Source: a bacterium (GTDB lineage Bacteria; Zixibacteria; MSB-5A5; GN15; FEB-12). Taken from it: DNA of 64,000 nucleotides. This document shows, piece after piece, positions 1 to 64,000 of the stretch. The translations under genes were made by a program, and so were the position numbers. Position 1 is the first letter of the stretch. Every line of letters begins with the position of its first letter. The notes under the pieces were generated by a model. That model worked only from the letters and a program-made list of their open reading frames with translations. It ran no database searches and had not been told where the DNA came from. Location of the stretch: assembly GCA_020444475.1 (NCBI GenBank), contig JAHLKV010000002.1, positions 248,001 to 312,000 on the forward strand, written 5' to 3'.

Positions 1-1
1 C

Positions 2-1258
2 CTGATGGTGCTTGCTCTCTGTGCGTGTGTTCGTTCCGGCATTGTCTTCTCCCCCCTGAATATCCGCTGGCCGGAAGCGATGATTGTCCGAGCGCTGAAC
101 CTCGTCAAACCAAAAGCTGTCGTCTCGCACTACACGTATGGGACATACGACTGCCTCGATCCCGCGAGATTGGAGGGCGCAATCGACTCCCCGCGCTCCT
201 CGCCCATAGTCGATTCGCCCATCATGCGAGCAGCCGACCAGCCGGCAGGAATTGTCTTCACATCGGGAAGTTCCGGCGATCCGAAAGCCGCGCTGCTGAC
301 GCTGGGCAATTTCTACTTCAATGCCGAAGGGTCGAACGACAACATTCCATTCGGCCCCGCCGATCGCTGGCTGCTCTCGCTGCCGCTGTATCATGTGGGC
401 GGACTCGGAATCCTGTTCCGGGCGCTGCTCGGCGGCGGGAGTGTTGTGCTTCCCGAACGCGGCATGGAACTGACTGAGTCGATTCAGCGCTACCGTGTGA
501 CTCATCTGTCGCTGGTCAGCACCCAGTTTCGCCGCTTGCTGGGAGATGAAAGCGCGCTTCGTGGGCGCTCCGCCCGGATCAAGGCGGTCCTGCTCGGCGG
601 CAGCGCCATCCCGGACAGCCTGATCCGACGTGCCTGCTCGTACGAACTGCCGGTCTACAAAAGTTATGGCCTGACCGAGATGGCCTCGCAGGTCACAACC
701 ACCGCCCCTGACGATCTGCCGATCCGTACCGACACCGCCGGGCGACCGCTCCCCTATCGCGACCTCCGTATCGGCGATGACAACCAGATCTTCGTCAAGG
801 GGAAGACTCGATTCGCGGGATATGTCGACGGCGACTCGCTTGAGATACCTTTTGACGGCGAAGGCTGGTTTGCGACCGGTGATACCGGGCGGCTCAACGC
901 CGACGGTTACCTGACGGTTTACGGTCGCCGTGACAACATGTTTGTCTCAGGGGGGGAAAACATTCAGCCGGAGCAGATTGAACGAGCGTTGTGCTCGCTG
1001 GATGATATCGAAGAAGTGATTGTCGTACCGGCGCCCGATCCCGAGTTTGACTTCCGACCGGTGGCGTTTGTGCGAACGGTCGGGAACGCCAACCTCGACA
1101 GAAACCGTCTTCGTACGGCACTGGAGCCGCTCCTGCCGCGATTCGCCATACCGGAGCGCTTCCTCTCCTGGCCCGATATCGACTCGTCCTCCGGCCTCAA
1201 GCCGTCGCGCGCGGCCTTCGCAGCTCTCGTCGAGAGCGAAGACATTACTCGAGACTGA
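2..1258 (+). CDS. menE: o-succinylbenzoate--CoA ligase, 5' end cut by window edge
   Basis: This acyl-CoA synthetase should activate o-succinylbenzoate to its CoA thioester in menaquinone biosynthesis in the cytosol. The frame is open to the left edge, so the N-terminus is missing. Visible adenylation motifs are the phosphate loop TSGSSGDPK (near residue 86 of the visible part), SYGLTEMASQ, TGDTGRLNADGYLTVYGR and the GGENI hinge, with a late lysine in GLKPSRA. These motifs are shared by all ANL enzymes. The MenE assignment rests on length, overall resemblance and the adjacent hotdog thioesterase that fits the next hydrolytic step of the pathway. Another acyl-CoA ligase is possible. Its TGA stop directly abuts the stop of the convergent gene. 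Confidence 0.8.
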   Translation: MMVLALCACVRSGIVFSPLNIRWPEAMIVRALNLVKPKAVVSHYTYGTYDCLDPARLEGAIDSPRSSPIVDSPIMRAADQPAGIVFTSGSSGDPKAALLTLGNFYFNAEGSNDNIPFGPADRWLLSLPLYHVGGLGILFRALLGGGSVVLPERGMELTESIQRYRVTHLSLVSTQFRRLLGDESALRGRSARIKAVLLGGSAIPDSLIRRACSYELPVYKSYGLTEMASQVTTTAPDDLPIRTDTAGRPLPYRDLRIGDDNQIFVKGKTRFAGYVDGDSLEIPFDGEGWFATGDTGRLNADGYLTVYGRRDNMFVSGGENIQPEQIERALCSLDDIEEVIVVPAPDPEFDFRPVAFVRTVGNANLDRNRLRTALEPLLPRFAIPERFLSWPDIDSSSGLKPSRAAFAALVESEDITRD

Positions 1259-1654
1259 CTACAGCTCTTCGAGTATCTCCACCAGTTCATCGGGAAGATC
1301 CCGTTTCTCACCGGTCTCGGCATCCACGCAAACGTGCACGGTTGACACCGAACCAACCTCGTCGTCATCGCTGGTAAAACGATAATTTAGTGTGAACGAC
1401 GAGTTCCCGATCCGGCCGGCCGACAATTCAACCACCAGCTCCTGCCCCACTTCCAGAGCTTCGGCGTAGTCGGCCTCAGCGTGAACGATTGGCAGAAGGT
1501 AGTCGCGCTCGACAATGATAGTAAGAAAGCTCAGGCCATTGTCGGACAGGAAGCTCTCGTAGCAGTCGTGCGCCATCTTGAACTGATTGGCGAAAAAGAG
1601 CAGCCCTGCGGAATCGGTGTCGTGCAGACGTACGGATGTTTCAAACTGGTACAT
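1259..1654 (-). CDS. hotdog-fold acyl-CoA thioesterase, probable DHNA-CoA hydrolase
   Basis: A 131-residue 4HBT-type thioesterase. The N-terminal motif HDTDSAGLLFFANQF carries the Asp typical of the YbgC/4-hydroxybenzoyl-CoA thioesterase branch. Its position tail to tail with menE suggests it hydrolyses 1,4-dihydroxy-2-naphthoyl-CoA in menaquinone synthesis. This is inferred from context, since family members act on many acyl-CoAs. Length is normal and no membrane segment is present. The stop codon (complement of 1259-1261) touches the menE stop with no base between. It lies 116 bp downstream of the usher-like gene on the same strand but is probably a separate unit. Confidence 0.75.
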   Translation of the reverse strand: MYQFETSVRLHDTDSAGLLFFANQFKMAHDCYESFLSDNGLSFLTIIVERDYLLPIVHAEADYAEALEVGQELVVELSAGRIGNSSFTLNYRFTSDDDEVGSVSTVHVCVDAETGEKRDLPDELVEILEEL

Positions 1655-1770
1655 ACAAGTCCTTGTAAGATCGATTGTCGTTGGATTTCAATGAGGTAAA
1701 TAAAGGGAGTTTTGTTCGCCGTGCACAGCAAAAGTGTGAGGAAGTCGAGATTAATCGGATCGCACCGGCG

Positions 1771-4341
1771 CTATTTGGCTGCCGTGAGCACGAAATTGAT
1801 ATCGTTTACCACCGCGCCACCATCGATCGGTGCAACCTCGAACTCGATCTGCGCCGGAATCGACTGGTAGCCATACTGCTCCAGCTGGGCCGGATCGACA
1901 TAGGCGCGGTATTGCCCCGGAATCAGCCCCAGATAATAGAACTCACCATCGTTGAAACTGGTGACCTCGGTCACGGTCTCCTTCGACAGGTTATAGAGCA
2001 TTACTCGCACACCGCCGACTCCGACTTCGCCGAGTTCGGTTTCCCGCCTGACCCCGCCGTTGATTTCCCCCGCCATCACGATTGGGACTCTGATCTCGGT
2101 CACCATGTTGGGGCTGACGGTCACGCGGAAGTTCTCGTGGGTCGGCTTCAGAAGTGGATTATCGAGACTGTATTCGTCGATCTGCACCAGATAATTGTCG
2201 TAGGCGCGAAGGCGGTCGTAGTAGTAGACACGGTCCTTACCGGTTGGCCGTCCGCCCACTCCCTCGATCTTCGCCCGAAGACCGGGAAGATATTCATCGG
2301 AAGCATCATACTCGCCGTTGTAGTTGCGGTCGAGATACGGCCGTACTACCGCGGCGCCATAGCCGACCTGATTGCGCCGCTCGAAGCGTACGTTGCGGGC
2401 GGCGTGGTCGTACTGAATCGACCCGCGCTGCAACTGGTTCCAGCGTGTCTGGTTGTCCGAGCGCGACACCCGCGAGGTGAGACCGAGGAAGTCCGTAAAG
2501 ACATCGACCGTCACCGAAAACAGATCGGACCCGGTCAACTCGTTGCGTTCATAGGACAGAGTCGTCTGGGCGATCCGGAACAGTCGTTTCGAAAGAAACA
2601 CCGAGTAGCGGCTGATCTCATTCCGGCTGTGGTCATAATCGATCCGGAACTGCGGTCGTACCCATCGAAGGAAGTTGGGCGAGGCTATCAACTGGCTGTT
2701 GCTGGTCGTTGTCGTCCGGGTTTCGTTTCGCGAGAGCTTGGTGCGCCCGAGATAGTTCAACGAGATAAGGGGCAATGAGGCGCTCAGACCATACGACATA
2801 CTGGTCGTGTTCACATTGCGCCGTACTTCGTGCAGCACATTATACCGCAGTCCGAAATAGCGGCCCTTGTAGCGAATCGGCGCCGACGCCGAAAACGAAA
2901 GGCTGTAGTCCCGTTCGACGTAATTACGAATCGGATTCTCGAAATACCTGGTCGCCTCCGCACTCAGACTGACCACCGACAACTCCGTGAAGTTCGCCGC
3001 CAGACTCATCTCGTTATTCGGCGAAAACGACGTGTTCAGCGTCAGGTTGCCCAATGGCTGGAACGTGAGGTCGGCGGCCACTGTTACCTCGGAACTGTCT
3101 TCGGCGGAAACCGGAACGTCGGTCGCCAGGCCCGCAGTCAGATTGTCCAGCACACCGTAGTAGGCTGTCCCCTGTGCAAAGGTCCCGGTCTCCCGACCCT
3201 GGTCGGTGGAACCGCCGGCCACCGTGTATTCCACGGAGTTTTTCGGGATCAGGTTATATGGAATCGCAATAAACTGCTCTTCGGTGCGGATCTCACCGTT
3301 GGGACCGTACATCTTCAGCGTGATAAGCGATGACCCGTAGACGATATCGAGGTTGAAGTTGTATTCGCCGTTCTGGTCGGTATCCATAAAATCGGTCAGC
3401 TTGTTGTCGACATACAGCTCAACCTCCCAGCCCTCGCCGAGATAGCCGTTCAACCGAAGCGTCTGGAAGTACTTGCGCTGCACCTGCGGGCGATTGGTCA
3501 GAAGGCCACCGTCGAGAGATCGCGCCAGCGGACCGTTGGTCGTGATTCTCCCGGCCTCGGCCTGTGTCAGCCAACCGTTGTTCTCCACGTAGTAATGCCA
3601 CCGTGGAGACAGCCGGTCGGGCGAGAAACCGTTGACTGTATTGCCCGACGCTTCGAGTGTGAAGTCCCCGCCGAGCACAACGCCGCCGGCGGTCAGGTCG
3701 TAATAGTGGTTGTCTTCGAGAGGATTCGATGACAGCGTCCAGTCCAGCGCTCCTCCGGCCAGGTACTGTCGGCTCAGTGGAAGCTCACGAACATCGCGAA
3801 GGGCGACTGTTTCTCTCCGAAGTTTCTTCTGCGCCATTCTCCGCTCGAGCTTCTGCCAGGCCGGGAGATCTTTGTTGAGCTTCATGAAGACCCGCAGCAT
3901 CGAGAAGTCGAACTCCAGATCGAGTCCGAAGAGTTTGTTGAAGAGCTCGACACGAAGGTACAGCTCGTATTGCGTCTCGATACAGTCACCGGCCGTGAGA
4001 GGAAACTCCCCCAGATGCGTTCGGGCTCGATTGGCCCGTACGTCTATCTCATAGCGCTGGTTATTGCTGATGAAGAAGCCATAGGCGATGTGGTTGTCGA
4101 CATCGGTCCGGGCGTTGAGATCAAGCAGGCGGAAAGTCTCGATGAGCGGGAGATAGATCGCCTCACCGTCGTAGAGCACGAACAGGTCGGTCTTGAGCAG
4201 ACGCTGCACTTCGAACGTCACGACGATCTCTTCGTACTCCGGCTCCTGTGCATACGGGGCCGATGCCACTGCCAGCAGCAGCCCGCACAGTACTCCGGTG
4301 CGCACAGCCCCCGGCAGATGTAAGAAGGATCGTATGTTCAT
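1771..4341 (-). CDS. large usher-like outer-membrane protein
   Basis: An 856-residue secreted protein with a signal peptide ending near APYAQ (residue 32). The N-terminal ~150 residues look like a periplasmic domain. Residues ~190-690 are rich in alternating aromatic/polar beta strands, like a large outer-membrane barrel. The C-terminal part holds two carboxypeptidase-regulatory/SdrD-B-like beta domains, one with the calcium-loop-like DRNYNGEYDASDEYLPG and a later NDGEFYYLGLIPGQY. The size and architecture (N-domain, barrel, C-terminal Ig-like domains) match fimbrial ushers. The adjacent PapD-like chaperone and five pilin-like genes make an usher role likely. I cannot prove homology to PapC/FimD by eye. 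It is the last gene of the locus, 40 bp after the chaperone. An isolated barrel protein with surface domains is the alternative. Confidence 0.6.
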   Translation of the reverse strand: MNIRSFLHLPGAVRTGVLCGLLLAVASAPYAQEPEYEEIVVTFEVQRLLKTDLFVLYDGEAIYLPLIETFRLLDLNARTDVDNHIAYGFFISNNQRYEIDVRANRARTHLGEFPLTAGDCIETQYELYLRVELFNKLFGLDLEFDFSMLRVFMKLNKDLPAWQKLERRMAQKKLRRETVALRDVRELPLSRQYLAGGALDWTLSSNPLEDNHYYDLTAGGVVLGGDFTLEASGNTVNGFSPDRLSPRWHYYVENNGWLTQAEAGRITTNGPLARSLDGGLLTNRPQVQRKYFQTLRLNGYLGEGWEVELYVDNKLTDFMDTDQNGEYNFNLDIVYGSSLITLKMYGPNGEIRTEEQFIAIPYNLIPKNSVEYTVAGGSTDQGRETGTFAQGTAYYGVLDNLTAGLATDVPVSAEDSSEVTVAADLTFQPLGNLTLNTSFSPNNEMSLAANFTELSVVSLSAEATRYFENPIRNYVERDYSLSFSASAPIRYKGRYFGLRYNVLHEVRRNVNTTSMSYGLSASLPLISLNYLGRTKLSRNETRTTTTSNSQLIASPNFLRWVRPQFRIDYDHSRNEISRYSVFLSKRLFRIAQTTLSYERNELTGSDLFSVTVDVFTDFLGLTSRVSRSDNQTRWNQLQRGSIQYDHAARNVRFERRNQVGYGAAVVRPYLDRNYNGEYDASDEYLPGLRAKIEGVGGRPTGKDRVYYYDRLRAYDNYLVQIDEYSLDNPLLKPTHENFRVTVSPNMVTEIRVPIVMAGEINGGVRRETELGEVGVGGVRVMLYNLSKETVTEVTSFNDGEFYYLGLIPGQYRAYVDPAQLEQYGYQSIPAQIEFEVAPIDGGAVVNDINFVLTAAK

Positions 4342-4381
4342 AGACCGGTTTCATGAATCGCCGTTTCCTTTTCGGCGACTC

Positions 4382-5245
4382 TTATTCAATTGTCATGCTG
4401 TACGACACGTCGTTGCCGAACAACATATCCTCGCGCGCCACATCGGTGCGCCCTTCACTTGAGATATTGACATCGACCGTAAACGGCGCCCGAAACTGCG
4501 CCCGGTCGAACTCGAGATCGACCCGACGAAGCAGGTCGTCATACACTGCAATATTGAAATCTTTTTCGGCGGCCGTCTTGCCGTCGGCGTCGGTGATTGA
4601 GCAGCGAAGCACCCCCATGTACGAGGCGTTGCCGAGATTCTTCAGACCAAGGAGCACCTCCGCACCGCTGTCGGTCAGCGAAGCGGTATGATCGGTCATC
4701 TCCAATCGTGTCATGCACTCGCCATTGCGATATTTCAGCATGATGGCGGTCTGCATGACCATGTTTAGTCGCGTGGCAATCTGGTCATTGCCCTCGGGCG
4801 TCGGTAGCTCCGACTTCCCTTCGCGCGAAGTCACCACGATCCGCGCCCAGTACTCGCCGTCGGGCAGGTCCTGCGGCGGACGCGCCACCAACCGGATCAC
4901 CTGCGTGCCTCCCGGCGGCACGACAATCTTGCGCGGGAACGGTTTCACCCAGTCGACCGCGGCTTTGGGATCGGTGATATTGGAGTCCTGGAGCTGGACG
5001 AAGACGTTGCCGAGGCTGTCCGATTCCGGCAGGCCATAGGCGAGCCGCACCGTAACCTCGCGCGGCGCATCGCCCGTGTTCTGCACTTCCAACCGCCCGG
5101 TTCTATTGAGGTCCGATATGAACACCACGGTCGGCGCCACCAGTACGCCGGCAAATGTCGGCATGGCGAAAGCGACCAGAGCCAGAAACACCGCGACTGC
5201 GGTCACGGGAGCAACGTGTGAACTATAAAATCTTCTGAACGTCAT
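4382..5245 (-). CDS. PapD-like periplasmic pilus chaperone
   Basis: A 287-residue protein with an N-terminal signal/membrane segment ending near PTFAG. The start at 5245 is preferred over 5284 because a GGGA ribosome-binding site precedes it and the signal peptide then lies at the N-terminus. The first Ig-like domain has the chaperone hallmarks: VLVAPTVVFISDLNRTGRLEVQNTGD, then a subunit-binding stretch with PPGGTQVIRLVARPP and a downstream EYWARIVV strand. Periplasmic chaperones of this type hold pilus subunits by donor-strand complementation and deliver them to an usher. It lies between the last pilin-like gene (73 bp) and the usher-like gene (40 bp), as expected for a chaperone-usher operon. 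The second domain is more divergent. Confidence 0.75.
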   Translation of the reverse strand: MTFRRFYSSHVAPVTAVAVFLALVAFAMPTFAGVLVAPTVVFISDLNRTGRLEVQNTGDAPREVTVRLAYGLPESDSLGNVFVQLQDSNITDPKAAVDWVKPFPRKIVVPPGGTQVIRLVARPPQDLPDGEYWARIVVTSREGKSELPTPEGNDQIATRLNMVMQTAIMLKYRNGECMTRLEMTDHTASLTDSGAEVLLGLKNLGNASYMGVLRCSITDADGKTAAEKDFNIAVYDDLLRRVDLEFDRAQFRAPFTVDVNISSEGRTDVAREDMLFGNDVSYSMTIE

Positions 5246-5318
5246 TTTAGCATTCCCTGTGTGAAGTGCGGTTGTGTACCTCAAGCTAGCACCGTCGGCC
5301 GCACTTTCTCAACCATAA

Positions 5319-5879
5319 TCAGGTCCCCTCGTAGGCGACCGTGATGACAATATCCGCCTCGTAGGAACCGGCTCGCTGCCCGATCCGTGGGTAAACCGTG
5401 CCGCCCAAATAGACACTGGTGGCGCCGCCACCGCCGATAGCCGTTCCCGACGGAACCGCATAGGGGTTGATATCCGGCCAGCCACCGCCCCAGGCGCCGC
5501 CGGGAGATCCGGAGCCGGTCGAGTCGATCGCCAGATCGGTTGGACCGAAGACGATGTTCATGCGATCGGTGTTGTCTGACAGCGAGAGATACTCCGGCAA
5601 TTGGAAGTAGATCAGCACCGGGGCGCCGCCGGAGCCCGAAACGGAGAAGATGCCGGCGTCGGCATCATCATTAGCGATCGCCACCGGTACCCCCTGATAG
5701 ACGGTCCCGAATGCGAGTGGCGATGTGGCGCTTACGGTGATCGCCTGTACGACGGTCGCGGTCGCCGAACCGATGGCAACATCGTCGGCCCGGGTTGAGC
5801 CCGATCGAAGTAACAGCGCTAGTCCGAGACTGACCAGCAGCCATCGGATCTGGACACCTGCGAACTGCTGCCTATGCAT
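5319..5879 (-). CDS. DUF4402-type secreted pilin-like subunit (fifth of locus)
   Basis: A 186-residue exported protein with a signal peptide ending near TRADD. The mature part follows the DUF4402 pattern: an N-terminal alternating hydrophobic strand (AIGSATATVVQAITV), LAFGTVYQGVP, a LPEYLSL strand, YLGGTVYPRIGQ and a C-terminal SYEADIVITVAYEGT strand. An exposed N-terminal strand and a terminal Tyr-X-Gly strand fit subunits assembled by donor-strand exchange. It has a Gly/Pro-rich insertion around residues 125-150. It lies downstream of a strong hairpin (6026-6053) and next to the chaperone, so it is probably a lower-abundance subunit than the gene before the hairpin. Confidence 0.72.
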   Translation of the reverse strand: MHRQQFAGVQIRWLLVSLGLALLLRSGSTRADDVAIGSATATVVQAITVSATSPLAFGTVYQGVPVAIANDDADAGIFSVSGSGGAPVLIYFQLPEYLSLSDNTDRMNIVFGPTDLAIDSTGSGSPGGAWGGGWPDINPYAVPSGTAIGGGGATSVYLGGTVYPRIGQRAGSYEADIVITVAYEGT

Positions 5880-6025
5880 TTCGCTTCTGGCCTCCTGTTC
5901 AAGATCTGCGCACCGGCCCTCATGGCAGTGCTCTATCTGTCATTGATAGTGATCGACCGGCTGTGCAAAAACTTAACAGCCGGTTCTCGATTGGCGGGGA
6001 ATTGGGAGCTCCGGGACTACCGGGC

Positions 6026-6053
6026 AAAAAGAAACCGGCCCCGGGGCCGGCTT
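6026..6053 (-). terminator. intra-locus Rho-independent terminator or attenuator
   Basis: A perfect 16-bp GC palindrome (CCGGCCCC/GGGGCCGG, 6035-6050) is followed on the minus strand by a T-rich run (complement of 6026-6034). It lies 40-65 bp after the stop of the 6091-6639 subunit gene and before the 5319-5879 gene. Such a hairpin would let the upstream subunit be made in excess over the later subunit, chaperone and usher. Confidence 0.7.
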
Positions 6054-6090
6054 CTTCGAAACTATAGCTTGCTGTCTAACCTATTGTCTA

Positions 6091-6639
6091 TCAATCACCT
6101 TCGTACCAAACGGTCAGTACGATATCGGCCGTGTAGGTACCGGAAGCCTGGTAGGCCTTCGGGGTCACCTTACCGCCGAGGAAGATGTTCGCAGTCGTCT
6201 GGCCGGCCGCGATCGTGATAGAGCCGAGACCGCGGGGATCGAAATCCGCGCCGGCGTACGAAGCCGGGGTAGCGTTACCGGTAAGATCGAGACCGGCGTC
6301 GGTGTCGGTAAACGTGAGATCAAGACGCTGCTTCGATACGTTGTCCCAGAGATACTCCGGCAGATTCAAGAACGCCTGGAACGGCTGGTCCGGCGAACCG
6401 GTCACCGTAAAGACGCCCGCACCGGCTGCATCCTTCGCCTGCGTCTTGGCAACACCGGCATACACCGTCCCGAAATCAAGATCAGCCGGCGTCGTAATGG
6501 CGAGCGCAGCGGCGACAGTCGCAGTAGCGTTACCGATACCTACGTCGTTGGCGAACGCCGTCCCCGTGAGGAGCATTGCGAGACCAACCGCGACTGCGGT
6601 CAGGGTCGACACTGTGCGATGATTACTCTTCCTGTCCAT
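6091..6639 (-). CDS. DUF4402-type secreted pilin-like subunit, candidate major subunit
   Basis: An exported protein of 182 residues from the start at 6639, which has a GGAGAG ribosome-binding site; an in-frame ATG at 6651 is the alternative. The signal peptide ends near GTAFAND. It contains the family pattern: GIGNATATVAAALAIT, LDFGTVYAGV, AGVFTVTG, LNLPEYLW, IFLGGKVTPKAYQ and a closing YTADIVLTVWYEGD strand. It is very close in plan to the 5319-5879 protein. It is followed directly by a strong terminator, the usual arrangement for the most abundant subunit of a pilus operon, so it is the best candidate for the main fibre subunit. That role is inference. Confidence 0.75.
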   Translation of the reverse strand: MDRKSNHRTVSTLTAVAVGLAMLLTGTAFANDVGIGNATATVAAALAITTPADLDFGTVYAGVAKTQAKDAAGAGVFTVTGSPDQPFQAFLNLPEYLWDNVSKQRLDLTFTDTDAGLDLTGNATPASYAGADFDPRGLGSITIAAGQTTANIFLGGKVTPKAYQASGTYTADIVLTVWYEGD

Positions 6640-6817
6640 GATGCTCTCCATGTTTATTTGAGCCTTCTTAGTACTTGTCCCTGTATACAGCGCGCTTCAC
6701 AGCGTTCGCTTTATCAATTGATCGAACACTGATCAGCAAAAGTTCAGGGGAAAGGCCCATTAATTATGGGGAGAATCCAAAGACTGATCGATTCTTGAAC
6801 AGACCGAAAGGGTTGCT

Positions 6818-7309
6818 CTAAAGACCTGTATAAGCGACAGTTATGACGATATCGGCGGTGTAGTCGCCCGGCGGCTGTGCCAGCTTCGGAATCACCTTCC
6901 CCCCCAGCCAGACCGTCAGCCCGGCCGACCCCAGTCGATAGGTGATAACATCATATGGATCAAGGTCGTCCACCGGCGGCGAGGACTGGTCCGGAACCGA
7001 GCTTGAGTCCAGAGCGCACGAGGTCTGCGGAAAAAGGACCTGCATCGTATAACCGCTCTGGCTCATATAGGAGGGGAGCGTGAAGGTGATACTCACCTCG
7101 TCGCCGGCCGTCCCGGTGATAAGGAACTCCGCCGCCGATCCGGCCGTGCTCTTGTCTATCTCCTTGGGGACGCCGGGATAGACGTAACTGAAGATCAGAT
7201 CCTCGTTTACCACCACATTCTGAGCTGACGCCGGTTCGAGCCACAGCAGAACGCTCAGTACGACAATGGCACAAACTCTGAGGGCCTGGGAGGTGTGAAG
7301 ATGCCGCAT
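6818..7309 (-). CDS. DUF4402-type secreted pilin-like subunit
   Basis: An exported protein of about 163 residues. The start at 7309 puts the signal peptide (ending near EPASAQ) at the N-terminus but has no clear ribosome-binding site. A GTG at 7369, a few bases after the stop of the 7376-7753 gene, would add 20 residues and allow coupled translation. The mature part has DLIFSYVYPGVPKEIDK, the AAEFLITG and LPSYMSQ strands, VWLGGKVIPKLAQ and a C-terminal YTADIVITVAYTGL. It lacks the TATV strand seen in its paralogues near the mature N-terminus and so may sit at a different place in the fibre. Confidence 0.7.
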   Translation of the reverse strand: MRHLHTSQALRVCAIVVLSVLLWLEPASAQNVVVNEDLIFSYVYPGVPKEIDKSTAGSAAEFLITGTAGDEVSITFTLPSYMSQSGYTMQVLFPQTSCALDSSSVPDQSSPPVDDLDPYDVITYRLGSAGLTVWLGGKVIPKLAQPPGDYTADIVITVAYTGL

Positions 7310-7375
7310 TATTCGAAGATCATGAGAGGCGGGAAGAGAAGCAATATCAAAACGAGCCGACGGTGGCACGTGAGA

Positions 7376-7753
7376 CTACTGATCGATATAGACCAACGAA
7401 ACTACGACCGAGTCGGCAACAGCGTGGATCGAAGCCGTTTCGCTCAGCTGCGCCCGTCCCCGGATGTGCGGAGAATCGGAGTTGGTTAGCCGCACGGAGC
7501 AGGAGTCGGCGTCGTGACTCCAGCTGATCAGCCTCCGCCGAACCTGAGGCTCAGAATGTGGGTCGCCCCAGATATCCAGGCTCGACCGATCCGGATCGAC
7601 AGTCACCCCGAGCGGCGCGATGACTGTTGCCCGCACAGAAATCGAAGCCGACTTCGAGTCAGGCGGGCAATGATCTTCGGCGGTAACGCCGCCGGATAGC
7701 AGCAACGCAAGCAGAGCGATCCGAAGCGATATCGAGAGCCGGAATTGAGACAT
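7376..7753 (-). CDS. small secreted beta-rich protein, divergent member of the fibre locus
   Basis: A 125-residue exported protein with a signal peptide ending near GVTAED. The mature ~100 residues show an alternating N-terminal strand (SASISVRATVIAPLGVTV) and a closing strand (ADSVVVSLVYIDQ), so a pilin-like Ig fold is plausible. It lacks the LGG-V-P and YTADI blocks of its neighbours. Two cysteines (near residues 29 and 84) could form a disulphide, which the other subunits lack. It sits between two DUF4402 genes on the same strand. A tip, adaptor or initiator subunit is a reasonable guess, but no family was recognised. Confidence 0.6.
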   Translation of the reverse strand: MSQFRLSISLRIALLALLLSGGVTAEDHCPPDSKSASISVRATVIAPLGVTVDPDRSSLDIWGDPHSEPQVRRRLISWSHDADSCSVRLTNSDSPHIRGRAQLSETASIHAVADSVVVSLVYIDQ

Positions 7754-7848
7754 GCGGTTTCCTGAAATCGTGTGGGTACGATTTCAAGATACCGCCAAAC
7801 GCCGATCTGTCAATACCGGACCACCGCCGAACACGTGGACGGCGAGAG

Positions 7849-8373
7849 CTAGTTGCCCGTGTATGTCACCGTCAGTGTGATGTCTGCGCTGTAGTCACCG
7901 CCGGTTTGGGCGATGCTGGGCGTGACGATACCGCCGATCCAGATATACAGATTTCCAGCGCCACCAATATCCATCACGTTTGGACCGTTGGGGTTGATTG
8001 TCGCGGTCGGAGTCCCCTGCGAACCGGAACCGTCATCGTACGATGCCGAAGTCGAGTTGAAGCTGATCGGCATCGTGACCCCACTCGTGGTATGGCTCAG
8101 CGCCGGCGGCAGGTCAAATGTTACCGAGACCTCGGCCAGCGACGCTCCGGTAACGCGCCATTCACCGGCGGAACCGGCGGCGGCCTTGTCGACGGTTTTC
8201 GGCACCCCCGGAGTCACCGAACCGAAATCCAGATCGTGCGTCCCCTGAACCGACATCGAAGACACCACGGTGGCCACAGCCTGAATGATACCGACCTCCT
8301 GAGCGTCGGCGCCTGAAAATCCTCCCAGTACCAGCAACAAGGCCAGCACCAACGTGCAAATACGCGTACGCAT
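7849..8373 (-). CDS. DUF4402-type secreted pilin-like subunit (first of locus)
   Basis: An exported protein of 174 residues, starting at 8373 behind a GGGAGA ribosome-binding site. Upstream in-frame ATGs lack one and would bury the signal peptide, which ends near SGADAQ. The mature part has GIIQAVATVVSSMSVQ, LDFGSVTPGVPKTVDK, a GEWRVTG strand, LPPALS, YIWIGGIVTPSIAQ and the closing YSADITLTVTYTGN. It is the promoter-proximal gene of the fibre locus and is divergent from the propeller gene at 8627. The region between (8374-8626) should hold both promoters, but no convincing -35/-10 pair was identified. Confidence 0.73.
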   Translation of the reverse strand: MRTRICTLVLALLLVLGGFSGADAQEVGIIQAVATVVSSMSVQGTHDLDFGSVTPGVPKTVDKAAAGSAGEWRVTGASLAEVSVTFDLPPALSHTTSGVTMPISFNSTSASYDDGSGSQGTPTATINPNGPNVMDIGGAGNLYIWIGGIVTPSIAQTGGDYSADITLTVTYTGN

Positions 8374-8626
8374 GTTCTCGTCTCCCTTCGACGATGTTCC
8401 AATTCCATTCTGAAACATCTCAAGAGGCAAGCCCAATGCCACTTCGCCGAACCCTTATAAGCAATTACGTATTAACGGCTTACACCAAGACGGCGAATAC
8501 CGACAGATTACCCCGATGGGGGAATCCTACGAAAGGAGTATGGGAGCGACCCATCAACCGTTGCTTCCGACGGCACCGTATGTTAAGAAACTCCCGACAG
8601 AAGCCGATTCAGCTAGTGTGCAAGAA

Positions 8627-10114
8627 ATGAACAGACAGAATCACCTGGCGATAAGCCTCTTCGTCGTGCTGATCCTCTCAATACCGGCATCCGGGCAGGA
8701 CATCCTCTGGGAAACCGGATACGGAGGAACGCTCAATGAGACTGGGGCGGCATCGTGCCCGGCCGAAGCCAACGGCCTGGTGCTGGCCGGTTCAACCTAT
8801 TCGTTTGGCGCGGGTGACTTCGACATCTACGTTCTTCGCCTCGACTCGCTCGGCGACACTCTTTGGTCTGTTACCTGGGGCGGTACCGCCGCGGACTATG
8901 GCTATGATGTCACGCCATCTGCCGACGGCGGCTTCGTAGTCTGCGGCTCAACCGAGTCGTTCGGCAACGGCGGACGCGATCTTTGTCTGGTCAAAATCAG
9001 TAGTACCGGTACTGTGCTCTGGAGTCGGCAGATAGGCGGCTCGGCCAACGATGTCGGCGCCTCGATCCGGCTGCTCGCCGACAGCGGTTTTGTTGTCGGC
9101 GGTACTACGGCGTCTTCCGGCGCCGGCTACGACGATTTCTATCTGGTACGAACCGACCGCAACGGCATCGTCCAATGGCAGAAGACCTACGGCGGCGCCG
9201 GCGGTGAATCGGGCGCGGCCGTGCGAGCAATAAACGGTGGTTCCGGCGGCTTTGTCCTGGTTGGATCGACCGGATCTTTCGGCGAGGGCTACAGCAGTAT
9301 CTATGTGGTCCGCACCAACACCGTTGGCGACACGCTCTGGACCAGCACCTACGGCGGTAGTCGGGCCGATCTCGGCCAGACCATAGAGATTGCACCTGAC
9401 GGCGGTTTCCTGATCGCCGGTGCGACCGCGTCGTACGGAGCCGGATTCTACGACTGCTATCTCGTGCGGACCGATCCCGATGGCGTCCAGCTCTGGCACG
9501 ACTGGTACGGCGGCGCCAAAGACGATCGCGCCTACTCGCTTTGTCCGCTCAGCGACGGCGGCTGGATGCTGGCCGGAACCACTGAGTCCAGTGGGGCCGG
9601 CAAGATAGACCTCTACCTCACCCGTCTGACAAGCGAAGGCGTGGTGATGTGGAACCGCACGCTCGGCGGCAGCGAATCGGACTATGCACGCTCAATCGTA
9701 TCCACCGACGACGGCAACCTGATTGCGGCGGGATACTCGTACTCCTATGCCTGCGGCGGATCGGATGTGTATCTCGCCAAAGTGCGCCTGGATGCCATGA
9801 CCTCGGTGTTCGAGCAAATGTCGCCGGTCCTTCCCGACCATATCGAACTCGAGCAAAACTATCCCAATCCGTTCAACGCCTCGACCACCATCTCTTTCAA
9901 TCTGCACCAGCGAGCCTCGGCCCAACTGACTATCTACAACGTGCTCGGTCGCGCGGTCAGATCGTTCACGCAGAGGTCGCTTTCGGCCGGAACCTACTCG
10001 GTGACCTGGGACGGCCGCGACCAGAGCGGCACACCGGTGGCATCGGGCGTTTACTTCTACCGTCTTTCAACCGCTGACTACAGCGTGTCGAAAAAGATGG
10101 TGCTTCTGAAATAG
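8627..10114 (+). CDS. secreted seven-repeat beta-propeller with type-IX-like sorting domain
   Basis: The start at 8627 places the signal peptide (ending near PASGQ) at the N-terminus; an earlier ATG at 8516 would add 37 residues without signal character. Seven repeats of about 54 residues follow, each with a LW-x3-YGG core, a DGGFV(L)AG strand and a D-(L/I)-Y-LV strand, so a seven-bladed propeller is likely. The C-terminal ~85 residues have QNYPNPFNASTTISF, TIYNVLGRAVR and a GVYFYRL strand ending KKMVLLK. This domain is typical of FlgD-like/type IX secretion sorting domains, so surface display or release is expected. The ligand is unknown. Confidence 0.8.
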   Translation: MNRQNHLAISLFVVLILSIPASGQDILWETGYGGTLNETGAASCPAEANGLVLAGSTYSFGAGDFDIYVLRLDSLGDTLWSVTWGGTAADYGYDVTPSADGGFVVCGSTESFGNGGRDLCLVKISSTGTVLWSRQIGGSANDVGASIRLLADSGFVVGGTTASSGAGYDDFYLVRTDRNGIVQWQKTYGGAGGESGAAVRAINGGSGGFVLVGSTGSFGEGYSSIYVVRTNTVGDTLWTSTYGGSRADLGQTIEIAPDGGFLIAGATASYGAGFYDCYLVRTDPDGVQLWHDWYGGAKDDRAYSLCPLSDGGWMLAGTTESSGAGKIDLYLTRLTSEGVVMWNRTLGGSESDYARSIVSTDDGNLIAAGYSYSYACGGSDVYLAKVRLDAMTSVFEQMSPVLPDHIELEQNYPNPFNASTTISFNLHQRASAQLTIYNVLGRAVRSFTQRSLSAGTYSVTWDGRDQSGTPVASGVYFYRLSTADYSVSKKMVLLK

Positions 10115-10231
10115 TATTCTGAAATTGAATTTCAATTCTGTCTTGTGAATCATTCCATCTCCGGTCCCTTTTCTCCATGCGATTGTGCAATTAGGCTTGC
10201 TTTTTCATCGGATTCATTCTTATTGAGGAAC

Positions 10232-10255
10232 CACGGACGTCACAACCGTGTTTTT
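10232..10255 (+). terminator. Rho-independent terminator after propeller gene
   Basis: The stem CACGG/CCGTG (10232-10236 with 10246-10250) is followed by five T residues. It lies 118 bp after the propeller stop and before the ferritin gene. The stem is short, so strength is uncertain. Confidence 0.5.
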
Positions 10256-10307
10256 CAAAGACAATGTCGAGAGAAAAGACTATGATTTACGATAAGGAGA
10301 ATCACTC

Positions 10308-10802
10308 ATGATGATCTCGAAGAAAATGGCTGACCGCTTGAACGAACAGGTCAACAACGAGTACTACGCGTTTTGGATCTACCAGCAGATGAGCTTCACG
10401 TTCGAAGACATGGGCCTGACCGTGTTCGGCAAGCTGTTTCACAAGCAGGCCGCCGAAGAGCGCGAGCACGCTGAGAAGATCGCGAAATACCTGGTCGACC
10501 AGGGCGCCCCGGTGGTATTGACCGCCCTCACCGCTCCGAAGACGAAGTACAAATCGGCCGAGGAAATCGTCACCGGCGCCGTCGAGCACGAGCTGAAGGT
10601 CACCAAGGACTGGAACGAGATCTCCGACATGGCGATCAAAGAGAAAGACCATGCAACCCGCGTACTCGCCGACTGGTTTGTCGAAGAGCAGGTCGAGGAA
10701 GTCGCTTCGATGCAGGAGTTGCTCGGCATGGTCAAGCTGACCCAGAACCCGGGCCAGCTGCTGATGCTCGAAGGTCGCGTCTGGCGGATGATCGAAGGCT
10801 AA
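10308..10802 (+). CDS. non-haem ferritin
   Basis: A 164-residue bacterial ferritin that oxidises and stores iron in a 24-subunit cytosolic shell. The ferroxidase-centre residues are visible: Glu in NNEYYAF near residue 18, the EERE-H pair around residues 50-54, Glu in VEHEL near residue 94, and Glu/Gln in FVEEQVEE near residue 127. Length matches FtnA-type proteins and there is no haem-ligand Met of the bacterioferritin type. An AAGGAG ribosome-binding site precedes the ATG. It is flanked by terminators on both sides, so it is monocistronic. Confidence 0.93.
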   Translation: MMISKKMADRLNEQVNNEYYAFWIYQQMSFTFEDMGLTVFGKLFHKQAAEEREHAEKIAKYLVDQGAPVVLTALTAPKTKYKSAEEIVTGAVEHELKVTKDWNEISDMAIKEKDHATRVLADWFVEEQVEEVASMQELLGMVKLTQNPGQLLMLEGRVWRMIEG

Positions 10803-10830
10803 CCGTCAGTTTTGTCTTGCTGAATCGACA

Positions 10831-10861
10831 ACGGTCGCTTTCTTGTAGAGCGACCGTTTTT
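10831..10861 (+). terminator. strong Rho-independent terminator after ferritin
   Basis: A 9-bp perfect stem (ACGGTCGCT at 10831-10839, AGCGACCGT at 10849-10857) is followed by TTTTT. It lies 28 bp after the ferritin stop. Confidence 0.85.
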
Positions 10862-10880
10862 CATTTCAACGGGGCTTACT

Positions 10881-11645
10881 ATGACTAATCGACCTCGTCA
10901 CATACTCGGCATTGATTTCGGCGGCAGTTCGCTCAAAGCCGCCATCGCCGATACATCGCAGGGGCTCCTGCTGAGTGAGCCGGTGCGGCGGGAAACTTCT
11001 ATCGACATTACACCCGAAGACACGGTCGCAACCATCAGGGAGATGGTGAACGATCTGAACTGGCGCGGACCGGTCGGACTCGGCTATCCAGGAGTCGTCA
11101 AGCGCGGTATCTGCCTCTCGGCCGCCAACGTCTCAAAGCAGTGGATTGGTCTCAACGCTCAGGAGCTTCTGCATGGTGTTGTCGATGATCGCGTGGCGGT
11201 GATCAACGACGCCGACGCCGCCGGACTGGCCGAGCTGAAATTCGGCGCCGCCAGAAGCGAAGCTGGTCCGGACGGCCGTGTGGTGCTGATGCTCACCCTC
11301 GGCACCGGTATCGGGTCGGCATTTTTCTATCGTGGACAGCTTTTTCCGAATACCGAGTTCGGACACATCGAGCTGCTGGGTGGCGATGCTGAGCACTACG
11401 CCGCTGCATCAGTGCGCGTGCGTCAGAGCCTCGACTGGAAAGAATGGGCATCACGGCTGAATCGATATCTCCAGGAGATGGAGAAGCTCGTCTCGCCCGA
11501 TCTGATCGTACTCGGCGGGGGCATCAGCGAGAACTTTGACAAGTACCAATCGTACCTGTCCACACGAGCGACCATCGCAGTAGCGTCGCTGGGCAATGCT
11601 GCCGGCATTCTCGGTGCGGCACTTGCCGTGGACACGCCGGTATAG
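10881..11645 (+). CDS. ppgK: polyphosphate glucokinase (ROK family)
   Basis: A 254-residue ROK-family sugar kinase. GIDFGGSSLKAAI is the N-terminal phosphate-binding motif, INDADAAGLAE carries the catalytic Asp, and LTLGTGIGSA is the second phosphate motif. The FPNTEFGHIEL stretch and the SPDLIVLGGGISENFDKY tail are characteristic of polyphosphate-dependent glucokinases, which phosphorylate glucose from polyphosphate and sometimes ATP. Length is typical. An ordinary ROK glucokinase is the alternative. It is followed closely by a lipoprotein gene. Confidence 0.85.
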   Translation: MTNRPRHILGIDFGGSSLKAAIADTSQGLLLSEPVRRETSIDITPEDTVATIREMVNDLNWRGPVGLGYPGVVKRGICLSAANVSKQWIGLNAQELLHGVVDDRVAVINDADAAGLAELKFGAARSEAGPDGRVVLMLTLGTGIGSAFFYRGQLFPNTEFGHIELLGGDAEHYAAASVRVRQSLDWKEWASRLNRYLQEMEKLVSPDLIVLGGGISENFDKYQSYLSTRATIAVASLGNAAGILGAALAVDTPV

Positions 11646-11652
11646 GAGCACC

Positions 11653-12321
11653 ATGCGCAACACGAACTCTCCCCTGCGCCTTCTGAGGCTATCGATCGTG
11701 AGTGTTGTCGTCGCAGCAACCCTGATGCTGTCTTGCTCCGATGACGACCGAACAACCGATCCGGGGCCGCTGGTCACCGGCGAAGAATCCGCGTTTTTCC
11801 CTCTCGCGGTCGGGAATCGCTGGCTGTTTGTGAGCGAGTATCTCGACGATGACGGCAGTGTCGTGCGAGAGCGCACGGACTCGATGTATGTCGCCAAGCA
11901 AACCGAGTGGCTCGACCAGACCTGGTACGAGGTCGTTGTGACTCGTTCGGTCGACGGACCGCTCGCCGAACCCTGGCGTTTCTGGTGGTCGAACGGCGAC
12001 AACGGCCTGTATGATTCGTACGACTGGAAAGCCGATCCGCCGTCGCTGCTCTTTCAGTTTCCGGCCGACTCGGGCCTGACGTACAACTCCGGCTGGGAGG
12101 AGCAAACGGTGTCGGTGACCGTCAAGGCAAGTGACGTCCCCATATACACCGGCAACCGCCGGTTTTCCGGGTGGATCTACGAGTTCTCCACGCGAGTCCG
12201 ATGGACACTCTCGCCGGGCGTCGGCCCGATCCAGATAGAGACCATCGACTACCCCGCTCCCCTGTACGAGGAGTTCGTCCGGACCCGCCTGGTGTTGAGC
12301 ACCAGCTCGCTTGCATATTGA
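11653..12321 (+). CDS. predicted lipoprotein of unknown function
   Basis: A 222-residue protein. The start at 11653 follows an AGGAG site that overlaps the end of ppgK. A hydrophobic signal ends in LMLSC, which would be lipidated if this imperfect lipobox is used. The mature part is beta-rich, with a WRFWWSNGDNGLYD stretch and several Trp/Tyr-rich strands, but no family was recognised. It lies 8 bp after ppgK and is probably co-transcribed with it. It ends in a bidirectional terminator. Confidence 0.75.
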   Translation: MRNTNSPLRLLRLSIVSVVVAATLMLSCSDDDRTTDPGPLVTGEESAFFPLAVGNRWLFVSEYLDDDGSVVRERTDSMYVAKQTEWLDQTWYEVVVTRSVDGPLAEPWRFWWSNGDNGLYDSYDWKADPPSLLFQFPADSGLTYNSGWEEQTVSVTVKASDVPIYTGNRRFSGWIYEFSTRVRWTLSPGVGPIQIETIDYPAPLYEEFVRTRLVLSTSSLAY

Positions 12322-12335
12322 TCATATCGAAAGAG

Positions 12336-12369
12336 AAAACGGGGACGCCCTTTGGAGCATCCCCGTTTT
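12336..12369. terminator. bidirectional terminator between convergent genes
   Basis: The hairpin arms at 12336-12348 and 12357-12369 start with AAAACGGGGA and end with TCCCCGTTTT (one mismatch inside). T-tracts form on both strands, so it serves both the lipoprotein gene and the convergent oligopeptidase gene. Confidence 0.88.
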
Positions 12370-12387
12370 GCAGTATCTCTTGTCAGG

Positions 12388-14523
12388 CTACATCTTCACA
12401 CCAAGCTTATCGAATATGAAGGCATATTCAAACGCCCGTTCTTTCAGGCGTGAGTAGCGACCCGATGTCCCGAAATGCCCCCCTTCCATGACCGTCTTCA
12501 GCAAGAGCGTATTCTGGTCGGTCTTGGTGGCGCGGAGTTTCGCGGCCCACTTGGCCGGCTCCCAGTAAGCAACCCGGGGATCGTTCAGACCGGCGGTGAT
12601 GAGCATATCGGGATAGGTTTTCGCTTCAACCTGATCGTACGGTGAATAGGAGTACATGTAGTTGAAATACTCCTCTTCGTTCGGGTTGCCCCACTCTTCC
12701 CATTCGATCACGGTGAGCGGAATGGTCTCGTCGCGCATGGTGTTGATGATGTCGACAAACGGTACGTCGGCGACGACTACTTTCGCCAGGTCGGGCCGCA
12801 TGTTCACCACGGCGCCGACGGTCAGGCCGCCGGCCGAACCGCCGGAGATGACCATCTTGTCGTGTGTCGTATAACCCTGCGAAACGAGATAGTCCGCGCA
12901 GTCGATGAAGTCCGTGAAGGTGTTCTTCTTGTGCAACAGTTTACCGTCTTCGTACCACTGGCGTCCCATCTCTCCGCCACCGCGAATATGCGGGATCGCG
13001 AAAACGAATCCCCGACTCAGCAGTGACAGGCGCGACGATGAAAAGTAGGGATCCATATTGATCCCATAGGCGCCGTAGCCGTACAGGTAGAGCGGACTGG
13101 AGCCGTCTTTATTGAACGTCGAGGTCTTGTAGACAAGCGAGATCGGGATATCCGCTCCGTCGCGTGCCGGTGCAAAGATGCGCTCCTGGGTCAGTTCACC
13201 CGGATCATAGCCCCCGAGCACCTCGGTCTGCTTCAACATCTCCAGCGTGCGCGCCTTCATGTCGTAATCGTAGATCGTACGCGGGGTGATAAGCGAGGTG
13301 TAGTCGAGACGCAGTTTCGTGCTGTTGAACTCCGGTGTGCTTCCCGGCTCCACGGAATAGACCGGTTCGTTGAACACCACCGGCTCGGTGTCGCCGGTCG
13401 ACATGGTACGGATGCTCACCGTTTGCAGTCCGCTCCGGCGCTCGTAGATCGCCATGTAGTCCGCAAACATGTCAACGCCGTCGAGCTTCACTTCCGGCCG
13501 GTGCGGGATGACATCGACCCAGTTCTTCTTGCCCGGTTTGGTGACCGGCGCCTGGACGAGTTTGAAGTTGAGGGCATCGTCGGCATTGGTGGTGATATAG
13601 AAGTTCTTGTCGTGGTGGTCGACCCAGTACTCGACCATGTGCGTGCGCGGCTCGATCACCTGAAACTGTGCCATCGGCTTGTCGGCATCGAGATACCAGT
13701 ACTCGCTGGTCGTATTGCTGCCGATACCGATCAGGATATATCGGTCGCTCCGGGTGCGGCTGACGCCCAAATAGAATGCGGCGTCGGTCTCGTGATAGAC
13801 CAGCGCATCTTCGCCGGTTGAGCCGAGGGTGTGCCGCCAGACCTTGTCAGGACGGTAGGTTTCATCTTCGGTGGTGTAGAATACGGTTTTGTTGTCGTTG
13901 GCCCAGACGACGTCGCCGTTGGTGCTCTCGATCACGTCATCGTACAGAGAACCGTCGTTCAGATTCTTGAACCGAATCGTATACTCCTCGTTGCCGGCGG
14001 TATCGTAGCCGTAGGCGAGAATCTGCTGATTGGGACTGACCTCATAGGCGCCGAGCAGCATATAGTCGTGTCCTTCGGCGACCTTGTTGAGATCGAGCAG
14101 GATTTCTTCAGGACCATTCTCGCCTTTCTTGCGGCAGTAGATCTTGTACTCTTTGCCCTGCTCGTCGCGGGTGTAGTAATAGTAGTCGCCGTCGCGGACC
14201 GGCACCGACAGGTCGGTTTCCTTGATGCGTGCCACCATTTCATCGTACAGCGCCGTCTGCATCTCGACGGTGTGGCCCATCACCTTCTCAGCGAACTCGT
14301 TTTCGGCCGTCAGGTAAGCGATGACATCGGCGTTCTCCCGATCGCGAAGCCAGGCATAGTTGTCGATCATTTCCTTTCCGAAAATCGTATCGACTTTCGG
14401 TTCGACTTTCGCCACAGGCGGCGTCGGCTGGCCCGCACACGCAGTGAGCATCGCGAGCGCGGCAAACAACACCGACACAACCAGCAGGTGGAGCATTCGT
14501 CCGGTGATCTTATTCATCCTCAT
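12388..14523 (-). CDS. ptrB: oligopeptidase B, S9A serine peptidase, predicted lipoprotein
   Basis: A 711-residue prolyl-oligopeptidase-family enzyme with an N-terminal propeller and a C-terminal alpha/beta-hydrolase domain. The catalytic triad is visible as Ser563 in GGSAGG, Asp648 in GLNDPRVAYWEP and His683 in EGGHFGTSGR. The stretch DVPFVDIINTMRDETIPL followed by EWEEWGNP matches oligopeptidase B, which cuts short peptides after Arg/Lys. The N-terminus has a lipoprotein signal with lipobox LTAC (Cys near residue 29), so the enzyme is probably anchored in the envelope rather than cytosolic as in E. coli. It is monocistronic or first in its unit. Confidence 0.9.
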   Translation of the reverse strand: MRMNKITGRMLHLLVVSVLFAALAMLTACAGQPTPPVAKVEPKVDTIFGKEMIDNYAWLRDRENADVIAYLTAENEFAEKVMGHTVEMQTALYDEMVARIKETDLSVPVRDGDYYYYTRDEQGKEYKIYCRKKGENGPEEILLDLNKVAEGHDYMLLGAYEVSPNQQILAYGYDTAGNEEYTIRFKNLNDGSLYDDVIESTNGDVVWANDNKTVFYTTEDETYRPDKVWRHTLGSTGEDALVYHETDAAFYLGVSRTRSDRYILIGIGSNTTSEYWYLDADKPMAQFQVIEPRTHMVEYWVDHHDKNFYITTNADDALNFKLVQAPVTKPGKKNWVDVIPHRPEVKLDGVDMFADYMAIYERRSGLQTVSIRTMSTGDTEPVVFNEPVYSVEPGSTPEFNSTKLRLDYTSLITPRTIYDYDMKARTLEMLKQTEVLGGYDPGELTQERIFAPARDGADIPISLVYKTSTFNKDGSSPLYLYGYGAYGINMDPYFSSSRLSLLSRGFVFAIPHIRGGGEMGRQWYEDGKLLHKKNTFTDFIDCADYLVSQGYTTHDKMVISGGSAGGLTVGAVVNMRPDLAKVVVADVPFVDIINTMRDETIPLTVIEWEEWGNPNEEEYFNYMYSYSPYDQVEAKTYPDMLITAGLNDPRVAYWEPAKWAAKLRATKTDQNTLLLKTVMEGGHFGTSGRYSRLKERAFEYAFIFDKLGVKM

Positions 14524-14616
14524 TCCTCACACATTAGGGAGCGTAATCTCCGTCCGGTGACGGAGGAGCATATCTTCTCAATACGCCGCCTGAATACCAA
14601 AAGTTTATTCTCTTGT

Positions 14617-15039
14617 CTATTCTCCGATAATTTTGATAAGGACGCGTTTTCGTCGGCGCCCGTCGAACTCGCCATAGAAGATCTGCTCCCACGGTCCGAG
14701 GTCGAGTTGACCGTCGGTAATCGCCACGACCACTTCACGCCCCATCACCTGACGTTTCATATGGGCATCGGCGTTGTCTTCGCCGGTATCGTTGTGGCGA
14801 TACTGGTCAATCGGCGCGTGCGGTGCGATTTTCTCCAGCCAGGTCTCGTAATCCTTGTGCAGACCGGATTCATCGTCGTTGATGAATACAGAGGCCGTAA
14901 TATGCATGGCGTTGACCAGCACCAGTCCGTTCTGCACGCCACTTGCATTTACCGCATCCTGAACCTCGGTCGTGATATTGATAAATCCCCGGCGGCCGGG
15001 GACGTTGAACCAAAGTTCTTTACGATAGTGTTTCATCAT
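14617..15039 (-). CDS. yjbQ: YjbQ/UPF0047 family protein
   Basis: A protein of about 140 residues. The ATG at 15039 is preferred, with GAAGGAG six bases upstream; a TTG at 15042 and an ATG at 15036 are close alternatives. It has the family's conserved blocks: [19 protein letters not shown], a central [13 protein letters not shown] and [11 protein letters not shown]. These histidines line a putative metal/phosphate site. The family is annotated as secondary thiamine-phosphate synthase from complementation work; the physiological role is unclear. Its start overlaps the end of the thpR-like gene by about 20 bp, suggesting translational coupling. Confidence 0.88.
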
Positions 15040-15604
15040 CAAAGTCTCCTTCGGAATCCGGCGGATACCAGGCTTCGGCGAGATAGCTCGGCCCCGATGA
15101 CGACCGCGCCGAGGAGTACAGCCCGAAGCGATCGAGCGTGATCGGTTCGGTCCGGAAGAGACTGAACTCCGAGAGGTAGGCGGCCAATCGTTGCGGGTTG
15201 TCGTTCTTCACCGGGCCCGGACCAAATCGTCCGATCGTCACGTGCGGGAGATACTTTCGTGTATCAAGTGAGACTCCGCTCGGCCGAACGGCGGCATCGA
15301 TTCTGGTCCGAAGCTGCTCGAGGTGCTCGTTCGGCCTGACACCGGCCCAGATCTTCTCGGGGCGCCGTCGCAGGGGGAAAAAGCCGATCCCCTCCAGAAC
15401 CATTTCAAACGGCTCGAACCGGATGTGAGCGAGAGCCGAGCGGATGTCCTCGAATTGACCTCCATCCACCTGACCGAAGTATCGAAGGGTGAGATGGAAC
15501 TGCGGGGGATCGACCCACAGCACGCCGGGGAGTCCCAGGCACATGGCAGCCAGTTGGTTACGGATGGAGCTCGGTAGCGGCAGGGCGGTGAAAATGCGAT
15601 ACAT
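15020..15604 (-). CDS. thpR: RNA 2',3'-cyclic phosphodiesterase (2H/LigT family)
   Basis: A 194-residue 2H phosphoesterase. The two catalytic H-x-T-x motifs are HLTL (near residue 42) and HVTI (near residue 126), about 84 residues apart as expected. The family hydrolyses 2',3'-cyclic phosphate ends of RNA to 2'-phosphates. The N-terminal RIFTALPLP start is typical. The gene ends inside the start of the YjbQ gene. An acidic C-terminal tail (residues 185-194) is extra. Confidence 0.88.
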
Positions 15605-15710
15605 CGTTGTCTCCTCACAACTCCACGATAATGAGCGCCAAGATAGCGCAATTCAGGTGCTCGTGCCAGTGCATTTCCGCGCTGAGCACAGGCGGGCGGC
15701 TTATTCAATC

Positions 15711-15739
15711 TTGACCGATGCACTCCATTAAATTATAGT
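15711..15739 (+). promoter_or_regulatory. candidate sigma70-type promoter for the epimerase gene
   Basis: TTGACC (15711-15716) and TATAGT (15734-15739) are separated by 17 bp. The start codon of the epimerase is 135 bp downstream. The leader contains an 8-bp inverted repeat, TCGCCGAT/ATCGGCGA (15765-15772 and 15794-15801), that could fold in the transcript. This is a prediction from spacing and base match only. Confidence 0.4.
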
Positions 15740-15873
15740 TAAGCTGTTGCCAATCAAGCCTCCATCGCCGATATTCGAGTGCTGACACGGGGCATCGGCG
15801 ACACGATGGGTTAAAAGTACGCATCCCGAGCCGACATTACAGGCAGAGACCACACTAACGAGGAATACTTGCC

Positions 15874-16824
15874 ATGACTTATCTCGTAACCGGGGGAGCC
15901 GGATTTATTGGTTCGAACATCGTCCGCAAGCTGCTCGCGAAGGGGCAAACAGTTCGGGTGCTGGACAACTTTTCGTCGGGTCGCGAGGAAAACCTCGCCG
16001 ACCTGAAAGACCGTATCGAGCTGCACGATGGTGACATTCGCGACTACTGGACAGTCGTCAAGGCCGTGAAAGGCGTCGACTATATCCTGCACCAGGCGGC
16101 GCTGCCGTCGGTCCCCCGCTCGGTCAACAATCCGCTGACCTCGAACGTCGTCAATATCGACGGGACATTGAACGTCCTCGAAGCCGCCCGCCAGGCCGGC
16201 GTCAAGCGCATGGTCATGGCGTCGTCGTCGTCGGTCTACGGCGATACGGTCGAGCTTCCCAAGCACGAAGGGATGGTGCCGTCGCCGCTTTCGCCGTACG
16301 CGATCACCAAGCTGACCAACGAGTACTACGCGAAAGTCTACTACCAGCTGTACAATTTCGAAACCGTCTGCCTTCGGTATTTCAATATTTTCGGTCCCTA
16401 TCAGGACCCGAACAGCTTCTACTCGGCGGTGATTCCGAAGTTTATCGCAGCCCTGACCAATAACGAATCGCCGACGGTGTTTGGCGACGGTGAGCAGTCG
16501 CGCGACTTCACATATATCGACAACTGCGTCGAGGCCAACCTGCTGGCAGCGACCGCCGACGGTGTCGCCGGGGACTATTTCAATGTTGCCTGCGGCGGAC
16601 AGTTCACGCTCAACTATCTGCTCGACAAACTTCGCGAAATCCTCGGGGTTGACACCAAGGCCAAGTATGCGCCGCCGCGCCCGGGGGATATCAAGCACTC
16701 GTACGCCTCGGTGGACAAACTGAAAGCCAAGGGGTACGATCCGAAGATCGATTTCGAAGAGGGCCTGAAGCGTACGGTGGCGTTTTTCACCGATGAGGCC
16801 AGACGGACGCCGGTGAAATCGTAG
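15874..16824 (+). CDS. NAD-dependent epimerase (UDP-hexose 4-epimerase type)
   Basis: A 316-residue extended short-chain dehydrogenase/reductase. TGGAGFIGS is the NAD-binding glycine motif, the active-site Tyr and Lys are in YAITK (near residue 146), and the catalytic Ser is in the SSSSVYGD block. The sequence, with RYFNIFGPYQDP and FGDGEQSRDFTYIDN, resembles UDP-GlcNAc/UDP-glucose 4-epimerases such as WbpP. The substrate cannot be fixed by eye. It is a stand-alone gene, followed immediately by a palindromic repeat array that begins 11 bp after the stop. Confidence 0.85.
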   Translation: MTYLVTGGAGFIGSNIVRKLLAKGQTVRVLDNFSSGREENLADLKDRIELHDGDIRDYWTVVKAVKGVDYILHQAALPSVPRSVNNPLTSNVVNIDGTLNVLEAARQAGVKRMVMASSSSVYGDTVELPKHEGMVPSPLSPYAITKLTNEYYAKVYYQLYNFETVCLRYFNIFGPYQDPNSFYSAVIPKFIAALTNNESPTVFGDGEQSRDFTYIDNCVEANLLAATADGVAGDYFNVACGGQFTLNYLLDKLREILGVDTKAKYAPPRPGDIKHSYASVDKLKAKGYDPKIDFEEGLKRTVAFFTDEARRTPVKS

Positions 16825-16835
16825 CCTTTGCGATT

Positions 16836-17086
16836 CCCACCATGAATGGTGGGCCACCCGAGATTCTCACCATGAATGGTGGGCCACCCGAAATGGTGGG
16901 CCACCCGAGATTCCCACCATGAATGGTGGGCCACCCGGAATTGCGGTCCACCCGACCCCACCATAAATGGTGGGCCACCCGGAATGGCGGTCCACCCGAC
17001 CCCACCATAAATGGTGGGCCACCCGGAATGGCGGTCCACCCGACCCCACCATAAATGGTGGGCCACCCGTGATGGTGGTCCACCCG
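16836..17086. repeat. tandem array of hairpin units, 44-bp period at right end
   Basis: The array is made of hairpins CCCACCAT-(GA or AA)-ATGGTGGG, each followed by CCACCCG, alternating with 17-bp half units of the type ATGGCGGTCCACCCG. The last three periods (16955-16998, 16999-17042, 17043-17086) are exactly 44 bp and nearly identical. The left part (16836-16954) has less regular variants. A lone copy lies at 56824-56848. The hairpin followed by CCAC reads, on the minus strand, as GTGG plus a hairpin, like a REP element. It directly follows the epimerase stop. No coding role is seen. Confidence 0.9.
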
Positions 17087-17094
17087 GACGACTT

Positions 17095-17335
17095 TTTCAT
17101 TGTACAAGCATGTTCGGCTTGCTCTTACAGCGAAATGGGTTTGTTTTGTTATTTTTTAGGTTCCTTTTTTCGTCAATTCCCTCTATGACATTCCGCCGCT
17201 GAAGGATAGAGTGTTTTTCGGCGCGTGCTGACGCGCATGTATTGCTACCACTTATCATAGACCTTGCTCCATACAAAGGCGGGCGTTTTTCCGATTGCCA
17301 TTGACTTGGTAGTGAAAGTGTGGAGGAGATATGGC
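17095..17335. repeat. diverged non-coding element, copy A (copy B at 56300-56565)
   Basis: Shared blocks with copy B, in the same order, are TTGTACAAG, GCGAAATGGGTT, a TTTTGTYATTTTTTA tract, AAGGCGGG and GAAAGTGTGG. The copies are diverged and of slightly different length. No gene is evident. It may be the remains of a miniature mobile element or a conserved structured RNA region. Confidence 0.5.
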
Positions 17336-17350
17336 GATGTAGCGCGAGAC

Positions 17351-17502
17351 GCGTGGTGCACGAGGACGTACACCACGCACGTAGGTCGACGGGATCGTGC
17401 GATGCATGGAGACGTACAACACTTATGGACGTCACCCTTCGACAAGCTCAGGGTGACTTGTGTCGGACAGGATCGCGTGGCGCACGGGGACGTACGCCAC
17501 GC
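17351..17502. repeat. three dispersed palindromic repeats
   Basis: 17351-17378 is a hairpin with arms GCGTGGTG/CACCACGC. 17431-17457 pairs GTCACCCT with AGGGTGAC around TCGACAAGCTC, a palindrome type common in environmental bacterial genomes. 17475-17502 is a second copy of the first family with compensated arms GCGTGGCG/CGCCACGC. A degenerate copy is at about 17396-17422. With the array and copy A they fill the 687-bp space between the epimerase and the protease gene. Confidence 0.8.
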
Positions 17503-17511
17503 ACGGTGAAG

Positions 17512-20502
17512 TCACTTCAGCAAGAGCATCTTTCTCGATGCTTCGAAATCGCCGACCGTCACCTTGTACAAATAGACGCCCGAGGCCAACCCGCCGCCGT
17601 CCCACTCGATCGACACGGTCCCGGCCGAAGACCTTCCAGTGATCCGATCAACCTCCTGACCGAGCGTGTTGTAGACCGTGAGTTGATACTCACCGGCAAC
17701 CGGCAGATCGAACATGATGGTCGTGGTCGGGTTGAACGGGTTGGGGTAGTTCTGTCTCAGAGCAAACTCGGTCGGCAAAGTCGGGTTGTCCGGTTCGTCG
17801 ATATCGGTGGCGGCTTTGATTTCAGCATACTTGATAACCGATGCGGCCGACGCGTTGGCAATCTCTGAAACATTGTCGCCGCCCAGAATCGCAAAGGCAA
17901 CGGTGTCGCGCGCGCCGGGATCGATAGCCATCGGTCCGGCCGCCATCACCTGTATCAGATTTTGCTGTGCGGAGGCATAACGCGTGTACGCGGCCGTATC
18001 GGTGAGCGTCACGAGATACTTCTCCAGATCGAGGAAGCCGTTGCCGCCGAATCCGGGCACCGCGGCCACACTGTCTTTAAACGTCTGTGCCGACGACAGG
18101 GTCCCTTCGAGCATACGCACACCGCGGAAATCACTGAGCACCGGCGTGCCCGCGCTTGAATTGTAGGCCGTCCACATATACTCGTTAAACTCGTCGTAAC
18201 CGCCGGCGTTGAACAGGTAGCTGAATACATCCCAGTCGAGCATGAGGCCAAGGCGAAGGTTGTTCACGGTGGAGCTTTGCTCGTTGACGAGGATATAGCG
18301 CATGATGATGAAATCGTCGTTGGGCGGATCGAAACTGAAGGTTTCCTGGATGATACGTACACCGATCGGATTACTGTTGTTGGAGTCAATAAACGCGCAG
18401 AATGATTGCTGGTCGGCCACCGCACCGGGATCATCGAACCGGAGATAGCCATCATTGGCCGGTCGGAAATCGTTGTCCGAAGCGTAAATGTAGCTGTGCA
18501 CACCGCTGGAGACCTGCACGCTCGAGGTGCTGAGAATGAGCCCGCCTTCCCACAGATAGTTGCCGTCGTCTTTGTAGTCGAACCCGGCCCCCTGCAAAGG
18601 CATCATCGATATCGGTCCCATACCGTAGGTGCCGAAATTTGAGACGGTGAATCTAATCGTCCCGTTGTCGTGCGTGGCGACCGCGCGGTAGTGGCCCGGA
18701 GCAACCAGCACACTCAGGGTCATTGGCATGGCGGCGCCACCGTTGATGGACAGGTCAAACGGCAGCCCGTAAATCGAACTCATTGGTACCTGATCGGAAA
18801 TCGCGATACGGACAATCTCCGGGGCGCTGGCGGTGTCCCCTTCGTTGAGCGTACCAAACGTCACCGAGCCGTTGAGAACGGTCAGCATCGGATCGGTACT
18901 GGTGATAATGCCGGTGACATTAACTGCGGACGAGCCGGTGTTGATAAGCGTCAGGGTTCCTTCGATGGTATCCCCCGGCGACACCGGCGTGTGTGTAAAG
19001 TCATAGATGCGCACGTTGGGCTGACTATTAGTCGCCGACAGGGCATTGAGAGCAGACAGGCAGTTTATCTCACCCCAGCCGCTGGAGTCGTTGACGACAC
19101 TGCTGAAATTCGAACGGTCGGTTGAAGTCAGGATAGCGGTTTTGATCTGATCGACAGTGGCGTTGGGGTTTTTCTGTTTGAGCAGCGCCACCAGTCCGGC
19201 TACCGCCGGCGCCGAGAAGGAGGTACCGTTGACGCTGACATAGGTACCTCCCGGGTTGCTGGTCCGAATCGCATAGCCGGGCGCAACTACATTCGGTTTG
19301 TGGCGGCCGAGGTTGCAGATCGACGGTCCCCGCGATGAGAACAACGCAATACCGACCGAATCGGGCGCCAACGGATCACCAAACACGCGGCTGGCGCCGA
19401 CCGCGAAGCAGTCAAGCGAGTCCAGCGCCCGGTTGGCCGGGTTGGCAATAGACTGGGCGGTTGGTCCTTCGTTGCCGGCGGCGAAGATGTTGACGATCCC
19501 GAGCGCTTCGATATTGTCGATGGCGTCAAAGAAGATGTCTTCGCAGCCGATACCATGGTCACCTTCGGTGAATCCCCAACTATGGTTGATGACATCGGGA
19601 ACGTCGCTGATAGTGTTCGGATTGCCGTCGGGATCGGCCGCCCACTCGAACGCTTCAAGGATGGCATGGCTGACCTGGCTGGGAAGGTCGGTAACGGCGG
19701 CGGATATCCATTTGGCATCGGGCGCCACCCCGGTGGTATCAAATGAGGTCGGATCGCAGCCGACCGCGACGCCCATCACGCGGGTGCCGTGGGTGAAATT
19801 GAAACTGCCGGGGATGACGTGCGGGAAGGTATCCTGGTCGACCGGATCGAACCAGGCCGCCCGCCAGTTACCATCAAGTCCTTTCCAGCGCGCGGCGATA
19901 GCATTGTGGTCACCATCGACACCGGAGTCGAAGGTACAAATCAGCCGACCCTGACCGGTGTATCCGGCTGCCCAGGCGGAGTCGGCACGAATGTGGCGCA
20001 TGGCGCCGCTGGCAGCGTTGGCTTCGTTTACGGCAGTGTTCGACGCGCGACTGTCTTCGGGGACAATCGACTTTATCTGCGGCGGGAGATAGATCTTGTC
20101 GACATCGAAGCGCGACGCCAGATCTTCGAGTTGGTCGGTTTCGACAGTCGCGACGACAATATTGGAAATCCAGTAGGTGCGGATATCCGAGACCAGTCCC
20201 TTCTGCTCCAGAGCGCGAAGTTCGCTCAGGAGTGACGCCTGCAACCGGGCATGGTCGGACTTGAGCTGCTCGATCATCGACTCGTGGCGCTGCTCGCGCG
20301 ACATCGCGCTTTCATTGGCAATCCGCTTGAGCTCGGCCCGGTTGTCGACAGGCGGGAGTTTGATCCAGACGGTAACCTTCTCGCCCGGGGCTTTTGATGC
20401 CAGAACGGAGCCGAGGGCATCCGATAGTTCACCGGCCGACGAGACTGAGACAAGGGCAAGAACCCCGCAGAGGGCGATCAGGAATATGGCGAGTTTTTTC
20501 AT
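17512..20502 (-). CDS. secreted subtilisin-like serine protease with type-IX-like sorting domain
   Basis: A protein of 996 residues from the ATG at 20502, which has a GGAG site; a GTG at 20514 is less likely. The signal peptide ends near SSAGE, then comes a pro-region (~25-165). The S8 domain follows with Asp192 in TFDSGVDG, His238 in HGTRVMG and Ser428 in NGTSFSAP. Residues ~490-900 are beta-rich. The last ~85 residues, with RQNYPNPFNPTTTIMF, TVYNTLGQEV and a terminal KMLLLK, form the same sorting domain as the propeller protein at 8627. It should be exported to the surface or released, as a broad extracellular protease. Confidence 0.9.
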   Translation of the reverse strand: MKKLAIFLIALCGVLALVSVSSAGELSDALGSVLASKAPGEKVTVWIKLPPVDNRAELKRIANESAMSREQRHESMIEQLKSDHARLQASLLSELRALEQKGLVSDIRTYWISNIVVATVETDQLEDLASRFDVDKIYLPPQIKSIVPEDSRASNTAVNEANAASGAMRHIRADSAWAAGYTGQGRLICTFDSGVDGDHNAIAARWKGLDGNWRAAWFDPVDQDTFPHVIPGSFNFTHGTRVMGVAVGCDPTSFDTTGVAPDAKWISAAVTDLPSQVSHAILEAFEWAADPDGNPNTISDVPDVINHSWGFTEGDHGIGCEDIFFDAIDNIEALGIVNIFAAGNEGPTAQSIANPANRALDSLDCFAVGASRVFGDPLAPDSVGIALFSSRGPSICNLGRHKPNVVAPGYAIRTSNPGGTYVSVNGTSFSAPAVAGLVALLKQKNPNATVDQIKTAILTSTDRSNFSSVVNDSSGWGEINCLSALNALSATNSQPNVRIYDFTHTPVSPGDTIEGTLTLINTGSSAVNVTGIITSTDPMLTVLNGSVTFGTLNEGDTASAPEIVRIAISDQVPMSSIYGLPFDLSINGGAAMPMTLSVLVAPGHYRAVATHDNGTIRFTVSNFGTYGMGPISMMPLQGAGFDYKDDGNYLWEGGLILSTSSVQVSSGVHSYIYASDNDFRPANDGYLRFDDPGAVADQQSFCAFIDSNNSNPIGVRIIQETFSFDPPNDDFIIMRYILVNEQSSTVNNLRLGLMLDWDVFSYLFNAGGYDEFNEYMWTAYNSSAGTPVLSDFRGVRMLEGTLSSAQTFKDSVAAVPGFGGNGFLDLEKYLVTLTDTAAYTRYASAQQNLIQVMAAGPMAIDPGARDTVAFAILGGDNVSEIANASAASVIKYAEIKAATDIDEPDNPTLPTEFALRQNYPNPFNPTTTIMFDLPVAGEYQLTVYNTLGQEVDRITGRSSAGTVSIEWDGGGLASGVYLYKVTVGDFEASRKMLLLK

Positions 20503-20645
20503 CCGATTCTCCACTGGATAGACGAACCACAGGAACCTGTATGTAATAGAACAAGATAAACCTCGGTCGGCAACTTGTAAAGCGCGGCGAGCTTTTGTAC
20601 TTTCCGGATCATAGCGTTACACATCGTGCTTTGGGAGAAAGACGT

Positions 20646-21164
20646 ATGGCACAGGATATTGCCCAACTCGATCACGCAACCCTCGTAGGGATGCTTGAGG
20701 ATTTCGCGAAAAACTGGCTGGCTCATGATGGTTTGTGGTTTCAAGCGGCCGAACAGAAGTTCGACATGCAAACCGCAATCGAGCTGGATACCACGGCCTG
20801 GGAGCGGTTCACCGTCATCGAAGCCAAACGGATTATGGCTCGGCACGGGATTGGGGAGAACGCCGGTCTGGAGGGGCTGAAAAGGGCGCTGGGGTTTCGG
20901 CTGTATGCGGTGCTGAATACGCAGGAGATCCGCAACGAGACAGAGAAATCGTTCGAGTTTTACATGGTGGACTGCCGGGTGCAGTCGGCGCGGGCTCGCA
21001 AGCAAATGCCGCTCTTCCCGTGCAAGTCGGTGGGGCTGGTGGAGTATGCCGGTTTCGCGAAGACGATCGATCCGCGGATCAGGACCGAATGTATCGGCTG
21101 TCCGCCCGATGAGCAGGCGGGGAAAGAGTACTATTGCGGGTGGCGGTTTTCGATCGAGGGGTAG
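20646..21164 (+). CDS. DUF6125-like protein, function unknown
   Basis: A 172-residue soluble protein. The start at 20646 has a GGGAGA site. It resembles a family I remember as DUF6125, with the recurrent NWLAHDGLWFQA block near the N-terminus and a cysteine-rich end (FPCKSVGLVEY, CIGCPPDE, EYYCGWRF). Four to five cysteines in the C-terminal half could bind a metal or cofactor. The family name is from memory and unverified. It is divergent from the protease and followed by a repeat cluster. Confidence 0.6.
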   Translation: MAQDIAQLDHATLVGMLEDFAKNWLAHDGLWFQAAEQKFDMQTAIELDTTAWERFTVIEAKRIMARHGIGENAGLEGLKRALGFRLYAVLNTQEIRNETEKSFEFYMVDCRVQSARARKQMPLFPCKSVGLVEYAGFAKTIDPRIRTECIGCPPDEQAGKEYYCGWRFSIEG

Positions 21165-21169
21165 GCACT

Positions 21170-21437
21170 GCCGGGCTGCAAGTTTATCCTGAGCGCAGTC
21201 GAAGGGTAGTCTCGGCCTACCAAGCCTCTCGATTGGCAGAACCGCTTCATGCTTCGCATTCGGGTTCTGCCCTACAACCACAACGCGATATGTCCGAACC
21301 GCAGGGGTTCGGACCTACAACTGCAACTTCGGCAACCCACCTGTCGCCCGCCGCAGGCGGGCTTTAGGTGGGCCACAACGACACCCGCCTGAAGCTTTCT
21401 ACCGTGACTGAAGTCACGGCCACGGGAGTCAGGGGCA
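21170..21437. repeat. cluster of REP-like hairpins
   Basis: Successive hairpins: 21170-21220 (GCCGGGCTGC...CTCGGC then CTAC, interrupted by a CCTGAGC/GTCGAAGG unit); 21235-21275 (GGCAGAACC/GGTTCTGCC with inner ATGC/GCAT, then CTAC); 21292-21318 (GTCCGAACC/GGTTCGGAC, then CTAC); 21336-21376 (CCCACCT/AGGTGGG with inner CCCGCC/GGCGGG, then CCAC); 21402-21423 (CCGTGAC/GTCACGG, then CCAC). All have the foot CTAC or CCAC at the 3' side, i.e. GTAG/GTGG at the 5' side on the minus strand, as in REP elements. It fills the space between two genes. Confidence 0.85.
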
Positions 21438-21452
21438 CGACCACAACGGTAT

Positions 21453-22553
21453 TCACTGTCTGAAAAGCGGTATGGTCCTCAGGCCGGTGGCGGCTTCAAT
21501 CGTGGTCACCTCGTGGGGATGGCGGCAGAGAAGCAGCAGATCGTCGGGGTCGATGTCTGAGAAGTCGAAATCACCGCGATGGCGGTACTCGTTCTCGGAG
21601 CGCCAGTCGGTGATTTTGCCGCGTGACTGAGTTCGCCATCGTGCCATATCGGACGGTGGCGTCCCGCCGGCTGCGTAGTAGTGGACCGGGAGGATGCCCA
21701 GCCGCTCGCCGACCGTTTTTCGAATCCCGATCCCATACGGCTCGAAGGTCATCTGTCCGTAGCGCGCCCGCCATCGCATGAGCGAGACAGCCTCACGCGG
21801 CGCCAGGCCGCTAAACGAAACGGTCGGTGTGTTGCCGGGCATGTGGCGAGCCGACGCCAGCAACATCCGGGTCTTCCCTATTCGCATCAGGGTGTGGAGC
21901 GCGGTCCGAGGGAATTCGGACGAGTTGAGGATGGAACGATAGTAAGAGATGTTTCGCTCGCCGGGCCACGGACCACTACAGGTGCGAGTCCAGTGGAACA
22001 GGAAATCACGTGCGAGGTGATTTATCTCGTCGGAGAGTTCTGCGGGATCAAGGTGGTATCCGCAGGCGTGGCTCCGGTCGGGAGAGGCGCAGCGAAAATC
22101 CTCGATTACCTTCCGTCCATCCGCAGGGGTAGAGATCAGCCGTTCCATCTCTCCGCCTTTGCGGGTGGAGATGGGAATAAGGAGGTCACTGGCGGCCAGG
22201 ACCGCCCGGTCGCGGGCGTGCATGAGATCAGCCCTGCTGCGACGACCTTCGGAGAGACGCACTGCCTCGAAGGTGACGGTGTCACCCCGAATCTCAAACT
22301 GCCGAGAGAAAGCGTTGACCGCATCGCTCTCCGACTCCCCCGACGAAAGAGGAATGAAAAGGCGCATGGGGACGTGATGAATCAGACCGAGCGCGGTGAT
22401 AAGCTCCCAGGTCTGCATGCCGACCGAGCTGCAGAGGGTGAGGTCGTGCTCTTTGATCCACTCGACCGCACGGGCGGCGTTTTGTACCCAGTGGCATTGA
22501 TTGTTCGGATATCTCGGTTGGCGCGATAGCAGCAGGGCTGCGGTTGACGGCAT
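21453..22553 (-). CDS. hypothetical protein, two-part, possible Rossmann-like N-terminus
   Basis: A 366-residue soluble protein with no signal peptide. I do not recognise the family. The N-terminal ~150 residues (YPNNQCHWVQNAARAVEWI, SSVGMQTWELITALG, then DLLIPISTRKGGEM) have alternating strands and helices that would suit a nucleotide-binding Rossmann-type fold. The C-terminal part has an FEPYGIGIRK block and a conserved-looking ITDWRSENEYRHRGD motif with clustered Trp, Glu and Arg, then LLCRHPHEV. It lies 80 bp upstream of the metal-importer operon's last gene but points the same way, so it is downstream of that operon and may be read through from it. Confidence 0.55.
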   Translation of the reverse strand: MPSTAALLLSRQPRYPNNQCHWVQNAARAVEWIKEHDLTLCSSVGMQTWELITALGLIHHVPMRLFIPLSSGESESDAVNAFSRQFEIRGDTVTFEAVRLSEGRRSRADLMHARDRAVLAASDLLIPISTRKGGEMERLISTPADGRKVIEDFRCASPDRSHACGYHLDPAELSDEINHLARDFLFHWTRTCSGPWPGERNISYYRSILNSSEFPRTALHTLMRIGKTRMLLASARHMPGNTPTVSFSGLAPREAVSLMRWRARYGQMTFEPYGIGIRKTVGERLGILPVHYYAAGGTPPSDMARWRTQSRGKITDWRSENEYRHRGDFDFSDIDPDDLLLLCRHPHEVTTIEAATGLRTIPLFRQ

Positions 22554-22633
22554 GTGTTCTCCCCCCGGAGTATAGTTGGTTGCGTATCTGTTCTAAGATA
22601 TCGCCGCACGCAGTACAAACAAGAAAATCAGTA

Positions 22634-23539
22634 TCACATACTTTGGACGGGGGCGGTTTCGTTCTCTCGGGAGGCTCGAACATGACGTTTGGCCGAGATG
22701 CGGCGAACGAGTATAGTTGTGATCATGACGATTGCGAGGATCAGGCCGCTCACGACCGCCATGGCGCCGGAGATTGAAGCATCGATCGCCGAGGCGGCGA
22801 AGAAGCCGCCGATCGCGCTGGCGGCGCCGATAACGCCGGAGAGAACGAGCATGACTGAAAGTCTGTGTGTCAGCAGGTAGGCGGTTGCGCCGGGGACAAT
22901 CAGCATAGCGACTACCAGGATCGCGCCAACCGATTCAAACGCGGCGACGACGGTCAGTGAGACCATGGTCATAAGCAGATAGTGCCAGAGGCGTTCATTC
23001 AGGCCGACCGCCCGGGCCATAGCGGGGTCAAACGAGCAGATCTTGAGCTGTTTGTAGAACGAGAAGATAAACGCGAGATTCGCCAGCAGGACACCGCCGA
23101 GTATCCAGACGGCGCGCGGGCCGAGACTCTTCCCGCCGACAACGGCAACATCCCACGGGGTATAGGCGATCTCCCCGTAGAGCACGCAGTCCTGATCGAG
23201 ATCAATCTGGTCGGCATATATCGCGATCAGGATGACGCCGACCGCAAACATAAACGTGAACACGATGCCGAGAGCGCCGTCGCGATAGACGTTGCGGGTG
23301 CGATCCAGAACTTCAGTCAGGTAGGCGGTCGCAATTCCCATGACCGCGGCGCCTACTATCATCGGGACCACACCGCGACTGGAGGTGATGAGAAAGGCGA
23401 TGACCAGTCCGGGCAGGACCGAATGCGAGATGGCGTCACCAAGCATGGCGTTCTGACGAAGCACCAGAAACGATCCGATGACACCGCAGGCGACGGCAGC
23501 GAGGATGCCGGTCAGCAGGACCCACATGTCGGGACTCAT
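22634..23539 (-). CDS. metal ABC transporter permease (ABC-3 family)
   Basis: A 301-residue membrane protein with about eight to nine hydrophobic segments. It carries the family pattern LVLRQNAMLGDAISHSVLPGL near the N-terminus (residues ~27-47) and VVAMLIVPGATAYLLT later. ABC-3 permeases pair to import Mn, Zn or Fe. Its ATG overlaps the stop of the preceding permease by four bases, so the two are translationally coupled. The last ~20 residues are polar, with no extra domain, unlike its partner. Confidence 0.9.
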   Translation of the reverse strand: MSPDMWVLLTGILAAVACGVIGSFLVLRQNAMLGDAISHSVLPGLVIAFLITSSRGVVPMIVGAAVMGIATAYLTEVLDRTRNVYRDGALGIVFTFMFAVGVILIAIYADQIDLDQDCVLYGEIAYTPWDVAVVGGKSLGPRAVWILGGVLLANLAFIFSFYKQLKICSFDPAMARAVGLNERLWHYLLMTMVSLTVVAAFESVGAILVVAMLIVPGATAYLLTHRLSVMLVLSGVIGAASAIGGFFAASAIDASISGAMAVVSGLILAIVMITTILVRRISAKRHVRASRENETAPVQSM

Positions 23540-24855
23540 TGTGTGCCCTCCCGGCCGATATTCGGTATGGCCTGATGGTGCGGATCGTATTCGGGGCGGT
23601 CGAGCAGTTCTTCGAGCTGCGCTTCCATTTCCGGGGTCATGACGTGCTCGAACTCATCGGCATCGCGGTGGACGTGGTCACCCGGCAGATCGAGATACGT
23701 TGTGAGGTACAACTCCCAGAGGCGGTGGCGTCGGAGGACGCGGGCGCCCTCGACCACGCCGTCTTCGGTGAGCATAAACGACCCGTTGTCCCGCTGGATG
23801 AAATCACGCCGATCCAGATAACGAAGGGCGGCGTTCAGTTCACGGTGCGAGAAAGACCAAGCCTGCTCGATTTGACTGATGCCGTAGCGTCCGGACCAGT
23901 TTTCGTCCTGCTCACCTAATTTATAGAGGGCCTTGAGAATGTGTTCGCGCACGATTTTCCCTCTTCCGTGCCGGTGCTGTCGCAGGCGGGAGATGATACC
24001 GCGTTTGGGCGCGAACAGGATCGAGACCAGGAAGATGAACGAAACAATCACCACCACCCAGGGTCCGGTGGGCAGGCGTGGGGCGAGAAATGATACCCAG
24101 GCGCCAAGCAGCCCGGCAAGGGCACCGAACAAAGCGGACAGCAATACCATCAGCGACAGGCGGTCGGTCCATTGGCGTGCGGCGGCGGCGGGTGTGATGA
24201 GCAGGGCGGCCATGAGTACGACTCCGACGGCCTGCAGGCCGATTGTCACGGCTGCTACGATCATCGTAGTGAGCAGGAATTGGAGCAGGCCGGTCGGAAC
24301 GCCGGCCGATGTCGCAAAGCCGCTGTCGAATGAGATGAGCTTAAACGACCGGAAGCCGACCACCAGTATCGTCAGCAGGATGACCGCCACGGAACCAAGC
24401 AAAGCGACATCGCCCGAGCCGAGCGCGGCCGCCTGGCCGAACAAAAACTTGTCCAGCCCGGCCTGTGTCCCGGCGCCGCTTTTCTGGATGTGGGTGAGGA
24501 TGACGACTCCCAATCCGAAAAACACGGTTAGGACGATCCCGAGTGCGGCATCCTGTTTGATTTTGCTGTATTTCGTTATGGCATTGACCGCCAGGGCGCC
24601 AAGCCAGCCTGAGGCGGCGGCGCCGATCAGCAGCGCCGGCAGGCTTTTGTAGCCCACCACCAGGAACGCCACCCCAACCCCGGGCAGAGCCGCATGAGAC
24701 AAAGCATCCCCGAGCAACGAGCGGCGCTGCAGGTAGGCGAACGCGCCGAGCGCACCCGCCGAAGCGCCGAGCAGGATGGCCCCGGCCACGACCCAGCGAA
24801 CGTTGCCGTCGGCCAGAGAGAAAAAGCGTATCGTCAGATCCCAGAATTCACCCAC
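23536..24855 (-). CDS. metal ABC transporter permease fused to a DtxR-like regulatory domain
   Basis: A 439-residue fusion. Residues ~1-285 are an ABC-3 permease with YLQRRSLLGDALSHAALPGVG and LMAALLITPAAAARQWT. A basic linker (RLRQHRHGRGK) leads to a winged-helix segment (~298-365) and then a DtxR dimerisation-like segment with RRHRLWELYLTTYLDL, HRDADEFEHVMTPEME and YDPHHQAIPNI. The His/Glu-rich end looks able to bind metal. Such fusions occur in related importers. The domain would sit in the cytosol, so it may sense metal and gate transport rather than bind DNA. It overlaps the next permease by 4 bp. Confidence 0.88.
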   Translation of the reverse strand: MGEFWDLTIRFFSLADGNVRWVVAGAILLGASAGALGAFAYLQRRSLLGDALSHAALPGVGVAFLVVGYKSLPALLIGAAASGWLGALAVNAITKYSKIKQDAALGIVLTVFFGLGVVILTHIQKSGAGTQAGLDKFLFGQAAALGSGDVALLGSVAVILLTILVVGFRSFKLISFDSGFATSAGVPTGLLQFLLTTMIVAAVTIGLQAVGVVLMAALLITPAAAARQWTDRLSLMVLLSALFGALAGLLGAWVSFLAPRLPTGPWVVVIVSFIFLVSILFAPKRGIISRLRQHRHGRGKIVREHILKALYKLGEQDENWSGRYGISQIEQAWSFSHRELNAALRYLDRRDFIQRDNGSFMLTEDGVVEGARVLRRHRLWELYLTTYLDLPGDHVHRDADEFEHVMTPEMEAQLEELLDRPEYDPHHQAIPNIGREGTQ

Positions 24856-24864
24856 ACATCACCT

Positions 24865-25632
24865 CTAGCCCTGCCGGGCGATTTTCTCGGCAGCCTGCGA
24901 GAGAAGCTGGAGTTTGCCACCGTAGGTAATGCGAAGGTTTTCCGGCGTAAAGACTTCGGCGGTGGGACCAAACTTAACGAGGCGCATATTGAGCAGCATG
25001 ATGTAATCGAAGTATTCCTCGGCCGTGTTCAGGTCGTGATGCACCACGACCACCGTCTTCTGCTTGCTCTTGAGATCTTTGAGCAGCGTGATAATCGCCG
25101 CTTCGGTAGCCGCATCGACCCCCGCAAACGGTTCGTCCATGAGGTAGATCGATGCGTCCTGGGTGAGGGCGCGGGCCAGAAAAACCCGCTGCTGCTGGCC
25201 GCCGGAGAGCTGTGAGATCTGACGGGTGGCGTAGTCGGCCATGCCGACCTTGTCGAGACAGGCCATCGCGATCTCCTTGTCGCGCTTCGACGGTCGCGCA
25301 AACAAACCCATACGACCGTAACGACCCATCGTGACGACATCCAACGCATCGACCGGAAAGTCCCAGTCTACCGTTTCACGCTGGGGAACATAACCGACCA
25401 GTTCGCGCTGTTTCTCCAACGGTTGACCGTAGATTCGTACATAGCCGGAGAGCACCGGAAGCAACCCCATGATAGCCTTGATCAGGGTCGATTTACCGGC
25501 CCCGTTAGGACCGACCAGCCCGATCAGGGCCCCTTCGGGCAAATCGAAATCAATGTCCCACAGGACCGGCTTTTTGCGATACGCGACCGTCAGGTCGTGC
25601 ACTTCAATCGGCGCCACTGCTGCCGTTCCCAT
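24865..25632 (-). CDS. metal ABC transporter ATP-binding protein
   Basis: A 255-residue ATPase that powers the importer. The Walker A is GPNGAGKST (near residue 40), the signature is LSGGQQQRVFLARAL and the Walker B is IYLMDEPFAGVD, with the switch His in VVHHDLNT. Length and the GRYGRMGLFARPSKRD stretch match the Mn/Zn branch (TroB/MntA/ZnuC). It is 4 bp downstream of the binding-protein gene and 9 bp upstream of the permease fusion in the same operon. Confidence 0.93.
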   Translation of the reverse strand: MGTAAVAPIEVHDLTVAYRKKPVLWDIDFDLPEGALIGLVGPNGAGKSTLIKAIMGLLPVLSGYVRIYGQPLEKQRELVGYVPQRETVDWDFPVDALDVVTMGRYGRMGLFARPSKRDKEIAMACLDKVGMADYATRQISQLSGGQQQRVFLARALTQDASIYLMDEPFAGVDAATEAAIITLLKDLKSKQKTVVVVHHDLNTAEEYFDYIMLLNMRLVKFGPTAEVFTPENLRITYGGKLQLLSQAAEKIARQG

Positions 25633-25636
25633 GGCG

Positions 25637-26560
25637 CTACCTCAGAGCCTGGACGATGGTGTTGACATTGTGGCGGACCATACCGAGGAAGGTACCGTCG
25701 GGTGTGCCGGCCCTGCCCATCGCATCGGAGTAGAGCTGACCGCCGATCGTAACGTCGTGGCCTTTCTCCTGACAACCGCCGACCACAGCTTCGAGCGTGT
25801 TACGCGGGACCGATGACTCGACGAAGACCGCCTTGATACCGTGTTCGGAGAGGAAGTCGACCATGCTGGTGATATCATGCAGGCCGGCTTCAGTAACCGT
25901 CGATATCCCCTGCAGTCCGCGCACGTCCAGCCCATATCGTCGACCGAAATACTCGAAGGCGTCGTGCGCCGTAACCAGCACGCGGTGCTCTTCGGGAATG
26001 GTGGCGATTTGAGCGGTCACCCAATCGCCCAGAGCAGCCAGAGAGTCATCATAGGCTTTGCCATTGGCGCGGTAGAGATCGGCGTGGACGGGGTCTTCGG
26101 CCGCAAGCACTTCGGACACACGCGACACCGCCTGCCGCCAGAGAATCAGATCGAACCAGATATGCGGATCGGGGTGCCCTTCGGCGCCGGCCGGGAAGCG
26201 AAGCTGCGTGCTGTCGATCAGATCGCCGACAGCCACAACCGTCTTCACACTCGCCATCTTCTTGAAGACATCGGTGAGTTTGGCTTCGAGATGCAAACCG
26301 TTGTAGAAGATTACATCTGCGTCGTTAAGATGGTCGATATCCCCTTTGGTGGCTTTGTACAGGTGCGGATCGACTCCGGCTCCCATCATGACTGTCAGAT
26401 CGACCTTGTCACCGGCGATCATCCGGACAGCATCGCCGACCATGCCGGTGGTGGCGACTACTCTCACGCGGGTGTCACCGGCGCCTTGATTATTATTGCC
26501 GCACCCGGAGATAAGTATCGAAAGGGCGGTTAGTGTGACCAGTGAAAGAAGAAACTTCAT
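25637..26560 (-). CDS. metal ABC transporter substrate-binding lipoprotein (TroA/ZnuA-like)
   Basis: A 307-residue cluster A-I binding protein anchored by a lipobox ISGC (Cys near residue 20). The metal ligands expected for this family are visible: His in VDPHLYK, His in HPDPHIWFD, His in VTAHDAFEYF and Asp in LYSDAMG. Three His plus one Asp suits Mn or Zn, and the lack of a His-rich loop after the first ligand argues against a classical ZnuA. It follows the repressor gene by 30 bp and is the first transport gene of the operon. Confidence 0.92.
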   Translation of the reverse strand: MKFLLSLVTLTALSILISGCGNNNQGAGDTRVRVVATTGMVGDAVRMIAGDKVDLTVMMGAGVDPHLYKATKGDIDHLNDADVIFYNGLHLEAKLTDVFKKMASVKTVVAVGDLIDSTQLRFPAGAEGHPDPHIWFDLILWRQAVSRVSEVLAAEDPVHADLYRANGKAYDDSLAALGDWVTAQIATIPEEHRVLVTAHDAFEYFGRRYGLDVRGLQGISTVTEAGLHDITSMVDFLSEHGIKAVFVESSVPRNTLEAVVGGCQEKGHDVTIGGQLYSDAMGRAGTPDGTFLGMVRHNVNTIVQALR

Positions 26561-26590
26561 ATCGCAATCAGTCCTTTATTATCACGCTGC

Positions 26591-27076
26591 CTAGCTGCGC
26601 CAGCCGTCGGTTCGGCGGCGTGGCAGGTTGGCAAAGTCTTCGTTGGTAGTGCTGGCGGAGCGAAGGAAATCCGTCACGATCCGCTGCTTGCTTTCAGGGA
26701 GGGCCAGGAAGTGTTCGAGAAACTCATGCAGTCGCTGGGAAGCTCTCCCTGACAGACCATGCTCGATCTGGCAGGTATCGCGCTCGGCGACGGCTTTGTC
26801 GAGTCCCAGAACGTCGGTGAAGAAACGCACGAGGTCCTCATGGCGATGTACGATCTCCCCGCCGATCCGCCTTCCTCTGTCGGTCAGTCGCACTTCGCGG
26901 CGGGCATCGTGGGATACGACATCCATCGCCGTCAGCTTCTGAACCGTCCGGGTGACAGTCGGGAGTCGGGTTCCGAGCGCGTCGGCAATCTGAGAGATGC
27001 GCACCCCGGCATCGCCGTTTTCTCTCTCAAGTCTATATATCACCTCAACATAGTCCTGTTGAGCGGCGGTCAGCAT
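26591..27076 (-). CDS. DtxR/MntR-family metal-dependent repressor
   Basis: A 161-residue winged-helix repressor, first gene of the importer operon. The HTH is VRISQIADALGTRLPTVTRT. Candidate metal ligands are Asp8 and Glu11 (QQDYVEV), His77 and His79 (EIVHRHE), and Cys102, Glu105 and His106 (TCQIEH). Asp8, Glu11 and His77 match the MntR set, whereas Cys102-Glu105-His106 matches the DtxR primary site, so metal specificity is mixed or unclear. The C-terminal SH3 domain of DtxR is absent. A GGAGG site precedes the ATG. A perfect palindrome 28 bp upstream (27104-27123) is its likely operator. Confidence 0.9.
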   Translation of the reverse strand: MLTAAQQDYVEVIYRLERENGDAGVRISQIADALGTRLPTVTRTVQKLTAMDVVSHDARREVRLTDRGRRIGGEIVHRHEDLVRFFTDVLGLDKAVAERDTCQIEHGLSGRASQRLHEFLEHFLALPESKQRIVTDFLRSASTTNEDFANLPRRRTDGWRS

Positions 27077-27103
27077 AAGTTCCCGGCCTCCTAAAACATG
27101 CCG

Positions 27104-27123
27104 TAATTACCTGCGGGTAATTA
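27104..27123. promoter_or_regulatory. candidate operator palindrome of the metal-importer operon
   Basis: The perfect 8-bp inverted repeat TAATTACC/GGTAATTA (27104-27111 and 27116-27123) has a 4-bp centre TGCG. It lies 28 bp upstream of the repressor start, where a promoter should be. DtxR-family repressors bind AT-rich palindromes of about this size, so autoregulation of the whole importer operon is likely. Confidence 0.6.
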
Positions 27124-27421
27124 GTGAACAAGCTAACCCTCGGGGCTTGTTCCGTCAAGGGAATAAAAAGGTAACGTGGGGCGCTGTAGTCCTATTTCGA
27201 ATCACCCGTGGAACATCCCACAGGAGCGCCGGGGCACGGCCGGTCAGGAAAGAGGTTGTGCTGGACGAGTTCGATTGCTTGCTTGTAACGAAGGCGGGAC
27301 GTCCTCACCGAGCAGTACGCCCGAACCGGACTGCCCGGCACGACGTTCCACCTGTAGGGAGTGCCGGCGGCGGCCACGAATGCCCGAACAATCGCGAGAC
27401 TTTCTAGTATAAACGGACAGT
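27124..27421. other. intergenic region between importer operon and amidohydrolase gene
   Basis: About 300 bp with no convincing gene, RNA or repeat. The short open frames in it lack ribosome-binding sites and have unremarkable composition. It should hold the promoters of the divergent transcription units. A TTCGAAT at about 27198 recalls a tRNA T-loop, but no cloverleaf can be drawn. Confidence 0.4.
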
Positions 27422-28621
27422 ATGATCAACAACGGTTCCCTCGCTTCGACGATACGCGCGACTGCCGAACGGCTGACAAAGGCCCAGCTCGGCTGGCGCC
27501 GACATCTGCATCAACACCCCGAACTTTCCTACCAGGAAATCGAGACCACTGCCTTTCTCAGGGCCAGACTGCAGGAGATGGGGTTGAAGATACTCCCGCT
27601 CAAGATGGAGACCGGTTTGCTGGCCGAATTGACCGGTGCCAAAGGCGGACCGGTGGTGGGTATTCGCAGCGATATCGACGCTCTCCCGATCACCGAGCGC
27701 TCCGGCGTGCCGTTCGCATCGAAGAACCCCGGCTGTATGCACGCCTGCGGGCATGATGTTCACATGGCAACGGTGTTAGGCGCCGCGGCGGTGCTGTCGG
27801 AGTTGAAAGAACACGTTCCGGGCACGGTCCGGTTCATCTTCCAACCCGCCGAAGAGATGCCACCGGGAGGGGCGCGTCCGATGATCGCCAACGGGGCGCT
27901 GAAAAACATGACGATGTTGATCGGGCTGCATGTCGATCCGCACCTGAAGGCCGGGCGTATCAGTGTGCGCGACGGCGCCACGATGGCTTCGGTATTCGAT
28001 TTCGAACTTATCATCCATGGTCGCAGCGGCCATGCGGCGCGACCGCATCTGGCAGTCGACGCGATCGTGCTGGCAGCGGAAGTGATAGAGTCGCTGCAGA
28101 CGATTGTCTCCCGGGAGATCGACCCGATCGATCCGATCGCGATCACGTTTGGCAAGATCGAGGGCGGAGTGGCAAGTAACGTTATCGCCGAAGAGGTCCG
28201 GCTGGCGGGGACGGCCCGAAGCCTGTCGCCGCGTACATTCAAGCGCCTGCCCGCCATGATCCGACGAGTGGTGTCGGGGATATGCAAAGCGCGCGGCGGC
28301 TCGTTTGAGCTGAAGGCGATCGCCGACTATCCGGTGATGATGAACCATCGGGCGGCGAATATCATCCTGACACGGTGTTTCGAGCGCCTGTTCGGGAAGG
28401 GGAAGGTCGACGAGACCCCGCAGGTACTGGGCGGAGAAGATTTCGCCTGCTATGTCGAGAAGGTACCGGGCGCCATGTTTCGCCTGGGGACGATGAACAA
28501 AAAGCAGAAAGCGGACAAACCGTGGCACTCGCCGGAGTTTCTTGTCGATGAGTCCGCCATGCCGGTCGGTAGCGCCCTGCTGACGGCGACGGCTATCGAT
28601 GCCTTGGGTGGTGTGAAGTGA
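27422..28621 (+). CDS. M20-family amidohydrolase (N-acyl-amino-acid/peptidoglycan-peptide type)
   Basis: A 399-residue M20D metallopeptidase-like amidohydrolase, predicted cytosolic. The dinuclear-metal motifs are visible: WRRHLHQHPELS at the N-terminus, CMHACGHDVHMA (~100-115), QPAEEMPPGGA with the catalytic Glu, and GGEDFACYVEKVPG near the C-terminus. The dimerisation domain has HGRSGHAARPH. Relatives cleave N-acetyl, hippuryl or indole-acyl amino acids; the substrate cannot be told. Its stop overlaps the GTG of the next gene, so the two are coupled. Confidence 0.9.
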   Translation: MINNGSLASTIRATAERLTKAQLGWRRHLHQHPELSYQEIETTAFLRARLQEMGLKILPLKMETGLLAELTGAKGGPVVGIRSDIDALPITERSGVPFASKNPGCMHACGHDVHMATVLGAAAVLSELKEHVPGTVRFIFQPAEEMPPGGARPMIANGALKNMTMLIGLHVDPHLKAGRISVRDGATMASVFDFELIIHGRSGHAARPHLAVDAIVLAAEVIESLQTIVSREIDPIDPIAITFGKIEGGVASNVIAEEVRLAGTARSLSPRTFKRLPAMIRRVVSGICKARGGSFELKAIADYPVMMNHRAANIILTRCFERLFGKGKVDETPQVLGGEDFACYVEKVPGAMFRLGTMNKKQKADKPWHSPEFLVDESAMPVGSALLTATAIDALGGVK

Positions 28622-30090
28622 AACGGGTTGTTTTCGCCATTGTCCTGATCGCGGTGGTCGTGGTGTGCGTATCGAGCGGCACCAACGCAGTCAGTCTCAG
28701 CAAGCAGGCGGTCACCTACAGCAACTTCAACTACGTCCACGATATCGCCGTTTCGATCAAGCGCGTCTATTTCGCGACCACCAACGGCCTGACTATCTAC
28801 AACAAGGACACCCGCCGCTGGGATGATCCCCTGACCCTTCCGCGCGACGTCACCGAAGTCACCCGGGTGTGGGTCGACCTGTTCGATCAGACGTTGTACA
28901 TCTCAAGCCCGATAAGTTACTACGAGTACGATATCACGCTCGATCGCTGGTTCAGTATCATTGACCTGCCAACTATCAACAACGACGCCCGTCATCTGAG
29001 TCTGCCACACAATTTCATCCCGCCGCCGAGGTTCAACTACTCGGCGAACGGTGATTTGATCGACGGCGACGGCAACTCGTATCAGGTGACAAACGTGGTC
29101 GACGACGGCGCGGGGAATCTGTGGGTCGGCACGTGGGGTTACGGCGCCGCCAAAGCCAACTCGACCACCAACGTGCTGGAGTTGCTGCCGTTTGGTTTGA
29201 TCCAGCGACGGGCCAATGCTCTCACGATGCAGGACAGTGTCCTGTTTGTCTCCGGCGCGATCGAAAACGATGTCCGCAGCGGTGTCAGCATGTTCAATCT
29301 CCGCACCGGCTCATTCACATACTATGAGACGGGACTTCTGATGGGTATCCGGGCGGTTGATATCAATTGTCTGGAGGCCGACGCCGAGTACGTGTACATG
29401 GGTACGCCGCTGGGTCTGTACATTCTCGACCGCCGCAACAATACCGTTCGGGAGCACTACGATTTTCGACGCGGCCTGTCGGACGACAACGTAATCAGTC
29501 TTCGTGCAATCGGTGATTCGCTGTTTGTCGGGACGGCCTCGGGGTTGACGCTTCTGACGTTTGGGACCGACTCGATTCGCTACGTCTCCCCGGAAGAGCT
29601 GTCCAATCAGATCATCTGGAACATGGAGCCGGCCGCGGGTTATATGTGGATCGGCGCCGACGGCGGCGCGTATCGATTCCGCCTTTCCGACGGCGCCATG
29701 CAGCAGTTCCAGGATCCGACCAATATACTGTTCGGCCCGGTATACGACATTCAGCGCAACGGCGATGATCTCTGGCTGGCATCGGATGACGGGGCCGTGC
29801 AGGTCAATCTGAAGACCGCCGACGTCACGCCGTACCACGAGATCACCTCCGACCGAGGCATGGGTCGGGCGCTGGCGGTGAACGACGATATCGCGGCGCT
29901 GTCGTCGGAGCGCGGTGTGACATTTATATTCTACAACCGCGAGGACTGGTTCTCGAAGGAGTTCACCACCGAGGACGGCATCGCCGACGGTGCGGTGTTC
30001 AGTCTGCTTCTGGACGGACGCTATCTGTGGATCGGAACGAGTCGGGGGCTGACCCGTTTTCTATGGGACAATCCGGAGCGGGTTGACTGA
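28618..30090 (+). CDS. exported beta-propeller protein (two-component-regulator-like repeats)
   Basis: A 490-residue protein starting with GTG inside the stop of the amidohydrolase gene. The signal peptide ends near GTNAVS. The rest is a series of propeller blades with the pattern (L/M)W-(V/I/L)-G-(T/A)-x-x-G(L/A), for example LWVGTWGYG, YVYMGTPLGLY, LFVGTASGLT, MWIGADGGAY and LWIGTSRGLT. These are like the Reg_prop repeats of hybrid sensor kinases, but there is no kinase or membrane domain. Probably periplasmic or surface-located; ligand unknown. Confidence 0.8.
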   Translation: MKRVVFAIVLIAVVVVCVSSGTNAVSLSKQAVTYSNFNYVHDIAVSIKRVYFATTNGLTIYNKDTRRWDDPLTLPRDVTEVTRVWVDLFDQTLYISSPISYYEYDITLDRWFSIIDLPTINNDARHLSLPHNFIPPPRFNYSANGDLIDGDGNSYQVTNVVDDGAGNLWVGTWGYGAAKANSTTNVLELLPFGLIQRRANALTMQDSVLFVSGAIENDVRSGVSMFNLRTGSFTYYETGLLMGIRAVDINCLEADAEYVYMGTPLGLYILDRRNNTVREHYDFRRGLSDDNVISLRAIGDSLFVGTASGLTLLTFGTDSIRYVSPEELSNQIIWNMEPAAGYMWIGADGGAYRFRLSDGAMQQFQDPTNILFGPVYDIQRNGDDLWLASDDGAVQVNLKTADVTPYHEITSDRGMGRALAVNDDIAALSSERGVTFIFYNREDWFSKEFTTEDGIADGAVFSLLLDGRYLWIGTSRGLTRFLWDNPERVD

Positions 30091-30186
30091 GCAGGCGGGT
30101 TTTGTGTTGATTCCGGCCCTCGTTTATCGTAGTCTATTGTCGATATGTATCTGTAGGGTAACGTCTTTCACGCAATCCGGGAGCGC

Positions 30187-31131
30187 ATGCCGAAACTGCT
30201 CGACAACTTCTGGCTGAAGGTGACCGCGGTCATACTGGGCCTTCTGGTCTGGATGCACGTGGCCACCGAAAAGGAGTATTCGTACGACATGCGTCTGCCG
30301 GTCACCGATGTGGCGCTCGGCGATTCCCTGACCCTCGCCTCTCCCCCGCCCGAGACACTCACCGTATCGGTCTCCGCGATCGGCAAGGAATTGCTGCGCA
30401 AGAAGTGGCGGGACAGGGGTCTTCGTATCAACGCCTCGCAGTTTAGTCCGGGGCGCCATCAGGTGGCCCTGACCGCCAACAATGTCTCGCTGGTCGGCCC
30501 GACCGGCGAGCTCCAGCTCGAGGATGTGGTGGCGCCGACCCAGGTGAATCTCAATATCGATATTTTGTCCGATGTTACCCTGCCGGTGACCGGCAATTTT
30601 GTGGCCGAGGCCGACGAAGGGTATGCGGTCGCGGGGGCGCCCACAATCACGCCCGACTCGGCCATCTTGTTCGGCCCGCGCTCGGTGGTTCGCCGCTTCC
30701 ACGATATAGCGACGGAAGCCAAGCAGCTGAAGGGGCTTCGGGGCGACGTCACTCTTCGGCTGGCCCTTGACAACCCGCCGATGCATGGGCTATCGGTGGC
30801 GCCGGAGTCGGTGACGGTTGAGATTCATGTGGTGCCGGTGAAAACGCGCGTGTTTGAGGCTGTCCCGGTGCGGGTGTTCAACGCCCCGCTCAACGATCGA
30901 CTGGTACTCAGTCCGGCCAGAGTACGTATCGAAATCACCGGGCCACCGGCCGATATTGACCGCCTTGATGTCAGCACCGTGACAGCTTCGGTGAACTACC
31001 GTACGCGCGCCGGTTCGGGGAAGGCCGCCCTTAAGATTGACTGTCCGCCCGCGTTTCGCATAAAGAGCATCTCGACAGATTCGATTCTCATCACTATCCC
31101 GTCGGAGACCAATGCTGACTCTCGGAATTGA
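30187..31131 (+). CDS. YbbR-like domain protein
   Basis: A 314-residue protein with one N-terminal membrane segment (LKVTAVILGLLVWMHV) and then about three YbbR-like beta domains, each with repeats of the type P-V-x-V-x-x-G and V-x-P-x-x-V-x-I-x-G-P. YbbR proteins (CdaR in Firmicutes) regulate a diadenylate cyclase, but no cyclase gene is adjacent here. A GGGAG site precedes the ATG. The gene overlaps tsaD by 20 bp, so coupled expression is likely. Confidence 0.8.
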   Translation: MPKLLDNFWLKVTAVILGLLVWMHVATEKEYSYDMRLPVTDVALGDSLTLASPPPETLTVSVSAIGKELLRKKWRDRGLRINASQFSPGRHQVALTANNVSLVGPTGELQLEDVVAPTQVNLNIDILSDVTLPVTGNFVAEADEGYAVAGAPTITPDSAILFGPRSVVRRFHDIATEAKQLKGLRGDVTLRLALDNPPMHGLSVAPESVTVEIHVVPVKTRVFEAVPVRVFNAPLNDRLVLSPARVRIEITGPPADIDRLDVSTVTASVNYRTRAGSGKAALKIDCPPAFRIKSISTDSILITIPSETNADSRN

Positions 31132-32110
31132 AACCTCGTGCGATGAAACATCGGTGGCAGTTGTCGACAGCGGGTCCAAGACTCTCTCCAATGTGATCCT
31201 GTCCCAGAGCGTGCACACGAAGTTTGGCGGCGTGGTGCCCGAAGTGGCCAGCCGTGAGCATGTGCGGACAATTATCCCGATCTACAAGCAGGCGCTCGAG
31301 GAAGCGGGTGTAACGCGCGATCAGATTCAGTTGATCGCTGCGACCATGGGTCCGGGGCTGGTGGGACCGCTGCTGGTGGGTTTGTCATTCGCCAAGGGGA
31401 TGGCGTGGGGCATGGAGGTGCCGTTTGTGGCGGTCAACCACATGGAAGGGCATCTTGCGGCTAATCTGTTGTCGCAGCCGGATCTCGACGACAACCACCT
31501 GACGTTGATCGTATCCGGCGGACATACTATGCTGGTCCATGTCCGATCATTTGGTGAGTATGAGATTCTGGGACGGACGGTCGATGATGCCGCCGGCGAG
31601 GCGTTTGACAAAATCGCCAAGGTAATGGGGCTGGGCTATCCGGGCGGCGCCGAGGTCGACAAACTGGCGAAACAGGGGGATCGGACCTACGAGCGGTTTC
31701 CGCGCGCCATGCGGCATCACGAGTACCGGTTTTCGTTCTCCGGGTTGAAGACGGCGGTGGCTCAGTATCTCGATAAGCTGTCCGCCGAGGAGCGCGACAA
31801 ACATCTGCCCGACATAGCCGCCTCGTTCCAGGAGGCGGTGGTCGACATCCTAGTGGAAAAGACCGTCAAAGCGGCGAAAGAGAAGAACATTCGTGATGTC
31901 ACGATCTCCGGCGGCGTAGCCGCCAACTCCCGGCTTCGCGAACTAATGCAGGAGAGGCTCACTCGCGCCGGGAAGCGCTTTTTCTATCCTCCCATCCAGT
32001 TGTGCACGGACAACGCCGCGATGATCGCAGCGGCGGGATACTTCCGGTTCCAGAAGTGGGGCGCGACCGAGTTTGTGGTCGATGCCGTCCCCTATCTCCC
32101 GCTCGACTAA
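31112..32110 (+). CDS. tsaD: tRNA N6-adenosine threonylcarbamoyltransferase
   Basis: A 332-residue TsaD/Kae1 protein. It transfers threonylcarbamoyl to A37 of ANN-decoding tRNAs together with TsaB and TsaE. Visible hallmarks are GIETSCDETSVAVVD at the N-terminus, the metal-binding NHMEGHLAANLL, SGGHTMLV, DDAAGEAFDKIAKVMGLGYPGG and FCTDN-like QLCTDNAAMIA near the C-terminus. Length is typical. It starts inside the YbbR-like gene and is followed after 88 bp by the radical SAM gene. Confidence 0.96.
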   Translation: MLTLGIETSCDETSVAVVDSGSKTLSNVILSQSVHTKFGGVVPEVASREHVRTIIPIYKQALEEAGVTRDQIQLIAATMGPGLVGPLLVGLSFAKGMAWGMEVPFVAVNHMEGHLAANLLSQPDLDDNHLTLIVSGGHTMLVHVRSFGEYEILGRTVDDAAGEAFDKIAKVMGLGYPGGAEVDKLAKQGDRTYERFPRAMRHHEYRFSFSGLKTAVAQYLDKLSAEERDKHLPDIAASFQEAVVDILVEKTVKAAKEKNIRDVTISGGVAANSRLRELMQERLTRAGKRFFYPPIQLCTDNAAMIAAAGYFRFQKWGATEFVVDAVPYLPLD

Positions 32111-32198
32111 TACCTTGCCTTCGACCGCACAATCCGCTATCGTCCCCGCAAACAGGCTGTTGTTCGTTTTCCGGTACCCGAAGCACATAAGACATCAC

Positions 32199-34703
32199 AT
32201 GAGAACGCTGCTCGAACATTCGTTTTTCCCCTTTGTCATAAAACCCGGCCGCTATGCCGGGGGCGAGATCGGCCAGATCGTCAAGGATCCCGAGGGCCGC
32301 ACCAAATACCTTCACGCCTATCCCGACAAATATGAGCTGGGGCAGTCGTATGTCGGCCTCCAGACGCTTTATCACCTGGTCAACGAGGACGACCGATTCC
32401 TGTGCGAGCGGGTGTTTGCGGTTGATGTCGACGCCGAGTCGGTGATGCGCGAGAAGAACATCCCCCTTTTCGCCCTGGAATCCTCGCGACCGGCAAGAGA
32501 TTTCGATGCGATCGGCTTCACGCTGGTCGATGAAATCGTTTCGACCAACGTGCTGGCGATGCTCGATCTCGCCGGACTGCCGCTGCGAAGCGTTCAGCGC
32601 ACCGATGAGCACCCGATCGTGATGGCCGGTGGACCGGGGGTGTTTGCTCCCGAGCCGCTGGCGCCGTTTATCGATCTGTTTTTTATCGGCGATGGAGAGA
32701 TCGGCCTGCCGCAAATGCTCGGCATCCTCCACGAGATGAAAGGCGCTCCTCGCCGGGAGAAGCTGGAGCGCATTTGTCGTGAGGTCGAAGGGGTCTATAT
32801 CCCGGCGTTTTATGACGAACAGCGAAAGCAGATAGTCGACTTTGCGCCCGAGAGAGTGACCGCGCGGCTCGTCTCGGAGCTGAAACAGGAGTACTACCCC
32901 CGCCAGCCGCTGGTACCGTTGGTGGAGATCGCACACGAGCACCTGGGTATCGAGATCATGCGCGGCTGTCCGCAGGGTTGTCGTTTCTGTATGGCGGGGC
33001 CGATCTACAAACCCGTCCGCCCGCGTCCAATCAACGACATCATGCAGCAGGTGCAGCAGCAGCTCGATGCGACCGGTTATAGCGAGGTGACACTCCTGTC
33101 GTTGTCATCGTCGGACTATCCCGAGATCGAGGAGCTGGCGACACGCATGTCTAAACGCCTTGAGACGTACGGTGCTTCGCTGAGTCTGCCGTCGCTCCGT
33201 CCGGGGACCATCAGCCCGCGCCTGCTCGAGGCGGTCAACCGGGTGCGGACGAGCAACCTGACAATCGCGCCCGAGGCCGGCACGGAGCGGCTTCGCCTGT
33301 TCATTCGTAAGGACTTTCCCGATCAGGCGATTCTCGACACCGTGAAAATGGCCTTCGATAAAGGCATCAATTCGATCAAGCTCTATTTCATGGTCGGTCT
33401 GCCGACCGAGACACAGGAAGATTTGCTTGGTATCGTCGAACTGTGCCGGACAATTCACGGAATAGCCCGTGATTTCTCCGGCAAGCGCAATATCACGGTG
33501 ACCCTCTCGCCTTTCGTACCGAAGCCACACACGCCCTTCCAGTGGGACGAAGCGCTCCCCGAGAAGGAGCTGTTCGAGCGCATTCAATTCGTGCGGCGCA
33601 AGATGCGCACCAGCCACACCACCATCCGTCACAACAGCACGATTCTCGCTCAGCTGACGGCGATAATCAGTCGCGGCGACCGGTCGATGGCCGACACGAT
33701 CGAAGCAGCCTTCCGCAAGGGCTGCCGTTTCGACGCTTGGTCGGAGCATTTCCAGTGGGAAAAGTGGCAGGAAGCGTTTGCGGAGACCGGAGTTGATATC
33801 GAAGCATCACTGCGTGCTATCGGATTCGACCGCGCCCTGCCGTGGGACCACATCCACAAAGGACCGTCGAAAGACCACCTTCGCGAAGAACGCCAGCGGA
33901 CCTCGTTGAAGCTCAAAGAGTACGTCCCGTTCGATGACGCCGAGACAACCTCGCAGTATGAAACGGATCCCAACGCAGCCTTCGGTCGCGGAAAAAAGAA
34001 ACTGGCCGCACGCACGCTGGTCCAGCCGACCAAGAGCAAGGTCCGTATTCGCTGGGGTCGCACGGAGCGCTTCAAGTACATGTCGCATCTCGACACACTT
34101 CGCATGATAGAACGCTCGATCCGGCGCGCCAGAATCCCGGTCGCCTATTCACAGGGCTTCAACCCGACTATGAAGCTGTCGTTTGGTCCGCCGTTGACGG
34201 TCGGGTATACGTCGGAAGCAGAACTGGTGGAGATTACGATGGATCAGGCATTCTCGGCGCCAACGCTGGAGCAGCTTCGCCGCGCCATGCCGCCGGGGAT
34301 CGAGATGTTCGAAGCGCGGGTTATTCACGCCAAGTCAGCATCGCTGTCGTCGATCCTCAATCGCGCCAGATATACGATTGACCTGTCGCACTGGTCCGAT
34401 ATCGAGGCCCTTCGGGCGCAGGCCGAGGGGCTGCTGGCGAAAGAGTCGGTGATCTCACGGCGTAAGGGCAAGGACTCGGAGAAGGAAGTTGATATCCGCC
34501 CGCCTATTTATGAACTGACGGTTGGTGACAGCCAGCTTGCGATGCTGCTCGGAATCGGCGAGGGCGGGTATGTGCGCCCGAACGAAGTGCTCGAACAGTT
34601 ACGCGAGGGGCTGGCGGTGCCGCCCGAGGGGGTAACCTGTCATCGCGCGGGACTGTACCGCGTGGTGGACGAAGAGACCATGGTTGATGGGATGCAGGCA
34701 TAA
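32199..34703 (+). CDS. radical SAM protein: TIGR03960-type fused to DUF2344/TIGR03936-type domain
   Basis: A protein of about 834 residues. The start at 32199 is chosen because earlier in-frame codons are not protein-like. The N-terminal ~240 residues resemble a B12-binding-like region. The radical SAM core has C-x3-C-x2-C in RGCPQGCRFCMAG near residue 255 and continues to ~610. The last ~230 residues, with WGRTERFKYMSHLDTLRM and YSQGFNPTMKLSFGPPL, match the DUF2344 family. In many bacteria these are two adjacent genes. The reaction is unknown; RNA modification has been suggested from gene neighbourhoods. rsmB follows after 5 bp. Confidence 0.85.
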   Translation: MRTLLEHSFFPFVIKPGRYAGGEIGQIVKDPEGRTKYLHAYPDKYELGQSYVGLQTLYHLVNEDDRFLCERVFAVDVDAESVMREKNIPLFALESSRPARDFDAIGFTLVDEIVSTNVLAMLDLAGLPLRSVQRTDEHPIVMAGGPGVFAPEPLAPFIDLFFIGDGEIGLPQMLGILHEMKGAPRREKLERICREVEGVYIPAFYDEQRKQIVDFAPERVTARLVSELKQEYYPRQPLVPLVEIAHEHLGIEIMRGCPQGCRFCMAGPIYKPVRPRPINDIMQQVQQQLDATGYSEVTLLSLSSSDYPEIEELATRMSKRLETYGASLSLPSLRPGTISPRLLEAVNRVRTSNLTIAPEAGTERLRLFIRKDFPDQAILDTVKMAFDKGINSIKLYFMVGLPTETQEDLLGIVELCRTIHGIARDFSGKRNITVTLSPFVPKPHTPFQWDEALPEKELFERIQFVRRKMRTSHTTIRHNSTILAQLTAIISRGDRSMADTIEAAFRKGCRFDAWSEHFQWEKWQEAFAETGVDIEASLRAIGFDRALPWDHIHKGPSKDHLREERQRTSLKLKEYVPFDDAETTSQYETDPNAAFGRGKKKLAARTLVQPTKSKVRIRWGRTERFKYMSHLDTLRMIERSIRRARIPVAYSQGFNPTMKLSFGPPLTVGYTSEAELVEITMDQAFSAPTLEQLRRAMPPGIEMFEARVIHAKSASLSSILNRARYTIDLSHWSDIEALRAQAEGLLAKESVISRRKGKDSEKEVDIRPPIYELTVGDSQLAMLLGIGEGGYVRPNEVLEQLREGLAVPPEGVTCHRAGLYRVVDEETMVDGMQA

Positions 34704-34708
34704 GAGGC

Positions 34709-36079
34709 ATGGAAGGCAACGGCGAACAAAAGCGCAGAACATCACACGATCCGGTACGCGCGCTGGTGGTCGAAGCGATCGAGAAGATCGATAGCGGCAT
34801 GCAGACCGATGACGCTATCAAGTCCGTTACCGCAGGCAAGCAGCTTCGCGGATTAGATTACCGGTTTATCCAGCAGCTCGTGAACGGCGCCACCAAGATG
34901 CGGCGGCGGCTCGATCACGAGATCAATGCCTACCTGACTAAACCGGCATCGCAGCTTCATCCGAGGATTCGACTCGTCCTTCGGCTGGGGTTCTATCAGT
35001 TGATCTTTACCGATCGTGTTCCCGATGCGGCGGCGGTGTCGGAGTCGGTCAACCTCAGTCGATTTTACACCGACGACAAACTGGCGCGTCTGGTCAACGC
35101 CGTCATGCGGTCGCGACTTCGCGAACCGGAAAAAGTCACATTCGCCGATAAGACAGCGGATCCGGTCACCTATCTGGGCGACTTCTACTCCTATCCGGAT
35201 TACTTCGTAAAGTACTGCCTCAGTGAGTTCGGGATAGACGACACTGAGAAGCTGCTTCATTACTACAACCAACCCCCGCTGGTGACATATCGCGTGAACT
35301 TCCTTCGCGCCAAACCCGACGAAGTCACTCACGAGTTGCAGGAGAACGGGGTTGAGTTTTCGTTTGGACGTTATCTTCCGGAGTTCATCCATATCAAACA
35401 GGGCGGGCTGCCACTCGAAGAGGCTCTCTTGAGCACCGGCAAGGTGTTTATCCAGGATGAATCCGCCGGTATGCCGGTGCGGCTGCTAAACCCGAAGCCG
35501 GGTGGTAATGTGATCGACCTGACGGCCGCTCCCGGCGGCAAGTCCACCTATGCGGCGATCCGCATGCGTAACAAAGGCCGGGTGACGTCGATTGACAAGT
35601 CAGCGGAGCGCCTGAAGCTGGTGGTAGAGAACGCTGAGCGACTCGGAATCAAAATCATAGCGCCGGTTGTCTGCGACATGAACGAGTTCAAGGGCAGACA
35701 GCAGTTCGACCGGGTGCTGCTCGACCCTCCCTGCTCCGGCTGGGGGACGGCCGGCAAAAACGCCGACCTTCGCTGGACCAAAACCGAGACCGATATCGAA
35801 CATCTCTGCAACATCCAGACCAAGATGATCGACCGCGCGGCACGACTGGTAAAGCCGGGCGGGGTGCTGGTCTATTCGACCTGTACGATCATCCGGCAGG
35901 AAAACGACCAGATTGTCGAGGAGTTTCTGCTCCGCAATACGGAGTTCGAGATCGACTCGGCGGCGCAGTTTTTTGACGAGACGGTGGTGAATGACCGGGG
36001 ATTCGTGAAGACGTATCCGTATATCGAAGATCTCGACGGCGCCTTCTGCGCGCGGCTTCGCCGTAAGCTCAATCCGTAG
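34709..36079 (+). CDS. rsmB: 16S rRNA (cytosine-967-C5)-methyltransferase
   Basis: A 456-residue RsmB/Sun protein with an N-terminal NusB-like RNA-binding domain (~1-150) and a C-terminal Rossmann methyltransferase. The SAM-binding DLTAAPGGKSTYAA, the catalytic-cysteine blocks LDPPCSGWGT and VYSTCTI are all present. It methylates C967 of 16S rRNA. It is 5 bp downstream of the radical SAM gene and upstream of a PASTA gene, an arrangement seen in other bacteria. Confidence 0.94.
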   Translation: MEGNGEQKRRTSHDPVRALVVEAIEKIDSGMQTDDAIKSVTAGKQLRGLDYRFIQQLVNGATKMRRRLDHEINAYLTKPASQLHPRIRLVLRLGFYQLIFTDRVPDAAAVSESVNLSRFYTDDKLARLVNAVMRSRLREPEKVTFADKTADPVTYLGDFYSYPDYFVKYCLSEFGIDDTEKLLHYYNQPPLVTYRVNFLRAKPDEVTHELQENGVEFSFGRYLPEFIHIKQGGLPLEEALLSTGKVFIQDESAGMPVRLLNPKPGGNVIDLTAAPGGKSTYAAIRMRNKGRVTSIDKSAERLKLVVENAERLGIKIIAPVVCDMNEFKGRQQFDRVLLDPPCSGWGTAGKNADLRWTKTETDIEHLCNIQTKMIDRAARLVKPGGVLVYSTCTIIRQENDQIVEEFLLRNTEFEIDSAAQFFDETVVNDRGFVKTYPYIEDLDGAFCARLRRKLNP

Positions 36080-36171
36080 TATCCACGGGTATTTTAAGTT
36101 GCGCTCGGCGCGAGCATGCTCCACTATAGAGCCATTGTTTCCATCAAGAATGTTAGTTGTATAACGGATAT

Positions 36172-36984
36172 ATGGATAGACCACGCGCCAGTAGACTGCA
36201 GCAGGGCTCAACCCGGAGCCGGGGAGGTTTCCTCACCCAGTGGCTCCCGTATGGCAGTACTAAACGCAAGCTGATCCTGTGGCTGGCAACACCGATCGTC
36301 TGTTTTCTGGCAGTCGTTTTGGTTGTCGACAAGATCGTCATGCCGATTATCACCCGCCACGGCGATGAGTTCCAGCTGCCCGATTTCCGCGATTTGACAG
36401 TCGATGAAGCCAAGGCGGAGCTCGCCGAATATGACCTGCGCTATGAGATAGCTTCGGAGACTTACTCACCGGGCAAAGCCGAGGGAGTCATCCTCAACCA
36501 GTACCCGGAACCGGGCACGCGGGTGAAGTCGGGGCGGTCAATCAAGTTTGTGACTTCGCTCGGCAAGAAGATGGTGGCGATACCGAATCTGGCCGGCAAG
36601 TCAGTGCGGCAGGCGATGCTCGATCTTGAAGCCAACGGCCTGACGCTCGGCGATATCGCCTGGGCCTTCTCCGATACCATCCCCGAACGTGTGGTGGTCT
36701 TTTCTTATCCCGCAGCGACGACTGAGATTCCGCTCGGCGCGCCGGTCAACCTGATGGTCAACCGCGGGCGCGCGTCGAGTTTCACCTACATGCCCGATAT
36801 CACCGGCATGCCGCTGTCGCAGGCGAAAATGAAGCTCGAAGAGAAGCTGCTGAAGGTCGGGGTGATCAGCTATCGGACCGATGAAAACTATCTGCCGGAG
36901 ACGGTGCTGGAGCAGTCCGAGCCGGAAGGCGCCGAGCTTGATGTCAACACCGAGATTGATCTGGTGGTCAGCGCGACGTCGTAG
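36172..36984 (+). CDS. membrane-anchored three-PASTA-domain protein
   Basis: A 270-residue protein. An N-terminal cytoplasmic stub is followed by one transmembrane segment (LWLATPIVCFLAVVLVV). Three PASTA repeats follow: LPDFRDLTVDEAKAEL, IPNLAGKSVRQAMLDLEANG and MPDITGMPLSQAKMKLEE, each ending in a V-x-G-x-x-V/I strand. PASTA domains bind peptidoglycan fragments or beta-lactams in Ser/Thr kinases and penicillin-binding proteins, but here there is no kinase or transpeptidase. It probably acts in the periplasm on cell-wall-related signals. A TTG at 36157 is an alternative start. Confidence 0.85.
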   Translation: MDRPRASRLQQGSTRSRGGFLTQWLPYGSTKRKLILWLATPIVCFLAVVLVVDKIVMPIITRHGDEFQLPDFRDLTVDEAKAELAEYDLRYEIASETYSPGKAEGVILNQYPEPGTRVKSGRSIKFVTSLGKKMVAIPNLAGKSVRQAMLDLEANGLTLGDIAWAFSDTIPERVVVFSYPAATTEIPLGAPVNLMVNRGRASSFTYMPDITGMPLSQAKMKLEEKLLKVGVISYRTDENYLPETVLEQSEPEGAELDVNTEIDLVVSATS

Positions 36985-36990
36985 CGATCA

Positions 36991-37040
36991 CTGTCGGATG
37001 TCGCTCGAGCGCCGAGGGCGCTCTCGCTAGCATCCGACAG
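36991..37040. repeat. nested palindrome, variable-stem family
   Basis: Outer arms CTGTCGGATG and CATCCGACAG (36991-37000, 37031-37040) enclose an inner hairpin GAGCGCC/GGCGCTC with a 3-base loop. It shares its architecture (arm ending TG, inner GC hairpin, arm starting CA) with elements at 44782, 44877, 48632 and 56580. It lies just after the PASTA gene and could also slow transcription. Confidence 0.75.
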
Positions 37041-37099
37041 AACATCGTTCGGTACCGCCTGCGCTTGCACTTCGTCGGTTTCCCCCCTACCTTCCACTC

Positions 37100-37969
37100 A
37101 TGACCAACCCAACCGGTACCATCATCGACCGGGAGCCGATTGTGCTCTCGAAGATATTCGAACAAACCTTCCGCAAACTCTATGACGGGTCTATCCTTGA
37201 GCGTGTGACAGTCGAGAAGATCACCTATATCTCCGACGGGCTCAAAGTCAAAGGCGTGATCGCCCTGCCCAAAACCGATGGGCCACACCCGGTCCTGCTG
37301 TGGAACCGGGGCGGGCATGGTGACCGGGGGGCGCTCGATGATCTGACTTCGTGGCTGATCCTTGGAAGCACCGCCGACTGGGGGATTGCGGTGGTCGGGT
37401 CGCAGTATCGCGGCAACAAAGGCGGCGAAGGCGAAGAAGACTGGGGCGGCAAGGATGTCGACGACGCCCTGAATATCCTCAAAGTCGCCGAGCAGCTACC
37501 GCAGTGTGATATGACTCGTATGGCCATCGAGGGCGCCAGCCGGGGCGGCATGACGACCTATCGGGCGTTGACTCGCGATGATCGGTTTCGATGCGGGATT
37601 GTCCACGCCGGGGTGGCGGATATCGAAGCTATTCGGGAGTTTTCGGGATCATTCCGTACGTACACGGACCGATTGTTTGCCGGTCACACGGACGGAGAGG
37701 CGACAGAAGCGATGCGCGCGATATCGGCGGTTCATTTCGCCGGTAAACTGCCAAAAACTACGCCTCTGTTGCTCATGCACGGTACCGAGGATCACACCGT
37801 TCCGATCGAACAGAGCGAGTCTCTGGTCGCACAGCTCGACAAGTTCGGGGTGCCGTATCGGTACGAGCGGATCGAAGGTGGCGGGCATGTGGCGCTGAAG
37901 GATGGCTCGTACAAGCAGATTGACGAATTGCGGAAGGAGTGGCTGGAGGAGTACCTGCTGAAGCCGTAG
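37100..37969 (+). CDS. alpha/beta hydrolase, S9-like prolyl oligopeptidase/dienelactone hydrolase type
   Basis: A 289-residue soluble hydrolase. The nucleophile elbow is EGASRGGMT, the acid is in LLMHGTEDHTVP and the base His is in EGGGHVALKDG, giving a full catalytic triad. The oxyanion-side WNRGGHGDRG stretch is also visible. The compact size without a propeller suits an esterase or small peptidase. The substrate is unknown. There is no clear Shine-Dalgarno site before the ATG, so the exact start is less sure. Confidence 0.85.
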   Translation: MTNPTGTIIDREPIVLSKIFEQTFRKLYDGSILERVTVEKITYISDGLKVKGVIALPKTDGPHPVLLWNRGGHGDRGALDDLTSWLILGSTADWGIAVVGSQYRGNKGGEGEEDWGGKDVDDALNILKVAEQLPQCDMTRMAIEGASRGGMTTYRALTRDDRFRCGIVHAGVADIEAIREFSGSFRTYTDRLFAGHTDGEATEAMRAISAVHFAGKLPKTTPLLLMHGTEDHTVPIEQSESLVAQLDKFGVPYRYERIEGGGHVALKDGSYKQIDELRKEWLEEYLLKP

Positions 37970-38380
37970 GTCAGCTCCGTTTGCAGGTACGCACAACAAA
38001 CGAATCAAGATTGCCCTTACACGCAAACGGTGCTGACATTCTGTCTTGATCGCAGCCCGAAGGAATATGTATATGTGACCGGAGCCAAGGTACTTTCTCT
38101 GCGCCAGACACTTGATCTCCGTTCCTGGACAATATCACCCGATCTTGCCGTTCTGCAACCTCCTCCCCCACATTAATCTCATTAAACCTGTAACAAACTA
38201 CAAAACAACCACTTACACCCACCGAATCGCTCCCCGGAACTCCATAAACCCCTTGCCTATTTCGCGCAAAGCCATATATTAGTTGGCTCTGGTAAACCCT
38301 TGTGACGCTTACCGGAAATTATGAATTGACCGACTGACTGCCGGGCTTCACGCCCCGGCAGCATTTTGTATGAACGGATT
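37970..38380. other. intergenic region upstream of ffh
   Basis: About 410 bp with no recognised gene. I looked for the SRP RNA, which can lie near ffh, but its conserved domain-IV motif is not present on either strand. The only clear structure is the hairpin at 38338-38361, described separately. Confidence 0.4.
38338..38361 (+). promoter_or_regulatory. GC-rich hairpin just upstream of ffh
   Basis: CTGCCGGG pairs with CCCGGCAG around a short loop (38338-38361), followed by a few T residues. It ends 19 bp before the ffh start. It could be a terminator for upstream transcription or a leader structure affecting ffh translation. Confidence 0.45.
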
Positions 38381-39715
38381 ATGTTTGGATCGCTGACAGA
38401 CAAGCTCGACGGCATCTTCAAGCAGCTTCGCGGGCGTGGCAAACTGACGGAGAAAAACGTCAAGGACACCATGCGCGAGGTTCGCCAGGCGTTGCTCGAA
38501 GCCGACGTGAACTACAAAGTCGCGCGGGATTTCGTCGCGGCCGTACAGGAAGAAGCGCTCGGCACGAAAGTGCTGGAGTCGATCGAGCCGGGTCAGCAGA
38601 TGGTGAAGATCGTCCACGACGAGATGGTCAAGCTGCTCGGTGAGAAAGCAGTCGAGCTTCATCCGATCGACAAACATCCGACCGTCTACATGGTCTGCGG
38701 CTTGCAGGGGTCCGGTAAGACGACGCTGTGCGGCAAGATTGCGCTGATGGCCAAGCGGAAGAACAAGAAGCCGCTCCTGGTCGCCGCCGATATCTACCGC
38801 CCGGCCGCCGTGCAGCAGCTCAAGATGGTGGCCGACCAGCTTGGCGTCGAGCACTTCCATCTCGAAGGCAAACAGCCGCCGGAGATCTGCCGTGAGGCGG
38901 TCTCGTATGCGAAGAAGAATTTTGTCGATCTGGTCATTCTCGACACCGCCGGTCGACTGCATGTCGACACGGAGTTGATGGCGGAGCTTCAGGAGATCCA
39001 GAAGCAGGTTGAGATCGACGAGACCCTGCTGGTGGCCGATTCGATGACCGGTCAGGATGCGGTGAATGTGTCGGCGCAGTTCCACGAGCAGATCACTTTG
39101 ACCGGCGTGGCGCTGTCCAAACTCGACGGTGATGCGCGCGGTGGCGCGGCGCTGTCGATTCGCAAGGTGACCGGCTGCCCGATCAAGCTGGCGTCGACCG
39201 GCGAGAAGCCGTCGGATCTCGAGCCGTTCCATCCCGACCGGATGGCTTCGCGCATCTTAGGCATGGGCGATATCGTCACGCTGGTCGAGAAGGCGCAGGA
39301 ATCGATCGACATGGACAAGGCCGCCCAAATGCAGGAGAAGCTGCTCAAGGCGCAGTTCGATTTCGAAGATTTCCTCGACCAGATGAACCAGCTGAAAAAG
39401 ATGGGACCGCTGGAGAATATTCTCGGCATGATCCCCGGGATCGGCAAGCAGCTGAAGGGGATTCAGGTCGACGAGCGCGATATGGAGCGGATGGCGGCGA
39501 TCGTGAAGTCGATGACGATCGAGGAACGTCGCAAACCGAACATTATCGACGGCTCGCGCAAGAAGCGAATCGCGAAAGGTTCGGGCAATACGGTCCAGTC
39601 GGTCAATCAGCTGCTGAAGCAGTTTAGTGCGATGCAGAAGATGTTTTCGCAGTTTGGGAAGAATAAAAAGAAACTGAAGGGGCTCTCGCTTCCGGGCGGT
39701 ATGCCCCCGATATAA
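38381..39715 (+). CDS. ffh: signal recognition particle GTPase
   Basis: A 444-residue Ffh/SRP54 protein that binds 4.5S RNA and signal sequences and docks with FtsY at the membrane. It has the N-domain (~1-85), the G-domain with [34 protein letters not shown] and [15 protein letters not shown], and a Met-rich M-domain with [20 protein letters not shown] and a basic tail. The ATG at 38381 is chosen over an upstream TTG. It heads the ffh-rpsP-rimM-trmD-rplS operon. Confidence 0.97.
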
Positions 39716-39741
39716 GTCAACGATTCAAAAGGAGAACACGG

Positions 39742-40185
39742 TTGGCAGTACACATTCGACTTCGCCGCATGGGCAAGAAGAAACAGCCGTTCTACCGGAT
39801 AGTGGCGGCTGATTCCCGTCGCGCCCGGGACGGCAAGTTCCTCGAGACGATCGGCACGTACGATCCGATCACCAAGCCCGCCGAAGTGAACATCGACGAG
39901 ACCCGCATGTCGGTCTGGCTCGACCAGGGTGCGGTTCCCTCGGATACGGTCAGCTCGCTGCTGACGCAGGTCGGTTTCACCGAGAAGTATCATCGCGCGA
40001 AGAAGGGCGAGGATGTCTCGGAGGTGGCGATCAAGACGCAGATCAAGGAGCGTCCGAAAAAAACCCGCCGGATGAAAAAGGCGGCGGTAGCTGAGGCCGA
40101 AGCGGCTGCGAAAGCTGCTGAAGCGACGGCGGCGGCCGAGGAAGCCCCGGCGGAAGAGGGCGGCGAGAAACCGGCCGAAGGTTGA
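39742..40185 (+). CDS. rpsP: 30S ribosomal protein S16 with long Ala/Glu-rich tail
   Basis: Residues 1-90 are a normal S16 ([30 protein letters not shown]). The protein is 147 residues against ~80-90 for typical S16, because of a C-terminal extension rich in Ala, Glu and Lys that is probably disordered. It uses a TTG start behind a strong AAAGGAG site. It is 26 bp after ffh. The small KH-domain gene that often follows rpsP is absent; rimM comes next. Confidence 0.96.
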
Positions 40186-40249
40186 TCGAGCGATCGATCG
40201 GACCCCGGCTGTTTGAACCAACGACGGAACGACTCCATGGGAGCGGATC

Positions 40250-40774
40250 GTGAGCGATGCCAGTGAGTATATCACGGTCGGCAGACTCGGTCGCACGCGC
40301 GGCGTGAACGGCGAGATTTACATCACCCCGCTGACCGACTTCCCGGACCGCTTTCTCGACCTGAAAGAGATCTTCGTCGAGCATCGGGGCGTCTGGGAAC
40401 GATTCGAGATTCGTTCCTCGCGGTTGATCGGCGGCCGTCCGGTTCTCGGATTCGCCAATATCCTTACGCTGGAGGACGCCGCCCGGCTGACCAACCGGCA
40501 TGTGGCGGTTCGTCGCGAAGAAGTGGTTGAGCTTCCCGAAGGAAGCTACTACATCTTCGACCTCGTCGGTTGCACGGTCGTCGAGGCCGAGACGGATCGC
40601 ACGCTGGGTGAGGTGGTCGATGTCCGCCAGTACCCGGCGAACGACGCATACCTGATTCGGACCGGCAAGGGACCGGATGTCCTTTTCCCGGCCGTTCGGC
40701 AGTTCATCAGGTCGATCGATGTCGCCAACAAGCGGATCGTGATCGATTCCGCCGGATTGTTCGACGAGGTCTGA
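40250..40774 (+). CDS. rimM: 16S rRNA processing protein RimM
   Basis: A 174-residue RimM with the N-terminal domain ITVGRLGRTRGVNGEIYITPLTD (residues ~8-30) and a C-terminal PRC-barrel with LVGCTVVE, GEVVDV and VLFPAVRQFIRSIDV. It binds S19 and aids maturation of the 30S head. It starts with GTG after a GGGAG site and is followed 14 bp later by trmD. Confidence 0.95.
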   Translation: MSDASEYITVGRLGRTRGVNGEIYITPLTDFPDRFLDLKEIFVEHRGVWERFEIRSSRLIGGRPVLGFANILTLEDAARLTNRHVAVRREEVVELPEGSYYIFDLVGCTVVEAETDRTLGEVVDVRQYPANDAYLIRTGKGPDVLFPAVRQFIRSIDVANKRIVIDSAGLFDEV

Positions 40775-40788
40775 CGCGGCGTGATACG

Positions 40789-41547
40789 ATGAAGTTTGAG
40801 ATTGTCACTCTCTTCCCGGACTATTTCAGCCTGTCGCTGAAACAGTCGTTGTTGGGTAAGGGAGTGGAAAACGGGCTCTTTGACATAGATGTGATAAACC
40901 TGCGGGATTTCGCTGTCGACAAGCATCGTACCGTCGACGACACCCCGTTCGGCGGCGGCGGCGGCATGGTGATGAAGGTCGAACCGCTCGACCGGTGTCT
41001 CCAGTCTTTGGGCTGGCCCCGACGCCCCGATAGTGACGACAGCGAAAAGCGCGAGCACCTGGTGTTGACCTCGGCGGCGGGAAAGCCGTTCGATCAGACC
41101 GATGCCGTCCGCTACAGCTTGTCCGACCGGGTGACGATCATCTGCGGACATTACCTCGGGGTCGACGACCGCATCATGCAGTTGTTCGACATCGAGGAAG
41201 TGTCTATCGGAGACTTCGTCTTAACCGGCGGTGAGCCGGCGGCGGCCGTGATGGTCGACGCGATCGGCCGTCTGATACCGGGCGTGTTGGGCAATTTTGA
41301 ATCGGCGCTGGAAGACTCGTACATGAATCAGCTGCTTGGTTCTCCCTGCTACACGCGTCCGGCCGAGTACGAGGGATTTGGTGTGCCGGAGGAGCTTCTC
41401 TCGGGCGATCATGCGAAGATACGGCAGTATCGACGTTACGCCGCGATCGCCCGATGTATGGAGCGTCGACCCGAGCTTCTCGAGCACGCCGACTTGTCCG
41501 AGGATGAATGGCGGTTCGCCCGCAGCCTGAAAGATAAAAAGAAGTGA
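40789..41547 (+). CDS. trmD: tRNA (guanine-37-N1)-methyltransferase
   Basis: A 252-residue SPOUT-class methyltransferase that makes m1G37 in tRNA. Family blocks are [11 protein letters not shown] at the N-terminus, [14 protein letters not shown], the trefoil-knot SAM site [12 protein letters not shown] and [16 protein letters not shown], and a C-terminal [20 protein letters not shown]. It sits between rimM and rplS as in most bacteria. Confidence 0.97.
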
Positions 41548-41572
41548 GAGCAATAGAGGAAAGGACAGTTCG

Positions 41573-41986
41573 ATGAAACAGATTGCCCAGATCGAACAGA
41601 GTTACATGCGGGATGATCTTCCCGACTTCAACTCGGGCGACACGATAAAAGTGCACGTGAAAATTAAGGAAGGCGACAAGGAGCGTATCCAGGTCTTCCA
41701 GGGAACAGTGATCGGTCGTCGCGGTGGTGGAACCGGGGCTACCTTCACGGTTCGCAAAATGTCGTCGGGTATCGGCGTAGAGCGCGTGTTCCCGCTCTGC
41801 TCACCCAACATCGACAAGGTGGAACTGGTCCGCAAGGGTCAGGTCCGTCGCAACAAGCTCTACTACCTTCGCGATCTGACCGGTAAGTCGGCGCGAATCA
41901 AAGAGCAGTTGACTGATGCCCAGAAGCTGGCCGCCGGCGGTCAGGCTTCGGCCTCCCACGAGTCGAGCGAAGGGTCTGACGAATAA
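41573..41986 (+). CDS. rplS: 50S ribosomal protein L19
   Basis: L19 lies at the 30S/50S interface. The core has [34 protein letters not shown] and [20 protein letters not shown]. It is 137 residues, about 20 longer than usual, because of an Ala/Ser/Glu-rich tail. It is the last gene of the ffh-rplS block and is followed by a strong terminator. Confidence 0.97.
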
Positions 41987-42014
41987 CGACTTAACAAGTC
42001 CTGTTTAGTTTCGC

Positions 42015-42045
42015 AACACCCCGGACCATTTCGGGGTGTTTTTTT
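42015..42045 (+). terminator. Rho-independent terminator of the ffh-rplS operon
   Basis: A 9-bp stem AACACCCCG/CGGGGTGTT (42015-42023, 42032-42040) runs into a tract of seven or more T. It lies 28 bp after the rplS stop. Confidence 0.92.
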
Positions 42046-42154
42046 GTCCATTTTGTCAGGTTCATACCGCGGACCCCTGAAGAACCTCCTCCCTTCGGTC
42101 GAACATCACCGTACAGCTTATATATTTCATCTTCTGGGAGAAGAGGGTCCAGCT

Positions 42155-42544
42155 ATGAGCAAGCAGCGTTTGAAGCAGTGCCCCGGCTGTGGGGATTGGT
42201 TTTCCTGGCTGTCAATTGTCACCGATCCGTACGTGCGTCCGCTCGGTTTGAATGTCGATCTCGATGATCCCGAGCACGGGTATCTGCATTTCTTCCATTC
42301 GGCGCCGTACTGCAACTCAGCTTTCGTCATACCGACCCGGGAGATAATCCCGGACATTATCTCTCGACCGAGATCGCTGGCCGAGAGCAGGCCGGAGAGC
42401 TGCCCGGGACATTGTACCGATGTTTCCGAACTGGCGGGCTGCAATCACGAGTGCAGTTTCGCGCCTGTCCGAAGGCTGTTTCTCGAAATGTTCAAGGACG
42501 AGCTGTACGAGATTTCGACGGAGGAGGAGTTGGTGCTTCTCTGA
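42155..42544 (+). CDS. cysteine-rich protein A of a paralogous pair, C-x3-C-x8-C-x3-C family
   Basis: A 129-residue soluble protein of no recognised family. The start at 42155 follows a GGGAG-type site. An N-terminal knuckle Cys9-x2-Cys12 is followed by PLGLNVDLDDPEHGYLHFFH, Cys53, and then Cys83-x3-Cys87-x8-Cys96-x3-Cys100. The segment after that, SFAPVRRLFLEMFKDEL, looks helical. Its downstream neighbour has the same plan and spacing, so they are tandem duplicates. The cysteines probably bind zinc or a metal cluster. It lies after the rplS terminator and 26 bp before its paralogue. Confidence 0.75.
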   Translation: MSKQRLKQCPGCGDWFSWLSIVTDPYVRPLGLNVDLDDPEHGYLHFFHSAPYCNSAFVIPTREIIPDIISRPRSLAESRPESCPGHCTDVSELAGCNHECSFAPVRRLFLEMFKDELYEISTEEELVLL

Positions 42545-42570
42545 GAAGACCTGCTCCCTGTGATACCAGC

Positions 42571-43005
42571 ATGTATGAAAAGAGCGAACCGTCAAGCGAC
42601 CGCACGGGACAGGCCGAAGTGGTCCCTGGTACCGACCAGGAACAGCAAGTGACCACTCTCCCCAAGGTGTGTCCCTGCTGCAAGGCCGTGTTGACTATCG
42701 AAGACTTTGTCGAAAATGCCGAAGTAGAGCCGTTGGGGATGACAGTGGATGTGACGGATCCCTCCTTCAACTACTACTACTTCAACCACGAATGCCAATC
42801 CTGCGGGACTACCTTTGCGGTTAACGTTCTGACGTTTGAACCATTCATTCCTGAACCAATCCCGCCATTCGTTCTGGCGGGGACGGTGGAGTGCGAGCTA
42901 CACTGCACAAGAATCGATGATCTGGCCGTGTGTACCCGGGAGTGCCGATATGCTCCGTATCGGCGGTACCTGCTGCAACTTCGCAAGAAGCTGAGTACCG
43001 ACTAG
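42571..43005 (+). CDS. cysteine-rich protein B of a paralogous pair, C-x3-C-x8-C-x3-C family
   Basis: A 144-residue soluble paralogue of the preceding protein. The first ~30 residues are polar and variable. A zinc-ribbon-like pair Cys34-x2-Cys37 and Cys75-x2-Cys78 flanks PLGMTVDVTDPSFNYYYFNH, and Cys108-x3-Cys112-x8-Cys121-x3-Cys125 is followed by RYAPYRRYLLQLRKKL. Protein A has only one Cys (53) at the second knuckle, so its first metal site would differ. The function is unknown. The position near ribosomal and rRNA-modification genes hints at translation, but this is weak. Confidence 0.75.
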   Translation: MYEKSEPSSDRTGQAEVVPGTDQEQQVTTLPKVCPCCKAVLTIEDFVENAEVEPLGMTVDVTDPSFNYYYFNHECQSCGTTFAVNVLTFEPFIPEPIPPFVLAGTVECELHCTRIDDLAVCTRECRYAPYRRYLLQLRKKLSTD

Positions 43006-43021
43006 TCTCATTCCCGCATGA

Positions 43022-43615
43022 CTATTGCAGTTGAGCGAGCTTTAGTATCGTATACGTCGTGTTGCCGTACTTGCGGCGCTGCAGGATCTCGAAATGCTCC
43101 AAACGAAGGTGCTTCGTTTCCGACGTATCGTGCTGACACAATATCATCGTTTCACGGTGGGCGATTGATGTCCGCCGAACCACTTCCAGTGTCCGGTCCA
43201 CCCAGCCCTTGTACTGAGGGGGGGCGATCATAATGATGTCGAACTGCTCGCCCTTGTCGGCCAGCGACGGCACCGCGTAGCGGACATCGGCCTCCAGGCA
43301 GGTCAACCGGTCGGCAACTCCGAACTGCTCGGCCTGCTGGTTGATTCTCGCCGCCAACTCCGGATGAAGCTCAATCCCAACCGCTTTCGCCACCCCCCGC
43401 GAAACCGCCTCGAACAGATACGACCCCGTCCCGCTATAAAGGTCAAGATACCGGGCCTCTTCGAGATACGGTTTGAGGAAATCGAAGATCGACTTGCGAA
43501 GGCGGCTCAGGGGGGGACGGGTGATGCCCAGATCCGGCGCGGTTATCTTCTTCCCCTTCAGCGCTCCGGCAATGATCGTAAACTCGAACTGCGGTGTTTC
43601 CGGCTCTTTCTTCAT
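43022..43615 (-). CDS. rsmD: RsmD-like 16S rRNA guanine-N2 methyltransferase
   Basis: A 197-residue Rossmann methyltransferase. The start at 43615 follows GGAG. Matches to RsmD are the N-terminal IIAGALKGKKI, then ITRPPLSRLRKSIFDFL, and the SAM motif YLDLYSGTGSYLFEAVSRG. The catalytic motif, normally (D/N)PPY, is APPQY here (IAPPQYKG), and the usual FAGSGALG is YSGTGSYL, so this is a divergent member. It converges on the cysteine-rich pair and is divergent from rnhB. Confidence 0.78.
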   Translation of the reverse strand: MKKEPETPQFEFTIIAGALKGKKITAPDLGITRPPLSRLRKSIFDFLKPYLEEARYLDLYSGTGSYLFEAVSRGVAKAVGIELHPELAARINQQAEQFGVADRLTCLEADVRYAVPSLADKGEQFDIIMIAPPQYKGWVDRTLEVVRRTSIAHRETMILCQHDTSETKHLRLEHFEILQRRKYGNTTYTILKLAQLQ

Positions 43616-43739
43616 TCTGTCTCCAGCAGGTACTCGATGCAACGGCACTGCAAGGTAAGAAATCATCGCTGCGAAGTCGATACTAGTAACAGGAGATATT
43701 TGTTGAAATAACACCGTCGGAGAGGTTACGTAGGAACCG

Positions 43740-44411
43740 ATGGCACACCCGACCACAGCACAGTCCCGGCTCGCTCAGTTTGATGCCCAGATCAATATCG
43801 AGCAGATGCTTCGTGATAAGGGATACAAGTATATCTGTGGCGTGGATGAAGCCGGACGGGGACCGCTGGCCGGACCGGTTGTCGCTGCGGCGGTGATTTT
43901 GCCGCTTGACTGCGCTATCGAGGGATTGACCGACTCCAAGCTGCTGACGGCCGACAGGCGTGATCATCTGTTCGAGGAGCTGGTCGAAGACTCCGTTGTC
44001 TCGGCAGTCGGGATCATGGATCACAATGATATCGACACGATGAATATCCTTCGGGCGTCGCTGATGGCGATGCGCAAGGCGGTACTCGATCTGTCGCAGA
44101 AGCCCGATGTCGTTCTGGTCGACGGCAGTTTCGCCGTCCCCAATCTCTCCCAGCCACAGTATGCCATTATCAAGGGGGACCGTCGCTGTCAGGCGATTGC
44201 AGCCGCCTCGATCATAGCCAAGGTTACCCGGGACCGAATCATGTCCCGCTACGAAGAAATCTATCCCCACTTCTCATTTGCCGCCCACAAGGGCTACCCC
44301 ACCGCCGAGCATCTTCGGGAACTGCGGGAGCACGGTCCCTGCGACATTCATCGCCGCTCCTTCCGACCGGTCGCCGAGATTCTCGAACAGTATGAGCTCT
44401 TCACGAAATAA
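43740..44411 (+). CDS. rnhB: ribonuclease HII
   Basis: A 223-residue RNase HII that nicks RNA-DNA hybrids at embedded ribonucleotides. Catalytic acids are in CGVDEAGRGPLAGPVVAAA (Asp-Glu near residues 35-36), VLVDGSFAV and the later SIIAKVTRDRIM block; the C-terminus has YPTAEHLRELREHGPCDIHR. The gene overlaps yraN by 20 bp, as rnhB and yraN often do. Confidence 0.95.
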   Translation: MAHPTTAQSRLAQFDAQINIEQMLRDKGYKYICGVDEAGRGPLAGPVVAAAVILPLDCAIEGLTDSKLLTADRRDHLFEELVEDSVVSAVGIMDHNDIDTMNILRASLMAMRKAVLDLSQKPDVVLVDGSFAVPNLSQPQYAIIKGDRRCQAIAAASIIAKVTRDRIMSRYEEIYPHFSFAAHKGYPTAEHLRELREHGPCDIHRRSFRPVAEILEQYELFTK

Positions 44412-44775
44412 CGAAGACCACCCCAACCGTCAGCACCGAATCGGTCAGCGTTTTGAAGATCAGGCGGTATCGTTTCTCGAACAGCTGGGCTTTGAGATTA
44501 TCGAGAGAAACTGGCGGGCCGGCCACAAAGAGATCGATATCATCGCCCGGAAGAAGAGCCTGCTGGTGTTTGTCGAAGTGAAAGCCTCGATGACATCGTC
44601 GTTCGGACACCCTGCGGAGCGAGTGACGCCGGCCAAGATGAAAAATCTCTCCGAGGCTGCCCAGCGGTATGTGCTTGAGCGAGGGATATCGGGCTGTGAT
44701 TTGCGGTTCGATGTGATTACGTTCAGCGATGGCCGGCTGGAGCATTATCCGGATGCGTTTCCGTTTACTGAGTAA
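44392..44775 (+). CDS. UPF0102/YraN family nuclease-like protein
   Basis: A 127-residue protein with the restriction-endonuclease-like fold. The start at 44392 lies within rnhB. Family motifs are GQRFEDQAVSFLEQLGFEIIERNWR, the active-site-like EIDIIARKKSLLVFVEVK, and FDVITFSD near the C-terminus. The role is not established for the family; the rnhB linkage suggests nucleic-acid processing. Confidence 0.9.
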   Translation: MSSSRNNEDHPNRQHRIGQRFEDQAVSFLEQLGFEIIERNWRAGHKEIDIIARKKSLLVFVEVKASMTSSFGHPAERVTPAKMKNLSEAAQRYVLERGISGCDLRFDVITFSDGRLEHYPDAFPFTE

Positions 44776-44781
44776 AAGAAC

Positions 44782-44916
44782 TCGTCAGGTGTAACGCGCC
44801 TTCGGCGCATAAGCACCTGACGAAACTTCTGAGCGCCTGCGGCGCACAGGCACTTAACGAAACTGATAGGTATGTTCCGTCGGATGCTTCTCGCCGGAGG
44901 CGGGTACATCCGACGG
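44782..44916. repeat. nested palindromes of the variable-stem family
   Basis: The first (44782-44823) has outer arms TCGTCAGGTG/CACCTGACGA and an inner GCGCC/GGCGC. A degenerate copy with inner GCGCC/GGCGC lies at about 44832-44845. The third (44877-44916) has outer arms CCGTCGGATG/CATCCGACGG and an inner CTCGCC/GGCGGG with one G-T pair. They fill the space between the convergent yraN and the small membrane protein, where they may also terminate transcription. Confidence 0.8.
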
Positions 44917-44935
44917 TCTCTTGATCAGAAGAGGG

Positions 44936-45286
44936 TTAGTCGTACACTGAAGGATCCGGGCGCGGCTGCTCTCCCCCACGCTCCAGGGTCAGCAGCGAAT
45001 CCACGCAGACGTTGACCCGCTTGGTGAAATTGGTGGGGTCGTCGTCGGAAGTCTCATACCGCTTGAGGTACTTCAGAAGCTGCTCTTGCGAGACGTGGTT
45101 GGCCGTGAGTGCGGAGTCGCGGTAGGCTTCGTAAACCTCCGGTTCATGGCGGTATTTGATCGCCGCCACCCAGAGTTGAGCCGTGAGCAGAGCGTTTTGC
45201 ATCTCGGTCTCGACTGCCCGGCGGTCCCGGTGCTGGACATAGTATTTCCAGCCAAACCAGATAACGGCGGCCAGGACAAACGGCAC
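44936..45286 (-). CDS. small single-pass membrane protein, unknown function
   Basis: A 116-residue protein with a GTG start; the upstream frame has a stop after 17 codons and no other standard start. One N-terminal hydrophobic segment (VLAAVIWFGWKYYV) anchors a ~90-residue charged, helical domain with VETEMQNALLTAQLWV and SQEQLLKYLKRYETSDDDP. No family was recognised. It is divergent from ispG, with 99 bp between. Confidence 0.6.
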   Translation of the reverse strand: MPFVLAAVIWFGWKYYVQHRDRRAVETEMQNALLTAQLWVAAIKYRHEPEVYEAYRDSALTANHVSQEQLLKYLKRYETSDDDPTNFTKRVNVCVDSLLTLERGGEQPRPDPSVYD

Positions 45287-45385
45287 TAGGCGCTTAAACC
45301 AGATAATATGGGGCCAACTTTCCGTTGATTTTCGCGGTTACAAGTATAAATTACGTGCTCGACTGACACCGGTCAAGGAAACAGG

Positions 45386-46477
45386 ATGGAACTTACATAT
45401 CCCATACAGCGGCGCAAGAGCCGAGCCGTGAAAATCGGCGATGTTATCATCGGCGGCGGCTTCCCTATCGCCATTCAGTCGATGACTACAACCGATACCC
45501 GCAATGTCCCGGCGACGGTGAAGCAGGTCAACGATTTGTTCGAAGCCGGCTGCGATATCGTCCGTTTGTCGGTTCTCAACCACCAGGCGGCCGACTGCCT
45601 GCCGGCTATCCGCGAACAGGTCACCGGGCCGATTGTCGCCGATATTCATTTCCAGTACAAACTGGCGCTTAAGGCGATCGAGTCCGGATTCGACAAAATT
45701 CGGATCAATCCGGGCAATATCGGGGCGGAGTGGAAAGTCCGGGAGGTCACCAAAGCGGCCAAAGAGCGGGAAATCCCCATCAGGATCGGCGTCAATTCGG
45801 GGTCTCTGCCCGACGACGTGCTCGCGAAGTACGGTCATGATGATCCCCGCGCTTTCACCGAGGCGGCTCTTCGCGAGGTGCACATCCTCGAAGACATGAA
45901 CTTCGAGAACATCGTCATCTCGGTGAAATCGACCAACACCCAGACCGCCTTCTGGGCCTACCACATGCTGGCCCGAGAGTGTGACTACCCGCTTCACGTG
46001 GGAATCACCGAATCCGGGATTCTGGAAACCGGAACGATCAAGTCATCGGTCGGTATCGGCGCGATCCTCATGACCGGGATCGGTGACACGATCCGGGTGT
46101 CGCTGGCCGCTGACCCGATCCACGAACCGCGCGTGGCCAAACAGATATTGACTTCGTGCGGCCTGGGGCCGGACGGTGTCGAAGTGATCGCCTGCCCGAC
46201 CTGCGGACGCTGCCAGATCGATATGATTCCCCTGGCTGAGTCGATCTCGGCCAGAACCCGCCATATCAAAAAGCCACTCAAGGTGGCGGTGATGGGCTGC
46301 GCCGTCAACGGTCCGGGCGAAGCGAAGGCGGCCGATGTCGGCATCGCGGGCGGGGCCGGTAAAGGCATGATCATCAAGAAGGGTGAGATTATCTCGCGAT
46401 TCGATGAGGCTGAGTTGGAGGCGCGCCTGCTGGACGAAATTGAGGCCATGACCGGGGAGAAAATCGACCGGGACTAG
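45386..46477 (+). CDS. ispG: 4-hydroxy-3-methylbut-2-enyl-diphosphate synthase
   Basis: A 363-residue IspG/GcpE enzyme of the non-mevalonate isoprenoid pathway; it reduces MEcPP to HMBPP with a [4Fe-4S] cluster. The TIM-barrel part begins with RRKSRAVKIGDV and PIAIQSMTTTDT. The cluster Cys residues are in ACPTCGRCQ and in GCAVNGPGEA near the C-terminus. The compact length is the bacterial two-domain type. An AAGGA site precedes the ATG and a terminator follows. Confidence 0.97.
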   Translation: MELTYPIQRRKSRAVKIGDVIIGGGFPIAIQSMTTTDTRNVPATVKQVNDLFEAGCDIVRLSVLNHQAADCLPAIREQVTGPIVADIHFQYKLALKAIESGFDKIRINPGNIGAEWKVREVTKAAKEREIPIRIGVNSGSLPDDVLAKYGHDDPRAFTEAALREVHILEDMNFENIVISVKSTNTQTAFWAYHMLARECDYPLHVGITESGILETGTIKSSVGIGAILMTGIGDTIRVSLAADPIHEPRVAKQILTSCGLGPDGVEVIACPTCGRCQIDMIPLAESISARTRHIKKPLKVAVMGCAVNGPGEAKAADVGIAGGAGKGMIIKKGEIISRFDEAELEARLLDEIEAMTGEKIDRD

Positions 46478-46503
46478 CCGGTGAAAACAGCGCTGCGTAT
46501 TCG

Positions 46504-46531
46504 GCCGTCCGGCAATCCGGGCGGCTTTTTT
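46504..46531 (+). terminator. Rho-independent terminator of ispG
   Basis: The stem GCCGTCCGG/CCGGGCGGC (46504-46512, 46517-46525, one wobble) is followed by six T. It lies 27 bp after the stop codon. Confidence 0.92.
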
Positions 46532-46782
46532 CCTTTCTCGTCACATCCTCAGACCGTCGCCTAAACGGGTAATAATGGGTATATGATATCCCCATTTTTT
46601 GTTTGCGCAGGGCGGTATTTTTTCCGTACAAAATGGGTCTTTATTTTGTCCGAGTACGAAACTTAGACAACGCGATTTCCGTACTCGACTTCATCGTGCT
46701 TGAAGACGCACGGTGGGCCGGCGGATGTACAGTCCGGCCGGCAGGATCCCAAAACAATTTTTTTCACATGGAGTCATTGTAC

Positions 46783-47391
46783 ATGCGACGCATGAAGTTG
46801 GTGTGGCGCCGGCACCGCCGTTTGGTCCCCGCGCTGTTGTTGCTCGGCGCTCTGGTGGGGATGACGATCTTGTCCGCCTGCGGGACCGAAGGTCAGGCTA
46901 AGACCTCCCGGGCCGATATGATCAAGCGCGGCGAGTACCTGGTCAATATCAACGGGTGTAACGACTGCCACACGCCCAAGATCATGGTGAACGGCATGCC
47001 GGAACCCGATCCGAAACGCCTGCTGTCCGGTCATCCGGCGAACATGCCGATGCCTGCTCTTCCCACAGAACCATTTGACCCGAACGGCTGGGCAGTGCGG
47101 ACCACTCTCAATCTCACCGCCTGGTACGGGCCGTGGGGCGTAAGTTTCGCTTCCAACCTGACGCCGGATCAGGTAACCGGCAGCGGCGCCTGGACGCCCG
47201 ACGTCTTTATCAAAGCCATGCGCAATGGTAAGCATCTCGGCAGTGGTCGGGCGATTCTTCCGCCCATGCCGTGGCCGATGATCGGCAAGATGACCGATGA
47301 CGATCTCAAGGCCGTGTTCGCCTACCTGCACTCAATCCCGGCGATCGAGAACATGGTCCCGCAGCCAATCCCGCCCGCTGCCGCTCAGTAG
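46783..47391 (+). CDS. monohaem c-type cytochrome lipoprotein
   Basis: A protein of about 202 residues. The start at 46783 is chosen for a GGAG site nine bases upstream; ATGs at 46768 and 46792 are alternatives. A lipoprotein signal ends in LSAC. One haem motif, CNDCH, sits in RGEYLVNINGCNDCHTP, and candidate Met axial ligands lie in PPMPWPMIGKMTDDDL. The sequence resembles periplasmic cytochromes attached to dehydrogenases. It should carry electrons at the outer face of a membrane. A membrane-protein gene follows, so they may work together. Confidence 0.85.
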   Translation: MRRMKLVWRRHRRLVPALLLLGALVGMTILSACGTEGQAKTSRADMIKRGEYLVNINGCNDCHTPKIMVNGMPEPDPKRLLSGHPANMPMPALPTEPFDPNGWAVRTTLNLTAWYGPWGVSFASNLTPDQVTGSGAWTPDVFIKAMRNGKHLGSGRAILPPMPWPMIGKMTDDDLKAVFAYLHSIPAIENMVPQPIPPAAAQ

Positions 47392-47424
47392 ACGACCTGC
47401 TTCACACCGACGCCCGATAGATCC

Positions 47425-47457
47425 GGCGGTCGCAGACCGACAACGTTTGCGACCGCC
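47425..47457 (+). terminator. long hairpin between cytochrome and membrane-protein genes
   Basis: A perfect 10-bp stem GGCGGTCGCA/TGCGACCGCC (47425-47434, 47448-47457) has a 13-base loop but only a weak T-run after it. It may be a partial terminator or an RNA-stability element between the two genes. Confidence 0.5.
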
Positions 47458-47539
47458 ACCTCCCCCTTTCAGCTTGACACCGTCCGTTTGTCGGGGCTTA
47501 CTGATGGCAGCACCATCTTCCGGAGCGAGGAGAAGATAC

Positions 47540-48028
47540 GTGAACGCGGCACACATTCATCTGGTCATCAATCATATCCCGGTCATGGGACTGTTGTTTG
47601 GGGCGGGTTTCCTGTTGGTCGGACTGCTGTCGAAGAAGGACTTGCTGATCAAATCGGCCTTCGTCTTGTTCATCATCGCAGCCATCGGAGCGGTCATCAC
47701 GTTTTTCAGTGGCGAGGGCGCCGAGGAAGTCATCGAGCATCTGCCCGGAGTCGACGGGGCACTGATACACACCCACGAAGAGGCTGGTGAGACGGCGCTG
47801 ATCGGCATGATCGTCATGGGGCTGCTGGCCATCGGCGGCCTGTGGGTCTACCGTTTCATGAACCGCATTCGCATAACCGCGGCGGTGTTGATCTTTCTCG
47901 CTTCGGTCCTCGCCCTCGGCTGGCTGGCCTACACGGCGAATCTGGGCGGCGACATTCGGCATCCGGAAGTCCGGAAAGACTTTGTACCGCCCGATGCAAA
48001 GACGCCGACGGTTGACGACCACGATTAG
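47540..48028 (+). CDS. small four-helix membrane protein, DUF2231-like
   Basis: A 162-residue protein with a GTG start behind AGGAG. It has four hydrophobic segments. The first, HIHLVINHIPVMGLLFGAGF, holds His residues facing the membrane. The loop after helix two has FFSGEGAEEVIEHLPGVDGAL and IHTHEEAGETAL. The HxH and His-rich pattern recalls DUF2231-type proteins that may bind haem b. With the preceding cytochrome c it could form a small redox module. The function is inferred only from layout. Confidence 0.7.
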   Translation: MNAAHIHLVINHIPVMGLLFGAGFLLVGLLSKKDLLIKSAFVLFIIAAIGAVITFFSGEGAEEVIEHLPGVDGALIHTHEEAGETALIGMIVMGLLAIGGLWVYRFMNRIRITAAVLIFLASVLALGWLAYTANLGGDIRHPEVRKDFVPPDAKTPTVDDHD

Positions 48029-48037
48029 CCGAATGCG

Positions 48038-48067
48038 TACGTGGTGTACGTCCTCGTGCACCACGTA
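48038..48067. repeat. palindrome of the GTGGTG/CACCAC family
   Basis: Arms TACGTGGTG/CACCACGTA (48038-48046, 48059-48067) enclose ACG/CGT and a 4-base loop. It is in the reverse orientation to the copy at 17351 and lies 8 bp before the next start codon. Confidence 0.75.
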
Positions 48068-48075
48068 ACAGAACA

Positions 48076-48522
48076 ATGCGTCTGCCGATACAAATCGCGA
48101 TCTACATCATCCGCCCCCACGGCGACAGCCATCAATACCTGATGCTTCACCGGGTGCTCACACGTCTCTCCTTCTGGCAGGGCGTGACGGGCGGTGTGGA
48201 GTCCGGCGAGACCATCGAACAGACCGCGGCGCGGGAGCTGACCGAGGAAACCGGTTTCGCACCCGACGACCTCCGTCCGATCGGCTACACCTACACCTTC
48301 CCCGCCGATGAGTTTTTCAAGGACATCTATGACGAACCGGTCGATGAGATCACGCAGCATGTGTTCGTGGCGAGAGTCCCGGCCGATTCCGAACCGACCA
48401 TTGATCCGATCGAACATGACGAGTATCGCTGGTGTTCATTTCACGAAGCTCTAGCGTTGTTGTACTGGTGGGACGACAAAGAGTCAATCAAGCGCGTAGA
48501 AGAAGTCCTGACCACACCGTAA
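48076..48522 (+). CDS. Nudix hydrolase, NudB-like
   Basis: A 148-residue Nudix pyrophosphohydrolase. The Nudix box GGVESGETIEQTAARELTEE-TGF (residues ~39-61) is complete. The N-terminal IQIAIYIIRPHGDSHQYLML and the late EHDEYRWCSFHEAL resemble dihydroneopterin triphosphate pyrophosphatase, a folate-pathway enzyme. Other nucleotide substrates are possible. A palindromic repeat sits right before the start codon. Confidence 0.88.
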   Translation: MRLPIQIAIYIIRPHGDSHQYLMLHRVLTRLSFWQGVTGGVESGETIEQTAARELTEETGFAPDDLRPIGYTYTFPADEFFKDIYDEPVDEITQHVFVARVPADSEPTIDPIEHDEYRWCSFHEALALLYWWDDKESIKRVEEVLTTP

Positions 48523-48929
48523 CCCCGCAGCCCGCCCGTCTCGGGCGTGTTGAAAGAGCCCTTTGCCACGGTTGTCGCTTGACGCACTCAACGAGCCACG
48601 CGATGGAATCAGCTTGAGTGAAAATGAGATGCCGTCGGGTGTCGTCCGCCTGCGGCGGACTAGCACCCGACGGAACGGCTTCGAAACACCTTTTTCAACA
48701 AGCCAGTCTCGAGTGGGCAATGCGAAAGTGCGGGGCGTGCGAGGCGTACGTGCGGGGCGTGCGTCCTCGAGCGCCACGGAACCCTGCATCGCCTCGAGTA
48801 GCCCACCCGTCCTTTGCTCCCTGTAGCCCATCCGTCTCGGGTGGACACAGAATCCAATTTTATCCTCCCCAAACATCCTCCCGCTAACCTATCTTGCGGC
48901 GACGTAAACTGCCAACCGGAGAACCACCA
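48523..48929. other. intergenic region with repeats upstream of mgsA
   Basis: About 400 bp with no convincing gene. It contains the nested palindrome at 48632-48673 and, near 48826-48846, a CCATCCG/CGGGTGG inverted repeat. The remainder is composition-biased and resembles other repeat junk in the window. The mgsA promoter should lie in it. Confidence 0.5.
48632..48673. repeat. nested palindrome, variable-stem family
   Basis: Outer arms CCGTCGGGTG/CACCCGACGG (48632-48641, 48664-48673) enclose the inner hairpin GTCCGCC/GGCGGAC. The inner core with its flanks TC and TAG is the same as at 56580, while the outer arms differ by compensated changes. Confidence 0.85.
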
Positions 48930-49397
48930 ATGCCCGATATGAAACTACCCATGCCGTCGAACAAGACTATCGCGCTGGTCGCACACGATCACAAGAAGGC
49001 CGACCTGCTCGAGTGGGTTCGATACAATAGGAAGATACTGGCCAATCACAGGCTCTACGCGACCGGTACGACCGGCGAACTGCTCAAGCGCGAGACGGGT
49101 CTCGAAGTAATCTCGTTCCGGTCGGGGCCGCTGGGCGGCGATCAGCAACTGGGTGCCAAGATTGTCGAAGGGGAAGTTGACATCCTGATCTTCTTCTGGG
49201 ATCCGCTCGAAGCCCTCCCGCATGATCCCGATGTTCGCGCCCTGCTTCGGGTATCGGTGATCTGGAACATCCCGCTCGCCTGCAACCGTATCACGGCCGA
49301 TTTCCTGATATCATCCCCCCTCATGACCGAGGAGTACGAACGAACCGTACCGGACTACGAAGAATATCGGAAACAGCGGGCATCAAAGAACTTCTGA
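48930..49397 (+). CDS. mgsA: methylglyoxal synthase
   Basis: A 155-residue MGS-like domain protein. It converts dihydroxyacetone phosphate to methylglyoxal and phosphate, a bypass of lower glycolysis. The start at 48930 has a GGAG site. Family blocks are [27 protein letters not shown], the catalytic-Asp segment [14 protein letters not shown], and [15 protein letters not shown] with [14 protein letters not shown]. Length and motifs are typical. Confidence 0.95.
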
Positions 49398-49430
49398 GGA
49401 TACTTCGGGGGGTGCGAGACAAAAGAGAGC

Positions 49431-49448
49431 GGGCAGGGCATCCTGCCC
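49431..49448 (+). terminator. hairpin after mgsA
   Basis: The stem GGGCAGG/CCTGCCC (49431-49437, 49442-49448) has a 4-base loop and no T-tract, so termination would be weak. It begins 34 bp after the mgsA stop. Confidence 0.4.
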
Positions 49449-49551
49449 CGCCCGGCAATCCGAACATGCGGCTGGGACCCATCCCTCATGTCTCACTCCG
49501 CACACTATTGTAACGTCGAAACCAGACGACAGTTTCGTATTTTCGATTGGG

Positions 49552-49764
49552 CTACGCGTCCTTCACGGGCAGGACGTGAATCGCCTTCACGACCAGCATA
49601 ACGCGATCGCCCTTCTTCAGCTTCAGATCATTGGCGGATTCGACCGTGAGCACCGACGCCATCTCGTGCGGCGTATCGACCTTGAACTTGGCGAGGGCCA
49701 TGATATCGCCCTTTTTCACCGACGTCACGGTGGCTTCGATCTTGTTTCGAGCGCCGTGTTTCAT
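49552..49764 (-). CDS. molbindin (Mop/TOBE domain protein)
   Basis: A 70-residue protein that is a single Mop domain. Mop proteins form hexamers that bind molybdate or tungstate in the cytosol. The fold markers are ARNKIEATVTSVKKGDIMA at the N-terminus and SANDLKLKKGDRVMLVVKAIHV at the C-terminus. An AGGAGG site precedes the ATG. It is divergent from a Nudix gene and has no ModABC neighbours here. Confidence 0.9.
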   Translation of the reverse strand: MKHGARNKIEATVTSVKKGDIMALAKFKVDTPHEMASVLTVESANDLKLKKGDRVMLVVKAIHVLPVKDA

Positions 49765-49827
49765 ATCTTTCCTCCTGGTTGATGTGACCGTTTTTCAATG
49801 TATACCAACGCTCGAGAGGAGTCGCCA

Positions 49828-50220
49828 GTGAAATCTCCCGCCCTGACAGTCGATGCCGTCATCCAATTCGAAGACGGACGGATAGTCCTGGTCAAACGCG
49901 GGCACGAACCATTTGCCGGTCGGTGGGCCATTCCGGGCGGCTTTGTCGAATACGGCGAGACAGTCGAGCAGGCCTGTGTACGGGAAGCGAAAGAGGAGAC
50001 CGGCCTGGATATTCGTCTCGACCGTCTCGTCGGAGTCTACTCCGATCCCGGCCGCGACCCCCGAGGACACACGGTCTCGGTGGTCTATCTCGCGACACCG
50101 ACAGGCGGTACGCTTCACGCCGACTCCGACGCCGCCGATGCCGTCACGTTTTCGGACTGGCACTCGCTTGACCTGGCGTTTGACCATGCCAGGATTCTCG
50201 CCGACGCGCTGGGCGACTGA
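49828..50220 (+). CDS. Nudix hydrolase, ADP-ribose pyrophosphatase type
   Basis: A 130-residue protein from the GTG at 49828, which has a GAGAGGAG site; an ATG at 49798 would add ten residues. The Nudix box is GGFVEYGETVEQACVREAKE-ETGL. The N-terminal strand VDAVIQFEDGRIVLVKRGHEPFAGRW and DPRGHTVSVVYLA match ADP-ribose/MutT-like enzymes. It is followed after 45 bp by the NFACT gene. Confidence 0.9.
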   Translation: MKSPALTVDAVIQFEDGRIVLVKRGHEPFAGRWAIPGGFVEYGETVEQACVREAKEETGLDIRLDRLVGVYSDPGRDPRGHTVSVVYLATPTGGTLHADSDAADAVTFSDWHSLDLAFDHARILADALGD

Positions 50221-50265
50221 TCGACACCGCTTGGCTGCCGCCGAACACTGCCGTATATTCACCCC

Positions 50266-51942
50266 ATGCAAACCGCCCTGCACATCCTGACACTCGTCAA
50301 CGAACTCAAGCGAGAGCTCGTCGGCGGGACAATAGTCGGCACGGAGTTTTTCAAGAAAGAGCGGGCCGCGTTTCTCATCGTGAAGAAAGAGAAGTCGGTC
50401 GGGGCCCTGGGACTGGTTTTCCATCCGGCCGGCTCAGGAGCGGTGTTCGCCCCGCCTCGAAAGGTGCGACCCGACACAAAAGAAAAGCCGTGGCCGATCT
50501 TCGGCCTGGACAACGCCACCGTTGTCGATGTCTCCCTCCCGGTGCTCGACCGCATTTTCTTCCTGACTGTGCGACGCCCCGATGGTTCGGTCAACAAGCT
50601 CGCGTTCGAAGCAATCGGCCCCAACGGCAACATCTGGCTGCTCGATGAGAGCGACCTGATCAAAGGGACGCTTCGCAATCGAGACTACACCGAAGGCGAT
50701 CGCTATGCACCGTCGCCGCTGCCTGAAGACCGACTGATCCCCACCGGCTTGTCGGTCGACAGTCTTCGCACCTTCCTTCGCGGCTCTTCGGCGAGTTCCC
50801 TTCTCAACGCGCTGGACAGAAAAGTCATCGGTTTCAATCGCACCATGGCGCTCGAGGCCATTCGTCGCGCCGATCTGGATTTTACGGAGATCGACGAACT
50901 CACTGATGATGAGATCGCCGAGCTGCACAAAGCCATAGTCGATATGACCGACCGGTTCACATCGGCGGAGTCCGGCTATCTCTACCAGATCCGCGGGGGA
51001 CTCGAAGCGTATCCATTTAAGCTGAAATCCCGCGAGGATCAGCCGGAGAAATGCAAGACGCTTTCCCTCGCGGTGCTCGAAGTCATACAGCGGCGGCAGG
51101 TCGCCCGCGAAGAGGAGTCCGGGCAGCAGGTTGTTCTGCAGTCGGTGAACCGAGCCGTCAAGCGACTCGAGAAGCGCCTGACTAAGCTCGACGCCGATAT
51201 TGCGCAGGCACAGGACTATGAGAAGTTCAAGAAGTACGGTGAACTCCTCACTATCGCCCGGGACAAGATCCGGAGAGGAATGGCGTCGCTCGATGTCGAG
51301 GATTTATTCGGCGACCACACGGAACGGGTGACGATCGAACTTGATCCCGCCCAGTCTCCACAGGACAATATCGAAAGCTACTTCCGGAAGTACCGTAAGG
51401 GCCGCGAAGGTCTGGAGTTACTGATCCGTCGTCGCGAGATATCACGCTCCGAACTGGACGAACTGCAACAGATGCAGAACGAGTTGGACAGCTCGTACGA
51501 GTCCGCGAGCCGCAAGTACGCCTCAGAACTGGCTTCGCTCCTCCCGAGGGAGGCCGGACGCCGCGAGAGCGCCCCGCGATTGCCCTACCGTGAGTATACG
51601 CTGTCAACCGGACTGACCATCTACATCGGGCGCGACGGCGCCGACAATGACCGGACGACGTTCGAGTTTGCCCGACCGCACGAGTTCTGGTTTCACGCCC
51701 AGCAATGTCCGGGCTCACATGTTGTGATGAAGTTCCCCAACAAATCTTTCGAACCGTCCAAACGAGAGATCGAAGAGACGGCGGCGATCGCCGCCTGGCA
51801 CTCCAAGGCCCGCAATGACTCCCTGGTCCCGGTCATCTATACCCAGCGCAAGTACGTCCGCAAACCCCGCAAAGCCAAGCCGGGGCTGGTAACAGTGGAG
51901 CGGGAAACCTCCGTGATGGTTCAGCCCCGCCCGGCCGAGTAA
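50266..51942 (+). CDS. NFACT-family protein (RqcH/Rqc2-like)
   Basis: A 558-residue protein with an NFACT-N domain (~1-190), HhH and long coiled-coil regions (~200-420), and an NFACT-R domain (~440-535) with YREYTLSTGLTIYIGRDG, FARPHEFWFHAQQCPGSHV and a C-terminal TQRKYVRKPRKAKPGLV. RqcH proteins bind obstructed 50S subunits and add Ala tails to stalled chains. Older annotation calls the family fibronectin-binding. This copy is a little shorter than Firmicutes RqcH, so a full tailing function is inferred. Confidence 0.9.
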   Translation: MQTALHILTLVNELKRELVGGTIVGTEFFKKERAAFLIVKKEKSVGALGLVFHPAGSGAVFAPPRKVRPDTKEKPWPIFGLDNATVVDVSLPVLDRIFFLTVRRPDGSVNKLAFEAIGPNGNIWLLDESDLIKGTLRNRDYTEGDRYAPSPLPEDRLIPTGLSVDSLRTFLRGSSASSLLNALDRKVIGFNRTMALEAIRRADLDFTEIDELTDDEIAELHKAIVDMTDRFTSAESGYLYQIRGGLEAYPFKLKSREDQPEKCKTLSLAVLEVIQRRQVAREEESGQQVVLQSVNRAVKRLEKRLTKLDADIAQAQDYEKFKKYGELLTIARDKIRRGMASLDVEDLFGDHTERVTIELDPAQSPQDNIESYFRKYRKGREGLELLIRRREISRSELDELQQMQNELDSSYESASRKYASELASLLPREAGRRESAPRLPYREYTLSTGLTIYIGRDGADNDRTTFEFARPHEFWFHAQQCPGSHVVMKFPNKSFEPSKREIEETAAIAAWHSKARNDSLVPVIYTQRKYVRKPRKAKPGLVTVERETSVMVQPRPAE

Positions 51943-52102
51943 CCTTTCCGCTGACCGCTTCTGGACCGGCCGCATAGCCGATTTGTTATCTTTTTCACAT
52001 AAGGTCATTAAATATCGATGCCTGTCCCGAGACGCAAGGCGCCCGACTGGACGGGTAACCGTCTACATAACAGTATATTACAGCTAAAAATCGTCCAAAT
52101 TG

Positions 52103-52118
52103 TATACTTTTAAGTATA
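52103..52118. promoter_or_regulatory. AT-rich palindrome upstream of the TetR gene
   Basis: TATACTT/AAGTATA (52103-52109, 52112-52118) is a perfect inverted repeat with a 2-base centre. It lies 46 bp upstream of the palindrome at 52164. It may be a second regulator site or a promoter-region structure. Confidence 0.4.
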
Positions 52119-52163
52119 GATAAACGAGGCGATTTTCGTTGACATGATGTCGATAGAATACTT

Positions 52164-52177
52164 AGTTAGTCCTAACT
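52164..52177. promoter_or_regulatory. candidate TetR operator
   Basis: AGTTAG/CTAACT (52164-52169, 52172-52177) is a perfect inverted repeat with centre TC, ending 16 bp before the start codon of the TetR gene. A TTGACA (52139-52144) upstream could be a -35 element, which would place the palindrome over the -10 region. This is a typical autorepression layout. Confidence 0.5.
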
Positions 52178-52193
52178 TACTGAGGTGGGTGCT

Positions 52194-52784
52194 ATGGCTG
52201 TTGTGGATCGAAAAGCACAGTTGGTTGCCGAAGCGACGCGGCTGTTTAGCCGTCGCGGATTCGACCAGGTGACGGTGAAGGAATTGGCCCGCATGTGTGG
52301 CATTACGGAGCCGGCGGTCTATCGCCATTTTCCTTCGAAGGATGCTATTTACAACGCGGTGCTCGATTCTCTCGAAGAGCGTATGGATTGCAGTACCTTG
52401 TTCGCACAACTCGAGCACGAGAGTGACGTCGAGGTTCTGCTTCGAGGAGTCGCCTCCCATGTGATCAGCTTCTTCACGCGCAACGACGACATGTACCGTT
52501 TGCTGTTGTTCTCAGCGCTCAAGGAGCATACCAAGGCGAGGAAGGTGTACGACATTATCCGCGGCACCTACGTCCGTTTTCTGGTCACGCAGTTTGACCG
52601 GCTGTTTCAGGAGGGGGTAATCATCGAAAAGCACAACGAAATTACGGCGCGCTGTTTTGTCGGCATGGTATTCGACTGCGCTTTGGGACGGACCCTCTGG
52701 AGGGGGATGCAGGGCAAGCAATTCCGTCCCGAAGACGTAGTCGCCAATAATGTCCCGATTTACGCGCGCGGACTTCGCAAATAA
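52194..52784 (+). CDS. TetR-family transcriptional regulator
   Basis: A 196-residue TetR protein. The N-terminal HTH is VTVKELARMCGITEPAVYRHFPSKDAI (helix residues within 26-52 of the protein). The C-terminal helical domain for ligand and dimer contacts has LLRGVASHVISFFTRN and LFQEGVIIEKHNEITARC. The start at 52194 has a GAGGTG site; a GTG at 52185 is less likely. It is 49 bp upstream of the decaheme cytochrome gene on the same strand, so it probably controls that module and itself. Confidence 0.92.
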   Translation: MAVVDRKAQLVAEATRLFSRRGFDQVTVKELARMCGITEPAVYRHFPSKDAIYNAVLDSLEERMDCSTLFAQLEHESDVEVLLRGVASHVISFFTRNDDMYRLLLFSALKEHTKARKVYDIIRGTYVRFLVTQFDRLFQEGVIIEKHNEITARCFVGMVFDCALGRTLWRGMQGKQFRPEDVVANNVPIYARGLRK

Positions 52785-52833
52785 TTCCATGGTTCAAAGG
52801 CAAAGGAGCCTACTAACACACTGGGAGGACTGT

Positions 52834-53796
52834 ATGACTGGGTTTGATCGTACAGACGGCCCGCGTCCGCCACTGCTCATTCGACTGGCAGTGCTGCTGA
52901 TTGCAGCCGTCTGTCTACCGTCCACAGCCCTTTTGGCCGGCGACATCGAAAACGATGTCTGCGCCGGGTGTCACGAGGATGTCGCGGCAGGGTTCACCAT
53001 GACCGCCCACGGCGTCTACTTCACGGACCGTCCCGCCCTGGTGGACTACGGTTGTGAATCGTGTCACGGTTCGGGTCTTGCGCATGTCGAGGATCCCAAC
53101 CCGGGCAACATCATCAACCCCGCCAACACCGATCAGTTCGGTTCGTCGATGCTGTGCATGACCTGTCATGACGACGGCGCGATGGACGACTGGGACTTTT
53201 CGGCGCATAACGGGGCTGATGTCAACTGCGCCAGCTGTCACAGCGTGCACGCCACGTACGACACCAGACAGGCGCTCAAGAAGGCCACCCCCGACCTGTG
53301 CTACGACTGCCATACCGACGTCAAGGCGCAGACGATGATGCCGTCGCATCATCCCATCGCCGAGGGCAAGATGTCCTGCAATGACTGTCATAACCCGCAC
53401 GGCGGGAGCGCCAAACTGACGCAGGACTTTACCGGTCGCGAGCTTTGTTTCACCTGTCACGCCGACAAGGAAGGGCCGTATGTCTATGAGCACGCCCCGG
53501 TGAACGAAGATTGCGGTCTGTGCCACACCCCGCACGGTTCGGTGGCCAATAACCTGCTGGTGCAGAACGAACCGACCTTGTGTTTGAACTGCCACGCCAT
53601 GCACTTCCATGCCACGGTCGAGTCGAACGACGGACCGTTTATCGTCCCGCAGAATCAGTCGCGCAACAGCGTTTCGACCGCGGACGGGTGGAAGAAGGGC
53701 TTCTTGACCCGGTGCACATCGTGTCATTCCATGATTCACGGTTCGGATATGCCTTCGCAGTCAATCTCAACCGGCGGCAACGCCCTCACCCGCTAA
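52834..53796 (+). CDS. decaheme c-type cytochrome, MtrA/DmsE-like
   Basis: A 320-residue periplasmic cytochrome with a signal peptide ending near STALLAGD. Ten C-x2-C-H haem sites can be counted: CAGCH, CESCH, CMTCH, CASCH, CYDCH, CNDCH, CFTCH, CGLCH, CLNCH and CTSCH. The number and length match MtrA/DmsE proteins, which insert in a porin and wire electrons across the outer membrane. A GGGAGG site precedes the ATG. The barrel gene follows after 10 bp. No outer-surface cytochrome or reductase gene is in the window, so the terminal acceptor is unknown. Confidence 0.93.
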   Translation: MTGFDRTDGPRPPLLIRLAVLLIAAVCLPSTALLAGDIENDVCAGCHEDVAAGFTMTAHGVYFTDRPALVDYGCESCHGSGLAHVEDPNPGNIINPANTDQFGSSMLCMTCHDDGAMDDWDFSAHNGADVNCASCHSVHATYDTRQALKKATPDLCYDCHTDVKAQTMMPSHHPIAEGKMSCNDCHNPHGGSAKLTQDFTGRELCFTCHADKEGPYVYEHAPVNEDCGLCHTPHGSVANNLLVQNEPTLCLNCHAMHFHATVESNDGPFIVPQNQSRNSVSTADGWKKGFLTRCTSCHSMIHGSDMPSQSISTGGNALTR

Positions 53797-53806
53797 GGAG
53801 GATGCC

Positions 53807-56005
53807 ATGAAGAGACTGCTATCTGTCATCGCGCTGGCCCTCCTGATTGTTGCAGGGCCATCACTGCTGTCGGCACAGGACGGTGAGCTTACCCAGGAAT
53901 ACTCGATCTGGATCGGCTCGCACTACACGACTTTCTCGGATTACACCAAGAAGGTCGGCGAGTACAATGTCGGACTCGACGAATACATGCCCGAGTTTTC
54001 GGTCAACTACCTCGGTATCGGCACCGACAACCTGTTCCGTCTCGACGGACATTTCTATGACAAGTACAATATCGACGGTATCGTCGACGTCACGATCGCG
54101 GATCGGTTCTCGTTCGGCGTCCAGTATAGTTCGCTCGTTCACCGGCTCGGCCAGGACAAGCTGGAGTACATGTCGGCGCGTGAGTATTTCGAGGACACCG
54201 ATACGTACGGCGGCAAGATCCTGACCCACGAGCTGCTCGATCCGGATGCGGACTACGACCTGCACCGTCAGGAGATACTCAGCGAGCTGAGCGTTCTTCT
54301 GTCGCGCAAGAACAACATCCGCATGACGGCGGCGCATCGGACGATTATGACCGACGGCCATGCGCAGAGTCTGTCCAACACGCACTGTTTCTCCTGCCAC
54401 GCGACATCGAGAAGCGTCGAGGTTCAGAATCGCACCCACGAGCTGCAGGCGGGGATTCAGGCCGATCTCACCGAAGAGCTGACGGTCGGCTATCAGTTCG
54501 ACTACCGCTCGTTTGATCCGCAGTCGCCGGCGGCCGAGGCCTATTTCGACCAGGCCAAGCATCCGGTGAACGGCGGCTCCGGCGCCGAGTTCAGTTCGCG
54601 CCAGGTGTACGATGACACGTCGGTGGTGATCAACCAGGTGCCGAAAAACGAGAAGATCGGCAACAAGATCCGCGTCAAGGGCAAGCTCGGTGACAAGACT
54701 CGTTTTGCGACCTCGGTCGGCTACAACCGGGTCGAGAACAAGTACACCGAGATCTACTCCGGCGCCTGGACCGGCGCGGCGAATATCAGCACCGTGCTGT
54801 CGCCGACCACTCGTCTGGTGATCAAAGCGACCGGCGTGCGGATCAAAGGCACCGATGACTATTACATCGACCTGCCGATCTTCCGTGATGGCCGGCCGGG
54901 TCCGGCCGGCAGCCGTCCGAGTTTTGACTACACCCGGTTGTCGTCGCTGGATCGTACCGACGGTCGCGGTTCGGCCGAACTGACGCACAAACTCAATCCG
55001 AGAATGACGTTGTCGGTTCTGGCCGGCTACGAGCGAATAAAGCGGTACAACTATCCCGATGAGGACTATGTTACCGGCCGCCTGATCGGCCAGGGCAAAC
55101 TTCGCTACCGCAAGTCAACGAACTTCTCCGGCTGGATGAAGTATCGGTTCGAGAAGACCTCCGATCCGTTCGTCTCCGGCAAGGGCTTGTTCGAAGCTCG
55201 CGGGTATGAAGAGCTCAGCCGCGACCTGCGGAATTCTCCGGCGCCGTTTACGTTCTACTACGAACGCGAAGCGTTGCGCTACCAGGCGATCACGACCGCT
55301 CCGACCGACGAACATGAGATCGAACTTCGCGGGGTATTCAACCCCAATCCGAAGGTCAATGTCAATCTCGGTCTGAGATACAACTACAGCAAGAACGGCG
55401 ATCTGGACTCGCTCGATGTCAAGCAGACAACGATGGTTCCGTCGCTGGGTATTAATCTGATGCCAAACGCACAGTGGGTGCTTTCCGCGGGCTATACGAT
55501 GCACTATGACAAGTCTCGCGGACCGATCACTGTCGCACTCTTCGATGGGTGAGCAGGCCATCTTTTCGACGCCGGGAGCGTCGACAGCATTATGTATGTT
55601 GAGCATTATGGCTCGCTTTCAACCATGGAAGACTATACGACGACTTCTCACAGTGTGTTTGCAAACGTCTCTTACACCGCCAGCGACAAGATGCGCCTGT
55701 TCGGTACGATCGGGTTCACCAAGGCGACGGCGGAGTTGAATGAGGTGCTGATGCCGGAAGTGTCCGCCGAAGTGGCGACCGATCTGTCGCATCAGGACTT
55801 CACGTTCGAAGAGATGTACACGTACTCGGATCTCGACTACACCATCATGCAGCTGACCTTCGGCGGCGAGTACATGATTGCCCCGAATGTCACGTGGACG
55901 GCTGATATCGATTACGCCGACTTCGCGGACGATCAGCCGTATGTGTACGGTGACGAGACGGGCTCGATGTTCGTCATTCGATCAGGGGTACGTTTCGACT
56001 TCTAA
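53807..56005 (+). CDS. MtrB/PioB-like outer-membrane barrel, interrupted by in-frame TGA
   Basis: An exported barrel with a signal peptide ending near SLLSAQ. The gene is read as one frame of 732 codons: codons 1-581, TGA at 55550-55552 (position 582), then the same frame to 56005, ending RSGVRFDF with the terminal Phe of outer-membrane barrels. The first part alone lacks a barrel end, so the two pieces belong together. Strands alternate aromatic and polar residues through the length. A CFSCH motif (residues 194-198) could bind a haem. An AAGGAGG site precedes the ATG. It is the barrel partner of the decaheme cytochrome. The TGA could be a point mutation, an assembly error or a recoded codon. 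Confidence 0.8.
55550..55584 (+). other. in-frame TGA followed by a hairpin
   Basis: After the TGA (55550-55552), in the frame of the barrel gene, a perfect 7-bp stem TCGACGC/GCGTCGA (55566-55572, 55578-55584) has the loop CGGGA. The loop starts 21 bases after the TGA. This is the general shape of a bacterial SECIS element (stem, short loop with an early G, 16-37 bases from UGA), but such hairpins also arise by chance. Confidence 0.45.
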
Positions 56006-56030
56006 TTGACAATCTCCTTTGCCCTTACAA

Positions 56031-56058
56031 GCCGCCCGGAGATCCGGGCGGCTTTTTT
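56031..56058 (+). terminator. Rho-independent terminator of the cytochrome-barrel operon
   Basis: The perfect 9-bp stem GCCGCCCGG/CCGGGCGGC (56031-56039, 56044-56052) is followed by six T. It lies 25 bp after the stop at 56005, which supports 56005, not 55552, as the end of the barrel gene. Confidence 0.93.
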
Positions 56059-56204
56059 GTATCCTGATGTGCGTGGTGTACGTCCCCGTGTCTTCGTGGC
56101 CGCGACTTCAGTCGCGGTGCAATAGCTCATCGCATGAGATGTCTTCCCGTCGTCAGGTCGCAAGCGACCTGACCTACTCGGTCTTCGTATGAGAGGTCTT
56201 CCAA

Positions 56205-56278
56205 CCGTGACTAAAGTCACGGCCACGAGAATCGGGGTCACGGCCACGAGAATCGGAGTCACGGCCACGAGTATTGGG
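56205..56278. repeat. hairpin plus three 21-bp direct repeats
   Basis: The hairpin CCGTGAC/GTCACGG (56205-56222) runs into three tandem 21-bp units starting GTCACGGCCACGAG (56216-56236, 56237-56257, 56258-56278). The units are the right arm plus the CCAC foot of the hairpin, as if the arm had been amplified. The same hairpin with foot is at 21402-21423. Confidence 0.85.
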
Positions 56279-56299
56279 GACACCTGCCATCAATACGCT

Positions 56300-56565
56300 A
56301 TCAAAAGTGTGAAAAGTCGTTGTACAAGTGTGAGCGCGATGGAGTTACGGCGAAATGGGTTCGTTTTGTCATTTTTTAAGTTCTCTTTTGGTCTCTTCCT
56401 CGCAACGACAGGACAGCCAATGCTCCAACCGTCTTTCGAACTGTGACTTGTGACTGCAGTAGTATCTCTCATCATCTCTCCTCCACGTACAGTGGTGCTT
56501 TTATAAAGGCGGGGACTTTCAGGATCAGGGGAGAATTTGTTGAGAAAGTGTGGTGGTGAGGCTTG
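56300..56565. repeat. diverged non-coding element, copy B (copy A at 17095-17335)
   Basis: It shares ordered blocks with copy A: TTGTACAAG, GCGAAATGGGTTCG, a TTTTGTCATTTTTTA tract, AAGGCGGG and GAAAGTGTGG. In both places the element lies in a cluster of REP-like hairpins. No gene is seen. Confidence 0.5.
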
Positions 56566-57089
56566 AGTGGGGTGGTTAGGCGTCACATGTCGTCCGCCGT
56601 GGGCGGACTAGCATGTGACGCAACTTTGAGCCGGTTGCGTGGTGCACGGGGAAGTGCACAGCGCACGCAGTCACCGGCAGAACCACTTCGGCCCGCCACG
56701 GCGGGCCTCGGGTTCTTCCCTACTGGCACGTAACGTAACACGGCACGGTTCGCGTGGTCCACGGGGACGTAGACGACGCCCAGGATCCATGTCGGGCTGT
56801 CGCGGTGCACGATGACAGAGCAACCCACCATAAATGGTGGGCCACCCGTCCGGTTCGCGTGGTGCACGGGTACGTACACCACACACAACATCTCAAGCAC
56901 CAAGCAAGAAACCCCCGCCTTGCAGGGCGGGGGTCTCACGATACAACTACCTGCAACAGTATGTTATACCTGGCAGGGTGCACGGTGACACCTGCCGCTT
57001 CATACCACGCGAATCTCGCGCGTTTGTGCCGGGCTGCAAGCAGCCTCGGCCTACTCATGGCGGGTTCGAAGACGGACCCGCCCTACGAG

Positions 57090-58481
57090 CTACTTCTTCG
57101 GGCCGACCATGTTCTCCGGACGGACTTTCTGATCGAACTCCTCGGCGGTCAGCAGTTTCAGCGCCACTGCCGCCTCTTTCAGGGTCGAGCCGTCGGCGTA
57201 CGCTTTCTTGGCCACTTTCGCAGCATTGTCATACCCGATGTGCGGATTGAGAGCGGTGACCAGCATAAGCGAGCCGTGCAGGTTCTTGTCGATGTTGGTC
57301 TTGTTGGCTTCGATCCCGACCGCACAGTTCTCGTTAAACATCTCGCAGGTGTCGGCGATCAGCCGGATCGACTGCAGCAGGTTGTAGATCATGACCGGCT
57401 TGAAGACGTTCAGTTCGAAATGACCGGTGGCGCCGCCCATGTTGACGGCAACGTCGTTACCGATCACCTGCGCAGCCACCATGGTCATCGCTTCACACTG
57501 GGTCGGGTTGACCTTACCCGGCATGATCGAGCTGCCCGGTTCGTTGGCCGGCAGCAGCAGTTCACCGATACCACAGCGGGGACCGGAACCGAGCATGCGG
57601 ATGTCGTTGGCGATCTTCATCAGGGAACAGGCGATCGTTTTCATCACGCCGGACGCTTCGACGATCGCATCGTGGGCCGCCAGCGCCTCGAACTTGTTCG
57701 GCGCCGTTACGAACTTCTTGCCGGTCAGTTTCGCGATTGTCGCGGCCGACTTCTCGGCGAAATCCGGGTGGGTGTTCAAACCGGTGCCGACCGCCGTCCC
57801 GCCCAGCGCCAGCGGATAGAGCCGCTTGAGGCAGTCATCGATGCGGGCCAGAGAGTTGGTCAACTGCTGAGCATAGCCGGAGAATTCCTGGCCGAGCGTC
57901 AGCGGGGTGGCGTCCATGAGGTGGGTGCGACCGATTTTGATGATGTCTTTAAACTCGTCGGATTTCTTCTTCAGCGTATCGCGAAGCAGGGTCACCATCG
58001 GGATCAACCGGCCGTGGATCTCTTCGACAGCGGCGATATGCATGGCAGTCGGGAAGGTATCGTTCGACGACTGCGCTTTGTTGACGTCGTCGTTGGGGTG
58101 AACGGGCTTCTTGGAGCCCATCTCACCGCCGGCCATTTCGATTGCCCGGTTAGAGATGACTTCGTTGGTGTTCATATTGGTCTGGGTACCGGAGCCGGTC
58201 TGCCAGACAACGAGCGGGAAATGGTCGTCGAGCTTGCCATCGATCACTTCATCGGCGGCCTTGACGATCAGGTCGCCTTTTTCTTTGGGAAGGGTGCCGA
58301 GCTCCATGTTGACCATCGCGGCGGCCTTCTTGAGAATACCCATGGCCCGGATCAGTTCGCGCGGCATGCGTTCGCCGCCGATACGGAAGTTTTTGAGGGA
58401 ACGGGCGGTCTGAGCGCCGTAGTAGCGGTCGGCGGGAACCTGTATCTCGCCCATCGAGTCGGTTTCGGTGCGGAATTCCAT
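57090..58481 (-). CDS. fumC: fumarate hydratase class II
   Basis: A 463-residue FumC of the aspartase/fumarase superfamily, converting fumarate and malate in the citric acid cycle. The start at 58481 follows AGGAG. Visible motifs are [36 protein letters not shown], the active-site [18 protein letters not shown] and the signature [13 protein letters not shown]. The class is oxygen-stable and cluster-free. The 3' end abuts two REP-like hairpins at 57028-57086. Confidence 0.97.
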
Positions 58482-58581
58482 TGTGCACTCCTGCTTTGTT
58501 ACAGAATTCACATGATAACCCGCCTAATATACAGGATTGCGTCCTTCGGGCAAGTCAGATTGCGGGGCCGGATCTTGCCAA

Positions 58582-61155
58582 CTACTGTTCGACCCTGGCC
58601 AGGACCGACTCAAACGGGTTGAGCGTTATCCGGTTGGGCTTTTTGTCGAGCGGCGGGAGAGTGATTCTCTGTTGCGGCTTGTCGATCAGCAGGCGAACGT
58701 ACGCTTTGCCGCCTCCCTTGAACTCGATTTCGATCGGCACGAACATCTTGAAGCCGTCGGGGACCCCGGACTGGCTGATATCGCACACCACTTCGTGCAG
58801 GCCGTCATCAGTCGGCGTCACTTCGTACGAGAACTTGTAGACCGGCAGGTAGTAGCCGTAGACCCACTCCTCAAAGAACCAGCCCATATCCATGCCGCAG
58901 TACTTCTCGGTGAGCCGCCTGAAGTCGTCGGTGGTGGCCCGGCGGCCGTAAAAGATTTCGTGCCATTCCGTCATCATGTCGAAAAAGCGACTGTCATCGA
59001 GTGTCTGGAGGTCCATGAGCATATTGCGAAGCATGTGCAGGACGTAGGCCCCCTTGCGATAGATGCTGATTTCCTGCAGGGAGATGGAGGTATCGATCCG
59101 GGCTTCCTGTCCGGATGCGGTCGCCAGTTCCTGGCCACCGAGAATCTCGGCCGGTGTACGGCGAAAACGGACCACGCCGGCCTGGTCGTTTTTGGGATCG
59201 TCATCGCTGCCATACAGCGTGGTACTGAAATCCTCGATCTCGACGGTCGAGCGATGTTCCTGCAGGGTATTGATGGTCGCCAGGCCGGCTTCGGCGAGCG
59301 GCTCGACATCTTTGCGGACGAAGTTGGTCTCGGTGGAGTTGACGCGATGCCCCAGGGCGATCGGCACGGACTGAGTTCTCTCCGAGCCGACGAACCTGGC
59401 CATCGACTCGATCTGCTTACGGTATTCTTTCAGCCACCAGAAGAGCCTATCGTTGCCTTCGGCCGCCTGCAGATAGAGGAGGGCGGAATAGGAGGCGAAG
59501 CTCTCCGTGAGCCAGCGGTCCCGATAGCTGTCGATCAACACGCCGTTGCCCCACCACTGACGGGCGACGAGGTTGGCCCGGCGAAGGCGCTGTTCGCCCC
59601 ACATGTCGGCCAGATGAACGGCGTCCCAGTTGAGCTGGACGATTCCCGGCTGGCTTTCGCCGTATGGAACGAGCGTTTCGGAGACAATCAATCGAGGCAG
59701 GCGATACGGGCCGAAATAGTGGGTAAACAGTTTCAGGGCGCCGGAGACATCCTCGGCCACGCGCTGGCGCATCTGCCTCCCTCCCAGCTTCTTGCTATCG
59801 GGGAGCGAACGGGAGACATCGCGCTTGAGTGTCTCGCTGATATACAACTCGATCGGGGCGACATCGGTAGCATAGTCGTATTTCTCGAACTCTCCGATTG
59901 TGAAGGATGCCGCCGGCATAGGATCACGCACCACCCAGCGACTGAAGCGGGTGTCGTGGGTTTCACGGTCCTCGGTCAGTTCGCCCGAAGCGATAAACGA
60001 GAATACTTTCGGGGTGCTGAAGCGCAGGTCGAAGGTGGCCCGTTGCATGAGACCGTGTCGCGGATACCAGTCGGTGCCGGCTTCGACCGTAATAATACCC
60101 TCGCGGCGCTCGACAATTTTGCCGCCGTAGTAGAACGTGAGTGACCCGACCTCACCCTGCTGAAGCGGATGGTTCAGGAAGAGATACAGCGAGTCGTTTC
60201 TATTGGCCCAGTCGGAGTATCGAAGGAACGGCAGGGGGTTGCCGTCGCCGTCGACAATCGAATCGATCTCGGCCTTGTCGTTCAGGTGGAGCAGCAGCAG
60301 TTGTGTTTCGCTCAACAGGGCCTCGAACTGCATATCTGTCTTGCAGCGCATCATTCCGCCAGACTCGATTTCGCTCTCAATCGCATAGTGGCGGGGTTTG
60401 ATCCGTTCCCGGTTGATACCGTTGATTTTGCGGTAGGTCGGATCGGCGTAGACCGAGTAGCTGCAGACTTCCTCCATGAAGAATGATACGAAGAACCGCT
60501 TGTAGTCCTTCAGCAGTGCGACCTCTTCTCGGTAAGCAGGATTGAACCGGTATATCACGTGCACGGCGTCATTGAGGTCAGCATCGACCAACAGGAACGG
60601 TCGACGCTGGGGGAAGGCGAGGTTGCGCAGGGTCTCGAACAGGAACATCTTCGACTCGTTCCTGGTCAGGTGCGCGTACAACTCCTTCAATTTCCCGTCG
60701 GAGTCTTTGTCCCAGGCGGTCGTGTCGGTTACCGGGGTTCCGTTCTGACGGATGATCCCGGCGAGGGAATCGTTGAGGAGCAGCACTGAATAGGAGGTGG
60801 GACGATTGAGTGAATCGGTCTCGAAAAACAGCTGGAGCTGATTTTGTTCAATATCGAGCGATGGGGCGAACTGAAAAAGGGCCTTTCCGCGAAAGAGCGC
60901 GCCCCAGTAGCGGGCGGTGTCGTTGATCGTGATCGGTGCGAAGAAATAGATGCGGCCCGATTCGACGTGCAGCGCGAAGTCCTGACGGGTGAGCGAGAAA
61001 TCGGTTACATCGTAGATTACCGATGGCGCGGTCGGGACTTGCTCCATTGTCAGGTAGGCCCGGTGAAGCTGCTCGGCATCAGAAGCCGCGACATCGACGG
61101 AACATATCGCCGCTGCTGCCAGCAGCGCTGCGGAAAGTATGGTAAATCTTTTCAT
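58582..61155 (-). CDS. M1-peptidase-like protein with degenerate zinc site
   Basis: An 857-residue exported protein with a signal peptide ending near VDVAASD. The start at 61155 has a GAGGA site. It has the same plan as the next gene (an N-terminal variable region, an M1-type beta domain, then a catalytic-like helical domain). Where the paralogue has HEVAH, this protein has NLVAR (Asn528 to Arg532), while the third ligand Glu551 in WLTESFA and the Trp-Trp-Gly after the motif are kept. The two zinc His and the general-base Glu are lost, so it cannot be a normal aminopeptidase. It may have a binding, chaperone or regulatory role next to its active partner. Confidence 0.85.
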   Translation of the reverse strand: MKRFTILSAALLAAAAICSVDVAASDAEQLHRAYLTMEQVPTAPSVIYDVTDFSLTRQDFALHVESGRIYFFAPITINDTARYWGALFRGKALFQFAPSLDIEQNQLQLFFETDSLNRPTSYSVLLLNDSLAGIIRQNGTPVTDTTAWDKDSDGKLKELYAHLTRNESKMFLFETLRNLAFPQRRPFLLVDADLNDAVHVIYRFNPAYREEVALLKDYKRFFVSFFMEEVCSYSVYADPTYRKINGINRERIKPRHYAIESEIESGGMMRCKTDMQFEALLSETQLLLLHLNDKAEIDSIVDGDGNPLPFLRYSDWANRNDSLYLFLNHPLQQGEVGSLTFYYGGKIVERREGIITVEAGTDWYPRHGLMQRATFDLRFSTPKVFSFIASGELTEDRETHDTRFSRWVVRDPMPAASFTIGEFEKYDYATDVAPIELYISETLKRDVSRSLPDSKKLGGRQMRQRVAEDVSGALKLFTHYFGPYRLPRLIVSETLVPYGESQPGIVQLNWDAVHLADMWGEQRLRRANLVARQWWGNGVLIDSYRDRWLTESFASYSALLYLQAAEGNDRLFWWLKEYRKQIESMARFVGSERTQSVPIALGHRVNSTETNFVRKDVEPLAEAGLATINTLQEHRSTVEIEDFSTTLYGSDDDPKNDQAGVVRFRRTPAEILGGQELATASGQEARIDTSISLQEISIYRKGAYVLHMLRNMLMDLQTLDDSRFFDMMTEWHEIFYGRRATTDDFRRLTEKYCGMDMGWFFEEWVYGYYLPVYKFSYEVTPTDDGLHEVVCDISQSGVPDGFKMFVPIEIEFKGGGKAYVRLLIDKPQQRITLPPLDKKPNRITLNPFESVLARVEQ

Positions 61156-61204
61156 CGGTATCCTCATCTATTCCGACTATATCCAGCACGGATCGCGTTC
61201 ACGC

Positions 61205-63496
61205 CTACTGCTTCACGCGAGCCAGTACCGCAGTGAACGGATTCATCACGATCTTGTCAACCTCGCCGTCGAGCGGCAACACGAATTCGGCACGGTTCCC
61301 TTCGAGCCAGGCGGTTCGGTAGACCGTCCGCCGGTCGTCGTAGCGAATCTCGAACGGCATCAGCGTGCGAAAGTTATCGGGGCCGGATTCAAGTGTGACC
61401 GTGCACCGCGCCTGCCGCCTGGTCGCCTCTGATTCAATATCGTACACAAACCGGTATTCCGGCAACTCGTTATGGTAGACCCATTGATCAAAAAACCAGC
61501 CCATGTCCGTACCGGTGAAGCGTTCGACCGTGTGCCGAAAATCGCTCGTGGATGCGGTCGCGCCGCGATACGTTTGGTGGAACTCTTTAAGCATCTCGAA
61601 AAACCGGCTGTCGTTCCGGGTTTCCCAATCGGTCAGAAGGGTGCGGAGCATATGGAGAACAAACGCTCCCTTCTTGTAAATGATCAGGTTGTAGTCGCCT
61701 TCGGTCTTGGTCGAGGCGGTCCGCCGTCCGAGAATCACCGGGCCCGACTCGGCCCCGTCGAAGAAGAGGTATTTGCGGGCCGAGAAGATGTCGTCGGCGT
61801 ATTCCTTCAGCTTATCATAGTAACGATCATCCCCTTTGGCCTGTTGCAAATACAATAGCGAGGCATAGGTGGCGAAACCTTCGGAAAGCCATTGGTCATG
61901 ATATGTTTCGTAACCGAGCGAACTTCCCCACCACTGGTGGGCAACCTCGTGGGCGCGGAAGAGGTGGTCTTCCCCCCAATTGTCGGTGCTGATGAAGGTG
62001 TTGGCCCCCATGTGGATAAAGCCGGGAAACGACTCGCCGTGGGAGTAGAATATCTCGCCGACGACCAGCCGGTCGAATGGAAACGGTCCAAACGTGTTCG
62101 AAAAGAGCTCGAGACAGGCCACAATATCGTCGCCAACGTCGTTGTACGTACTTCTGCCGGATCCTTTCAGGACATTCCGGTGCAGTGGCTCATTGTAGTA
62201 GACAGAAACCGGCGGAGTTCCGTCGCCCCCAAACTCATAGCGTGTGAACCAACCGATGTTAAACGACAGGTTGGTCACCGGTATTTCGGCCTCCCAGTGC
62301 GTGTACAGCGTATCGCCGGTCGTTGTGGAGTCGATCAGATCGGCTGAGACGATAAAGGTCAGATCGCGCGGTGTGCGAAAGCGAATGGAGTAGGTCGACC
62401 GACGCCCGAAACCGTAGCGGGGATACCATGAGGCGCCGGCATCGACCTTAAACTCCCCCGCCTCTCGTTTGGCGATATCGCCGTGGTAGTAGTAAGACAG
62501 CCGCAGGGAATCGTCGGGATTATACGGACGATCGAACAGCAGGTATAACCCCTCGGACTTATGGGAGTCGTTTTCGTAGCGCACAAACGGTACTGCACTG
62601 CCGAATCGATCTCTAATGGAATCCACCTCAAGCTCTTCATGAAGCGCCATACGCACGAACTGGGTGCTTTCGTCGAGAACATCATAGGTGATTGTGGCGC
62701 TGCCCCGGAACTCTCCCCCGTCGCTCAGAGCGGCCTCGATTTCGACATGACGCGGACTGAGCTGGTCGGTCGCGTGGCCGTTGACGGTGGCGTACGACTC
62801 GTCGATGTCATCCACATAGCTGGAGACCAGTTCCATGAACTGCTCCCCCGGGATGTTGTGATCACGAACCAAGTGCACCGGCTCTCGTCGATAGGGATCA
62901 TACATGTACGCGGTGTGACTTCGGTCTTCCAGCTCCGTCATCACCAGCAGGAACGGGTCCGGCCCGGGATGAACCAGCGCGCGCATGACCGAAAAGGTAA
63001 ACAGGGAATTCTCATGGCGGACCAGCGGCCTGAGAAGTTGCTCGAACGACCGTCGCGTTGCGAGCGATGTTTCTGCGCCTGTCCGGCCCCCTGTGTGTTC
63101 GATTACGGAACGAAGTGAATCATCAAATAGAATCAGCGCTGAAGTGACAAACTGGTCGAGGGAATCGGTGTCGTAGAACCTTCGAACCTGGTCGCGCTCG
63201 ATCGAGACCGGCGGTACGAACCGGAAGCGCGCTTTCCCTTCGAAATAGGCGGCCCAGCGCATCGGACCGGTTTCCGACGTGGTCGGCTCCAGCCAGATGA
63301 ATCGCCCGGTATCAATCGTAAACGTGAAGCTGTGGTGTTCTATTGTCAGATCGCCGACAGCCTGTGCGACCGTGTCAAGCCCGGCCTTCGGCATCGAGCG
63401 AAGGTTCTGAGCCCAGATTGAGCTGTCCGATGGTCTTTCGGCCAGCGCCGTGGAAGCTAACAGAACACACAGGGCTGTCAGGAGCGCTCGGTGCAT
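61205..63496 (-). CDS. M1-family zinc metallopeptidase, exported
   Basis: A 763-residue protein with a signal peptide ending near STALAER. The zinc motif HEVAHQWWG (His516, Glu517, His520) is followed after 18 residues by Glu539 in WLSEGFATYAS, the HEXXH-18-E of gluzincin aminopeptidases. The classical GAMEN exopeptidase loop is replaced by a PGFIHMGAN-like segment, so exopeptidase specificity is uncertain. It is seven bases after the M48 gene and 49 bp before the degenerate paralogue, so all three are probably in one operon. Confidence 0.9.
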   Translation of the reverse strand: MHRALLTALCVLLASTALAERPSDSSIWAQNLRSMPKAGLDTVAQAVGDLTIEHHSFTFTIDTGRFIWLEPTTSETGPMRWAAYFEGKARFRFVPPVSIERDQVRRFYDTDSLDQFVTSALILFDDSLRSVIEHTGGRTGAETSLATRRSFEQLLRPLVRHENSLFTFSVMRALVHPGPDPFLLVMTELEDRSHTAYMYDPYRREPVHLVRDHNIPGEQFMELVSSYVDDIDESYATVNGHATDQLSPRHVEIEAALSDGGEFRGSATITYDVLDESTQFVRMALHEELEVDSIRDRFGSAVPFVRYENDSHKSEGLYLLFDRPYNPDDSLRLSYYYHGDIAKREAGEFKVDAGASWYPRYGFGRRSTYSIRFRTPRDLTFIVSADLIDSTTTGDTLYTHWEAEIPVTNLSFNIGWFTRYEFGGDGTPPVSVYYNEPLHRNVLKGSGRSTYNDVGDDIVACLELFSNTFGPFPFDRLVVGEIFYSHGESFPGFIHMGANTFISTDNWGEDHLFRAHEVAHQWWGSSLGYETYHDQWLSEGFATYASLLYLQQAKGDDRYYDKLKEYADDIFSARKYLFFDGAESGPVILGRRTASTKTEGDYNLIIYKKGAFVLHMLRTLLTDWETRNDSRFFEMLKEFHQTYRGATASTSDFRHTVERFTGTDMGWFFDQWVYHNELPEYRFVYDIESEATRRQARCTVTLESGPDNFRTLMPFEIRYDDRRTVYRTAWLEGNRAEFVLPLDGEVDKIVMNPFTAVLARVKQ

Positions 63497-63503
63497 GAAC
63501 CCG

Positions 63504-64000
63504 CTAAGATCCTTCGGGATGATACGATCGCACGAACGCCATTCGCTTGCTCAACGCCGGATGGGAGTAGAACCAGAACTCGATAATCTCCGGCGGATTT
63601 GGATCGGAGAGGTTGTATACCGACAGCTTGTCAAACGCGATCGCGGCATCGTCGCCCGATACGCCGGTGATGTCCATGCCGTAGATATCCGCCTGATGTT
63701 CCATATAGCGGGAGGCGTAGTTGTCGACCGGCTGGAACACGAAAGAAATCACCGATACGGCGATCAGCACCAGCGGCAGCGATGCGATATCTTCGAGTTT
63801 GTCGAATTTGAAGACACCGCTGAACATGCGTATCACCGGGTGGATAATCAGATCAGTCAACCAGAGGGCAAACAGCATAAACAGAACGAAGAGACCGAGG
63901 CCCCACCAGATATGGTTCATGACATAGTGTCCCATCTCATGCCCCATGACGAACCTGATCTCGTTAAGTGAGAAATTCTCTATCATCGTATCGTACAGCA
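63504..64000 (-). CDS. M48 metallopeptidase (Ste24/HtpX type), N-terminus cut by window edge
   Basis: The C-terminal ~165 residues of a membrane zinc peptidase. The frame is open through the right edge. The motif MGHEMGHYVMNH gives HEXXH. Two hydrophobic segments follow (GLGLFVLFMLFALWL and LPLVLIAVSVISFVF), and the third zinc ligand is probably the Glu of ASRYMEHQADIYG. The order and the YSHPALSKRMAFVR end match Ste24-like CAAX/quality-control proteases in the inner membrane. The true start lies outside the window. Confidence 0.88.
   Translation of the reverse strand, partial: LYDTMIENFSLNEIRFVMGHEMGHYVMNHIWWGLGLFVLFMLFALWLTDLIIHPVIRMFSGVFKFDKLEDIASLPLVLIAVSVISFVFQPVDNYASRYMEHQADIYGMDITGVSGDDAAIAFDKLSVYNLSDPNPPEIIEFWFYSHPALSKRMAFVRSYHPEGS

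Follow-up and report, generated by a model that had tools for sequence, protein, structure and literature searches.

The window, the 64,000-nucleotide stretch of DNA analysed here, contains a GSU2204-family outer-membrane barrel gene (53807-56005, plus strand) whose in-frame TGA (55550-55552) is, as judged from sequence comparisons, very probably a genuine recoded codon, making the gene product a selenoprotein of this family. With the TGA, codon 582, read as selenocysteine (Sec), the protein would have 732 residues. The open reading frame runs from an ATG at 53807 to a TAA at 56003-56005 with this TGA as its sole internal stop, just as a first-pass annotation had described it, and the protein ends in ...RSGVRFDF, which bears out the C-terminal Phe noted there (RFDF, then TAA). 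The terminator reported 3' of the gene is present as an intrinsic terminator-like element (56031-56058, plus strand), read from the sequence as a 9-bp G+C stem (56031-56052) followed by six T. At the other end, approximately residues 1-23 (53807-53875, plus strand) are a likely signal peptide, inferred from the sequence and the established signal-peptide pattern. Residues 193-198 (54383-54400, plus strand) form the sequence HCFSCH, a CXXCH motif and putative site for one heme c, which is invariant in every homologue covering that region.

We searched 61 whole genomes (the window's own and others of the same genus, family and order) for the barrel and found a homologue in 37, where each near-full-length copy has exactly one internal stop, a TGA. 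The TGA occupies an identical alignment column in 30 of 30 loci, within the motif [VI]A[LMV][FM]DG-U-[AG], and the aligned homologues have a conserved [AG][AG]H directly after it. A named genome collection was searched with a pattern that also allowed a Cys version of the motif. It gave 22 loci, most of them labelled Candidatus Zixiibacteriota or candidate division GN15 and a few labelled oddly; TGA is found at the site in 22/22 loci. At the scale of the phylum, 57/132 genomes match, and each match covering the site has TGA, none being stop-free there. The codon was also read directly in 51 distinct homologous sequences across Ca. Zixiibacteriota (GN15): all have TGA, and no Cys, Trp or other sense codon was found at the site among these distinct genes of the phylum. 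Homologues with the conserved TGA diverge down to 33-35% protein identity, and a stop other than TGA never occurs at the site among homologues. A Cys form was found neither in the phylum nor in the pattern scan of genome contigs, through which alone other phyla were sampled. The first-pass annotation had taken Trp, Arg or Gly in homologues as the mark of a mutation or error; the alignment has a conserved TGA and none of these residues at the site, which favours Sec recoding.

The sequence downstream of the TGA is also constrained as protein. In the closest pair to the window, identity is 74% after the TGA versus 75% before it, with dN/dS of 0.11 and 0.21, respectively, and dN/dS is likewise low in the remaining pairs for which the estimate is usable. 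As judged by these values, purifying selection persists downstream of the TGA, indicating that reading continues past it.

A bacterial SECIS hairpin (stem TCGACGC, loop CGGGA, stem GCGTCGA; 55566-55584, plus strand), covarying across homologues, is predicted just beyond the TGA. The first base of its perfect 7-bp stem is the 14th past the TGA, in agreement with the first-pass annotation. The published rules for bacterial SECIS elements (bSECIS) are a 4-16 bp stem, a 3-9 nt loop with G in the first two loop bases, a spacing of 16-37 nt and an MFE at or below -7.5 (PMC13188914). The window hairpin satisfies all four constraints, with a 7-bp stem, a 5-nt loop carrying G at position 2, a loop start at the 21st nt after the UGA and an energy of about -10.7 kcal/mol, and is the same as the model in position, spacing, stem, loop length and loop G. 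Its folding energy is no better than that of shuffled sequence (z = -0.28), and for this reason a single-sequence hairpin could not decide the Sec question; what gives the hairpin its significance is solely its conservation and covariation among relatives. We analysed covariation in 51 sequences (helix columns 20-26 with 32-38; 500 shuffles). Helix cells are paired in 85.7% of cases versus 65.7% in shuffles, 72 cells are changed on both sides of the stem versus 22.7 expected from shuffles, and the covariation score is 0.51 versus 0.167, a score that 0/500 shuffles reach. Compensatory changes are seen in 6/7 stem pairs, and the covariation is lost once the partner is shifted by 1-3 columns (score 0.03-0.04 for a one-column slide). 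The stem overlaps codons with variable amino acids and gaps in the protein alignment, and protein constraint therefore fails to account for the pairing. The loose fit to the bacterial SECIS pattern suggested earlier is thus strengthened, since the hairpin both conforms to the published rules and covaries across relatives. The window differs from most relatives in its loop, CGGGA rather than CGUGA, CGUGG or CGGUG, and in having one codon fewer between the UGA and the stem, and a subset of homologues retains an A-A mismatch mid-stem. One homologue (L088:767-814, minus strand) has a differently placed hairpin of 7 bp with loop GGTC, its stem starting from the 11th base after the TGA, which is out of register with the other homologues, yet SECIS-like. 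An Rfam search of the window returned nothing at the gathering score and is uninformative for or against a SECIS.

A search of the genome for sel genes found selA, selB, selD and tRNA-Sec(UCA) all present: selB (G000:C1:344236-346095) adjoins selA (G000:C1:346130-347467), a tRNA-Sec of 69 bits with ARAGORN anticodon tca lies in the same region (G000:C1:358198-358290), and selD (L104; G000:C3:60870-61796) is interrupted in frame by a TGA, with CAG-U-ASKLAP as its context, which is consistent with the genome's SelD being itself Sec-containing. Across the 61 genomes, selB scores over the cut-off in 53 and tRNA-Sec over the gathering score in 48. TGA is the true terminal stop in six homologues (L014, L015, L022, L030, L088 and L102), and each gene has one internal TGA, so the earlier statement that the code is not globally altered holds.

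Based on these observations, we regard mutation, assembly error and an altered genetic code as excluded as causes of the TGA. The alternative to recoding is that TGG, or some other sense codon, was mutated to TGA in this strain, or that the assembly is wrong; the first-pass annotation had offered the TGG change and the assembly error. A single base change would be enough to create the TGA, and the window hairpin alone is no stronger than chance. The same codon is, however, TGA in 51 distinct genes and in all covering homologues of divergent, independently assembled genomes, with no sense codon in any of them, the hairpin covaries and the sel genes are present, which rules this explanation out as vanishingly improbable. 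A global or lineage-specific code change (UGA as Trp or Gly, codes 4 and 25) or a nonsense suppressor would agree with UGA being clearly read through in the barrel gene, but is extremely improbable given that (i) there is a single TGA per gene, always at the same codon, (ii) the six homologues named above use TGA as a real stop and (iii) a dedicated tRNA-Sec, SelA, SelB and a SECIS are present. We also find it very improbable that the UGA is a true stop giving a 581-residue product, with the downstream frame (ATG 55592) being a separate protein or a relic: this ATG is in the same frame 39 bases past the TGA, but the conserved frame links both parts directly through the conserved [AG][AG]H, the second part carries strands 22-26 and the terminal Phe, and no non-TGA stop ever appears at the site.

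By sequence, the protein matches the NCBIfam profile NF041027 with 536.1 bits (cut-off 350), residues 10-581 aligning with positions 1-580 of the 580 in the profile, and the match ends at the residue just before the Sec codon. This GSU2204 family, named after a Geobacter sulfurreducens gene, shares with the window gene the profile match, the CXXCH motif and the in-frame UGA, and all 25 aligned Zixibacteria members match the profile. GSU2204 itself comes from another phylum than the window gene (Zixiibacteriota), and the likeness is known here via the family profile. TIGR03509 (MtrB/PioB) stays below threshold (16.9 bits, cut-off 240), and a Pfam search of the barrel gave no significant family. 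The AlphaFold2 model (mean pLDDT 72.9) has 26 strands, of which strands 22-26, together with the terminal Phe, are encoded downstream of the TGA; its confidence is low in the Sec loop (pLDDT under 50 over residues 577-604) and also at residues 195-197. Among solved structures, Foldseek finds the best match in MtrB of the Mtr complex (6r2q_B; E 1.2e-20, TM 0.63/0.70). The label "MtrB-like" in the first-pass annotation accordingly stands for the fold and fails for the sequence: the barrel is MtrB-like in fold and gene context, but GSU2204-family by sequence. With MtrB/PioB (TIGR03509, PDB 6r2q) it shares a 26-strand barrel by model and adjacency to a DmsE/MtrA-type decaheme cytochrome gene, and it differs in its 11% identity and in having CXXCH and Sec in predicted surface loops. 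ExtKL (NF040886), a Sec protein of a Geobacter cytochrome cluster tied to extracellular electron transfer (PMC5877670, PMC13188914), is multiheme cytochrome-like and not a barrel as in the window.

The gene 5' of the barrel (52834-53796, plus strand) encodes a GSU2203-family decaheme c-type cytochrome with 10 CXXCH, the presumed partner inside the barrel (348.2 bits against NF041028, cut-off 325); its reading frame extends as far as 52750, and 52834 was taken as the probable start on the basis of the signal peptide. A gene for a TetR-family regulator (52185-52784, plus strand) lies just 5' of the cytochrome-barrel pair. All loci whose upstream flank is complete have a ten-CXXCH gene 5' of the barrel, with L028 as the one exception. 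Downstream of the barrel, the window has no surface cytochrome gene. Many relatives (L008, L011, L013, L016, L019, L021-L027, L029, L054, L055 and L096) carry a large multiheme cytochrome reading frame 3' of the barrel, with 11 to 17 CXXCH within the flank. This frame may encode a surface cytochrome like MtrC; neither the window nor its closest homologue locus, L002, has it within 1.5 kb downstream.

We propose that SelB and Sec-tRNA(UCA), guided by the hairpin 14 bases downstream, would insert Sec at the UGA (55550-55552), and that translation would then run on to the TAA ending at 56005; comparative evidence strongly supports both insertion and readthrough. The product would be secreted and form a GSU2204-family outer-membrane barrel of 26 strands, sheathing the upstream-encoded decaheme cytochrome as MtrB sheathes MtrA and letting electrons cross the outer membrane. 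Fold, operon and family make such an outer-membrane electron conduit of barrel and decaheme cytochrome the most likely arrangement. Zixibacteria from hydrothermal metagenomes are reported to carry MtrAB-type genes (PMC9769843).

The topology was derived by strand counting on the model, taking the N-terminus as periplasmic. In this count the long loops lie outside the cell and the turns of two to four residues face the periplasm, and HCFSCH, after strand 7, and Sec, after strand 21, are both placed on the extracellular side. Conservation is 0.52 in extracellular loops versus 0.44 in strands, and 26 of the 46 invariant residues are in extracellular loops and 0 in periplasmic turns. The only Cys/Sec positions conserved throughout the mature barrel are Cys194 and Cys197 (CFSCH) and Sec582, all three of which the model predicts in surface-side loops, and we hypothesize that a heme-Sec contact may form between the CFSCH and Sec582 loops.

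Electrons would reach the decaheme cytochrome within the barrel and exit at its outer face. The extracellular side would be the conduit exit, where the barrel-bound heme c (or CXXC dithiol) and the selenolate may join the last transfer, the final acceptor being a mineral, a metal ion or another cytochrome; we offer such an exit site tentatively, as possible but well short of probable. That the barrel is a redox-active terminal module, in which the CFSCH heme c and Sec582 form the exit site and replace MtrC, we consider unlikely; the barrel is proposed in place of MtrC because no surface cytochrome gene lies beside the conduit in the window. In Geobacter sulfurreducens, GSU2203 and GSU2204 transcripts are ~1.5- to 2.7-fold more abundant in the presence of hematite or magnetite (PMC4070692), a response that points towards electron transfer to minerals. 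Alternatively, the protein may be a selenoprotein in which Sec serves thiol/selenol redox or assembly (e.g. with the CXXC) rather than electron exit, a reading that also allows oxyanion uptake or reduction and that competes only with the speculative last step. It is quite plausible, if somewhat short of probable: C194, C197 and U582 as the only conserved chalcogens would suit it, as would the lack of a surface cytochrome gene downstream of the barrel in the window, whereas the decaheme gene upstream in nearly every locus, the fold match to MtrB and the rise of GSU2203/GSU2204 transcripts with hematite and magnetite in Geobacter (PMC4070692) argue for electron exit.

The barrel of MtrB is seen as insulation that sheathes its cytochrome. 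In the barrel described here, the only conserved chalcogens are the CXXCH pair and the invariant Sec, which suggests that this barrel takes part in redox chemistry, and the fact that Sec is kept across the phylum, with no Cys in its place, implies a step for which sulfur is poorly suited. Recoding as such is already known in the family, since a 2026 review names NF041027 among prokaryotic selenoprotein families (PMC13188914). Nearly all selenoprotein families have Cys-containing homologues (PMC13188914), whereas none was found for the Zixibacteria barrel. The review credits a PLoS Genet 2008 paper for the NF041027 family (PMC13188914); the main text of that paper contains no mention of MtrB, GSU, CXXCH, cytochrome or outer membrane. 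Our literature search found no paper on GSU2204-family selenoproteins in Zixibacteria, and the sources found have the GSU2204 family only as a table entry and a profile, with no functional paper. The barrel is a well-supported new GSU2204-family selenoprotein, neither new as a sequence nor a new kind; what is added here, and did not appear in the literature searched, is the phylum-wide conservation of the TGA in Zixibacteria without a Cys form, the covarying SECIS and the predicted surface-side chalcogens. Annotation is likely to split GSU2204-family genes, or to cut them short, at the UGA.

The function of the barrel is dispensable, since ~57% of the Zixibacteria genomes searched have no barrel match. 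Two loci hold remnants of the gene. In the sister genome G001, the nearest relative with a 99%-complete genome, two fragments (L081, G001:C5:152500-158500; ~3111-3526) are all that is left of the barrel beside the conserved TetR gene. They lack the stretch surrounding the Sec codon, and a decaheme reading frame is not evident there; this is a recent barrel loss. In G009 (L082, G009:C2:9000-13500), a decayed barrel copy carries a TAG immediately ahead of the conserved TGA, as well as an internal deletion, and the decaheme gene beside it looks intact; here the barrel decays before the decaheme gene.
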